From positions 1 through 38,467 of the forward strand of contig CANKLZ010000006.1 of NCBI GenBank assembly GCA_947483795.1: a DNA stretch of 38,467 nucleotides, given 5' to 3'. Below are positions 1-38,467 of this stretch, piece after piece; within the stretch, counting starts at the first letter, position 1; every line of letters begins with the position of its first letter. The notes under the pieces were generated by a model that did no database searches, was not told the DNA's origin, and saw only the letters and a list, made by a program, of their open reading frames with translations. This stretch comes from Micrococcales bacterium. Its GTDB lineage: Bacteria > Actinomycetota > Actinomycetes > Actinomycetales > Microbacteriaceae. A program made the translations under genes and the position numbers.

Positions 1-462
1 GAACTAAAAGAGCGTAAGCACCGCATCGAAGATGCAGTTCGTAACGCTAAGGCTGCTGTTGAAGAAGGTATCGTCGCCGGTGGTGGAGTTGCTCTAATCC
101 AAGCCGGTAAGGCTGCATTCGAAACTCTAAAGCTTGTTGGCGATGAGGCAACAGGTGCGAACATTGTTCGTGTTGCTATCTCAGCTCCACTAAAGCAGAT
201 TGCTATCAACGCAGGTCTAGAGCCAGGTGTAGTAGCCGAGAAGGTAGCCAACCTGCCTTCAGGACACGGTCTAAACGCCGCTACCGGTGAATACGTAGAC
301 ATGCTTGCTGAAGGTATCAACGACCCTGTGAAGGTTACACGCTCTGCTCTGCAGAACGCTGCATCCATTGCTGGTCTATTCCTAACCACCGAAGCTGTAG
401 TTGCTGAAAAGCCTGAGCCTGCAGGCGCTCAAATGCCTCAGGGCGGCGGAATGGATTACTAA
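1..462 (+). CDS. groL: 60 kDa chaperonin GroEL, 3' part only
   Basis: This is the last 153 codons of a GroEL chaperonin, cut by the window edge. The reading frame is open from base 1 and ends at TAA 460-462. The translation contains the conserved equatorial-domain stretch with EEGIVAGGG near its start and the typical Gly/Met tail MPQGGGMDY. GroEL forms the double-ring ATP-driven folding chamber with GroES in the cytoplasm. No groES can be seen, and actinobacteria often carry a groL gene separate from groES-groL, so this may be either paralogue; a GGM tail rather than a His-rich tail fits the main housekeeping copy. Identification is secure; the N-terminal part lies outside the window. Confidence 0.97.
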
Positions 463-490
463 AACTTAGCTAGGATCGCTCCGGCTAAAA

Positions 491-520
491 AGGGGTGGAA
501 CTTTAATTAGTTCCACCCCT
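491..520. terminator. Bidirectional intrinsic terminator between groEL and the WXG100 gene
   Basis: A perfect 11-bp inverted repeat (AGGGGTGGAAC 491-501 with GTTCCACCCCT 510-520) encloses an 8-nt AT-rich loop. It lies between two genes that end facing each other. The run of A residues at 486-491 gives a U tract on the minus strand, so the better termination signal serves the minus-strand WXG100 gene; on the plus strand the T tract is weak. Confidence 0.85.
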
Positions 521-535
521 TAACCATTTCCTGGA

Positions 536-826
536 CTAACCGAGGAATAGGCGTTGGTTAGCTAGTTCAATTTCGCTGTATTGGTTTGCTGCCAAGCGAA
601 GCGCTTGTCCTAGTTCACCAAGTTGAGCATCAACTGTGGTTGCTGTCACTTTCCAGCGAGTAACTAACTCTTGAAAGCTACTTGCAGCTGATCCGCGCCA
701 AACATCTTGCAAGCCAATTAGCTGAACGTGAAGTCCATCTACCTCGGCTTGTAGTTTTGCAATTGTCGCTTGAATGGTGCTGTTAGCAGCAAGTACATGC
801 TCGCTGTCTACTTGAATTTGTGCCAT
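536..826 (-). CDS. WXG100 family (ESAT-6-like) small protein
   Basis: A 96-residue protein of the WXG100 family, the small helical-hairpin proteins secreted by type VII (ESX/Yuk) systems. The central turn is WRG, matching the family's W-x-G, flanked by two predicted helices; length is typical. I place the start at ATG 824-826 (protein begins MAQIQVDSEH) because a strong AAGGAGG Shine-Dalgarno sits at 834-840; an ATG 30 nt further upstream would add ten residues and place the SD inside the gene. No partner WXG100 gene, EccC/FtsK-type ATPase or other ESX component lies in the window, so secretion is unproven. A perfect inverted repeat surrounds the SD. Confidence 0.88.
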   Translation of the reverse strand: MAQIQVDSEHVLAANSTIQATIAKLQAEVDGLHVQLIGLQDVWRGSAASSFQELVTRWKVTATTVDAQLGELGQALRLAANQYSEIELANQRLFLG

Positions 827-828
827 TT

Positions 829-848
829 GTTTACCTCCTTCGGTAAAC
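829..848 (-). promoter_or_regulatory. Inverted repeat flanking the WXG100 ribosome binding site
   Basis: On the minus strand GTTTACC (842-848) and GGTAAAC (829-835) form a perfect 7-nt inverted repeat separated by GAAGGA. The Shine-Dalgarno AAGGAGG occupies the loop and first stem bases, and the start codon follows 2 nt later. It could be an RNA hairpin controlling access of ribosomes or a DNA operator. Function is inferred only from position. Confidence 0.5.
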
Positions 849-921
849 ATGCTCACAGCAAACAGGAACTAATTGTGAGTTTGGTTTGGATATGTGAGTA
901 ACTTATTTCTTTTGGGGATAA

Positions 922-2397
922 CTAGTTAGGCAAAGTGATTTTGAATGTTGCTCCGCCGCCATTAGTTTCTTCAGCGATGATCTTTCCCTTGTGAGCTTCA
1001 ACAATTCCCTTAGCAATCGCAAGTCCAAGTCCTGAACCGCCAGTGTCTCTGTTACGAGAGTTATCGCTTCGGTAGAAGCGTTCAAAAACTTTTGAACGAA
1101 GTTGTTTAGGGATTCCTTCACCATGGTCAATAACCTTGATGACAGTTTGGTTATCTTTGTTGCCGATCGCTATCTCGACAGGTTTATCACCAGCAAAATT
1201 GCAAGCGTTTGACAGCAAGTTAGTTAGGACTTGAATAATTGCTGGCTCATCGAGCTTGGCTATTACAGCTGTTTTGATTGGCTTATTCACTAGGTTCGTA
1301 ATAGAGATATGTGTTTTAGGAAAACCTGCTGAGACATTACGCACAACTTTGTCTGTGACTGCATAAAGATCAACTTCAGTGATTTGTAGTTTTGCGTTTT
1401 CATCTAAACGAGCTAAGGCTAGGAGTGACTCAACTAAAGATGACATTCTGATTGCTTCATTTTCGATGCGACTCATTGCATCATCAACCTGAGCCTTTGA
1501 CTTGAAAGCACCTTTACGGTAGAGCTCAGCGTAACCTCTAAGAGTTACTAGCGGGGTTCTAAGTTCATGGCTCGCATCAGCTACGAACTGTCGCATGCGG
1601 CTCAAGGTTTTGTTTCTAGATTGAATTGAATCTTCGATGGACCCAAGCATTTCGTTGAGGGAGTTGTTTAGTCTGGCAATCTCAGTCTTACCCTCAACAG
1701 GGGGTAAGCGTCGATCAAATTTACCTTGGCGAACAGCGTCAGCAGCAGCGGATACTTCTCTGAGTGGGCGTAGAGCTGATGAAATAGTTAGCCATAGGGC
1801 AAAACCACTGATGATTAGGAGAAGTCCGCTAAAACCAATTGCTATAGACCGGTACTGACTCACGATTGCTTGGCTCTGGGCTAGGGGAATACCTACAACA
1901 ACTGATCCAGCCATGTTGGCATCGGCGAGGGCGACTAAACGCCAATCTTCACGATCCTCTTCGGGTTCGGCTTTGCTGATGTTGGCTGTGAACGGGAGTC
2001 CTTTAGTTGCTTGAACAGCTAAGACGTTGAACTCAGCAAGGTTAGGAACATTGCCTTCATAAATAGGTGAACCTACAAGTCCGATAAAGATTCTGCCCTG
2101 TGGGTCGAGGAACGCGATGTAATAATCCCCAGGCAGTGGTGGTATTTTCACCAATCCAGAATCAATGCGTGTCTTGATAGTCAATGGATCTTCGGTGGCT
2201 AAAAGTGTGGCCACGGTTATAAGTTGTTTATCAGTGTTTTGCTGCAGATAAGTTCTAAGTACTGCAACCGTACCCATGATGCTCACGCCAAGCAGAAGCG
2301 CAATGATGCCAACCGATAGAGCGGTTAAACGAGTTCGAAGTGAGATACGCCCCCAGAGCTTACTTAGAAAGTTAGGTACAGGGACAGATCTAGGCAT
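922..2397 (-). CDS. Two-component sensor histidine kinase (HAMP-HisKA-HATPase)
   Basis: A 491-residue membrane histidine kinase. Visible order: a basic N-terminus, TM1 at about 25-48, an extracytoplasmic sensor of about 130 residues, TM2 at about 185-207, a HAMP linker, the HisKA box ADASHELRTPL with the phosphorylated His at 277, then the ATPase domain with an N box (NLLSNACNFA), G1 box (DHGEGIP) and G2 box (GGSGLGLAIAKG). It would autophosphorylate in response to an envelope signal and pass phosphate to the regulator encoded immediately upstream: the regulator's TAA at 2398-2400 abuts this ATG at 2395-2397, implying translational coupling. The architecture resembles actinobacterial MprB/TcrY/PhoR-type kinases; the stimulus cannot be read from sequence. 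Confidence 0.95.
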   Translation of the reverse strand: MPRSVPVPNFLSKLWGRISLRTRLTALSVGIIALLLGVSIMGTVAVLRTYLQQNTDKQLITVATLLATEDPLTIKTRIDSGLVKIPPLPGDYYIAFLDPQGRIFIGLVGSPIYEGNVPNLAEFNVLAVQATKGLPFTANISKAEPEEDREDWRLVALADANMAGSVVVGIPLAQSQAIVSQYRSIAIGFSGLLLIISGFALWLTISSALRPLREVSAAADAVRQGKFDRRLPPVEGKTEIARLNNSLNEMLGSIEDSIQSRNKTLSRMRQFVADASHELRTPLVTLRGYAELYRKGAFKSKAQVDDAMSRIENEAIRMSSLVESLLALARLDENAKLQITEVDLYAVTDKVVRNVSAGFPKTHISITNLVNKPIKTAVIAKLDEPAIIQVLTNLLSNACNFAGDKPVEIAIGNKDNQTVIKVIDHGEGIPKQLRSKVFERFYRSDNSRNRDTGGSGLGLAIAKGIVEAHKGKIIAEETNGGGATFKITLPN

Positions 2398-3096
2398 TTA
2401 CTCTTCGTTCTTGAATGTGCGGAACATATAACCAACCCCACGTTTTGTGAGGATAAGTTGATTCTTGCTTAGCGGATCGATTTTCTTGCGTAGGTAAGAG
2501 ATGTAACTTTCAACAATTCCTTGCTCACCGTTGAAGTCATACTCCCAGACATGGTCCAAGATCTGGTCTTTGCTCATAACCCGGTTGGCGTTACCCATGA
2601 GGAATCTCAATAGCTTGTATTCGGTAGGGGACAGGTCTATTTCTTTACCATTGACGAATACTTCGTGAGCATCCTGGTTGATCTTTATTTCGCCAACTTC
2701 GAAGATGCTCTCTTCGGCATCCTGTTTTCTCGTTCTTCTCAAAATGGCATTGATCCTGGCAATAACCTCATCGATGCTAAATGGCTTAGTCATGTAATCA
2801 TCGCCGCCTACTGTGAGTCCAGTGATTTTGTCACCACGGTCATCTCGAGCGCTTAGGAATAGAACGGGGAGTTCAAGATTCATGGAACGAAGCTTTTTGG
2901 TAACGCTGAAACCTGATTGGTCAGGAAGCATTACATCTAGAACCATTATGTCTGGCTTAGCCTTCTCAGCTACCGCTACAGCTTCTGCTCCTGTACCAAC
3001 TGAATAGACACTAAAGCCTGCAAATTTCAAACCAGCTTCAAGGAGGTCTCTGATGTTCTTTTCGTCATCGACGATTAATACCTTTGGGTTCTTCAT
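2398..3096 (-). CDS. OmpR/PhoB-family response regulator
   Basis: A 232-residue response regulator. The receiver domain (about 1-120) has the acidic pocket D10-D11, phospho-acceptor D54 (VLDVMLPD), S82 and K104 (TKPF). The C-terminal part (about 130-232) is a winged helix with the recognition-helix and wing signatures YISYLRKKID and TKRGVGYMF. It is first in a two-gene operon with the histidine kinase, directly abutting it. No conventional Shine-Dalgarno is evident before ATG 3094-3096. Target genes are unknown; the neighbouring WXG100 gene on the same strand is one possibility, which is only a guess from proximity. Confidence 0.95.
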   Translation of the reverse strand: MKNPKVLIVDDEKNIRDLLEAGLKFAGFSVYSVGTGAEAVAVAEKAKPDIMVLDVMLPDQSGFSVTKKLRSMNLELPVLFLSARDDRGDKITGLTVGGDDYMTKPFSIDEVIARINAILRRTRKQDAEESIFEVGEIKINQDAHEVFVNGKEIDLSPTEYKLLRFLMGNANRVMSKDQILDHVWEYDFNGEQGIVESYISYLRKKIDPLSKNQLILTKRGVGYMFRTFKNEE

Positions 3097-3165
3097 GCTC
3101 TAAATGTCCCACCCAATACTCCATTAAGTCTGGAAGTTACCTGAGTGTTGCCTGTAAGAGTTTTC

Positions 3166-4800
3166 CTACAGGTCTACAGCATCAAGAATCTCGTAGGCAT
3201 AACCCTGCTCGGCAAGGAACCGCTGCCTGTTCTGAGCAAAGTCCTGATCTACAGTGTCCCTGGCAATGAGGGTGTAGAAGCTTGCTGTACGGCCATCAAC
3301 TTTAGGTCTGAGGATTCGCCCTAGACGCTGAGCCTCCTCTTGGCGAGAGCCATAGGAACCTGAAATCTGTATGGCTACCGATGCCTCTGGTAAATCAATG
3401 GAAAAGTTGGCGACTTTAGACACAACTAGAACGCCTACACGTCCTTCTCTAAAGTCGGCAAATAACCTTTCGCGTTCACCGATTGGTGTTTCACCGGTAA
3501 TTAGTTCTGCCTTAAGGGCACTGGCAACTGCGTGCAGCTGATCTATGTATTGTCCGATGATGAGAGTTGGTTCGCCTGCGTGCTTCGCCAAGAGTTTTTG
3601 AATAACCGGAATCTTGGCTGGCGAGCTGGCAGCTAGTCGGTATCTGTCTTCCTGGTTCGCGATGGCATATTCAAAATGGTCATCGACAGGTAAATCTATT
3701 CTCACTTCAAAACAGGCTGCAGGAGCGATATATCCTTGGGCTTCAATTTCTTTCCAAGGCGCATCAAAGCGTTTAGGACCAATCAGGGAAAAGACATCCC
3801 CTTCTTTGCCATCTTCTCTAACCAAAGTTGCAGTTAGTCCTAGCCTTCTTCTTGCTTGAAGGTCAGCAGTCATTTTGAAAATAGGAGCAGGCAATAGGTG
3901 AACCTCATCGTAAACAATTAAACCCCAGTCATGATTGTTGAGTAGCGCTAGATGAGCGTATTCATTTTTGCGCTTAGTGGTCAAGATCTGATAGGTCGCA
4001 ATAGTAACTGGAGCCACCTCTTTCATAGAGCCGCTGTATTCACCGATCTCTTCTTCAGTGAGTGTGGTGCGCTTTAGTAACTCAGCTCGCCACTGTCTTG
4101 CTGAAACAGTATTTGTGACCAGAATCAAAGTGTTGGTATTGGCCTTAGCCATCGTGGCTGCACCAACGATAGTTTTACCAGCTCCACACGGAAGAACAAC
4201 AACCCCTGAACCACCATCCCAAAACTTTTCAACCGCTAGCGCTTGGTAGTCGCGAAGATTCCAACCATCTTGAACTAAATCAATCTCGTGAGGAATACCT
4301 GGGGTGTAACCAGCAAGGTCTTCAGCAGGCCAACCTAGTTTCAATAACTCCTGTTTGATTTGACCTCTCGCCCAATCAGCTATGAGCCAAGTGTTCGGGT
4401 CTGTACGATCAAGTAGTAGGTCGTTTACTTTTCGCTGTCCAGTTGTTTCAAGTAAAACGGCAGGTTCATCTGAATAAAGTTCAAGATCTCCTGAGTCACC
4501 TTTTCTAATGACTAGACGACCGTATCTAGACATGGTCTGCTCGATGTCAACTCTGATGCTGGTAGGTATTGGAAACTTGCTGTATTTGTCCAAGACGTCT
4601 AAAACGAATGAACTGTCATGGCCCGCAGCTCTTGCGTTCCAAAGACCAAGTTTTGTAATTCGGTAGGTGTGTACGTGCTCTGGGGCTCGCTCAAGTTCGG
4701 CAAATACGGCAAGGTCATGACGAGCATCGGATGCTTGAGGATGATCAACTTCAAGCAGTGCAGTTTTATCGCTTTGAACGATTAGAGGCCCAGCAGACAT
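3166..4800 (-). CDS. XPB/Ssl2-type DNA repair helicase
   Basis: A 544-residue SF2 helicase of the bacterial XPB (ERCC3) family. Motifs seen: Walker A PCGAGKT at 204-210, DEVH at 298-301, LTATLVRED with the XPB-characteristic RED motif near 323-330, and motif VI QRLGRILRPK near the C-terminus. XPB-type enzymes are 3'-5' helicases acting in nucleotide excision repair in archaea and eukaryotes; the bacterial role is less defined. It lies 4 nt downstream of the Helicase_C_3 gene, the usual actinobacterial pairing (Rv0861c/Rv0862c). The ATG at 4798-4800 has AGAAGG directly touching it, too close for a normal SD, while TAGGCT lies 6 nt upstream, so a leaderless internal promoter is possible. No Bax1-like nuclease partner is present. 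Confidence 0.95.
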   Translation of the reverse strand: MSAGPLIVQSDKTALLEVDHPQASDARHDLAVFAELERAPEHVHTYRITKLGLWNARAAGHDSSFVLDVLDKYSKFPIPTSIRVDIEQTMSRYGRLVIRKGDSGDLELYSDEPAVLLETTGQRKVNDLLLDRTDPNTWLIADWARGQIKQELLKLGWPAEDLAGYTPGIPHEIDLVQDGWNLRDYQALAVEKFWDGGSGVVVLPCGAGKTIVGAATMAKANTNTLILVTNTVSARQWRAELLKRTTLTEEEIGEYSGSMKEVAPVTIATYQILTTKRKNEYAHLALLNNHDWGLIVYDEVHLLPAPIFKMTADLQARRRLGLTATLVREDGKEGDVFSLIGPKRFDAPWKEIEAQGYIAPAACFEVRIDLPVDDHFEYAIANQEDRYRLAASSPAKIPVIQKLLAKHAGEPTLIIGQYIDQLHAVASALKAELITGETPIGERERLFADFREGRVGVLVVSKVANFSIDLPEASVAIQISGSYGSRQEEAQRLGRILRPKVDGRTASFYTLIARDTVDQDFAQNRQRFLAEQGYAYEILDAVDL

Positions 4801-4804
4801 CCTT

Positions 4805-6559
4805 CTAGCCTAAGCGAACACCAGTGACACTGGCTAACGGTAATACTCGCTCACAGTCTGCTTGGCGGTCCTTGCCCCTCAGCCTGCCATTGGCAAGACC
4901 GGTTGGCTCGATGGAGAACTCTCTACTGGTGCCGCTCATTTGAAGTGTGATTACCAAGGTGACCTTGGTTTTTATGGCCATCTCAATCTGTCGAACTATG
5001 TCCTGACCTTCTGGGGCTTCCCCTAAACGTTTGTCATGAGATCTAAGTCTCTGAATATCCTCCATAACGGAGGATGTCTGCGTAAGCGAAGACTGATTAG
5101 AACCAGCTGCTCGCCAAGCACTAATGACCTGGTCTTTGCTGTCCTTACGGATAGCCGCATATTTACTTTCTCTAAGTAGGTAGTAAACAATATCTAACTC
5201 AAATCTGCTTTCCAAAGTGTTCTCAGAAGATTTAGTTATTGAGACAGTTCGTAGAGAAGTGTCATTAAGAATTTGGGTTAGCAGAATCTGCTCATTTGAT
5301 TGAATGAGGGTTCCATTAGGAATCTCTCGCAAAACCAATCTCCCAAATCTAGATGCGGCTTCACGGATGAGGTAATCAACTGGTTGCGGGAGTGTGGTTC
5401 CCGAAAGTTCAGTAAGCAGTGAGCGAATTTCTTGCTCGGATAAACCAGTTTCTAATCCGTAGGTCACGCTCAAATTACTAATGCGATAGGTAGAGGCAAC
5501 ACCGATGCGCTCAGTCTCAACAAACCTTCTCAGTTCCAGTTCTTTATCTGTAGGTAATGGCCCTACAGCGATTATGGTCAAATCAGCTTGAACGATGATT
5601 CGGTTTTGAGTCTTGGGTAGGTTTTGTGCCAAGAGTTGTGTGGCCTTCTCAAGGTTTCCTTCAAGAAGTAGCTTGAACCAACTTGTGGTCTGATCTGCTG
5701 AGGTTAGACCTATGAGCTCTGCCATTTCAATGAGCCTTGAGATGTGAGATTGAAAGCCAACGTTTGCGATAGGAAAAGTTTCTGCAAACGATGCTCTTAG
5801 GTTTTCTGCAGTTGCAAGTTCAGCTGCCGATGTTTCAACCAGCAGCGATACCCAAGTCTTAGCTATGTGTTGCCAGCGTTGTTCGGGTGAACTAGTTAGC
5901 CAAGTTAGGTATTGAGAACCAACCTTCCACCTTTTATCTGAAACACCAATCAAAGAGGACATTTGAGCTAAAGCGTAAAGCAATCGCACATATTCGGTAT
6001 CTCTACCTAAGTGCAGAGAAATGCGTTTGAGTTCTGGAAGGCCAACCTGTCCACGACCTACCTCGCGCACATAATTCTGTTCCAGTTCAATGACTAGCTC
6101 AGTGAGAGCTTGGATAGTTTCAAAGGCACTCAATCCTGCCTGGGGGTCTAGTTGACTTCCATCTATCGAACTCTTCGAAGGTTTTGAGTTAACGTCATCT
6201 TTTAGATCAGCCAACAGTTTCGGTGAAACCAATTGCTTGAAAGCAGTTACTGCATTATCAAGCGGTGAATAACTGCCATCGTCTTGTTTCAAAACTAGAA
6301 ACAAAGTCGCAATTGAATCAAGGCTTTTTAGATCAGCCTTAGTGGAACTATTCGAAAGCAAATTACTAAAGGCAAGAAGTTGGCTTTTTGTCATGGCAGA
6401 AACAGCGCCAGTAACGTTTTGAGGTTTTATCAGTGCTGTTGCGAAGTCATAGAAATCATTGAATGAGCTGGTCGGCATCAGCCTGATTCCAGCTACTCGG
6501 ACTAAATCTGAATCAGTGGATTGGGATAGAGCCTTGGCAACTTGGAGGACTTCGCTCAT
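4805..6559 (-). CDS. Helicase-associated protein (Helicase_C_3 / XPB-associated family)
   Basis: A 584-residue, mostly helical protein matching the actinobacterial family that precedes XPB (Rv0862c-like). The family-typical stretch is around residues 340-410, with YRISNLSVTYGLETGLS, which resembles the N-terminal damage-recognition region of XPB proteins and defines the Helicase_C_3 domain. No Walker motifs are visible, so it is probably not itself an ATPase. It ends in TAG 4805-4807, 4 nt before the XPB start, and begins 5 nt after the small membrane protein gene, forming a three-gene unit. A structural or loading partner of XPB is a reasonable inference from the constant pairing; biochemical function is not known to me. 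Confidence 0.88.
   Translation of the reverse strand: MSEVLQVAKALSQSTDSDLVRVAGIRLMPTSSFNDFYDFATALIKPQNVTGAVSAMTKSQLLAFSNLLSNSSTKADLKSLDSIATLFLVLKQDDGSYSPLDNAVTAFKQLVSPKLLADLKDDVNSKPSKSSIDGSQLDPQAGLSAFETIQALTELVIELEQNYVREVGRGQVGLPELKRISLHLGRDTEYVRLLYALAQMSSLIGVSDKRWKVGSQYLTWLTSSPEQRWQHIAKTWVSLLVETSAAELATAENLRASFAETFPIANVGFQSHISRLIEMAELIGLTSADQTTSWFKLLLEGNLEKATQLLAQNLPKTQNRIIVQADLTIIAVGPLPTDKELELRRFVETERIGVASTYRISNLSVTYGLETGLSEQEIRSLLTELSGTTLPQPVDYLIREAASRFGRLVLREIPNGTLIQSNEQILLTQILNDTSLRTVSITKSSENTLESRFELDIVYYLLRESKYAAIRKDSKDQVISAWRAAGSNQSSLTQTSSVMEDIQRLRSHDKRLGEAPEGQDIVRQIEMAIKTKVTLVITLQMSGTSREFSIEPTGLANGRLRGKDRQADCERVLPLASVTGVRLG
4807..4812 (-). promoter_or_regulatory. Candidate -10 box (TAGGCT) for XPB, leaderless position
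   Basis: TAGGCT lies 6 nt before ATG 4798-4800 on the minus strand, matching the TANNNT spacing seen at many starts in this window. It overlaps the last codons of the upstream Helicase_C_3 gene, so it would be an internal promoter. Confidence 0.35.
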
Positions 6560-6564
6560 TAGGT

Positions 6565-6846
6565 TTAGGAGTTCTGACTAGATCTTTTGCGGTTGATGGC
6601 ACTTGCCACCAAAAGTGCAATTAGACAGACGAAACCAAATGGCATCACCAGAATGGGGATCATGCCCCAGCCAGTTGGCAACCAGGTGTTATTCACCAGT
6701 GGAGCCAAGAGAATAACCAAAATCGCTCCTACCGAGACAATAACGCTGCCAAGAAAGGCAAAGGCTAGGTACTTCTCTAGCAAAGATTCACTAGCAGAAT
6801 TCCCCTTTGGAGAGGATTGGATATTAGAGTTAGGTTTCTTAGCCAT
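6565..6846 (-). CDS. Small two-TM membrane protein, function unknown
   Basis: A 93-residue protein with a hydrophilic N-terminus (MAKKPNSN...) followed by two hydrophobic segments (about 30-53 and 62-83) and a short basic tail. I start at ATG 6844-6846 because TATTCT lies exactly 6 nt upstream (6853-6858), the leaderless arrangement repeated across this window; a longer frame to 6891 would run into the promoter region of the divergent cold-shock gene. Similar short proteins next to the XPB pair in Microbacteriaceae are usually left as hypothetical membrane proteins. The gene is 5 nt upstream of the Helicase_C_3 gene, so it is probably co-transcribed with it. No functional motif is recognised. 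Confidence 0.75.
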   Translation of the reverse strand: MAKKPNSNIQSSPKGNSASESLLEKYLAFAFLGSVIVSVGAILVILLAPLVNNTWLPTGWGMIPILVMPFGFVCLIALLVASAINRKRSSQNS

Positions 6847-6852
6847 CCTTTT

Positions 6853-6858
6853 AGAATA
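6853..6858 (-). promoter_or_regulatory. Candidate -10 box (TATTCT), leaderless, for the XPB operon
   Basis: TATTCT is 6 nt from the ATG at 6844-6846 on the minus strand. The position implies transcription starting at or next to the start codon of the small membrane protein gene, the first gene of the three-gene XPB unit. Confidence 0.45.
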
Positions 6859-6905
6859 CTGGCTTGGCTGAAGTAAAATGGACTTCGGCAATGAAAGAGG
6901 TAGTT

Positions 6906-7301
6906 ATGCCAACAGGACACGTGAAGTTCTTTGATAATGTCAAAGGCTTTGGCTTTGTGCAATCAGATGAGGGAACCGAAGCGTTCCTTCATGTCAGCAA
7001 CCTACCTGCTGGGGTAACCGATGTGAAGCCTGGCACTCGAATCGAATACAGCATCGTTGACTCCAAGCGAGGAGCTCAGGTCATGACTATGCGCATTCTT
7101 GAGGTTCCTGAGAGCTTAGAGAAGAAACAGCGAGCTAGCGCACGTATGAACAAAGATGACATGGTCGTCCTTGTTGAAGGCTTGATTTCTGCGCTGGACA
7201 ACATTCGTCCAAGCATTGAAGCAGGACACGTTCCGGAAGGCGCTGGCGCTGAGAAGCTTGCGCGCCTTTTACGAACCCTTGCAGACCAGTTACACAAATA
7301 A
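6906..7301 (+). CDS. Cold-shock-domain protein with helical C-terminal extension
   Basis: A 131-residue protein. Residues 1-65 are a cold-shock domain: start PTGHVKFFDNVKGFGFV carries RNP1 (KGFGFV) and AFLHVS is RNP2, so it should bind single-stranded RNA/DNA. Residues 66-131 are a charged helical extension not found in classical 67-residue Csp proteins but usual for this actinobacterial subfamily. The start at ATG 6906 is chosen because the CSD begins there and AGAGG lies a few bases upstream; TAAAAT at 6875-6880 is a plausible -10 giving a short leader. The stop TAA overlaps the next ATG by one base (TAATG), so DUF3027 is translationally coupled. Confidence 0.93.
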   Translation: MPTGHVKFFDNVKGFGFVQSDEGTEAFLHVSNLPAGVTDVKPGTRIEYSIVDSKRGAQVMTMRILEVPESLEKKQRASARMNKDDMVVLVEGLISALDNIRPSIEAGHVPEGAGAEKLARLLRTLADQLHK

Positions 7302-7771
7302 TGGCTAAACTCAAAAAACTTCCCAAGTTTGTAAGGTTACTCAGACCTGAGAAACAAGTGAAAAATCTGTTTGACCTTAAAGCTTTTGCTGAAGTGGCCG
7401 CTAAGTCAGCTGCCGATAAAAACGAACTTGGCTCTTTCATCGAATCTGTTGAAGAGGGTGAAGGTATTTCAACCTTTCTATTTGAGTCTAAGAAACTTGG
7501 ATATCTTGGCTGGCGCTGGTCAGTAACTATTTACCAAGCCGATCCAGTTACTGAACCAAGTTTGTGTGAAGTTGTAATGGTGCCAGGCGCTGATTCTCTG
7601 ATTGCCCCGCAGTGGGTGCCTTGGTCTGAACGTTTAGCGGATTATCAGGCGTTGCAGCTAGAACTTGAAAGACAAGCATTTATTGATGCCGCTAATGCTA
7701 TTGATGAAGAGGAAGCAGCTAAAGCTTCAGCGGTTACCGACCTTGAACCAAGCGACGACGCCAAGAACTAA
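7301..7771 (+). CDS. DUF3027 family protein
   Basis: A 156-residue protein matching DUF3027, an actinobacterial family of unknown function. The diagnostic stretch is in the middle: LGYLGWRWSVTIYQADP followed by EVVMVPG and PQWVPWSERL. It is shorter than many family members, which carry longer N- and C-terminal regions. The ATG shares its A with the stop codon of the cold-shock-domain gene, and this Csp-DUF3027 pairing is conserved in actinobacteria. The last 45 bases are overlapped tail-to-tail by the DUF2530 gene on the other strand. No catalytic motif is visible. Confidence 0.88.
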   Translation: MAKLKKLPKFVRLLRPEKQVKNLFDLKAFAEVAAKSAADKNELGSFIESVEEGEGISTFLFESKKLGYLGWRWSVTIYQADPVTEPSLCEVVMVPGADSLIAPQWVPWSERLADYQALQLELERQAFIDAANAIDEEEAAKASAVTDLEPSDDAKN

Positions 7772-7954
7772 ACCCACCACACAGGTGTATGGGTACCAAA
7801 CTTTATTTGGGTTAGTGATCTGTTCATAGAAAACTACGCTCAGTAAAAGGCCTATAGAAAAACCGATTAGACCAAACAGCACAGCTATTCGAACAGTGCC
7901 GGTGATTGGGGCAGGATCTGGTTTTCTCTCCGAGTCTTTAGCTATCCAGCGCAT
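7727..7954 (-). CDS. DUF2530-like two-TM membrane protein
   Basis: A 75-residue protein with two hydrophobic segments (about 21-44 and 54-71) separated by a Trp/Tyr-containing loop, preceded by a PDPAPITGTVR segment. Length, topology and position between DUF3027 and serC match the actinobacterial DUF2530 family of unknown function. The start is ATG 7952-7954, with TAGATT 7 nt upstream. The 3' end runs 45 nt into the DUF3027 gene, an unusually long convergent overlap that supports both reading frames being under constraint there. It follows serC on the same strand with 10 nt between them. Confidence 0.8.
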   Translation of the reverse strand: MRWIAKDSERKPDPAPITGTVRIAVLFGLIGFSIGLLLSVVFYEQITNPNKVWYPYTCVVGLVLGVVAWFKVGNR

Positions 7955-7961
7955 AAATCTA

Positions 7962-7967
7962 AATCTA
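7962..7967 (-). promoter_or_regulatory. Candidate -10 box (TAGATT) for the DUF2530 gene
   Basis: TAGATT lies 7 nt before ATG 7952-7954 on the minus strand and overlaps the stop codon of serC. The TAGATT motif is repeated directly next to the start codon (7956-7961). Leaderless transcription is inferred from spacing. Confidence 0.35.
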
Positions 7968-9083
7968 ACCTAGGTTGGAAACTACGTAGTCGATTGAATT
8001 AGTTAGTTGCTTGACGTCCTCTAGTTCGGTTGCAGTAAAGGTAGCCACTCGCAGTTGGTTTCTACCAAGTTTTCTATAAGGCTCGGTATCAACGATTCCA
8101 TTACTGCGCAATACTTTGGCAACCTCGGCTGCATCAACTGATTCAGCAAAATCTATTGTTGAAACAACTTGTGAACGGTGCTCAGGGTTAGTAACAAATG
8201 GTGTTGCATAGGAACTAGCCTCAGCCCATGAGTAAAGGTGATCTGAGGCAGCCTTGGTTCTGCTGTCAGCCCAAGCCAACCCACCGCTTTCATTCATCCA
8301 GTCGATTTGTTCTGCCAACAAGAACAAGGTAGCAATGGCAGGAGTATTCAAAGTTTGATTCAAGCGTGAGTTGTCAATTGCTGTCTTTAGAGATAGGAAT
8401 TCAGGGATATATCTATCGGTAGCTGCAATACGTTCTGCTCTTTCAATAGCTGCAGGTGACATGAGGGCAAACCACAATCCTCCGTCGCTGGCAAAGTTCT
8501 TCTGCGGTGCAAAGTAGTAAACGTCTGTCTGCGTAGGATCCAAATCAATACCACCAGCGGCACTGGTTGCATCTGTGAAATATAGAGCGCTACTATCAGC
8601 GCCCGCTACTCTTTGTACCGGAGTCACAACACCGGTTGAGGTTTCATTCTGAGGGTATGCATAGGCTGAGATACCAGCTTCAGCAATCAGGTCTAACCTG
8701 GATCCAACTTCCCCTTGAATAACAGTTGGCTTAGACAACCATGGGGCACTAAGAGATGCTGCAAACTTGGCACCAAATTCACCGTGAACCAATAGTTGAG
8801 ACTTACCTTCGGCAAGGCTGTATGAGGCCACATCCCAGAAGGCTGTTGAACCACCGTTACCTAGGACTATTTCATACCCTGCTGGGTTATGGAATAGATC
8901 CATTAGACCCTCTTGTACTCGCTTGACCAGCTTCTTCACCGGTGCCTGACGATGTGATGTCCCCATTAGGGCCGCACCTTCAGTAGCAAAAGCAGCTATT
9001 TGAGCAGGTCGAATCTTGGAAGGTCCGCAACCGAAACGGCCGTCTTGGGGGAGTAGGTCCTTGGGAATATTTATGGAAGTCAT
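7965..9083 (-). CDS. serC: Phosphoserine transaminase, mycobacterial type
   Basis: A 372-residue PLP-dependent aminotransferase that converts 3-phosphohydroxypyruvate and glutamate to phosphoserine in serine biosynthesis; the family also acts in pyridoxal phosphate synthesis. The N-terminal FGCGPSKIRPAQ motif is specific to the actinobacterial SerC subfamily, and the PLP-binding lysine is K195 in YFAPQKNFASDGG. I use ATG 9081-9083 (TSINIPKDLL...) rather than the longer frame to 9200, because the longer frame crosses the divergent dtxR start and TAAACT lies 7 nt upstream of this ATG. The gene is divergent from dtxR with only 48 nt between them. Confidence 0.95.
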   Translation of the reverse strand: MTSINIPKDLLPQDGRFGCGPSKIRPAQIAAFATEGAALMGTSHRQAPVKKLVKRVQEGLMDLFHNPAGYEIVLGNGGSTAFWDVASYSLAEGKSQLLVHGEFGAKFAASLSAPWLSKPTVIQGEVGSRLDLIAEAGISAYAYPQNETSTGVVTPVQRVAGADSSALYFTDATSAAGGIDLDPTQTDVYYFAPQKNFASDGGLWFALMSPAAIERAERIAATDRYIPEFLSLKTAIDNSRLNQTLNTPAIATLFLLAEQIDWMNESGGLAWADSRTKAASDHLYSWAEASSYATPFVTNPEHRSQVVSTIDFAESVDAAEVAKVLRSNGIVDTEPYRKLGRNQLRVATFTATELEDVKQLTNSIDYVVSNLG

Positions 9084-9090
9084 GTCCAGA

Positions 9091-9096
9091 AGTTTA
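9091..9096 (-). promoter_or_regulatory. Candidate -10 box (TAAACT) for serC
   Basis: TAAACT is 7 nt before ATG 9081-9083 on the minus strand, consistent with a leaderless serC mRNA. There is no Shine-Dalgarno in the intervening bases. Confidence 0.45.
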
Positions 9097-9119
9097 GTAG
9101 TGCAATGCCACTTACGATT

Positions 9120-9125
9120 TAGGCT
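9120..9125 (+). promoter_or_regulatory. Candidate -10 box (TAGGCT) for dtxR
   Basis: TAGGCT lies 6 nt before the GTG start at 9132. The same 12-mer TAGGCTTATCAG recurs at 18289-18300 ahead of an MFS gene. No Shine-Dalgarno precedes the GTG, so leaderless translation is the simplest reading. Confidence 0.45.
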
Positions 9126-9131
9126 TATCAG

Positions 9132-9812
9132 GTGACTGATTTGATTGACACCACCGAGATGTATCTTCGAACCATTTTGGAACTCGAAGAAGAAGGCCAT
9201 GTGCCGCTGCGTGCTCGAATCTCTGAACGACTAGATCACTCAGGACCAACGGTTTCAGAAACTGTTGCTCGAATGGAAAAGAATGGGTTAGTCGTTGTAA
9301 GTGGAGATCGTCATCTTGAACTGACCACCGAGGGTCGTCACCTAGCCATCGAAGTGATGCGTAAACATCGTCTAGCCGAACTGCTTTTGGCTAACGTCAT
9401 CGGTTTGGATTGGCATCTGGTCCATGAGGAGGCTTGTCGCTGGGAGCACGTGATGAGCGAGCAGGTTGAACTAAAGATACTTGAGTTAGTAAAAGATGTT
9501 GAGATATCTCCCTTTGGTAACCCAATTCCTGGCCTAGAACACTTGGGCAGAGGTGAATCCACTGCTCTAGGTGAGAAAGTCACACCTCTTATAGAGCTAC
9601 TTGATGTTGAAGTAATAGTAAAAAGAATTGCTGAGCCGCTTCAAGGTTATTCAGATGCACTAGCTCACCTCAAGGCTGCCCAAGTAGTGCCAGGGGCCAA
9701 AATCAGGGCTACTCAGGCTACCGACAGGGTGTTGGTAGCCACCTCTGATGGCGTGAATTCGGTTAGCCTCACCGCTTTTGACGTGGCACATATATATGTT
9801 ATTCCTGCGTAA
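9132..9812 (+). CDS. dtxR: DtxR/IdeR-family metal-dependent repressor (iron type)
   Basis: A 226-residue regulator with GTG start at 9132. Residues 1-65 form the winged helix, about 66-140 the metal-binding/dimerisation domain, and the C-terminal part is an SH3-like domain. Every classical DtxR ligand falls at the canonical number: M10, H79, E83, H98, C102, E105 and H106. Cys at 102 and the SH3 domain argue for an Fe(II)-dependent DtxR/IdeR rather than a manganese MntR. It would repress iron-uptake genes when iron is replete. It is divergent from serC, and the start is set by TAGGCT 6 nt upstream with no SD, suggesting leaderless expression. Confidence 0.93.
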   Translation: MTDLIDTTEMYLRTILELEEEGHVPLRARISERLDHSGPTVSETVARMEKNGLVVVSGDRHLELTTEGRHLAIEVMRKHRLAELLLANVIGLDWHLVHEEACRWEHVMSEQVELKILELVKDVEISPFGNPIPGLEHLGRGESTALGEKVTPLIELLDVEVIVKRIAEPLQGYSDALAHLKAAQVVPGAKIRATQATDRVLVATSDGVNSVSLTAFDVAHIYVIPA

Positions 9813-9870
9813 ACACTGGGTTTTAGGCCCTTTAGGGCTATGGATAATGTTTTTACCTCTATTTTCGGGG

Positions 9871-9990
9871 TAAACTCGAAGAACCTTGGATAACCAACCT
9901 GGCCAGGGTGCGAATCGAGGTCAACTTGATCTCAAATTTTTAGTTGTTCGCATAAGACTTGGTTTCAACCAAAGAATTAGTTAGGAGGAT
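9871..9990 (+). promoter_or_regulatory. Structured leader of the C40 peptidase gene; candidate c-di-AMP (ydaO-type) riboswitch
   Basis: The leader before the NlpC/P60 gene holds several pairings: CTCGA (9875-9879) with TCGAG (9915-9919); GAGGTCA (9917-9923) with TGATCTC (9927-9933); the palindrome CCTGGCCAGG (9898-9907); and TTGGTT (9959-9964) with AACCAA (9967-9972). A second AACCAA at 9892-9897 could compete for the same TTGGTT, and GAG at 9917-9919 is shared by two stems, so alternative folds exist. GAACC and GGGTGCGAATC resemble conserved ydaO-yuaA core segments, and c-di-AMP riboswitches commonly precede actinobacterial C40 peptidase genes. I could not run a covariance search. Confidence 0.45.
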
Positions 9991-9995
9991 ATGTT

Positions 9996-10895
9996 TTGAC
10001 CGATAAGCCAACCGGACGCCGTCGCGCTGATGTTGAAATTAATGTCCTCGAATCTTTTGAACTTCGCAGTCGCAGATCCATCAGGGAAAGCGAAAGAAAG
10101 CGCAAAACCAGAGCTTCCCTAAAAGCTGAAAAAAGAGCAGCCAAACTAGACCGTAAATTCTTCGCAGCTAACCCTCCTGGTGTTATGGATGCAACTGGAA
10201 ATGTTGTCAAAGCAGTCGCCAAAATCCCATTCCGCAAACGAGCAGAGGTCAAATCTGCTCTAGTTATGAGCGTTATCGCTGGAGTAACGGCAACTGCCAC
10301 TTTGCCCGCCTATGCTTACAGCCCAGCTGTGACAGCTATCTCAGGTTTGGCTTCAAACTCTTCAGGTGCCGAAGGCGAAGCTCAGAGCCTAGCCATTGCT
10401 CGTGATGCAACTATCAGCTACGAACGTGGATCCTTTGGAATCATGTCTGCTAATGACCTTCAGCGTTTAACAGACAGAAACAACTACCGCGGCTACACAG
10501 GTCTAACTGCCTTCGATCTAGCAGCTAACCCTAAGTACTCTGAGCTCAACCCAGATGACATCATGAAGGTTTCTGCCAAGTATGTAGGTGTTCCTTACAT
10601 CCTCGGTGGTGAACTACCTACCGGTTTGGACTGTTCAGGTTATGTCCGCCTAGTCTTTGCTGAGTTCGGTGTCCTACTGCCACACTCTGTAAATGCCCAA
10701 GCAGCTCATCCTAGAATCAAGAGAATCAATAAGGCTGATGCCAGACCTGGTGATCTAGTAATCATGAGTAACCACAGCCACGATGGCATCTATGCAGGTT
10801 CAGGTATGTTCTATCACGCCCCAAGACCAGGTGACCGAGTGAAGTTGGCTCCAATCTTCACCCCGAATGTCTATTACGCACGAGTAATTGACTAA
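9996..10895 (+). CDS. Membrane-anchored NlpC/P60 (C40) peptidoglycan peptidase
   Basis: A 299-residue protein starting at TTG 9996 behind GGAGG (9984-9988). The upstream ATG at 9991 is out of frame and reads only ATG TTT TGA. The first 80 residues are very basic, followed by one membrane segment (about 86-106) ending in an Ala-rich AYAYS, a linker, and a C-terminal NlpC/P60 domain (about 190-299). Catalytic residues visible are C213 in LDCSGYV, H262 in HDGIYAG, and H274. Such enzymes cleave gamma-D-Glu-diaminoacyl or related bonds in peptidoglycan stem peptides during growth and division. The TM segment is either an uncleaved anchor or a signal with an unusually long basic n-region. Confidence 0.92.
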   Translation: MTDKPTGRRRADVEINVLESFELRSRRSIRESERKRKTRASLKAEKRAAKLDRKFFAANPPGVMDATGNVVKAVAKIPFRKRAEVKSALVMSVIAGVTATATLPAYAYSPAVTAISGLASNSSGAEGEAQSLAIARDATISYERGSFGIMSANDLQRLTDRNNYRGYTGLTAFDLAANPKYSELNPDDIMKVSAKYVGVPYILGGELPTGLDCSGYVRLVFAEFGVLLPHSVNAQAAHPRIKRINKADARPGDLVIMSNHSHDGIYAGSGMFYHAPRPGDRVKLAPIFTPNVYYARVID

Positions 10896-10971
10896 AAACA
10901 TCACCAATTCTTAACCTTTGATTATGGTGTGTTTCATAGCCTTATTGGCCTTAAAGTCGTAACCTTTTCCC

Positions 10972-10988
10972 AAGTCAACTTTTGACTT
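10972..10988 (+). promoter_or_regulatory. Perfect inverted repeat just upstream of the small-ORF ribosome binding site
   Basis: AAGTCAA (10972-10978) and TTGACTT (10982-10988) form a perfect 7-nt inverted repeat with a 3-nt centre, ending 2 nt before AAAGGAG, the Shine-Dalgarno of the 26-codon ORF. It may be an operator or an RNA hairpin regulating that ORF. Confidence 0.5.
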
Positions 10989-11003
10989 TGAAAGGAGAAA
11001 CTA

Positions 11004-11084
11004 ATGGATGCCTTCCCTGTGCCTGCCAAGCATGAGTTTGCTCATCTTCACGTAGTTTGTCCATGTCAAAGTTTCTCTGCCTAA
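11004..11084 (+). CDS. 26-residue small ORF with Cys-Pro-Cys motif
   Basis: ATG 11004 to TAA 11082-11084 encodes 26 residues, beginning MDAFPVPAKHEF and ending in VVCPCQSFSA, with three His and two Cys (CPC). Support for translation: a strong AAAGGAG Shine-Dalgarno 7 nt upstream, an inverted repeat before it, and an intrinsic terminator beginning at the base after the stop codon, so the ORF fills a self-contained transcription unit. I do not recognise the peptide. It might be a free small protein (the CPC/His residues could bind metal), a leader peptide for attenuation of the downstream HNH gene, or part of a dual-function small RNA. Coding is probable, function unknown. Confidence 0.6.
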   Translation: MDAFPVPAKHEFAHLHVVCPCQSFSA

Positions 11085-11118
11085 ACGCGTTACCGAATAC
11101 GGTGACGCGTTTTTTGTT
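11085..11118 (+). terminator. Intrinsic terminator directly after the 26-codon ORF
   Basis: ACGCGTTACCG (11086-11096) pairs with CGGTGACGCGT (11100-11110) through 11 bp with one G-U pair, followed by a run of six or more T residues. The stem begins 1-2 nt after the small ORF's stop codon, so ribosome position at the stop could influence hairpin formation. Confidence 0.85.
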
Positions 11119-11143
11119 TGAGCGGAAGTAGACCGAAACGAAA

Positions 11144-11162
11144 ACCTGCAATCCGTGCAGGT
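11144..11162 (+). promoter_or_regulatory. Hairpin in the HNH gene leader
   Basis: ACCTGCA (11144-11150) and TGCAGGT (11156-11162) are perfectly complementary around a 5-nt loop, ending about 9 nt before the GAAGGA Shine-Dalgarno of the HNH gene. No T tract follows, so it is not a terminator; it may be a regulatory or stabilising stem. Confidence 0.4.
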
Positions 11163-11182
11163 GATTTCTTGAAGGATGCAAA

Positions 11183-11686
11183 ATGAGAACACTAGTTTTG
11201 AATGCCGGTTATGAGCCACTGGGTGTGGTCTCATTCAAGCGAGCAATTATTTTAGTACTGAACAAGAAGGCCACAGTCCTAGAGGGCTCAGCTGAAATCA
11301 AAGTTCACAGTGCAAGCAATGAATACGATCTGCCGTCTGTGATTCTTTTGAGCAGATATGTAAGAGTGCCGGGGTCTAGACACATTCCTCTTTCAAGAAG
11401 AGGAGTGCTCAGAAGAGATGCTCACCGCTGTGCCTATTGCAAGCGAGCTGCCAATACGGTTGACCACGTTCAACCTAAATCAAAAGGTGGCACAGACTCT
11501 TGGGAAAACCTAGTTGCTGCGTGTCTCAGGTGTAACAACCTCAAAGGGGATAAAACTCTAAAGGAAATTGGTTGGGAGTTATCCTTCACTCCTAAGATGC
11601 CAACCGGAGGAGCTTGGCTTATCAGGGGTGCGGAAAAGCTTGAACCAGAGTGGGATGAGTACTTAGCATTACCTCAAGCTGCCTAA
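11183..11686 (+). CDS. HNH endonuclease
   Basis: A 167-residue actinobacterial HNH-family protein starting at ATG 11183 behind GAAGGA. The N-terminal RTLVLNAGYEPLGVVSFKRA segment is typical of this widespread subfamily. The nuclease core shows zinc-knuckle C83-x2-C86 (HRCAYCK), the catalytic D94-H95 (TVDHVQP), SWENL near 107, and the second knuckle C114-x2-C117-N118. These proteins are presumed metal-dependent nucleases; their target is not established. It sits downstream of the terminated 26-codon ORF unit, and its stop codon ends 4 nt from the 3' end of the convergent tRNA-Arg gene. Confidence 0.93.
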   Translation: MRTLVLNAGYEPLGVVSFKRAIILVLNKKATVLEGSAEIKVHSASNEYDLPSVILLSRYVRVPGSRHIPLSRRGVLRRDAHRCAYCKRAANTVDHVQPKSKGGTDSWENLVAACLRCNNLKGDKTLKEIGWELSFTPKMPTGGAWLIRGAEKLEPEWDEYLALPQAA

Positions 11687-11690
11687 TCGG

Positions 11691-11762
11691 TGCCCCCGAG
11701 AAGAATCGAACTTCCGCACATGGTTTAGGAAACCAATGCTCTATCCACTGAGCTACGAGGGC
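11691..11762 (-). tRNA. tRNA-Arg(CCU)
   Basis: A full cloverleaf can be drawn on the minus strand: acceptor GCCCTCG/CGGGGGC with one wobble pair, D stem GCTC/GAGC, anticodon stem TTGGT/ACCAT with loop TTCCTAA giving anticodon CCT, a 4-nt variable loop, T arm GGAAG-TTCGATT-CTTCT, and discriminator A. It reads AGG codons. The CCA end is not encoded. Confidence 0.95.
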
Positions 11763-11847
11763 AAATCTCTTCACCAGAGTCAAACTTACCCGAATCCAGC
11801 CCAGCCTACGATGTTCGTGAAAGCGTAAAAGTTAGGCTAGGTCTCTA

Positions 11848-14800
11848 ATGAGTGAACAAGATAGAACCCAAGAGCAATACAACCAATGGCTTCAAGAGAT
11901 AAGAGGCATTGGTGGAGCTAACCCGCTAACCAACCTCGACTTGGATGTACTAGGTCTGGTAAACCTTGAGAAATCTCATCCAGTTGGTTTATCACTCTTT
12001 ACTAAAAGCCACAGAGGGCTACTAGCGAATCTGGTTCGAGACCCAATTGCTTATTCAAAGGCTCTAACTGAAGCTCGACACATTAAAATCAAGAGTGAAC
12101 GACTAACCGCCAACTTTGGGCTCGAGACTATATGCCTGCTCTCAGGCGCAATAGATTTTCGAACAATAAATCTAGACCTTCGAATCCCAGCGATGATGTG
12201 GCCAGCAGAGCTGATCCGCAGAGGTTCAGATTTTGAATTAGTGCTTGTAGGTGAGCCTTTTGTTAATCCTGAACTTGTAGCGACTTTGAAGAAACACTTT
12301 CAAATAGATCTTGATGTTCAAAAGCTGAACCGTGTTTATCGAGAATCAACCGATTTAGTTCCGATTACCTTGCTTAGCTTTTTAGCGGATGTGACCAAAG
12401 GAATTCCCGAACTTGAGATTCAACGAACGCTGGCGCTTACCAATGCCGTAACTGCACCAACCTTGATGTTGAATGAGCTGCCTAGTTCACCTAACTCTTT
12501 TGTTTCCAAGATTGCTCTTGGTGAAACCATCGTGGAAGAAACTGAAGACTTACCAGAGGTGCTACTTGCCGCCAACGCAGACTCAAACCAAACTCATATC
12601 ATCAAACGTGCAGTTGCTGGAGAATCCTTTGCAGTTGAGGCCTTACCTGGAACTGGCTATACCCAGACAGTTGCCAATATCTTGGCTGCTTTATCGGCAA
12701 CAGGAAAAAGAGCTTTAGTTATAGCTCCAAGAAGACAAACTCTCAACGAACTCTCCAGCCGTCTTACTCAGGCCGGACTATCTGGTTTGATGGTCCGTTC
12801 ATATTCTGCCTGGCTAGATATTGTGAGTGCCCTTTCAAGATACGAAAAAGCAACTCCTGCCAATCTGCAAGATGCGGCGGTTGCTAGAGACACAGCCGCT
12901 GAGAAGCTAGCCGAGTATCAAGATTCTTTGACTGTAAGCCACCCAGTTCTAGGAATAAGCATCTCTGATGCTCTAGCCAAACTAGCTGAACTAAGTTCAC
13001 TACCTAAGCCTCCTAAAACCAATGCTCGCATCTCAGGGTCTGCTCTTTTTGAAACTAGGAATAGATCAGCCGCTATTGCGCTTTTGCACGAAGCTGTTGA
13101 ACTGGGCGAGTTTGAACTATCCGTTCAATCAAGTCCCTGGGCCAACTCTCGTTTCGAAGATCCAACCGAAGTGCCGAGAGTTCTGTCTCTGGCTAGCCGA
13201 CTAGCAGATGAGGTTTTGCCATCATTTGGCCAACGGCTAGATGAAATCTCTAAGCAAGTCCACTTCCCATATGCACTCAATGTTGCCCAATGGGGAGAAT
13301 ACCTTCGACTTTTGATTAGCATCCGTGGAACCTTAGACAGATTCCGCCCAGATGTGTTTGATAGACCACTTACTGATCTCATAACTGCTACCAGTCCACG
13401 TCGTGAAAAGAACGGCATGTCAGGTAAAACCAGAAGAGCACTGAGTAAGCATGCCAAAGAGTATGTTCGAGCCGGAGTATCAGTCACAGACCTACATGTT
13501 GCCTTGCTACAAATAGAAGAGCAAGCTCAGCAGTGGAAAGAACTCTGCAGCGAACCTATCCTGCCGAATGTTCCGTTGGGACTTGATGACGCTCAAGTTA
13601 TCTACCAATCTTTGGTAGCTGATCTAATCAAGTTAGATTCGCATTTAGATCAACACTCAGACCGACTAAACCTGATTGAGTTACCAATTAGTGAACTAAG
13701 TGCAAAGCTACGAGCTCTTGCCACAGAAACAGGCCCACTAGATAATCTGGTCGCTAAGAATGATCTTAGGAAGCGAGTTCAAGACGCTGGGCTTACTTCG
13801 TTAGTGAGATCGCTTGCTGCCAATGGTGCACGCAACGAATCCTTAATTGCCGAATTCGATCAGTGCTGGTGGCTCTCTGCTCTTGAGTATCTGCTAGTGG
13901 GAGATAATGCATTCACCTCATACACTCCTGAACTGATAGCGCAACTAGAGTCACAGTTTGTAACAGCCGATGAACGCTTACTCCTGGAATCTCGAAGAGA
14001 GATTTCTTTTAGAACGGCTAGACGCTGGAACCAGGCAGTTCAAGATTTACCGCTGGAAGTCGAAGCTATAAGAGCCTTGCTCAAGGAAAGGGTTTCTTCA
14101 CTTCCGGTTATGACTAGAAGTGCTAGAAAGCTCTGGCCTAATCTCGTCTCTCACGTTGCCTCCAGCCCCTATGAGCTTCCTGTTGAACTACTTCAAGAAA
14201 AAGCTTTTGACGTTGTGATCATCATGGATGCTTCCGGCACAACAATTGCAGAGAACCTATCTGGACTAATGCGAGCAAGGCAGGTAATCACCTTTGGCGA
14301 TCCAATGATTGCTGAACCAAATGGCTTTGAAGTCGAGTGGCAACTGTCGCTCAAATCCAGAGCACCGGAAGCCCCTAGTGCTTTTGATGTGATTAGTTCC
14401 ATCTTCGGTAGAGAGGTTCTCAAGCGTTCCTATCGATTAAAGGGTCAACTGTTTAGTCAACTAATCAATAAAGAGTTTTATCAGGGCAGGTTAGAGGTTG
14501 AACCAACCGCTAATGAGTTTGATGGTAAGTCAGCACTTGAACTGGTCATAGTAAATGGTGAAAACCGGACTTTAGGAAATAAGAGTGCGAGCACCGAATC
14601 CCCAGTTGCTGAGGTAGAGAAGGTCATTGAACTAGTTCTGGACCATGTTAGACACTCACCGGAGCAGTCGCTACTGGTAGTCAGTGCAAGTGCGGTTCAT
14701 GTTGAGAACCTGCACATAGCTTTGCAAGACGCTATCGAGTTACACCCTGATTTGATGGAATTCTTTGAAAAGCATGGCCGCGAAAAATTTGAGATAGCAA

Positions 14801-15498
14801 CACTAGCTGATCTCAACCACAGACTCGCAGACCGGATTGTCTTCACCATAGGCTTTGGTAGAACCTCTCAAGGAAAACTACTCTCACACTTTGGTTTACT
14901 CAATGAACCAGAATCTAGAAGATGGCTTGCCAATATGTTGGTAAGCGCTCGCTATCAACTAACTATTGTCAGCTGCTTTAGCGCCTATGACCTACCTGAG
15001 CTAGGTCCAGAAGGAGCTACCGCCTATCTTTCCACTTTGCTTCGACCTATTTATAACGACTCAGTTGAAACAGACACCTTCGAATCAGACCCAATGCTTG
15101 CCGATCTCTCCAGAAGGCTGAAGCGCTTTGGCATTCGAGTTGTCGAAGGCTTTGGCGAGCGAATTCCATTAGTGGCTTCATTTGGTAACCAATCACTGAT
15201 AGTTGAACCTGACTGGGCTAACTCAGATCTCACTCTCACCGAAAGAATTAGATTACGCCCAGCGCTACTTAGGTCACTCGGGTGGGGCTACCAGAGAGTT
15301 TATTCATTCGAAGTGTTCAGTGATCCTCAGGCAGTAGCCGAAAGAATAGCTATTCGACTTGGCGTTGAGATAACTCCAACAATGTTGAATACCCAAGCGG
15401 TTCCTCGGGTGCATGAAGATACCGATGCGGCCTGGGGAGATTCAAACAGTTCAAATGATGACAGGCTCAGACAAGACAAGCCACCGCACTGGGGCTAG
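11848..15498 (+). CDS. Large SF1-like helicase protein with degenerate Walker motifs and C-terminal MTES_1575-type domain
   Basis: A 1216-residue protein. The Walker A position reads ALPGTGYTQT (265-274), with Tyr271 where the catalytic Lys is expected; the Walker B position reads FDVVIIMDASGTT, with Met793-Asp794 in place of Asp-Glu; the GDP motif (GDPMIAEP) lacks the usual K-Q-L. The C-terminal region around RLRPALLRSLGWGYQRVYSF and SDPQAVAERI matches the REase_MTES_1575 domain, and the extreme C-terminus PPHWG is typical of this actinobacterial family. Related proteins are annotated as DNA helicases or AAA ATPases; here ATP hydrolysis is doubtful. The ATG is preceded by TAGGCT 9 nt upstream. 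The stop overlaps that of the convergent FmdB gene. Confidence 0.85.
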   Translation: MSEQDRTQEQYNQWLQEIRGIGGANPLTNLDLDVLGLVNLEKSHPVGLSLFTKSHRGLLANLVRDPIAYSKALTEARHIKIKSERLTANFGLETICLLSGAIDFRTINLDLRIPAMMWPAELIRRGSDFELVLVGEPFVNPELVATLKKHFQIDLDVQKLNRVYRESTDLVPITLLSFLADVTKGIPELEIQRTLALTNAVTAPTLMLNELPSSPNSFVSKIALGETIVEETEDLPEVLLAANADSNQTHIIKRAVAGESFAVEALPGTGYTQTVANILAALSATGKRALVIAPRRQTLNELSSRLTQAGLSGLMVRSYSAWLDIVSALSRYEKATPANLQDAAVARDTAAEKLAEYQDSLTVSHPVLGISISDALAKLAELSSLPKPPKTNARISGSALFETRNRSAAIALLHEAVELGEFELSVQSSPWANSRFEDPTEVPRVLSLASRLADEVLPSFGQRLDEISKQVHFPYALNVAQWGEYLRLLISIRGTLDRFRPDVFDRPLTDLITATSPRREKNGMSGKTRRALSKHAKEYVRAGVSVTDLHVALLQIEEQAQQWKELCSEPILPNVPLGLDDAQVIYQSLVADLIKLDSHLDQHSDRLNLIELPISELSAKLRALATETGPLDNLVAKNDLRKRVQDAGLTSLVRSLAANGARNESLIAEFDQCWWLSALEYLLVGDNAFTSYTPELIAQLESQFVTADERLLLESRREISFRTARRWNQAVQDLPLEVEAIRALLKERVSSLPVMTRSARKLWPNLVSHVASSPYELPVELLQEKAFDVVIIMDASGTTIAENLSGLMRARQVITFGDPMIAEPNGFEVEWQLSLKSRAPEAPSAFDVISSIFGREVLKRSYRLKGQLFSQLINKEFYQGRLEVEPTANEFDGKSALELVIVNGENRTLGNKSASTESPVAEVEKVIELVLDHVRHSPEQSLLVVSASAVHVENLHIALQDAIELHPDLMEFFEKHGREKFEIATLADLNHRLADRIVFTIGFGRTSQGKLLSHFGLLNEPESRRWLANMLVSARYQLTIVSCFSAYDLPELGPEGATAYLSTLLRPIYNDSVETDTFESDPMLADLSRRLKRFGIRVVEGFGERIPLVASFGNQSLIVEPDWANSDLTLTERIRLRPALLRSLGWGYQRVYSFEVFSDPQAVAERIAIRLGVEITPTMLNTQAVPRVHEDTDAAWGDSNSSNDDRLRQDKPPHWG

Positions 15499-15698
15499 TT
15501 ATCTTTTTTAGGTGGCGCAGGTGTTGCACTGTCTGTTTTATAGAAACCTGAACCCTTAAAAGTAATCCCCACTTTGCCAAACACTTTCTGCACTTCACCC
15601 TTACATTCTGGGCAGTTGGCAATGGCATCGTCAGTGATCGATTGTTGAACATCGAACACGTGAGCACATTTAGTGCACTTATAGGAATAGGTGGGCAT
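15495..15698 (-). CDS. FmdB-family zinc ribbon protein
   Basis: A 67-residue protein beginning MPTYSYKCTKC, the signature of the FmdB/CxxC_CxxC_SSSS putative regulatory family. Two knuckles, C8-x2-C11 and C29-x2-C32, should hold one zinc ion; a flexible Ala/Pro/Lys-rich tail follows. FmdB was named for a putative regulator of amide utilisation, but for most homologues the role is unknown. Its stop overlaps the helicase stop by 4 nt in convergent orientation. It begins 4 nt after the 5-FCL gene end on the same strand and is probably co-transcribed with it, a frequent actinobacterial pairing. Confidence 0.93.
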   Translation of the reverse strand: MPTYSYKCTKCAHVFDVQQSITDDAIANCPECKGEVQKVFGKVGITFKGSGFYKTDSATPAPPKKDN

Positions 15699-15702
15699 CT
15701 GA

Positions 15703-16212
15703 CTAGTTTATTTTGAGAATCTGCTCTTGGGTTACCACACCGTCAACTCGTCTGTCATGAACTTCGGTAGGAACACTCTCTAGAACTTCACTGTCAAAGA
15801 CCACAGCGTAGACAACAAGTCCAGCCAGATCATCAAGCTCTCGATCGAAATATCCTTTACCTCTACCCAAACGATTACCCATTCTGTCCACAGCCAATGC
15901 TGGAACAAAAAGTAAATCTCCACTCGCCAGATCTTCCTCAGTGTTGTCTATAAAATCATGCCAAGCCAACTCATAGTTGCCTGAAGTCTCTGGAACTAAA
16001 ACTTGAATACCCTGGTCAACTAGTCGCTGAATGAAATCTTGCGTGTTTGGTTCAGAAGGATATGAGACATACGTTGCTACACGTTTAGGCTTGTGTAACT
16101 GAACGACCTCTAGAAGATTGCCAGTCAAAGCTTCACTGGAGTGATTCATTTGGCTACGAAGGTTGAGAACATCCTTACGAATAGTTGCTTTAGCAAGCGA
16201 GATATCGTTCAT
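15703..16212 (-). CDS. 5-formyltetrahydrofolate cyclo-ligase
   Basis: A 169-residue enzyme (start ATG 16210-16212, MNDISLAKATIRK) that uses ATP to convert 5-formyl-THF to 5,10-methenyl-THF. The family signature NRLGRGKGYFDREL is at about 113-126, and the YPSEPNT segment near 51-57 belongs to the substrate-binding region. A longer frame exists upstream but crosses the divergent acetyltransferase start, so the shorter start is preferred; its length fits the family. It is divergent from the acetyltransferase with 18 nt between the two start codons, and is followed by fmdB. Confidence 0.92.
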   Translation of the reverse strand: MNDISLAKATIRKDVLNLRSQMNHSSEALTGNLLEVVQLHKPKRVATYVSYPSEPNTQDFIQRLVDQGIQVLVPETSGNYELAWHDFIDNTEEDLASGDLLFVPALAVDRMGNRLGRGKGYFDRELDDLAGLVVYAVVFDSEVLESVPTEVHDRRVDGVVTQEQILKIN

Positions 16213-16217
16213 GCCAC

Positions 16218-16223
16218 TAATCT
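16218..16223 (+). promoter_or_regulatory. Candidate -10 box (TAATCT) for the acetyltransferase gene
   Basis: TAATCT is 7 nt before ATG 16231. The whole 18-nt gap to the divergent 5-FCL start leaves no room for a leader with a Shine-Dalgarno, supporting a leaderless mRNA. Confidence 0.45.
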
Positions 16224-16230
16224 TGCCACC

Positions 16231-16860
16231 ATGAGTAACTCTTTTGCACTCACCCACGGTGAGGTAACCTTGCGGGTCATAAAACCCCGTGACTCTAAAA
16301 CTTTAGAAAGATTAGTTTTATCCAACCGGGCTTGGCTTAAGCCTTGGGAGGCAACTAATCCGCACGGCCCAACATCATTTGACTTCAAATCCCAGATCAG
16401 AGGATTACTTCGACAGCTTGAAAATGATGAAGGAATACCTTTCCTGGTTATGTATAAGGACGAAGTAGTTGGACAACTGAATGTTGCCAACATCCTTCAT
16501 GGATCAGTCTCTTCATGTGTAATTGGCTACTGGATAATTCCAGAAGTTGCAGGTAAAGGTATTACGCCAACAGCTGTAGCTCTAGCAATGGACTACATCT
16601 TTAAGGTCGTAGGTCTACACAGAGTAGAAATTGATATACGACCGGAGAATGAAGCAAGCATTCGAGTGGTTGAGAAACTTGGGTTGAGATATGAAGGATT
16701 GAAGAAGAATTACATCCACATCAACAATGCTTGGCGTGATCATTATGTATTCGCTTTAACCGCCGAAGAAGTTTCAGGTGGAGTTTTGAATAGATGGCTT
16801 AGACGCAAAGTTCCAAAAATCAAATTCGGATTCAAAAAACTTCCAAAATCCAACATTTAG
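16231..16860 (+). CDS. RimJ/RimL-type GNAT N-acetyltransferase
   Basis: A 209-residue GNAT-fold protein starting at ATG 16231 (MSNSFALTHG). It shows the RimJ/RimL order: an N-terminal VTLRVIKPRD strand, the AWLKPWEATNP segment, the acetyl-CoA region IGYWIIPEVAGKGITPTA, and the C-terminal HRVEIDIRPENEASIRVVEK with the GLRYEG turn. Such enzymes acetylate protein N-termini (classically ribosomal protein S5 or L7/L12) or small molecules; the substrate cannot be assigned. The C-terminus carries a basic extension (about 190-209). It is upstream of a small membrane-protein gene on the same strand, an arrangement I recall from other Actinobacteria. Confidence 0.9.
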   Translation: MSNSFALTHGEVTLRVIKPRDSKTLERLVLSNRAWLKPWEATNPHGPTSFDFKSQIRGLLRQLENDEGIPFLVMYKDEVVGQLNVANILHGSVSSCVIGYWIIPEVAGKGITPTAVALAMDYIFKVVGLHRVEIDIRPENEASIRVVEKLGLRYEGLKKNYIHINNAWRDHYVFALTAEEVSGGVLNRWLRRKVPKIKFGFKKLPKSNI

Positions 16861-16910
16861 ACACGCCGAGAGCAAATATTAAATTTTCCATGAAATTTCT
16901 TCTCTCTAAA

Positions 16911-16916
16911 TAGTCT
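16911..16916 (+). promoter_or_regulatory. Candidate -10 box (TAGTCT), leaderless
   Basis: TAGTCT lies 6 nt before ATG 16923, with no Shine-Dalgarno between. Confidence 0.45.
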
Positions 16917-16922
16917 TGACTA

Positions 16923-17342
16923 ATGGAAATCACTAGCTCGGGCGGAATACTTCTTTTAGTAATCGCAGTACTGTGGCTAGGATTCATGACTCCCTCCGGA
17001 AAAAGTGGTTTGGGAGATGCAACTAGAAAAAGAAAAAGAGTAGAGCGAGTTTCCAGAGCGACTCAAGCGGTAAAACCGCTAAAAGTTCAGGTCCGTACCC
17101 AGCAAAACCCTTGGTTTCAAGCCGATGTAGAGGCTATTCAACCTGTAGCTCAGCAGTCAGCAGCAGAGGTAACAAAAGTTGCAGTAAATCGTTTGCCAGA
17201 TCCGCTATCAGCGCGACTTGGAAAAATTGAGAACGTGCAGTGGGCAGAGGTTCGTGAAATTTCTCAGGCACGTGTAGAAAAAGAAAACGTGAATTCAAAA
17301 ACGTTGGATGAAATTCTTGAAAGACGTCGCTCAAACGGTTAA
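16923..17342 (+). CDS. Single-pass membrane protein, function unknown
   Basis: A 139-residue protein with an N-terminal hydrophobic segment at about 8-23 (GILLLVIAVLWLGFM), then a strongly basic stretch (TRKRKRVERVSRA) that would hold the remainder in the cytoplasm, then a Gln/Val-rich region and a charged C-terminus (LDEILERRRSNG). The position after a RimJ-type acetyltransferase is like that of short membrane proteins in related genomes. No enzymatic motif is present. ATG 16923 is chosen because the TM segment begins near the N-terminus and TAGTCT lies 6 nt upstream. Confidence 0.75.
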   Translation: MEITSSGGILLLVIAVLWLGFMTPSGKSGLGDATRKRKRVERVSRATQAVKPLKVQVRTQQNPWFQADVEAIQPVAQQSAAEVTKVAVNRLPDPLSARLGKIENVQWAEVREISQARVEKENVNSKTLDEILERRRSNG

Positions 17343-17443
17343 AAAACTTTGCAAAACTCGCAAACAAATAAGCACAATTTTGTCTCCGTCTGTGCAACAA
17401 ATTCCACTAATCTTTAAGAGACCCCAAAGTAAGGATGTTGTAA

Positions 17444-18232
17444 ATGGGATTACTAGATGACCTATTGAACGGTGGCCGTCGTGCTGCTAAGGAAGTCAAG
17501 AAAGATGTCAGCCAGGCAGTCGACAAAATCGAAGACAAAATGGATGATGTAAAAGAAGATGCCAGAAGAGGCGTAGCTAAAGCAGCGAAGGCGATTGAAA
17601 AAGCCACACCTGAAATAACTGCAAAAGCTTCCAAGGCGATCAACACAGCTGTAGTGAAGGCTGCGAAAGCAACACCCGCAATCACTGCTAAAGCCGAAAA
17701 GGCGATTAATAAAGGAGCGAAAATGGCAACAACAACCGCAAAGAAGGCAGTGGCTAAGAAGCCTGCTGCTAAGAAGGCTGCACCTAAGAAGGCAGTTGCT
17801 GCAAAGAAGCCTGTAGTTAAGAAGGCTGTAGTAAAGAAGGCTGCACCTAAGAAGGCAGTTGCTGCAAAGAAGCCTGTAGTTAAGAAGGCTGTAGTAAAGA
17901 AGGCTGCACCTAAGAAGGCAGTTGCTGCAAAGAAGCCTGTAGCTAAGAAGGTTGTAGCAAAGAAGCCTGTAGCTAAGAAGGCCGTAGTAAAGAAGGCTGC
18001 ACCTAAGAAGGCTGCACCTAAGAAGGCTGCACCTAAGAAGGCAGTTGCTGCAAAGAAGCCTGTCGCTAAGAAGGCTGTAGTAAAGAAGGCTGCACCTAAG
18101 AAGGCAGTTGCTGCAAAGAAGCCTGTCGCTAAGAAGGTTGTAGCAAAGAAGCCTGTCGCTAAGAAGGCCGTAGTAAAGAAGGCTCCAGCTCGCAAGCCAG
18201 CTGCAAGAAAAGTTGTAGCAAATAAGAAGTAA
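17444..18232 (+). CDS. Lysine-rich histone H1-like repeat protein
   Basis: A 262-residue protein in two parts. Residues 1-93 are charged and helical, rich in Lys, Ala and Glu (MGLLDDLLNGGRRAAKEVKK and on). Residues about 94-262 are almost only Lys, Ala, Pro and Val in KKA/KKP repeats, closely like the C-terminal domain of eukaryotic histone H1 and the tails of actinobacterial HU/HupS and Hc1-like proteins. It should bind DNA non-specifically and compact the nucleoid, or bind RNA. No HU fold is visible, so it is a free H1-like protein. SD AAGGA is at 17431-17435. Long opposite-strand frames over this gene are by-products of the repeats. Confidence 0.85.
   Translation: MGLLDDLLNGGRRAAKEVKKDVSQAVDKIEDKMDDVKEDARRGVAKAAKAIEKATPEITAKASKAINTAVVKAAKATPAITAKAEKAINKGAKMATTTAKKAVAKKPAAKKAAPKKAVAAKKPVVKKAVVKKAAPKKAVAAKKPVVKKAVVKKAAPKKAVAAKKPVAKKVVAKKPVAKKAVVKKAAPKKAAPKKAAPKKAVAAKKPVAKKAVVKKAAPKKAVAAKKPVAKKVVAKKPVAKKAVVKKAPARKPAARKVVANKK
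17771..18175 (+). repeat. In-frame tandem repeats of 63 and 93 nt in the H1-like gene
   Basis: Five units start with KKAAPKK: two of 63 nt (17771-17833, 17834-17896) and three of 93 nt (17897-17989, 17990-18082, 18083-18175). The first two are identical at the amino-acid level and nearly so in DNA; units 3 and 5 share the extra KKVVAKKPVA segment. Conservation at DNA level suggests recent duplication by slippage or recombination. Confidence 0.9.
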
Positions 18233-18249
18233 ATTCTTTTTTCATAGTT

Positions 18250-18284
18250 AGGTCCCGGTCGAAAGACCGGGACCTTTCTTTTTC
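18250..18284 (+). terminator. Intrinsic terminator of the H1-like gene
   Basis: AGGTCCCGGTC (18250-18260) pairs perfectly with GACCGGGACCT (18265-18275) around a GAAA tetraloop, followed by a T-rich tract (TTCTTTTTC). It is the strongest terminator in the window. Confidence 0.95.
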
Positions 18285-18315
18285 TCGCTAGGCTTATCAG
18301 GCACGAAGGAGTGAA

Positions 18316-19530
18316 GTGTCACGAAAATCAAATGAGAGTTTGGGTCCAACTTTCAACAAGATTTGGTCTGCTGCTATGTTCAGTAAGTTTGCTGATGGAA
18401 TGGCAATGGCAGCTATACCGCTTCTTGCCACCACTCTCACCAGAGACACAGTCCTAATCGCAATCCAATCCAACATGATGATGTTACCTTGGCTGCTATT
18501 TGCTATCCCTCTCGGGGCTCTCTTAGACCGAATCAACAGAAGACTTTCAATGATCTTCGTACAGGCAACCAGAGTTGGAATTGGGATTGCCCTAGCCTCG
18601 CTAATCATGACCGGGGAGATGAGCCTAGTAGCGCTAATGGTCCTAACATTCATCTTTGGTATTTCCGAGGTGGTCTACGACACTGCTACACAGTCGGCCA
18701 TACCTTCGCTTCTGAAAGAAAATCAGTTGGAGCGCGGAAACTCAAGACTTCAAATAGCTGACACCATCATGCAGAGTTTCATTGGAGTTCCCCTAGGCGC
18801 AGCCATCTTCGTATCCGCGGCTTACTCACCGTTTCTAGGCCTGGCTGCCTGTTATGTGGCAGCTTTGATTCTGGTCAGCACTATTCCTTCCCAGTCGATG
18901 CAACCGGAACGGGCCTTAGACGCACCTAAACGCTCAGCCCTCAAAGTGGAGATCAGAGAAGGTCTTGTCTACCTTTGGCAGCACAAAGTGTTGTTCAGGT
19001 TAGTTATGACTACCGGTGCTGTTGGCTTCTTCTATGCAGTGGGTCAGGCAACACTTGTCCTGTTCCTCTTAGATCACCTCAATGTCAAAGAGTTCCAATA
19101 CGGGTTGGTCATGATTCCTCTTGCCGTTGGAGCATTGCTTGGAGCTTTTGCATCTCCTAAGCTCTCCAAGCGCTTTGGCAGAGCAGAAACGCTGGCTATC
19201 AGTCTGCCTATGGCTTCATTCTCACTGCTAGTCGCTGGCCTTGCACCGAACATCACCTGGTATCTAATTGCCAGCTTCTTTCACGGCTTCTTTATAGCCC
19301 AGTGGAACATCTTGCTCATGTCGACATACCATGCCATGATCCCCAATGAGATATTTGGCCGTATTCATGGAACGAGAAGAACAATTGTTTGGGGGCTAAT
19401 GCCACTGGGTGGGTTACTGGGTGGGTTTATCGCCAGGATCGACATTACGTTGCCACTTATTGTTGGAGGCATAGCCGGTACCATTATTGCCGCTACCGGC
19501 TATCGATTTATGAAGTCAATTAGGACTTAG
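18316..19530 (+). CDS. MFS transporter (EntS/MFS_3-like)
   Basis: A 404-residue major facilitator with about 12 hydrophobic segments. The segment LGALLDRINRR around 75 matches the cytoplasmic loop 2-3 motif of MFS proteins, and a counterpart FGRAETL follows the middle of the protein. The pattern resembles the MFS_3 group that includes the enterobactin exporter EntS and macrolide exporters; the substrate is unknown. GTG 18316 is the start, with GAAGGAG at 18305-18311; TAGGCT at 18289-18294 lies further upstream as a possible -10. The 3' end overlaps the convergent epimerase by 11 nt. Confidence 0.88.
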   Translation: MSRKSNESLGPTFNKIWSAAMFSKFADGMAMAAIPLLATTLTRDTVLIAIQSNMMMLPWLLFAIPLGALLDRINRRLSMIFVQATRVGIGIALASLIMTGEMSLVALMVLTFIFGISEVVYDTATQSAIPSLLKENQLERGNSRLQIADTIMQSFIGVPLGAAIFVSAAYSPFLGLAACYVAALILVSTIPSQSMQPERALDAPKRSALKVEIREGLVYLWQHKVLFRLVMTTGAVGFFYAVGQATLVLFLLDHLNVKEFQYGLVMIPLAVGALLGAFASPKLSKRFGRAETLAISLPMASFSLLVAGLAPNITWYLIASFFHGFFIAQWNILLMSTYHAMIPNEIFGRIHGTRRTIVWGLMPLGGLLGGFIARIDITLPLIVGGIAGTIIAATGYRFMKSIRT

Positions 19531-20416
19531 CAACAACCCACTGACAAGCACTTTTCAGTGTTGGATGTTCAAACACGAAGCCTGTTGAAAGCAATCGATC
19601 AGCGCTCATCTTTTGGCTACAAAGAAGCAGTTCTTGCGCACCTTCCTGGAAAGCAATCTTCAAAGCAAAAGCAGGCACTGGAATCAGAGTTGGTCTGTTG
19701 AGGGCTTTGCCTAATTCTTGAATAAGTTCTGCACAGGTAGCAGGCTCAGGGGCAGTCAGGTTGTATGGGCCACTTGCTGATTCTGTGTTGATTAGATGAA
19801 TAATTGCCCTAGCTTCATCAGGTAAAGAAATCCAAGCCCACCACTGCCTACCGTTACCAAGTTTTCCTCCGACACCTGCTCGAAGTATTGGTAGCAGTCG
19901 ACCCAGTGCACCCTTCTTACGGGATAGCACCATCGTGGTGCGAGCAAGAACGACACGCACTCCAGCTGGAGCCTTCATTGCTTCGAGCTCCCAAGCAGAA
20001 GCAAGGTCCGCCAAGAATCCTTCGCCTCTAGGAGCACTTTCATCTAGTAGCACATCACCTGAGTCACCATAGAAACCTGATGCCGATCCACTTACAAACA
20101 CTTTAGGTTTGTTCGAGGTCTTGTTCATTGCTTGAACCAGGGTTTTGGTTGATTCAAGCCTGGACTGGATTAGTTCTTCCTTGTATTTCTTAGTCCAAGG
20201 CAGTTTGCCTGTTGTGGCACCAGCCATGTTCACTACGGCATCAATGGTTTCTAGAACTGTGTGATCTAATTCACCAGTAGCTGGATTCCACTGCACTTGG
20301 TTCGATGCACTTACTTTGCCTCTCACTAAGATCACTGGCTCATGACCTAAGGCAATCAGTTGTTTTTGTAACTCTGTGCCAACAAGTCCACTTGCTCCAG
20401 ATATTAAGACTCTCAT
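19520..20416 (-). CDS. TIGR01777-family NAD(P)-binding epimerase (YfcH/SULA-like)
   Basis: A 298-residue extended short-chain dehydrogenase. The N-terminal Rossmann motif is ISGASGLVGTELQKQL, with VNMAGATTGKLPW and the FVSGSASGFYGDSGD segment carrying the catalytic Tyr environment, and a C-terminal DUF1731-type end (GAQELLLCSQKMSADRLL, HPTLKSA). This is the TIGR01777 family, related to the plant/cyanobacterial cell-division protein SULA/GC1; substrates are not known. It is the third gene of a minus-strand unit (MFS-YciI-epimerase), 6 nt after YciI, and its last 11 bases overlap the convergent MFS gene. Confidence 0.92.
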   Translation of the reverse strand: MRVLISGASGLVGTELQKQLIALGHEPVILVRGKVSASNQVQWNPATGELDHTVLETIDAVVNMAGATTGKLPWTKKYKEELIQSRLESTKTLVQAMNKTSNKPKVFVSGSASGFYGDSGDVLLDESAPRGEGFLADLASAWELEAMKAPAGVRVVLARTTMVLSRKKGALGRLLPILRAGVGGKLGNGRQWWAWISLPDEARAIIHLINTESASGPYNLTAPEPATCAELIQELGKALNRPTLIPVPAFALKIAFQEGAQELLLCSQKMSADRLLSTGFVFEHPTLKSACQWVVAKS

Positions 20417-20422
20417 CGTTAC

Positions 20423-20704
20423 CTAACTACTAAACGGGCCGAAGACTGGGTTCCACTCTTCGATTGTGCGCTCACCGATAACTCCAGCTTGCTCATAAGG
20501 ATCTTGGTCTAGAAGTGTATTTAGATCCTCGATGGATTCAGCTCTAAAAATAAGCAGAGCCGCTGGTCTATCAACCATAGGCCCGCTGGCTAGCAGAACT
20601 CCTGATTCAAGCTGTTCAGAAAGCCACACTCGATGTGTAGGTCGAATCTGATTTACTTCATCTGGATCTGCACTGAAGTTATAGGTAACTGCGAATGTAC
20701 TCAT
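20423..20704 (-). CDS. YciI-family protein
   Basis: A 93-residue ferredoxin-like-fold protein of the YciI family. It carries the conserved His (H24 in RPTHRVWLSEQ), followed by LLASGPMVDRPAALLIF and a C-terminal LDQDPYEQAGV segment typical of the group. The family includes muconolactone-isomerase-like and chlorohydroquinone-dehalogenase relatives, but most members, this one included, have no assigned reaction. The ATG overlaps the stop of the upstream MFS gene by one base (TAATG), so the two are translationally coupled. Confidence 0.92.
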   Translation of the reverse strand: MSTFAVTYNFSADPDEVNQIRPTHRVWLSEQLESGVLLASGPMVDRPAALLIFRAESIEDLNTLLDQDPYEQAGVIGERTIEEWNPVFGPFSS

Positions 20705-21885
20705 TAGTTTGCTTTCTTTTCTGACTTACTGTTTAGAAGACTAGGCGTAATTGCTACGGCAGCTAAAGCCACCAACATGGCCACTCCATCAAGGCCTGTA
20801 GCAAAGGCGAATGATGCTTCACTAGAGACGTGATCCACTAGTATTCCAGCTACAGCAGCACCGAAGCCATAGCCAATGTTCTGTCCGCTACCGATCCAGC
20901 CATAAACCTCTGGAGTGTCATCCAAAGGAATTGACTTAGCGATGATGGCACTCATGGTCGCAAATGCCAAGGCAACACCGATGCCCGAAATGAATAGGCA
21001 AACACCTAGCCATATCGGATCTTTAGCGTTGAAGAAGATTATCAAGTCACCAATGAGAACGACACCTAGCTGTTTGGTTAGCGCCATCGGAGAACGAGCT
21101 CTGTGTCCAAAGGCGAGAGCGCCAACAACAGAACCAACCGAAAGCATAGCCAAGACAAAGCCTGCACCTGCCTCACCGACTGCGGCTACCGCGCCAATCT
21201 CCAAAGCAGAGAATGAACCTACGAACAATAAGTTCACGATAATCATCACTCGAACGAGCTTTGAGCGAAGAACGCTACCCATCTTCTTCTTAGATCTTGG
21301 AATAGGGGCACCTTGAACTTGCGGAAGCAGTGCAAACCAGAGCCCACCAATTACTTGGACAAAAACCATGACAACCAGAGGAACAACCGTGTTTGTTGTG
21401 GCGATAAGAATTGTGGTTAGTACTGGACCTACAATCCAGATGACTTCTTGCAAAATTGCATCTACGGAAAACAGGTTGTTTCTAACTGATTCTGTTTTCA
21501 CTAGGGTCGGGTAAACCGCTCTAGCAGCCGGTTGGATAGGCGGCACGAATAAACCTAGTGCCAGTGCTGTAAGCACCGCTTGACCTTCTGTAAGCGGAAC
21601 GAAAGCTAAAAGCAAGAAACCGATAGGGGAGATCAGAGCGCAGCTAATCACAACTACTTTGATTCCATACACCGCGACTAAGCGACCGAGTATCGGTGCT
21701 GATAAAGCAGCACCAACGGTGGCGGCGGCGATTGCCAAACCGGCTACCGTGTAGTTTCCAAAAACATGTTCTAGGTGAATGGCAAAGGCGATTGTTTGCA
21801 TCCCGAAGGGAAAACGAGCCAACAGCTGTGCAAAGAGGACTGCCGCTACTCCGGGGGTTTTGAAAAGTTCTGCATAGGTGCGCAT
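20704..21885 (-). CDS. MFS transporter
   Basis: A 393-residue major facilitator with about 12 TM segments. It starts at ATG 21883-21885 (MRTYAELFKTPGVAAVLFAQ), a beginning common in actinobacterial MFS efflux proteins, and has ILGRLVAVYGIKVVV matching the loop 2-3 motif. Substrate is unknown. It is the first gene of the MFS-YciI-epimerase unit. TAGGCT sits 6 nt before the ATG, so the transcript may be leaderless. Coupling to YciI by a one-base stop/start overlap suggests related roles, but nothing in the sequence says what. Confidence 0.9.
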   Translation of the reverse strand: MRTYAELFKTPGVAAVLFAQLLARFPFGMQTIAFAIHLEHVFGNYTVAGLAIAAATVGAALSAPILGRLVAVYGIKVVVISCALISPIGFLLLAFVPLTEGQAVLTALALGLFVPPIQPAARAVYPTLVKTESVRNNLFSVDAILQEVIWIVGPVLTTILIATTNTVVPLVVMVFVQVIGGLWFALLPQVQGAPIPRSKKKMGSVLRSKLVRVMIIVNLLFVGSFSALEIGAVAAVGEAGAGFVLAMLSVGSVVGALAFGHRARSPMALTKQLGVVLIGDLIIFFNAKDPIWLGVCLFISGIGVALAFATMSAIIAKSIPLDDTPEVYGWIGSGQNIGYGFGAAVAGILVDHVSSEASFAFATGLDGVAMLVALAAVAITPSLLNSKSEKKAN

Positions 21886-21891
21886 TCACCT

Positions 21892-21897
21892 AGCCTA
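21892..21897 (-). promoter_or_regulatory. Candidate -10 box (TAGGCT) for the MFS-YciI-epimerase unit
   Basis: TAGGCT lies 6 nt before ATG 21883-21885 on the minus strand, in the 40-nt gap after pmt. The spacer AGGTGA looks like a Shine-Dalgarno but touches the start codon. Confidence 0.45.
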
Positions 21898-21925
21898 ACC
21901 GAGGCCACTGATACTTAGATTTGGG

Positions 21926-23437
21926 CTAAATCCAGGAGGGTAGCCACATGTTTAGCCGCCAGAAGTCATAGCTAATCCACATGCCACTCCAGATTGGATA
22001 GAAGAAAGCTGAGGTAAAAGCCATAGTGATTAATAGTCCTGCTATCCAGTTGGCTGCTTTCCTAGGGGAAGCAGAGTTCTGGAACCAAGCTCTCAACCCA
22101 GCTACCAATATCAATATCACCCACGGTGAATAAGAAACAACATAGAACTCAAACATGGTGCGGTTTGGCAGTAAGAGCCATGGAAAAAATCCTGCAAAGA
22201 TTCCTAAAGCTAAAAGTGTTGTGGTCTTATCTCTTGTTCTGAACCAAGATGCAGCCAGTACGCTAGTTGCTAATGCCGCAGCCCACCATATAAGTGGGTT
22301 ACCAAGAGATGTGATGGTGGATACGCAGTCGGAAGATGCAGTGTCAAAAAGGCAACCACTGTCTTTGTCTCGCCAAAAGAAAGCGGTTGGTCTCAGCATG
22401 AACGGCCAGGTATAGGCCTTGGCTGCATATGAGTGAGATGCACTGAGGTTGATGTGGAAGTTATAAATCTCAGTGTGATAGTGCCATAGCGATTGCAGTG
22501 TAGTTGGAATCCAGGCAAAAAATCCTGTGATTGCATTTCCTGCTTGATCAGCCCAGCTCCTACTCCAAGCATCTTTAGAAAGAATCCACCCAGTCCAACT
22601 AGATGGATAAACAACAAATGTCGGAACGAGAACCAGAGTTGCATTTCTTAGAGCCTGAGTAACTGAAGGAATTAGCCAGAAAGTCTTTGGTAAAGAAGTT
22701 TCAGCTTTGAGTTCAATGCTCCTCTGAACTCGATAATTCAAATGTGCTTCAACTAACACGATGTAGGCGATAAAGCCAACAACGAAGTAGAGGCCAGACC
22801 ACTTAACGGCAGTTGCACAACCCAGAGCCACACCCATCGCAATTAGCCATGGCCTATCCCAGCTTTGTATGCGTACTTGCTTTTTATCTCTAAGCAAAAA
22901 GTAGAAAGCCAGAATTACAAAAAATCCTAGAATCTGATCTAAGAGGGCAGTTCTCGAAAGAACAATTCCAACTCCATCGATAGCCATTAGGAATCCGGCA
23001 ACCAAGGCCCAAATCTTTGAGTTGAATATCAATTCTGCTGATTTCATGGTGAACCAAACAGTTGCAATTCCTAGAAGTGCAACCACGATGCGCCAACCAA
23101 AAGGGTCTCCTGCCCCAAAGACCAGCATGCCTAAACCAATAAGCCACTTACCTAAAGGTGGATGCACCACAAAAGATGGATCATTCAAAAGCCCGGTTGG
23201 GTTACCTGCAGCAAAGCTGGCATCAGCACCAGAACCCCATTCGCGCTCGAAGCCACCGTTTAGAAGCGAGTAAGCATCTTTGACGTAATAGGTTTCATCA
23301 AAGTTCAAAGAATCAGGAAATCCAAGGTTATAGAGCCTAAGCACAGCAGCCAGGAGGATTATTCCTATTGGACCCCAGGTTTCAAATAGGGCAAGCCGAT
23401 TGGGGCTAAGACTGAATCTTTGGAAAAGTGTAAGCAC
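21926..23437 (-). CDS. pmt: Protein O-mannosyltransferase (PMT, GT39)
   Basis: A 503-residue polytopic glycosyltransferase of the actinobacterial Pmt type, which transfers mannose from polyprenyl-phosphate-mannose to Ser/Thr of proteins during Sec export. The first extracytoplasmic loop has the catalytic acidic pair D47-E48 in NFDETYYVKDAYSLL, and HPPLGKWLIGLG follows near 92. About ten TM segments are visible. The start is GTG at 23435-23437 with TAGGGT 6 nt upstream, consistent with leaderless expression. It is divergent from rsmI, as in Mycobacterium (Rv1002c/Rv1003), with 28 nt between the two starts. Confidence 0.93.
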   Translation of the reverse strand: MLTLFQRFSLSPNRLALFETWGPIGIILLAAVLRLYNLGFPDSLNFDETYYVKDAYSLLNGGFEREWGSGADASFAAGNPTGLLNDPSFVVHPPLGKWLIGLGMLVFGAGDPFGWRIVVALLGIATVWFTMKSAELIFNSKIWALVAGFLMAIDGVGIVLSRTALLDQILGFFVILAFYFLLRDKKQVRIQSWDRPWLIAMGVALGCATAVKWSGLYFVVGFIAYIVLVEAHLNYRVQRSIELKAETSLPKTFWLIPSVTQALRNATLVLVPTFVVYPSSWTGWILSKDAWSRSWADQAGNAITGFFAWIPTTLQSLWHYHTEIYNFHINLSASHSYAAKAYTWPFMLRPTAFFWRDKDSGCLFDTASSDCVSTITSLGNPLIWWAAALATSVLAASWFRTRDKTTTLLALGIFAGFFPWLLLPNRTMFEFYVVSYSPWVILILVAGLRAWFQNSASPRKAANWIAGLLITMAFTSAFFYPIWSGMWISYDFWRLNMWLPSWI

Positions 23438-23443
23438 ATCTAA

Positions 23444-23449
23444 ACCCTA
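23444..23449 (-). promoter_or_regulatory. Candidate -10 box (TAGGGT) for pmt
   Basis: TAGGGT is 6 nt before the GTG start at 23435-23437 on the minus strand. It lies inside the 28-nt gap to rsmI, so the divergent promoters must overlap. Confidence 0.45.
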
Positions 23450-23465
23450 GTTGGGAGAATGGAGT

Positions 23466-24296
23466 GTGCTCATTCTTGCCGCAACTCCTATCGGTAATCT
23501 TTCAGATGCTTCTGCGAGGTTAATCGAGCATTTGGGGACTTCTAGGTTTATTGCAGCTGAGGACACCAGAACCCTATTGAAGTTGGCTCGGGGACTTGGA
23601 GTAAAGCTAGATGCCAAGCTCTTTAGCCTGCATGAGCACAATGAAGCTGAGAGAGTTACTCAGTTACTTGAGATAGCAGCCACCGAAGACGTATTAGTTG
23701 TCAGCGATGCCGGCATGCCAACTGTTTCAGATCCTGGTTTTGTTCTAGTTAGGGCAGCCATTGAAGCAGGTATAGAGGTAACCGTAGTCCCTGGTCCATC
23801 TGCCGTTTTAGCGGCCCTTGCTGTTTCAGGGTTACCAACGGACAGATTTAGTTTCGAGGGCTTCTTACCTCGCAAATCAGGTGAACGAAAGAAAGTGTTT
23901 CAATCTTTACTTGAAGAAACCAGAACCATGGTGTTCTTTGAATCTCCTCATCGAATCGATGATTCCCTCAAAGATGCCCTTACTGTCTTTGGTCCAAACC
24001 GTCAGGCAACAGTTTCCAGGGAACTAACCAAGAAGTTTGAACAAACAGTTCGAGGAACCATTCCAGAACTACTGGAATGGAGTGCCAACCCAACTAAAGG
24101 TGAACTGGTCCTAGTTATAGCTGGTAACGCTGCTGCCAATGTCTCAACGGCTTCCATGCAAGAACTACTTACAGAGGTTGAGCAGGGTAGATCAGAGGGC
24201 CTTTCCCTGAAACAATCTGTAGCAAAGGTTGCTGAGAAGCACTCTTTGAGCAAAAGTGATCTTTATCAGCAAGTGCTTGATTCCAGAGCAAGTTAA
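23466..24296 (+). CDS. rsmI: 16S rRNA 2'-O-ribose C1402 methyltransferase
   Basis: A 276-residue SAM-dependent methyltransferase that modifies C1402 in the 16S rRNA decoding centre. It begins at GTG 23466 (VLILAATPIGNLSDAS) because this strand-1 motif normally opens the protein and GGGAG lies 8 nt upstream; an in-frame TTG at 23451 would add five residues. Other signatures are EDTRTLLKLARGLG, VSDAGMPTVSDPG, VPGPSAVLAALAVSGLP, FEGFLPRK and FFESPHRI, all typical of RsmI (tetrapyrrole-methylase fold). It is divergent from pmt, and its stop codon forms part of the TAAGAT box ahead of metG. Confidence 0.95.
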   Translation: MLILAATPIGNLSDASARLIEHLGTSRFIAAEDTRTLLKLARGLGVKLDAKLFSLHEHNEAERVTQLLEIAATEDVLVVSDAGMPTVSDPGFVLVRAAIEAGIEVTVVPGPSAVLAALAVSGLPTDRFSFEGFLPRKSGERKKVFQSLLEETRTMVFFESPHRIDDSLKDALTVFGPNRQATVSRELTKKFEQTVRGTIPELLEWSANPTKGELVLVIAGNAAANVSTASMQELLTEVEQGRSEGLSLKQSVAKVAEKHSLSKSDLYQQVLDSRAS

Positions 24297-24299
24297 GAT
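24294..24299 (+). promoter_or_regulatory. Candidate -10 box (TAAGAT) for metG, overlapping the rsmI stop
   Basis: TAAGAT begins with the TAA stop codon of rsmI and lies 7 nt before the metG ATG at 24307. No Shine-Dalgarno precedes metG. Confidence 0.4.
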
Positions 24300-24306
24300 T
24301 GAACTA

Positions 24307-25902
24307 ATGTCTAATTCAAACGGAGCATCGTTCTATGTGACGACTCCTATCTTCTATGTCAATGATGCTCCGCACATCGGCCATGCCTATACCGAGGTAG
24401 CCGCTGACGTTTTGGCTAGATGGCACAGACAAAGAGGAGAAGACAGTTTCCTACTTACTGGTACCGATGAGCATGGCGAAAAGGTTCTAAGAACAGCCGC
24501 AGCCAACAAGGTTTCACCTAAAGACTGGACAGACAAGCTAGTGCACGATGCTTGGCTACCCTTACTTGAGACCATCGACATCGATAACCAAGACTTCATT
24601 AGAACAACTGAGGAACGTCACGAAGTAAACGTTCAAAAGTTTATGCAGAAGCTTCATGACACTGGCTACATTTACCAAGGCTCATTCAAGGGCTCTTACT
24701 GTGTTGGTTGTGAAGAATACAAGAACAAGGCTGACCTAGTTGATGGCACTGGAGAGTTCGAAGGCCAAGATGTTTGTGCCATTCACTCAAAGCCTGTTGA
24801 ACAGCTAGAAGAGAACAACTACTTCTTCAAGCTCAGTGAGTTTGAGCAACCACTACTAGATTTCTATGAGCAGAACCCAACCTTCATTCAACCTGAATCA
24901 GCAAAGAACGAAGTTGTTGCCTTTGTTAGAAGAGGTCTGGAAGATCTATCGATAAGCAGATCCAAAGAGAAGTTTGACTGGGGTATCGATATCCCTTGGG
25001 ATGATTCACACATTACTTATGTTTGGTTTGATGCTCTATTGAATTACATAACCGCTATAGGTTACGGACAGGATGAAGCAGAGTTCAACAAACGTTGGCC
25101 TGCAACAGTTCAAATAGTTGGTAAAGACATTCTTAGATTCCACGCTGTTATCTGGCCAGCGATGCTGATGGCAGCAGATATCAAACCACCGCAGCAGATC
25201 TTCGGTCACGGTTGGTTGCTAGTTGGTGGTGAGAAGATGTCTAAATCTAAACTCACTGGAATCGCTCCTAACCAGATCACAGACATCTTCGGTAGTGATG
25301 CATTTCGCTATTACTTCATGTCAGCAATTGCTTTTGGTTCTGATGGTTCGTTTAGTTGGGAAGACCTATCGGCTAGATACCAAGCAGAACTAGCCAATGG
25401 TTTCGGTAACTTGGCTTCTAGATCTTTAGCCATGGTTAGAAAATACTTTGACGGCGTTATTCCAACTCCAAGTGAATACACAGAGATTGACAAGCAAGTT
25501 ATCCAGGTCGCTCAAGACGCTGTTACTAATTCAGATAGAGCTATGGATGAAGTTGCTATTCATGAAGCCATCAACAGTGTCTGGACACTTGTAGATGAAC
25601 TAAACGGATACATCACCTCACAAGAACCTTGGGCTTTAGCCAAAGATGAGGCTAACCGAGCACGTCTTGAAACAGTGCTTTACGTTTGTTCTGAAGGCTT
25701 GAGAGTTCTCTCAGTGCTACTTGCACCAGTTATTCCTAAAGCAACAGCAAAGCTATGGACAGCACTCACAGAAGGAAAGCTAGGAGAACTAGCAGACCAA
25801 CCTTTGAGTGAAGCAGGTAACTGGGGTCAGTTGCTTCCAGGTATTACTGTTTCTGAACTTGAGGTTCTCTTTCCACGCATTGAAGCAGAAACAGCAAGCT
25901 AA
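24307..25902 (+). CDS. metG: Methionyl-tRNA synthetase
   Basis: A 531-residue class I aminoacyl-tRNA synthetase charging tRNA-Met. The start ATG 24307 (SNSNGASFYVTTPIFY) is preferred over the longer frame because the catalytic fold begins there. Signatures are HIGH in APHIGHAYTE, KMSKS in GEKMSKSKLTG, the CVGCEEY knuckle with a second incomplete pair (VCAIHSK), and TYVWFDALLNY. The C-terminal tRNA-binding/dimerisation domain found in some MetRS is absent, as in the mycobacterial enzyme. It leads a run metG-tatD-rsmA-DUF4287-ispE with gaps or overlaps of a few bases, so probably one operon. Confidence 0.97.
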   Translation: MSNSNGASFYVTTPIFYVNDAPHIGHAYTEVAADVLARWHRQRGEDSFLLTGTDEHGEKVLRTAAANKVSPKDWTDKLVHDAWLPLLETIDIDNQDFIRTTEERHEVNVQKFMQKLHDTGYIYQGSFKGSYCVGCEEYKNKADLVDGTGEFEGQDVCAIHSKPVEQLEENNYFFKLSEFEQPLLDFYEQNPTFIQPESAKNEVVAFVRRGLEDLSISRSKEKFDWGIDIPWDDSHITYVWFDALLNYITAIGYGQDEAEFNKRWPATVQIVGKDILRFHAVIWPAMLMAADIKPPQQIFGHGWLLVGGEKMSKSKLTGIAPNQITDIFGSDAFRYYFMSAIAFGSDGSFSWEDLSARYQAELANGFGNLASRSLAMVRKYFDGVIPTPSEYTEIDKQVIQVAQDAVTNSDRAMDEVAIHEAINSVWTLVDELNGYITSQEPWALAKDEANRARLETVLYVCSEGLRVLSVLLAPVIPKATAKLWTALTEGKLGELADQPLSEAGNWGQLLPGITVSELEVLFPRIEAETAS

Positions 25903-25906
25903 CCTC

Positions 25907-26836
25907 ATGGGCACAGAGCCAAATCAGGATTTACCTAGCGAAAACTATATTCGGATTAGACATCGCAAGGCTGAAGATGGTTCATCAAGAGATCTAAGCT
26001 ACCCAGATGTTCCAGAGCCACTAGAAGTTGGTACCTACGATAATCACACCCATCTAGAAATAGCAGATGGTGAAAACCCGATGGATTACCGCGAGCATTT
26101 AGAACTCTCAGATCAAGCCGGAATTCTAGGTGCTGTTCAAGTTGGAGGTTCAGTTGAAACATCTAGGTGGTCAGCACGAACAGCCGCCATTGAACCAAGA
26201 CTTCTAGCGGCTGTTGCCCTACATCCAAATGTTGCTGCTGAATATAAAGATGTAAATGAACTAGATGTTGCTATAAATGAAATCGCCAACCTAGCCAAAG
26301 AGCCTCGCGTTAGAGCCGTTGGTGAAACCGGTCTTGATTACTTCAGAACTACAGCAGAGTTACTATTTCTTCAACAGCACAGCTTTGAAGCGCACATAGA
26401 AATAGCTAAAGAAAACAACATTGCTATGCAGATTCATGACAGAGATGCTCATGCTGATGTTGTTGAGACTCTGCTTAGAGTTGGCGCTCCAGAGCGAACA
26501 GTGTTTCACTGCTTCAGTGGTGATAGGGAACTAGCGCAAATACTCATTGATAACGGTTGGTATGCATCTTTCTCAGGAACCGTAACCTTCAAAAAGAATG
26601 AGGAGCTACGTGTAGCACTTGAGATGCTGCCACCTGAACTAATCCTTGTTGAAACCGATGCACCATTTCTAACCCCTGAACCACTTAGGGGAAGACCTAA
26701 CTCGCCATACCTAATTGGCATCACGCTAAGAGCGATGGCAAAGGTAAGAGACATGAGTGTCAATGATCTTGCTAATCAGATCAACAAGAACACTGAAGCG
26801 GTCTATGGTTCTTGGGCAGAGGGCTTAAATGGTTGA
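25907..26836 (+). CDS. TatD-family metal-dependent deoxyribonuclease
   Basis: A 309-residue TIM-barrel metallohydrolase. Metal-ligand motifs appear in order: DNHTHLEI near 46, VGETGLDYF, IHDRDAH, FHCFSGD and VETDAPFLTP followed by PLRGRPNSP. TatD proteins act as 3'-5' exonucleases/AP endonucleases in DNA repair or degradation. I start at ATG 25907, 4 nt after the metG stop; the longer upstream frame lies inside metG. An N-terminal extension of about 40 residues before the barrel is common in actinobacterial members. The 3' end overlaps rsmA by 8 nt. In Mycobacterium rpfB follows tatD; here it does not. Confidence 0.93.
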   Translation: MGTEPNQDLPSENYIRIRHRKAEDGSSRDLSYPDVPEPLEVGTYDNHTHLEIADGENPMDYREHLELSDQAGILGAVQVGGSVETSRWSARTAAIEPRLLAAVALHPNVAAEYKDVNELDVAINEIANLAKEPRVRAVGETGLDYFRTTAELLFLQQHSFEAHIEIAKENNIAMQIHDRDAHADVVETLLRVGAPERTVFHCFSGDRELAQILIDNGWYASFSGTVTFKKNEELRVALEMLPPELILVETDAPFLTPEPLRGRPNSPYLIGITLRAMAKVRDMSVNDLANQINKNTEAVYGSWAEGLNG

Positions 26837-27668
26837 GTTACTGGGTGGAGCTGATGTTAGAGCTTTAGCAGAGTCTTTAGGTGTCTCGCCAACCAAGAAG
26901 CTAGGGCAGAACTTTGTAACAGACCCAAACACCATTAGAAGAATTGTGCAGGCAGCCAAGCTCACTGGATCTGAAACTGTTGTTGAAATAGGTCCTGGTC
27001 TAGGTTCTCTCACTCTTGGGTTACTTGAACAGGCTAAGCATGTTATCGCCGTTGAGATTGACAACAAGATGGCTGCTGCCATCGAAGATACGGTAGCTAA
27101 ACGAGCTCCAGGTAAATCTTTTTATCTAGTCACAGCTGATGCTCTAAAGGTCAAGGAGTTACCGCTACAACCAGATGCACTAGTTGCAAACCTGCCTTAC
27201 AACATTTCTGTGCCAGTGTTACTGCACTTTCTGGAACACTTCCCAAGCATCCACTCTGGGTTAGTGCTAGTTCAGGCAGAGGTTGCTCATCGCTTAGCCG
27301 CACTGCCTGGCTCAAAGGTTTATGGTGTGCCATCTGCCAAGCTAGCTTGGTATGCCAATGCCAACCTTGCAGGCAACATCGGCAGAAACATTTTCTGGCC
27401 AGCTCCAAACGTTGATTCCGCTTTGGTCTATTTTGTGAAAAGAGAAGTTCCCTTAGGAACAGAGGAAATGCGACTTGAAACATTTGCGGTCATCGATAAC
27501 GCCTTCTCGCAAAGAAGAAAGACTCTTCGTCAAGCATTAGCCGAGTGGGCGGGATCTGCAGCTCTAGCAGAAGAGATACTGCTTAGGGCAGGCATTGATC
27601 CAACCAAACGAGGCGAGGCATTGAACATCCTAGATTTTGTAGCCATTGCCAAAGCTAGGCAGGCTTAG
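26829..27668 (+). CDS. rsmA: 16S rRNA dimethyladenosine transferase (KsgA)
   Basis: A 279-residue SAM-dependent enzyme that dimethylates A1518 and A1519 of 16S rRNA late in small-subunit assembly. Visible motifs: KKLGQNFVTDPNTIRRIV, motif I VEIGPGLGSLTLGLL, the acidic AVEID strand end, DALKV, and the catalytic NLPYNIS. The C-terminal helical domain includes AFSQRRKTLRQAL and the R-x-E-x-L ending (GEALNILDF). It starts inside the tatD end (8-nt overlap) and ends directly before the next ATG (TAG then ATG with no gap), so translation is tightly coupled. Confidence 0.97.
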   Translation: MVELLGGADVRALAESLGVSPTKKLGQNFVTDPNTIRRIVQAAKLTGSETVVEIGPGLGSLTLGLLEQAKHVIAVEIDNKMAAAIEDTVAKRAPGKSFYLVTADALKVKELPLQPDALVANLPYNISVPVLLHFLEHFPSIHSGLVLVQAEVAHRLAALPGSKVYGVPSAKLAWYANANLAGNIGRNIFWPAPNVDSALVYFVKREVPLGTEEMRLETFAVIDNAFSQRRKTLRQALAEWAGSAALAEEILLRAGIDPTKRGEALNILDFVAIAKARQA

Positions 27669-28316
27669 ATGTTTAGGAAAAAAGTCAAAGACACCGGCAT
27701 CTTCGATGACCTTCCCGTTTTCCAAGCACACCCTTCAACTCAGAGAGAAGAGCAAAAGAAATCTGGAAGAAGAGCGATGCTCATTCCAGACAAAGCAGCT
27801 ACTGCCAATCTGAGTTCAGATGAGTTAGTAACAAATACAGGTAGACAAAAAGAGGAGTGGTTGGACACAATCTTTCAATCAAGTCACCGTGAAGGTAAGC
27901 AGAAAGATATTGCTGCCTGGTTGCAGAACTCTCACAGGGTGCAGAAGTGGTGGGCAAATTCAATTGCTTTGATGTATTTGAAGTGGCGTGAAGCTCCGAA
28001 GACCAATGCAGTTAGTCACTCTGTACTAAGAACTTCTAAGAGTATTGAGGCCACAAGTTTCAGAGTCTTCAGTATCTTGAATAGTGAAAAAATCTTTGGT
28101 GAAGATTTCAAACGTTTCTTGAAGCAGGTTGATTCTGAGCGTCTAGTGCTTAGCTTTGATGATGAGACAAGAGCAACTATTACCCTGCAGCAACATGGCT
28201 CAAGCTGTGATGTATTAGTTGAACATGAGTTCATTGCCGGTAAAGAAACTGTTAAGGACAGAACTGTATTCTGGGCCGAATTACTAGATCAGGTCTCAAG
28301 TCAGGTAAGTCGATGA
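27669..28316 (+). CDS. DUF4287-like / SRPBCC-like protein
   Basis: A 215-residue protein I recognise only in part. Residues about 55-110 (TGRQKEEWLDTIFQ, then KQKDIAAWLQNSHRVQKWWA and LMYLKWR) resemble DUF4287, which has the pattern GK-EW-KEI-YL-GV-WWAQ. Residues about 115-215 resemble an SRPBCC/AHSA1-like lipid-binding fold, with sensitivity to the ending TVFWAELLDQVSSQV. DUF4287-SRPBCC fusions exist in Actinobacteria; ligand and role are unknown. It is squeezed between rsmA (no gap) and ispE (ATGA overlap), a place where most actinobacteria have nothing. The N-terminal 50 residues are basic and low in predicted structure. Confidence 0.7.
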   Translation: MFRKKVKDTGIFDDLPVFQAHPSTQREEQKKSGRRAMLIPDKAATANLSSDELVTNTGRQKEEWLDTIFQSSHREGKQKDIAAWLQNSHRVQKWWANSIALMYLKWREAPKTNAVSHSVLRTSKSIEATSFRVFSILNSEKIFGEDFKRFLKQVDSERLVLSFDDETRATITLQQHGSSCDVLVEHEFIAGKETVKDRTVFWAELLDQVSSQVSR

Positions 28317-29236
28317 ACAGAATCATTAGAGCCTCAGCTCCAGCCAAGGTTAACCTTGTCTTTGAAGTTGGACAGCTCGCCAGCGATGGCTACCATCCGG
28401 TTAACTCACTATTTCTCGCCCTTGACCTAAGAGAAGAACTCACGCTAGTTAAAGGAGCAACTGGAACAGGTATCAGTATTTATGTGCACGGTGAATCTAT
28501 CCCTGACACTCACATCAAAGCAGTTCCTACAGATCACAACAACCTTGTGCACAAGACTGCGGTTCTCTTCGCTGCGAAACTAGGAAAAGCAACGCCTGAC
28601 CTCCAGATTGATATTCATAAACGAATTCCAGTTGCCGGTGGTATGGCAGGAGGCTCTGCTGATGCAGCAGCCATGCTAATAGCAATGAACGAGTTTATGC
28701 ATCAGGAGCATGGAACTGAAAGACTTTCAATTGACGAGTTAGCTCTTATTGGTGCCGAGCTGGGTTCTGATGTTCCATTCTGTATTTATGGAGGAATGGC
28801 TATTGGCACAGGTCTTGGTGAAGTTATATCTCCACTAGAGGATCTAGACTTTGAAACCAACTGGCTACTTTGTGCCAGCAGTAGAGGTCTCTCCACACCA
28901 ACAGTGTTTGCTGAATTCGATGAAATAGGAAAACACAGTCCGTTCACGGACCTATCTGAGTTCGCCAGCATCTCTTCTGCTGAGGAACTTGGGATGAGGA
29001 TGACCAATGACTTGGAGCAGGCAGCTTTCAGCTTGATGCCAGCATTGAGTCAATTAGTAGAGCAATTGGAGCAGTTGGGCGCGGTTAGAGCCATGGTTTC
29101 AGGATCTGGGCCAACTATCGCAGCACTATTTGATTCTGAGGCTAAGGCTATTGAAGTTTCTGAAGTATTGAGATCTCAGGGGTTGGTGGCTCTCACATCT
29201 AAAGGTTTGGCCCAAGGGGCCAGACTAGATAGCTAA
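28313..29236 (+). CDS. ispE: 4-diphosphocytidyl-2-C-methyl-D-erythritol kinase
   Basis: A 307-residue GHMP kinase of the MEP isoprenoid pathway, phosphorylating CDP-ME at the 2-hydroxyl. N-terminal APAKVNLVFEVG (motif 1, catalytic Lys/Asn region), DGYHPVNSLF (substrate motif), the glycine-rich ATP motif PVAGGMAGGSADAAA at 106-120 and C-terminal MVSGSGPTIAALF are all present. The ATG overlaps the preceding stop by 4 nt. It is the last gene of the metG operon and is followed by tRNA-Gln and glmU, the usual actinobacterial order. Confidence 0.97.
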   Translation: MNRIIRASAPAKVNLVFEVGQLASDGYHPVNSLFLALDLREELTLVKGATGTGISIYVHGESIPDTHIKAVPTDHNNLVHKTAVLFAAKLGKATPDLQIDIHKRIPVAGGMAGGSADAAAMLIAMNEFMHQEHGTERLSIDELALIGAELGSDVPFCIYGGMAIGTGLGEVISPLEDLDFETNWLLCASSRGLSTPTVFAEFDEIGKHSPFTDLSEFASISSAEELGMRMTNDLEQAAFSLMPALSQLVEQLEQLGAVRAMVSGSGPTIAALFDSEAKAIEVSEVLRSQGLVALTSKGLAQGARLDS

Positions 29237-29302
29237 CTAAAGTAAAAAGTACCTAAACTTCTGGCAGACTAAGCATGTGTTAATCGCTTTGGCGGTTCAG
29301 AA

Positions 29303-29374
29303 TGCTCCCTAGTGTAACGGCAGCACGGCACCCTTTGGAGGTGTTCGGTCCAGGTTCGAATCCTGGGGGAGCAG
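29303..29374 (+). tRNA. tRNA-Gln(UUG)
   Basis: A full cloverleaf: acceptor TGCTCCC/GGGAGCA with discriminator G, D arm with GTGTAACGGCAGCAC, anticodon stem GCACC/GGTGT around loop CTTTGGA giving anticodon TTG, and T arm CCAGG-TTCGAAT-CCTGG. CCA is not encoded. Position between ispE and glmU matches other Actinobacteria. Confidence 0.96.
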
Positions 29375-29400
29375 CAATAAAAGCGCATATAGGAGGTTAG

Positions 29401-30825
29401 ATGAGCGAGCAGCACTTAGCAGTTATCGTGCTAGCCGCTGGTGAAGGCACCAGAATGCGCTCATCCACACCTAAAGTTCTTCACGAAATAGCCGGCCTAC
29501 CTTTGCTGGGTCATGCCTTAGCCACTGCGACTGCTCTTGGCGCTCAAAAGGTTATTCCGGTAATCAGGCACGAGGCTGAGAAGCTCGAAGCCTTTATCAA
29601 CGCTTACTATCCAAACTCTCACATCATCCATCAGGATGAGATACCAGGTACTGGTCGTGCAGTTGAATGTGCTCTCAGTGGATTACCGGCTGAATTCTCA
29701 GGTGCGGTAGTTGTAACAAGTGGGGATGTTCCTCTACTTGATGTTCAAACCATTGAATCGATGATTGACGTTCATCTTCAAACCTCAGCTGGAGCAACCC
29801 TTCTTACTGCCTCTTTCTCTGATCCAACCGGTTACGGAAGGATCATTCGAGATCAGGATGGCCTGTTTGGTTCTATCGTCGAAGAACGTGATGCAACTGA
29901 ACAAGAACGAGAGATTACCGAGGTTAACGCAGGTGTCTATGTATTTGACTTCAAGGCTCTAAAGAATGCGCTTGCTGCAATCACTACTCACAATGCTGCT
30001 GGAGAAAAGTATTTGACTGATGTTGCGGTTGAAATTCTAAAAACAGGCAGTCAAGTCAATGCTCTTCAGGTTTCTGATAACTGGCTGGTTGCAGGAGTCA
30101 ATAACAGAGTTCAACTGCAACAGGTCTCAAGCGAACTGAACAGAAGAATCTGTGAAGGTTGGATGCTAGCTGGAGTGACTATCACTCAGCCAGAATCAAC
30201 TTTCATTGATGTCACTGCTGTATTAGCTGAAGATGTGACCTTACTGCCAGGTACTCACCTAAAAGGAATAACAAGAATTGGCCAAGGTTCAACTATTGGA
30301 CCTGAGGTAGTCATAACCGATACTCAGGTTGGTTCAAACGTTTCAATCACCAAATCTCAAGTTTCTGGTTCAGTTATTGAAGATGATTCAACTGTTGGAC
30401 CTTTCAGCTATATCAGACCAGGTACTCACCTAGGTGCTGGTGGCAAGATTGGTACCTTTGTTGAAACCAAGAATGCTGTTATAGGAACAGGATCTAAGAT
30501 CCCACACCTAAGTTATGTCGGAGATGCCACCATAGGTGAGCACACCAACATCGGTGCCGGCACCATCTTCGCTAACTATGACGGTGTCAATAAACACCAC
30601 AGCGTTATCGGTTCACATGTTAGATCTGGATCACACAACGTGTTTGTTGCACCTGTCACGATTGGCGATGGCGCATACACCGCAGCTGGAACAGTAGTGC
30701 GAAAAGATGTTGAACCTGGTGCACTTGCAATGAGCGTTGCCCCACAACGTAATCTCGCAGAATGGGTAATAGCAAAGAGACCAAATACAGCATCAGCGGA
30801 TGCTGCTAAAAAAGCAACTGAGTAA
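29401..30825 (+). CDS. glmU: Bifunctional GlcNAc-1-P uridyltransferase / GlcN-1-P acetyltransferase
   Basis: A 474-residue bifunctional enzyme making UDP-GlcNAc for peptidoglycan. The N-terminal half is the pyrophosphorylase domain with LAAGEGTRMRSSTPKVLH at 11-28 and SGDVPLL. The C-terminal half is a left-handed beta helix of hexapeptide repeats (IGAGTIFANYDGVNKH, IGSHVRSGS, VTIGDGAYTAAGTVV) with the acetyltransferase site. A clear AGGAGG Shine-Dalgarno lies at 29391-29396, ahead of ATG 29401. It is followed 19 nt later by prs, a common actinobacterial pair. Confidence 0.97.
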   Translation: MSEQHLAVIVLAAGEGTRMRSSTPKVLHEIAGLPLLGHALATATALGAQKVIPVIRHEAEKLEAFINAYYPNSHIIHQDEIPGTGRAVECALSGLPAEFSGAVVVTSGDVPLLDVQTIESMIDVHLQTSAGATLLTASFSDPTGYGRIIRDQDGLFGSIVEERDATEQEREITEVNAGVYVFDFKALKNALAAITTHNAAGEKYLTDVAVEILKTGSQVNALQVSDNWLVAGVNNRVQLQQVSSELNRRICEGWMLAGVTITQPESTFIDVTAVLAEDVTLLPGTHLKGITRIGQGSTIGPEVVITDTQVGSNVSITKSQVSGSVIEDDSTVGPFSYIRPGTHLGAGGKIGTFVETKNAVIGTGSKIPHLSYVGDATIGEHTNIGAGTIFANYDGVNKHHSVIGSHVRSGSHNVFVAPVTIGDGAYTAAGTVVRKDVEPGALAMSVAPQRNLAEWVIAKRPNTASADAAKKATE

Positions 30826-30844
30826 TAAGGAACGAGAAAAGCAA

Positions 30845-31819
30845 ATGGCCAAGAAAGCAACAGGAGAAAAGCGTTTACTTCTTGCAACTGGAAGAGCTCA
30901 CCCAGCTCTAGCCCAGGAGATAGCCACACTGCTGGATACCCCTATCGTGCCAACTACAGCTTACGACTTTGCTAACGGTGAAATCTTCGTTCGTTTCGAT
31001 GAGAGCGTACGTGGTGTTGATGCTTTCGTAATCCAATCGCACTCAGCTCCAATCAATGACCAGTTGATGGAACAACTAATCATGATCGATGCTCTCAAGC
31101 GAGCAAGCGCTAAGCGCATCACAGTTGTTTCTCCTTTCTTCCCTTATGCAAGACAGGACAAGAAGCACAAGGGACGCGAGCCTATCTCTGCTCGTCTGGT
31201 AGCTGACCTATACAAGGCAGCTGGAGCAGACCGTCTAATGTCTGTTGATCTGCACTCACCTCAGATTCAGGGCTTCTTTGATGGACCGGTGGATCACCTC
31301 TGGGCTTTGCCACTTCTAGCTGATTACGTAAAGCAAACCTTTGGTGGCGATAACCTAACCGTTGTTTCTCCTGACTCCGGTCGTGTAAGAGTTGCTGATA
31401 TCTGGGCTGACCGTCTAGGTGCACCGCTAGCCATCATTCACAAGAGAAGAGATCCAAACAAGCCAAACCAGGTTCAGGTCAATGAACTTGTTGGTGAAGT
31501 TGAAGGTCGTATCTGTGTGCTAGTTGACGACATGATTGATACCGCAGGAACTATCGTGGCTGCAGCCAAAGCACTTAGAGATAACGGTGCAGAAAGAATC
31601 ATCGTTGCTTCAACTCACGCAGTGTTCAGCGACCCTGCTGTTGAAAGACTCTCTGGAGCAGATGTTGACAATGTTATTGTTACCAACACTTTGCCGATTG
31701 ATGCTTCCAAGCAGTTCGAGAAGCTAACAGTGTTATCAATCGCACCGCTTATTGCTAGCGCCATCTCTTCTGTATTCAACGATGACAGCGTAACTAGCCT
31801 CTTCGATGGCCACGTCTAA
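30845..31819 (+). CDS. prs: Ribose-phosphate pyrophosphokinase
   Basis: A 324-residue class I PRPP synthetase (ribose 5-phosphate plus ATP to PRPP). The start ATG 30845 (AKKATGEKRLLLATGRAHP) follows GGAACGAG; the upstream frame overlaps glmU. Motifs are FANGEIFVRFDESVRG, the flexible loop YARQDKKHKGREPISARL, VDLHSPQIQGFF, and the PRPP/ribose-phosphate binding loop VLVDDMIDTAGTI. The product feeds purine, pyrimidine, His, Trp and NAD synthesis, and in Actinobacteria arabinan precursors. The last 14 bases overlap the APC permease start. Confidence 0.97.
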   Translation: MAKKATGEKRLLLATGRAHPALAQEIATLLDTPIVPTTAYDFANGEIFVRFDESVRGVDAFVIQSHSAPINDQLMEQLIMIDALKRASAKRITVVSPFFPYARQDKKHKGREPISARLVADLYKAAGADRLMSVDLHSPQIQGFFDGPVDHLWALPLLADYVKQTFGGDNLTVVSPDSGRVRVADIWADRLGAPLAIIHKRRDPNKPNQVQVNELVGEVEGRICVLVDDMIDTAGTIVAAAKALRDNGAERIIVASTHAVFSDPAVERLSGADVDNVIVTNTLPIDASKQFEKLTVLSIAPLIASAISSVFNDDSVTSLFDGHV

Positions 31820-33050
31820 ACCCATAAAGCAGTTATCTCTAGCGGGGGCTGTGGCAATTGGCATGGCCTCAATGCTTGGGGCAGGTGTCTTCTTTGTCTG
31901 GTCAACAGCTTGGGATCAAGCAGATGACAAAATCTTTATCGCTTTGTTCCTTGCTGCATTAGTAGCGTCGTTGAATGCAGCCTCTGTCTATCAACTTGCC
32001 AGCAACGTTTCAAGAGCTGGTGGAGTGTATGCATACTCTCGCGTTTATCTGCCTAATGGATTTAGCTTCATAGCTGGCTTCGCTTTTGTCTTTGGCAAGA
32101 TTGCATCGATTGCAGCAATTGCACTAATTATTCAAACCTATTTACTGCCAGGATCACATCTAGCGACCATTGCTGTAATAGCTATGACCTTGCTGAATCT
32201 ATTTGGTATCAATAGAACAGCTCAGATGGCTGCAGTGATTGCAATCGTTACTGTTTCTTTCCTTATCTTCAGCATCACAGTTGGTTTCGGTAGTGGCTTT
32301 AGTGTTTCTGAATTCAACCCGAGCATGCTATTGCCTTCTATGGAGCTCTCAACTCTTTCAGCGGCTTCACTTATCTTCTTTGCGTTCGCAGGTTATGCCA
32401 GAGTGGCAACCTTGGGCGACGAGGTCAAAGACCCTCAGAAGAACATTCCTAGAGCAATTTTGATTTCCCTATCTGCCGTCTTAGGCATCTATTTACTCAT
32501 TACCATCGTGGTGGTCGGAGCAATCAACACAGGCAATGAACCGATGCCTCCAGCTGTTTTTGAAACTCTCTTGCTTGTCAGTGCACCTTGGTTCAATCCA
32601 GTAATCATCGATGTGGTTGTTGTCTTAGCTTCACTAGGTTCAATACTTGCTCTACTAGCCGGGGTCTCTAGAACAGCTGCGACTATGGCTGAAGATAAGG
32701 AACTACCTAGTGTCTTTGCCAGTAGAAACAGGTTTGGAGCTCCCTGGTTAGCTGAGGCTCTAATTGCCATAGGGGCGGTTACCTTGATTGAAACCCGTGA
32801 ATACACAACCTGGGTCATAGCTTTCTCCAGCTTTAGCGTGCTTCTGTATTACGCAATCGGTCACATCAGCGTCCTAGCGCAACCTATAGGTGAGCGCAAA
32901 CAGCCTAGGTTTATAGCTGTTCTAGGCTTTATCCTCTGCACGGTTCTGCTGTTGAGTGTGCCAGGTCCTGCTGTATTGATTTCAACGGTTATCCTCGTGA
33001 TTGCCTTTGGGGTTAGATCTGCCTTGCGGGCAGTGGCTAAGCACAAGTAG
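31806..33050 (+). CDS. APC-family amino acid/polyamine permease
   Basis: A 414-residue protein with about 12 hydrophobic segments. The N-terminal TM1 break GMASMLGAGVFFV is the substrate/cation-binding motif of the amino acid-polyamine-organocation superfamily, and TM6 contains FFAFAGYARVATLGDEVKDP, a family-typical stretch (E in DEVKDP followed by NIPRAI). The substrate is unknown. The ATG at 31806 is inside the end of prs (14-nt overlap), so it should be co-translated with it. No permease is found at this place in Mycobacterium, so it is an accessory insertion in an otherwise conserved order. Confidence 0.92.
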   Translation: MATSKPIKQLSLAGAVAIGMASMLGAGVFFVWSTAWDQADDKIFIALFLAALVASLNAASVYQLASNVSRAGGVYAYSRVYLPNGFSFIAGFAFVFGKIASIAAIALIIQTYLLPGSHLATIAVIAMTLLNLFGINRTAQMAAVIAIVTVSFLIFSITVGFGSGFSVSEFNPSMLLPSMELSTLSAASLIFFAFAGYARVATLGDEVKDPQKNIPRAILISLSAVLGIYLLITIVVVGAINTGNEPMPPAVFETLLLVSAPWFNPVIIDVVVVLASLGSILALLAGVSRTAATMAEDKELPSVFASRNRFGAPWLAEALIAIGAVTLIETREYTTWVIAFSSFSVLLYYAIGHISVLAQPIGERKQPRFIAVLGFILCTVLLLSVPGPAVLISTVILVIAFGVRSALRAVAKHK

Positions 33051-33073
33051 ACTGCTTTAGAAACAACGGCGAG

Positions 33074-33090
33074 GGTTACAAATCGTAACC
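33074..33090 (+). promoter_or_regulatory. Inverted repeat upstream of rplY
   Basis: GGTTAC (33074-33079) and GTAACC (33085-33090) form a perfect 6-nt inverted repeat with a 5-nt centre, about 85 nt before the rplY ATG. The remaining gap contains a second small stem, GCGT-AAC-ACGC, at about 33129-33139. No T tract follows, so a terminator is unlikely; an operator or a leader structure for the ribosomal-protein gene is possible. Confidence 0.35.
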
Positions 33091-33173
33091 GTAATCGACG
33101 GGGTCAAGGCTTTAGAGCCAGGGTTCCTCGCGTAACACGCTTGAGTTGAACACCTAAAGAAATGGAATAACTC

Positions 33174-33752
33174 ATGTCAGTAAACAAATTAGTAGGCGAA
33201 TTCCGTACCAGCTTTGGTAAAGGATCAGCCCGTAAGTCAAGAGCAGCTGGAAGAACTCCTGCAGTTATCTACGGTCACGGCTCAGAGCCACGTCACATCA
33301 CACTTCCAGCTCACGAGATTGCACTTGTGCTTCGTCACAAGAACGCAATCATCGAACTAGAGCTAAACGGTAAGAAGGAAACTGTTCTTGTAAAGAGTGC
33401 ATCTAAGGATGTTGTTACTCAGATCATCGAACACGTTGACCTTGTTGAAATCGTTCTAGGTGAAAGAGTTCACGTTGAAGTTCCAGTACACGTTGTTGGA
33501 GAGTCAATCTCAGGAACTGTTATCGATCTAGAGCACAAGACCCTAAAGCTAGAAGTAGATGCAACCACTATCCCTGAATACGTTGAAGTTGTCTTCAACA
33601 AAGAAGGACTTGGTTTCCACGTTCTAGCCAAGGACATCGTTCTTCCTGCTGGGGCAAAGCTGGACTTCGCTCCAGATGAGCTAATCGCATCTGTAGTTGG
33701 AACCGGTGCTGGTGCATCTGAAGATGCAGCTGAAGCTCCAAAGGCAGAGTAG
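33174..33752 (+). CDS. rplY: 50S ribosomal protein L25 (CTC/TL5 form)
   Basis: A 192-residue protein of the long L25/TL5/CTC type that binds 5S rRNA. The N-terminal domain (about 1-95) contains GKGSARKSRAAGRTPAVIYGHG and the LVKSASKDVVTQIIEHVDL strand-helix; the C-terminal beta domain follows, ending in an Ala/Glu-rich tail (SEDAAEAPKAE). The ATG 33174 follows GGAATAAC, a weak SD. Codon use is the most biased of the region, as expected for an abundant protein. The stop TAG at 33750-33752 is 2 nt before the inferred non-AUG start of pth. Confidence 0.97.
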   Translation: MSVNKLVGEFRTSFGKGSARKSRAAGRTPAVIYGHGSEPRHITLPAHEIALVLRHKNAIIELELNGKKETVLVKSASKDVVTQIIEHVDLVEIVLGERVHVEVPVHVVGESISGTVIDLEHKTLKLEVDATTIPEYVEVVFNKEGLGFHVLAKDIVLPAGAKLDFAPDELIASVVGTGAGASEDAAEAPKAE

Positions 33753-33754
33753 TT

Positions 33755-34333
33755 ATCTCTACTAAGACTTATCTAATAGTCGGGCTCGGCAACCCCGGGC
33801 CCGACTATTCTCACAACCGGCATAACGTCGGGCAGATGGTCTTAGACGTTCTTGCTCAAAGAACCAGTGCAACATTCAAACAACACAAAGCTCATGCCAT
33901 GGTTGCTGAAGGCAAACTAGGTCAAGGCTTTGATGCTCCAAAACTTGTGCTAGCCAAATCCCTGGGATACATGAACACCTCAGGTGGACCGGTAGCTAAC
34001 CTTCTAAAGTTCTATGACCTAAAGCCAGAGAACCTAATTGTTATTCACGATGAACTAGACATCGATGCAGGTACACTAAAGATCAAGTTCTCTGGTGGAC
34101 ATGGTGGTCACAATGGCCTGAGAGATATCATCAGTGCCATAGGCAATGATTACATCAGACTCAGAGTGGGTATCGGTCGTCCACCAGGTCGCATGGACAC
34201 AGCAGATTTTGTTCTCCAAAACTTCAACTCAACTGAAAAAGAAGAACTCCCAACCACTCTTGAAATAGCGGCAGATATGGTTGAGGCTATTGCCACCATT
34301 GGCTTAGCTGAAGCCCAACAGAAATACCACTAA
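33755..34333 (+). CDS. pth: Peptidyl-tRNA hydrolase with inferred non-AUG (ATC) start
   Basis: Peptidyl-tRNA hydrolase, which recycles peptidyl-tRNA dropped by ribosomes and is normally essential. The first in-frame ATG (33836) would give 165 residues lacking LIVGLGNPG and the catalytic His in NRHNVG. Reading upstream restores STKTYLIVGLGNPG and then DYSHNRHNVGQ, but between the in-frame stop TGA 33731-33733 and 33836 there is no ATG, GTG or TTG. The best candidate is ATC 33755-33757, giving 192 residues, the normal family length, with AAAGG about 10 nt upstream. Other motifs (GYMNTSGGPV, HDELDIDAG, SGGHGGHNGLRDI) are intact. ATA 33776 is a less likely start. Confidence 0.85.
   Translation: MSTKTYLIVGLGNPGPDYSHNRHNVGQMVLDVLAQRTSATFKQHKAHAMVAEGKLGQGFDAPKLVLAKSLGYMNTSGGPVANLLKFYDLKPENLIVIHDELDIDAGTLKIKFSGGHGGHNGLRDIISAIGNDYIRLRVGIGRPPGRMDTADFVLQNFNSTEKEELPTTLEIAADMVEAIATIGLAEAQQKYH
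33775..33809 (+). promoter_or_regulatory. Perfect 11-bp hairpin within the first codons of pth
   Basis: AATAGTCGGGC (33775-33785) pairs perfectly with GCCCGACTATT (33799-33809) around a 13-nt loop that can extend the stem by CGG/CCG. It starts 20 nt after the inferred ATC start and 23 nt after the rplY stop, inside codons for LIVGLGNPGPDYS. No T run follows. It may act as attenuator, RNA-processing site or translational control element. Confidence 0.65.
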
Positions 34334-34344
34334 CCAAATCAACT

Positions 34345-34350
34345 TAGACT
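34345..34350 (+). promoter_or_regulatory. Candidate -10 box (TAGACT) for mfd
   Basis: TAGACT lies 6 nt before the mfd ATG at 34357, in the 23-nt gap after pth. There is no Shine-Dalgarno, so a leaderless mfd transcript is likely. Confidence 0.45.
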
Positions 34351-34356
34351 TATCCA

Positions 34357-37300
34357 ATGGATGCGATAAAAGTTTCTGAGGGGTTGTCGCGCCTTGTCGC
34401 ACGCGTTTCAGATGCTTACCCATTTGTTCAGGTGAGTAAAGGGCTAAGTGGTAAGCGTTTAGAGGTAGTAGCCCCTACCGGAGCCCAACCCTGGATCTTG
34501 AGCGCTATTGCAGATCTTCGTCAATCAAAGAAGCTTTCTCAGCAAGCTCTTATCGTTGTTAGCTCAGGTCGAGAAGCAGAAGATCTAGTTGAGTTCCTGT
34601 TTTCAACTAACCCAGATGCTGAAATACTAGAGTTTGCGTCATGGGAAACACTTCCCCATGAAAGGCTTTCCCCATCAGCTGAGACCGTTGGTAGAAGACT
34701 AAAGACACTGCACCGGCTCAACGAGCTCAACAAAGACAACAGCAACAAGCAAGTCTTTGTTATCGCATCCATCAGGTCTGCTTTGCAACCAGTGGTTCTA
34801 GGCCTTGCTGATTACCCACCCTTGAGCTTGAAGGTATCAGGGGAGTATCTTCTTCCTGAACTGACATTGAAGCTTGTTGAGATTGCCTATCAAAGAGCTG
34901 ACATGGTTACTAAGCGTGGAGAGTTTGCTGTTCGAGGTGGAATTCTAGATATCTTCCCAACTACCTCAGCGCACGCTATTCGTCTTGAATTCTTTGGTGA
35001 CGAGTTAGAACAGATGAGAGAGTTCAGCGTTGCTGACCAAAGATCTCTTGATGGCAGACCAAACGAACTAACCATCTACCCAGCCAGAGAAATCATCATT
35101 ACCCCTGAGGTAGCACTTAGAGCTAGAGAAATGGAACATGAGTTTCCCAATCTTTCAACCATGCTTGCCAAGATTGGTCAAGGTATTCCAGTTGATGGAA
35201 TGGAATCTTTAGCTCCAGCATTAGTTGGTTCTTTGGGTCAGATTTCTGACTATATGGCTAAAGATGCTTACGTAGTCCTCTTATCACCAGAGAAATCGAT
35301 GGCCAGAGCTGCCAACCTGATTGATACCAATGAAGAGTTCTTACATGCTGCCTGGGATGCTGCTTTAGAAGGGGCTAAGGCTCCTATTGATCTAAGTGCT
35401 GGCGGCTTCAAGACTTTGCATGATTTCACAGTGGGCCTTGATGACAGACAGCTCATAAGCATCTCAGCCTTCTTGGCTGATGAGACGCAGCAGATACAGC
35501 TAAACCTTCTAGAGATACCTAACTTCAAAGGGTTGGATGTTGAACCAGTTGATTACATCGCAGACCAACTAGATAATGGTCAACAGGTTGTTATTGCTTC
35601 CCCCGGCCATGGAACAGCAGAGCGTATATCTGAATTACTTCAGGCAGCCAAGATACCTTCAAGGGTTTTAGAGGAGCTTCCTGAATCGTTAGCGAGTGTT
35701 GATGACAAGGTAACCGAAGTTATCCTGATCCAAGCTCCGATTAGAAAAGGTTTTGCATCTAGCGATGCAAAACTCATTCTTCTAACCGACAGTGATTTCT
35801 TTGGGCGAGGTGCTGGCTATAACCAAGCTAAGCGACCAAAGCTGGCAGCTAAGCGTGGCCAAGCGGTTGACCCACTTGCTCTAAAGTCAGGGGACTATGT
35901 CGTTCATGAGATTCATGGCATTGGTCGCTTTGTTGAGATGGTGCAGAGACAAATGGGTGTTGGCACACACAAGCACACGAGAGAGTATCTGACTATTGAA
36001 TACGCTCCATCAAAGAGAGGTCTCTCTGGAGATGTACTTTATGTTCCAACTGATCAACTAGATTTCCTAACTAGATACGTAGGCGGAGAAGCACCGGTAC
36101 TGTCTAAGATGGGCGGCTCTGACTGGTCCAAGGTCAAAGGCAATGCTAGAAAAGCAGTTCGCAAGATTGCTATTGACCTGGTGAAACTATATTCAGCAAG
36201 AATGAACGCCAAGGGCCATGCCTTTTTGCCTGACACTGCTTGGCAAAGAGAAATGGAAGATAGCTTCCCATTTGTTGAAACCCCTGACCAACTAAACACA
36301 GTGGAAGAAATCAAGAGAGACATGGAACGACCAGTTCCTATGGATCGACTGGTTGCTGGAGATGTTGGCTACGGTAAGACAGAGATTGCCATTAGAGCAG
36401 CCTTCAAAGCGGTTCAAGATGGTAAGCAGGTTGCCGTGCTAGTGCCAACCACGCTGTTGGTGAGACAACACGTTGAAACCTTCATTGAAAGATTTGCTGG
36501 TTTCCCAGTTAATGTAAGAGCACTCTCTAGATTCCAAACCGCAAAGGAATCTAAGGAAACGGTAGCAGCCCTTGCTACGGGTGAAATTGATGTTGTGATT
36601 GGAACACACAGACTGCTATCAAGTGGTTTGAAGTTTAGAGATTTAGGACTAATCATCATTGATGAAGAGCAACGCTTTGGTGTTGAACACAAAGAGAAGC
36701 TCAAAGACATGAAGACGAACGTTGATGTTCTCTCTATGTCAGCTACCCCTATCCCTAGAACTCTTGAGATGGCAATTACTGGCATTAGAGAGATGTCCAC
36801 TCTCGCAACCCCTCCTGAAGAGCGTCATCCAATCCTTACCTACATAGGCCCATACAACGAAAAGCAAGTAGCAGCCGCTATCCATAGAGAACTCATTAGA
36901 GAAGGTCAAGTCTTCTTTGTTCACAACAGAGTGGACTCAATAGATAAGGTTGCATCCCAACTAGCAGAGCTAGTTCCAGAGGCAAGAATTGCCGTTGCCC
37001 ATGGCCAGATGAACGAAGGTCAACTAGAGCAGGTTGTCATTGACTTTTGGGAAAGAAGATATGACGTCCTGGTTGCAACAACAATCATTGAAGCAGGAAT
37101 AGATATTCCCAATGCCAATACTTTGATTGTTGATAGATCTGAGAACTTTGGTCTATCGCAACTGCACCAAATAAGAGGTCGAGTAGGTAGATCCAGAGAA
37201 CGTGCATACGCATACTTCTTATACTCACCAGATAAGCCACTATCTCCTTTTGCATTAGACAGACTCTCAACCATTGCAGCCAATAATGAACTTGGTTCAG

Positions 37301-37923
37301 GTATGCAGGTAGCACTCAAGGACCTAGAAATACGTGGAGCAGGTAATTTACTTGGGGGAGAGCAATCAGGACATATTGCAGGAGTTGGCTTTGATCTATA
37401 CCTACGCATGATTGGTGAAGCAGTAGATGAATTCAAGGGCATCAAGCATGAATCTCCAGCAGAGCTAAAACTAGAGATACCAATCGATGCTCACATCCCA
37501 ATCGAATACGTGGATTCAGAACGGCTAAGACTTGAGGCTTATCACAAGCTATCTGCAGCGAGCGGTGAACTAGGAACTAGAGCCCAACTAGATGCAATAT
37601 TCCAAGAACTTGAAGATAGATATGGAAAAGCCCCTCAGTCAGTTAAGAACCTTATTGATGTCACCGAGTTGAGACAGCAGTGCAACAGATTGAATCTAAA
37701 AGACGTGATGATGATTGGCAACCAATTCAGATTAACTCCAGTTGAGCTGACAGAAGCTCACCAGATTCAACTAAGCCATATCTATCCAGGGCTTAGATAT
37801 CTAGCCTCGGCTAAACAGCTTTCCGTTTCAGCACCTAAAGACGATCAAGGAGAGATTCTTGAAAACAGAGAACTGATTGACTGGGCTTGGTTATTCCTAG
37901 CTCAAGTCTTCAGGCAAGAATAA
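34357..37923 (+). CDS. mfd: Transcription-repair coupling factor
   Basis: A 1188-residue SF2 translocase that removes stalled RNA polymerase and recruits UvrA. Order of domains: UvrB-like region (about 1-340, with RRGGILDIFP-type AVRGGILDIFP near 191), the CarD-like RNA-polymerase interaction domain (GDYVVHEIHGIGRF near 510), the helicase core with Walker A GDVGYGKT at 668-675, DEEQ at 769-772, SATPIPRTL, motif VI QIRGRVGRSRERAYAYF, the TRG motif near LEIRGAGNLLGGEQSGH, and the C-terminal UvrA-masking domain D7. Length is normal. ATG 34357 has TAGACT 6 nt upstream. The 3' end faces the XRE regulator remnant. Confidence 0.97.
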   Translation: MDAIKVSEGLSRLVARVSDAYPFVQVSKGLSGKRLEVVAPTGAQPWILSAIADLRQSKKLSQQALIVVSSGREAEDLVEFLFSTNPDAEILEFASWETLPHERLSPSAETVGRRLKTLHRLNELNKDNSNKQVFVIASIRSALQPVVLGLADYPPLSLKVSGEYLLPELTLKLVEIAYQRADMVTKRGEFAVRGGILDIFPTTSAHAIRLEFFGDELEQMREFSVADQRSLDGRPNELTIYPAREIIITPEVALRAREMEHEFPNLSTMLAKIGQGIPVDGMESLAPALVGSLGQISDYMAKDAYVVLLSPEKSMARAANLIDTNEEFLHAAWDAALEGAKAPIDLSAGGFKTLHDFTVGLDDRQLISISAFLADETQQIQLNLLEIPNFKGLDVEPVDYIADQLDNGQQVVIASPGHGTAERISELLQAAKIPSRVLEELPESLASVDDKVTEVILIQAPIRKGFASSDAKLILLTDSDFFGRGAGYNQAKRPKLAAKRGQAVDPLALKSGDYVVHEIHGIGRFVEMVQRQMGVGTHKHTREYLTIEYAPSKRGLSGDVLYVPTDQLDFLTRYVGGEAPVLSKMGGSDWSKVKGNARKAVRKIAIDLVKLYSARMNAKGHAFLPDTAWQREMEDSFPFVETPDQLNTVEEIKRDMERPVPMDRLVAGDVGYGKTEIAIRAAFKAVQDGKQVAVLVPTTLLVRQHVETFIERFAGFPVNVRALSRFQTAKESKETVAALATGEIDVVIGTHRLLSSGLKFRDLGLIIIDEEQRFGVEHKEKLKDMKTNVDVLSMSATPIPRTLEMAITGIREMSTLATPPEERHPILTYIGPYNEKQVAAAIHRELIREGQVFFVHNRVDSIDKVASQLAELVPEARIAVAHGQMNEGQLEQVVIDFWERRYDVLVATTIIEAGIDIPNANTLIVDRSENFGLSQLHQIRGRVGRSRERAYAYFLYSPDKPLSPFALDRLSTIAANNELGSGMQVALKDLEIRGAGNLLGGEQSGHIAGVGFDLYLRMIGEAVDEFKGIKHESPAELKLEIPIDAHIPIEYVDSERLRLEAYHKLSAASGELGTRAQLDAIFQELEDRYGKAPQSVKNLIDVTELRQQCNRLNLKDVMMIGNQFRLTPVELTEAHQIQLSHIYPGLRYLASAKQLSVSAPKDDQGEILENRELIDWAWLFLAQVFRQE

Positions 37924-38051
37924 TCCACAGTTTTTGGACGCTCCCGTTTATGGCATTTAGCGTGTCAGAGTAGTGCCATTACCCCCTCAGCGCGCCTAGG
38001 CCAACTGGGTAGAGAGCCCCAGAAATGGAGCTCTTGGAATTTAAATGGAAT
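37924..38051. other. Intergenic region between mfd and the XRE remnant
   Basis: Non-coding convergent gap with no terminator ending in a T run. It contains one imperfect hairpin, AGAGC-C-CCA around GAAA and TGG-A-GCTCT (about 38014-38036), and a short stretch (CAACTGGGTAGAG) that resembles a tRNA D-arm but belongs to no complete tRNA. It may be the remains of the lost upstream part of the duplicated regulator or of another insertion. Confidence 0.4.
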
Positions 38052-38162
38052 CTATTTTGCTCTAATCTCAAAAGTCAAACCGAGGCCTGAGAGAAGCTTG
38101 ACTTGAGTCTAGAGAGTGGGATTTGATTTCGCTTGTTCAATGTGACAAATGTCTCGGGTCAT
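38052..38162 (-). pseudogene. Decayed duplicate of the XRE regulator C-terminal half
   Basis: The minus strand reads RDICHIEQAKSNPTL, a TAG stop (38109-38111), then TQVKLLSGLGLTFEI, ending at TAG 38052-38054. The intact neighbour has RDVSHIEQGKANPTL, T, then TQVKLLGALGLKIEI at the same spacing. About four in five residues agree, with the stop replacing the Thr. It is therefore a second copy of the 3' half of the adjacent helix-turn-helix gene, inactivated by an internal stop and lacking the first half of the HTH. An ATG at 38160-38162 preceded by GGAG could open a 17-codon peptide, probably by chance. Confidence 0.8.
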
Positions 38163-38176
38163 AGCTCCGGTATAAA

Positions 38177-38467
38177 TCAGATCGGTGAGATCTCAATCTT
38201 GAGTCCAAGAGCCCCAAGCAACTTCACTTGAGTAGTGAGGGTCGGATTGGCCTTGCCTTGTTCAATGTGGCTCACATCTCTCTGGCTTACTGTTGCCAAG
38301 ACTGCAAGCTCTCTTTGGCTGAGTCCTAGCTCTTCTCTTCGTTGGCTGATGGTTTGACCGATAAGTTTTCGAAAATTCTTTGCTTCAACCTCAAGCATCA
38401 GTTGATCCCATAGAGCTTTTGCCTCTGGCGTCAACTTCTTGACTCGTTCCGCGGTCGCTACCTCAAA
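38177..38467 (-). CDS. XRE-family helix-turn-helix regulator (antitoxin-like), 5' end at or beyond window edge
   Basis: A small regulator whose C-terminal 60 residues form a Cro/CI-type HTH: ISQRREELGLSQRELAVLA, then VSQRDVSHIEQGKANPTL with the recognition helix, and TQVKLLGALGLKIEI. The layout, with an N-terminal helix (LTPEAKALWDQLMLEVEAK) before the HTH, resembles HigA/HipB-type antitoxins, whose toxin would lie upstream outside the window. The frame is open to the last base; an in-frame TTG at 38432-38434 could be the start (85 residues) but has no good SD, so the true start may be further upstream. It ends at TGA 38177-38179 and is followed by a decayed copy of its own 3' half. Confidence 0.8.
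   Translation of the reverse strand, partial: FEVATAERVKKLTPEAKALWDQLMLEVEAKNFRKLIGQTISQRREELGLSQRELAVLATVSQRDVSHIEQGKANPTLTTQVKLLGALGLKIEISPI

Follow-up and report, generated by a model that had tools for sequence, protein, structure and literature searches.

Initiation factor IF3 discriminates against triplets other than AUG, GUG and UUG (PMC4611024), and in Escherichia coli the efficiency of ATT is about 0.3% of that of ATG (Hecht 2017, cited in PMC10666635). Bacteria very rarely use near-cognate starts: according to an analysis of 36 genome triplets, of 61,358 ancestral AUG starts two became CUG and one became AUU (PMC5622118). Among the closest described systems is E. coli infC, the gene with an AUU/AUC-type start and IF3 autoregulation; the pth gene of E. 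coli K-12, for peptidyl-tRNA hydrolase (Pth), starts with GTG, a milder weak start. Pth clears the peptidyl-tRNAs that drop off early in elongation, with RRF and RF3 involved (PMC10192219), and drop-off at the first codon is described as governed by IF3, EF-G and RRF (PMC10158994). A start codon may also be reached by termination-reinitiation from the preceding gene. In the gene pairs that Huber et al. tested, reinitiation depended strongly on distance and was nearly abolished at about 20 nt (PMC10666635). In this work we analysed a pth gene that lies directly behind rplY in a 38,467-nt stretch of DNA from a bacterium of the Microbacteriaceae (hereafter the window), and compared its start region with those of its relatives.

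Results

The pth frame in the window

The rplY gene for ribosomal protein bL25 (general stress protein Ctc family; NF004131, 203.6 bits for a cut-off of 189) occupies positions 33174..33752 of the forward strand, on which all features described here lie, and ends with the stop codon TAG 33750-33752. The frame behind it encodes a Pth1 peptidyl-tRNA hydrolase, as its product matches PF01195 over the full length of the profile (1-183 of 183; 210 bits, cut-off 27), scores 193.3 bits with NCBIfam TIGR00447 (cut-off 100) and resembles solved Pth relatives. A profile search found one pth only in the draft genome of the window. The frame opens after an in-frame TGA (33731..33733) and reads AGC TCC AAA GGC AGA GTA GTT ATC TCT ACT AAG ACT TAT, then CTA ATA GTC GGG CTC GGC AAC CCC GGG CCC GAC TAT TCT CAC, and lastly AAC CGG CAT AAC GTC GGG CAG before its first ATG (33836..33838, Met28). 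Codon reading thus bears out the original prediction, coordinates included, that no ATG, GTG or TTG lies between this TGA and this ATG.

Read from ATC 33755..33757, 2 nt past the rplY stop, the protein has 192 amino acids (pth, 33755..34333) and covers positions 2-171 of the 172 in TIGR00447. Read from ATG 33836 it covers only positions 23-171 and lacks Asn13 (AAC 33791) and His23 (CAT 33821), both encoded upstream of that ATG, which we take to be active-site residues of Pth. The GLGNPG and RHNVG motifs, which align with those of the solved Pth 2lgj, are kept only if initiation occurs upstream of 33836. We rejected ATG 33836 as the start because its product would lack the active site, a loss that the original prediction had foreseen; its choice of ATC 33755 as the best start agrees with the full-length TIGR00447 match and with the same codon in relatives. 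As far as position alone is concerned, these comparisons make ATC 33755 very probably the start of pth. A Shine-Dalgarno-like AAAGG (33740..33744), still within the 3' end of rplY, precedes the ATC by 10 nt, and the region from -20 to -5 pairs with the 16S tail at -5.4 kcal/mol in its best duplex.

The start codon across the genus

Sixty-seven genomes of the same genus were searched; 57 had a pth match and 55 a readable pth N-terminus, the two others (G042 and G054) ending before it. At the expected start, mostly 27 nt ahead of the GLGNPG codons, the 55 loci have CTG (30), ATC (7), ATG (11), TTG (5) or GTG (2). The start is canonical in 18 of them, while 37 have a non-canonical codon of the class discriminated against by IF3 and no canonical in-frame alternative. 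The rule applied always preferred a canonical codon 15-36 nt upstream, and G053 and G020 are thus counted as TTG despite a CTG at the usual place. ATC is found in the window (G000) and in G047, G066, G065, G035, G016 and G061, and the six members of this set long enough for the Pth tree form one clade (SH-aLRT 100); G043 and G055 have CTG at the aligned codon. Several records of named relatives carry the label Rhodoluna. Records L032, L033 and L034, which match G065, G016 and G047 and come from three different MAG sets, all have ATC, and the single-contig genomes G001, G002 and G026 have CTG there; an assembly error is excluded for practical purposes by these two observations. Close relatives with ATG at this codon would have spoken for such an error; the six closest all have ATC, yet ATG occurs in 11 of the 55 genus loci. 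The AUC start singled out by the original prediction is retained, but not as an isolated case: it belongs to a genus-wide and, at the family level, recurrent replacement, mostly by CTG.

CTG is invariant in 15 genus loci in which it lies 27 nt from GLGNPG without overlap of the rplY stop (one gap unmeasured), and five of the six other all-Leu columns of the same loci use three to five different codons; the sixth is CTC and lies inside the hairpin described below. In the ATC clade, five of eight Ile columns are invariant, so that the invariance of ATC in its seven loci has little power. That pth starts at this codon is well supported. Other near-cognate codons are present nearby, ATT at -30 in G016 and ATC at -30 in G061, and in some species such neighbours could share in pth initiation.

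The gap between the rplY stop and pth, 2 nt in the window, is at most 5 nt in 43 of the 54 genus loci in which it was measured. It ranges from -8 to +68 nt, with a short gap or an 8-nt overlap in most members of the genus, which is the close spacing of a termination-reinitiation pair. Right about the ATC, the original prediction had missed both this 2-nt spacing and the conserved hairpin. Mean Shine-Dalgarno pairing is stronger for non-canonical than for canonical pth starts, -4.1 vs -2.2 kcal/mol in the genus and -5.9 vs -5.0 kcal/mol in the family. One clade (G005, G057, G052 and G033; loci L009, L010, L011 and L137) has an ATG 15 nt before GLGNPG and 2-3 nt behind rplY.

Neighbouring genes, infC and initiator tRNA

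Neighbouring genes were compared in 18-kb stretches around pth from 20 relatives and the window, with gene names beyond pth and rplY assigned by look. Fifteen of 33 ORF clusters were scored (pth and 14 others), five had no conserved N-terminal stretch and 12 were judged to be shadow ORFs; in most of these 12, at least 80% of each member lies under a longer ORF, a status that is less clear for clusters 18 (6/10), 29 (2/6) and 32 (3/7). Of the 226 copies in the 14 neighbouring families, 221 have a canonical codon no further than 25 codons from the conserved N-terminus. The remaining five are copies of tatD, all ten of which have a canonical codon within 60 codons (in G000 and G066, an ATG 28 codons upstream). 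By the same test, 14 of the 21 pth copies have no canonical codon within 25 codons. Cluster 7, a real neighbouring gene outside the 25-codon test, has no copy without a canonical codon among 13. Further controls used 30 loci each: every rpmI found (29) has ATG or GTG, each of the 27 ychF copies found has a canonical codon no more than 8 codons away, and frr has a canonical start in 29, the remaining locus (L271) ending near the gene start; the rplT motif was found in none of 30. A general loosening of start choice was rejected, as neighbouring genes in the 18-kb stretches and the further control genes keep canonical starts. An odd initiator tRNA was also discarded, the usual anticodon arm being present in 60 of the 67 genomes. 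An eno-like gene (L235-L254) has a TTG start in all ten copies in which the motif was read, out of 12.

The infC gene starts with ATC in all 30 genus loci (L165-L194), after a strong AAGGAG-like site, which makes the comparison with infC drawn by the original prediction an apt one. This ATC is invariant, while the Ile codon five codons on varies between ATC, ATT and ATA. A canonical codon is present upstream of the ATC in the open frame of 14 loci, seven of which have an ATG 21-24 nt before it; the other 16 have no canonical in-frame codon upstream, one of these frames ending at the contig end. The draft genome of the window itself (81.77% complete) gave no infC match.

Other genera of the family

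Sixty-four loci from other genera of the family, the 24 best non-genus matches and 40 picked mostly as one per genus, have CTG (11), ATC (1), a canonical codon (50) or no candidate (2) at the pth start. The 12 non-canonical loci are spread over 12 genus codes; one of them, L216, is ambiguous, being scored CTG (-33) but having an ATG at -45. Of 80 named loci, 28 were used after exclusion of genus duplicates and most Arthrobacter; four of the 28 share their Pth with a genus or family row, two of these with CTG. CTG starts pth in four of the 28, including Lacisediminihabitans profunda (L082); two of the four duplicate rows of the other sets. When 142 of the 147 rows were placed on a Pth tree (five short ones absent), at least 16 switches between canonical and non-canonical starts were required, a rough figure as 54 of the 135 inner branches are weak. 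L232 and L105 have no start by our rule, and a CTG GAC further upstream may serve. The single-contig genome G258 (L205/L354, genus code g13) has CAA where the pth start is expected and an in-frame TAG before the usual C-terminus; the closest ATG lies within rplY, 51 nt before GLGNPG.

Two order-wide pattern searches on overlapping samples, which required one spacing as well as Trp and other fixed codons, matched 95 of 396 and 5 of 297 and so covered few pth genes; among these, no CTG or ATC case without a canonical start nearby was found outside the family. An ATG or GTG stands close to each of the two CTG matches outside the family and the five ATC matches (G513 belongs to the family); it was seen within the match in G513 and G500 and in the surrounding sequence in the other five.

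A conserved hairpin within pth

The pth message is predicted to form a hairpin with a 15-bp stem and a 5-nt loop at 33775-33809, whose 5' arm (33775..33789) begins at +21 from the ATC and is followed by the loop (33790..33794) and the 3' arm (33795..33809). Folding delineates all three elements, together with the synonymous-codon test and covariation for the 5' arm, alignment for the loop and covariation for the 3' arm. None of 200 shuffles folds as well as the surrounding 121 nt (z -5.3). The hairpin overlaps the codons of the conserved LIVGLGNPGPDYS, and protein conservation could in principle produce the stem. We compared each hairpin with random synonymous versions drawn with the pth codon usage of its group, a pass meaning that no more than 3 of 300 versions were as stable; 54 of the 55 genus loci, 41 of the 64 family loci and 16 of the 28 named loci passed. 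Because synonymous versions are rarely as stable, the hairpin goes beyond what the protein imposes.

Stem pairs change on both sides, in some cases with an amino-acid change (GGG-CCC, GGC-GCC and GGA-TCC; GTC-GAC and GTT-AAC). Covariation was scored on 45 rows picked from 87 distinct ones that had passed the energy test, a choice that leans towards structure: 98.7% of cells pair, cells changed on both sides number 43 vs 17.5 in shuffles, and the score exceeds those of all 500 shuffles and of all slid versions. Counted as stem pairs that vary on both sides, the signal is less striking: there are five, a figure reached by 28 of 500 shuffles. G-U pairs are common in the hairpin, which favours an RNA over a DNA palindrome.

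A covariance model of the hairpin matches pth in all 24 genus genomes that have pth, of 26 searched. Outside pth it gave seven matches in the 26 genomes (E 3e-7 to 0.096); the best, L352 (G001:C1:1372880-1372924), is a strong intergenic hairpin with a short T run, flanked by genes resembling the sugar-binding protein and the permease of an ABC transporter. Extended to the class, the search matched 93 of 296 genomes. Among these 93 matches the best 30 are all pth; ten of the 30 have a hairpin equalled by at most 2 of 200 synonymous versions, and eight of these ten are outside the family, with a partly shifted register. Several pth genes of other actinobacterial families (L327-L351) have a strong hairpin in this position, its loop being 4 nt long and its pairing register shifted. 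Rfam 15 gave three matches in 33000-34400, all far below the gathering threshold and none at the hairpin.

Pairing begins at +21 in 41 of the 49 non-canonical genus and family loci, and at +9 in the clade formed by G005, G057, G052 and G033. Position +21 is about the leading edge of a ribosome placed on the start codon. We take the hairpin to be a functional RNA element that most likely modulates the initiation step.

Discussion

Comparison of related genomes underlies the start position, its conservation and recurrence and the hairpin, and from these features we infer how rplY coupling, IF3 control and hairpin action might combine. Initiation of pth would take place at ATC 33755, presumably with fMet, at a codon of the class that IF3 discriminates against. 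Ribosomes would reach it by termination-reinitiation from rplY, via the upstream AAAGG, or both; coupling to rplY is not required, because 7 of the 12 non-canonical starts in the family sample are more than 20 nt from the rplY stop. The weak codon would set the output of Pth far below that of bL25. As bL25 is a ribosomal protein and presumably abundant, and Pth is a catalyst, a weak start right behind rplY would provide a low Pth:bL25 ratio. Since infC has the same kind of start, infC and pth would be expected to rise together in an IF3 shortage. The hairpin at +21 would either hold the ribosome on the weak codon or damp initiation. The arrangement suggests that weak initiation directly behind rplY is deliberate, and it is probably IF3-sensitive; the original prediction had already put forward low-level or IF3-sensitive expression. 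The whole combination of an ATC start with a low, IF3-sensitive output of pth we regard as somewhat probable.

The hairpin could also have a role unrelated to the start, for example as a protein-binding or RNase-cleavage site in the rplY-pth message, the weak start being independent of it. We consider this a real possibility, though not a probable one. It would account for the hairpins that accompany canonical starts (58 of 91 such rows pass the energy test) and for those of other actinobacterial families, some of which pair in a shifted register. Every one of the 53 non-canonical rows passes as well (the sets overlap by two), and the distance to the start is mostly +21; both observations go against an unrelated role although neither separates the two roles; the link between hairpin and weak start is not significant after kinship is taken into account (four independent pairs).

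According to another explanation, the weak start is merely tolerated: the nearby, heavily translated rplY supplies reinitiating ribosomes, and start strength has drifted without any IF3 regulation. In the genus, gaps of at most 5 nt, overlaps included, accompany 35 non-canonical and 8 canonical starts, and larger gaps 1 and 10 (Fisher 1.7e-5, kinship ignored), so that the rplY stop is within 5 nt for 35 of the 36 non-canonical starts with a measurable gap; on independent pairs, this spacing effect comes down to four comparisons without significance. Together with the steep distance dependence of reinitiation in the pairs of Huber et al. (PMC10666635), these counts speak for tolerance. The four genus loci with ATG directly behind rplY (gap 2-3 nt) likewise speak against regulation by a weak start. 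Drift fits poorly with a CTG that is invariant, unmixed with other codons, in 15 loci, and with the family cases more than 20 nt from rplY, and the 14 neighbouring gene families show no such drift. We regard mere tolerance as rather unlikely, and we retain regulation through a weak, IF3-sensitive start as the more probable reading.

Frameshifting or readthrough where rplY ends might be imagined to yield an L25-Pth fusion, given that the two genes adjoin or overlap each other and that the pth frame of many CTG species stays open into rplY. Such a fusion was rejected as very improbable: gaps from -8 to +68 nt make the relative frame vary within the genus, and several species have an in-frame stop shortly upstream, as in G016, where one precedes the ATC by 9 nt. 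Sequencing or assembly error, gene decay and a truncated ATG product, which the draft state of the window's genome (80 contigs, 81.77% complete) might have invited, are ruled out by conservation and active-site loss: six relatives from other assemblies have ATC, single-contig genomes have CTG, and the frame is intact in the only pth of the genome, which leaves an error or a decayed gene practically no credit.

We may speculate further that the Microbacteriaceae have a small IF3-sensed regulon made up of pth and infC, each with a start that IF3 rejects, and that the covarying +21 hairpin is a bacterial start-context element that enables near-cognate initiation at a set level. This is an unlikely proposal on present evidence; if it were true, a shortage of IF3 would raise initiation-factor and peptidyl-tRNA-recycling capacity together, and a shared IF3-sensitive start of infC and pth would connect drop-off, Pth and IF3.

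These results have several implications. Given the rarity of near-cognate starts in bacteria, pth provides here a natural experiment in start-codon strength: a normally essential enzyme has CTG or ATC not only in most sampled species of the genus but also in loci from a dozen further genera. Beside infC, it provides a second translation-related gene for tests of IF3 control, and the hairpin conserved within the coding sequence can be tested separately as an RNA element. An annotation pipeline restricted to ATG, GTG and TTG would truncate this essential gene past its active site. Among open-licence full texts and the titles and abstracts searched, a body of literature outside which most subscription papers lie, we found no non-canonical pth start and no such hairpin. 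Within that literature infC already exemplifies regulation by a near-cognate start, and the gene, the recurrence and the hairpin appear to be new.

The window pth is like other Pth1 peptidyl-tRNA hydrolases in its full-length match and conserved N-terminal motifs, and only its start codon and hairpin are unusual. Its short gap to, or 8-nt overlap with, rplY in most members of the genus resembles termination-reinitiation between abutting genes, from which it differs by a near-cognate start and by distances of 23-56 nt from rplY in several family members. In eukaryotes, downstream hairpins reportedly aid initiation at weak codons, as proposed by Kozak, and pth likewise combines a weak start with a stable hairpin that follows it at a short and nearly constant distance; unlike the eukaryotic case, bacterial ribosomes do not scan from a cap, and the effect of the hairpin in pth is putative. 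Among the closest parallels is E. coli infC, since in both a translation-factor gene keeps an IF3-discriminated start across species. The two differ in that Pth is not IF3, so that the putative IF3 control would act in trans, in that the pth of many species uses CTG, and in that pth carries a conserved hairpin inside its coding sequence.
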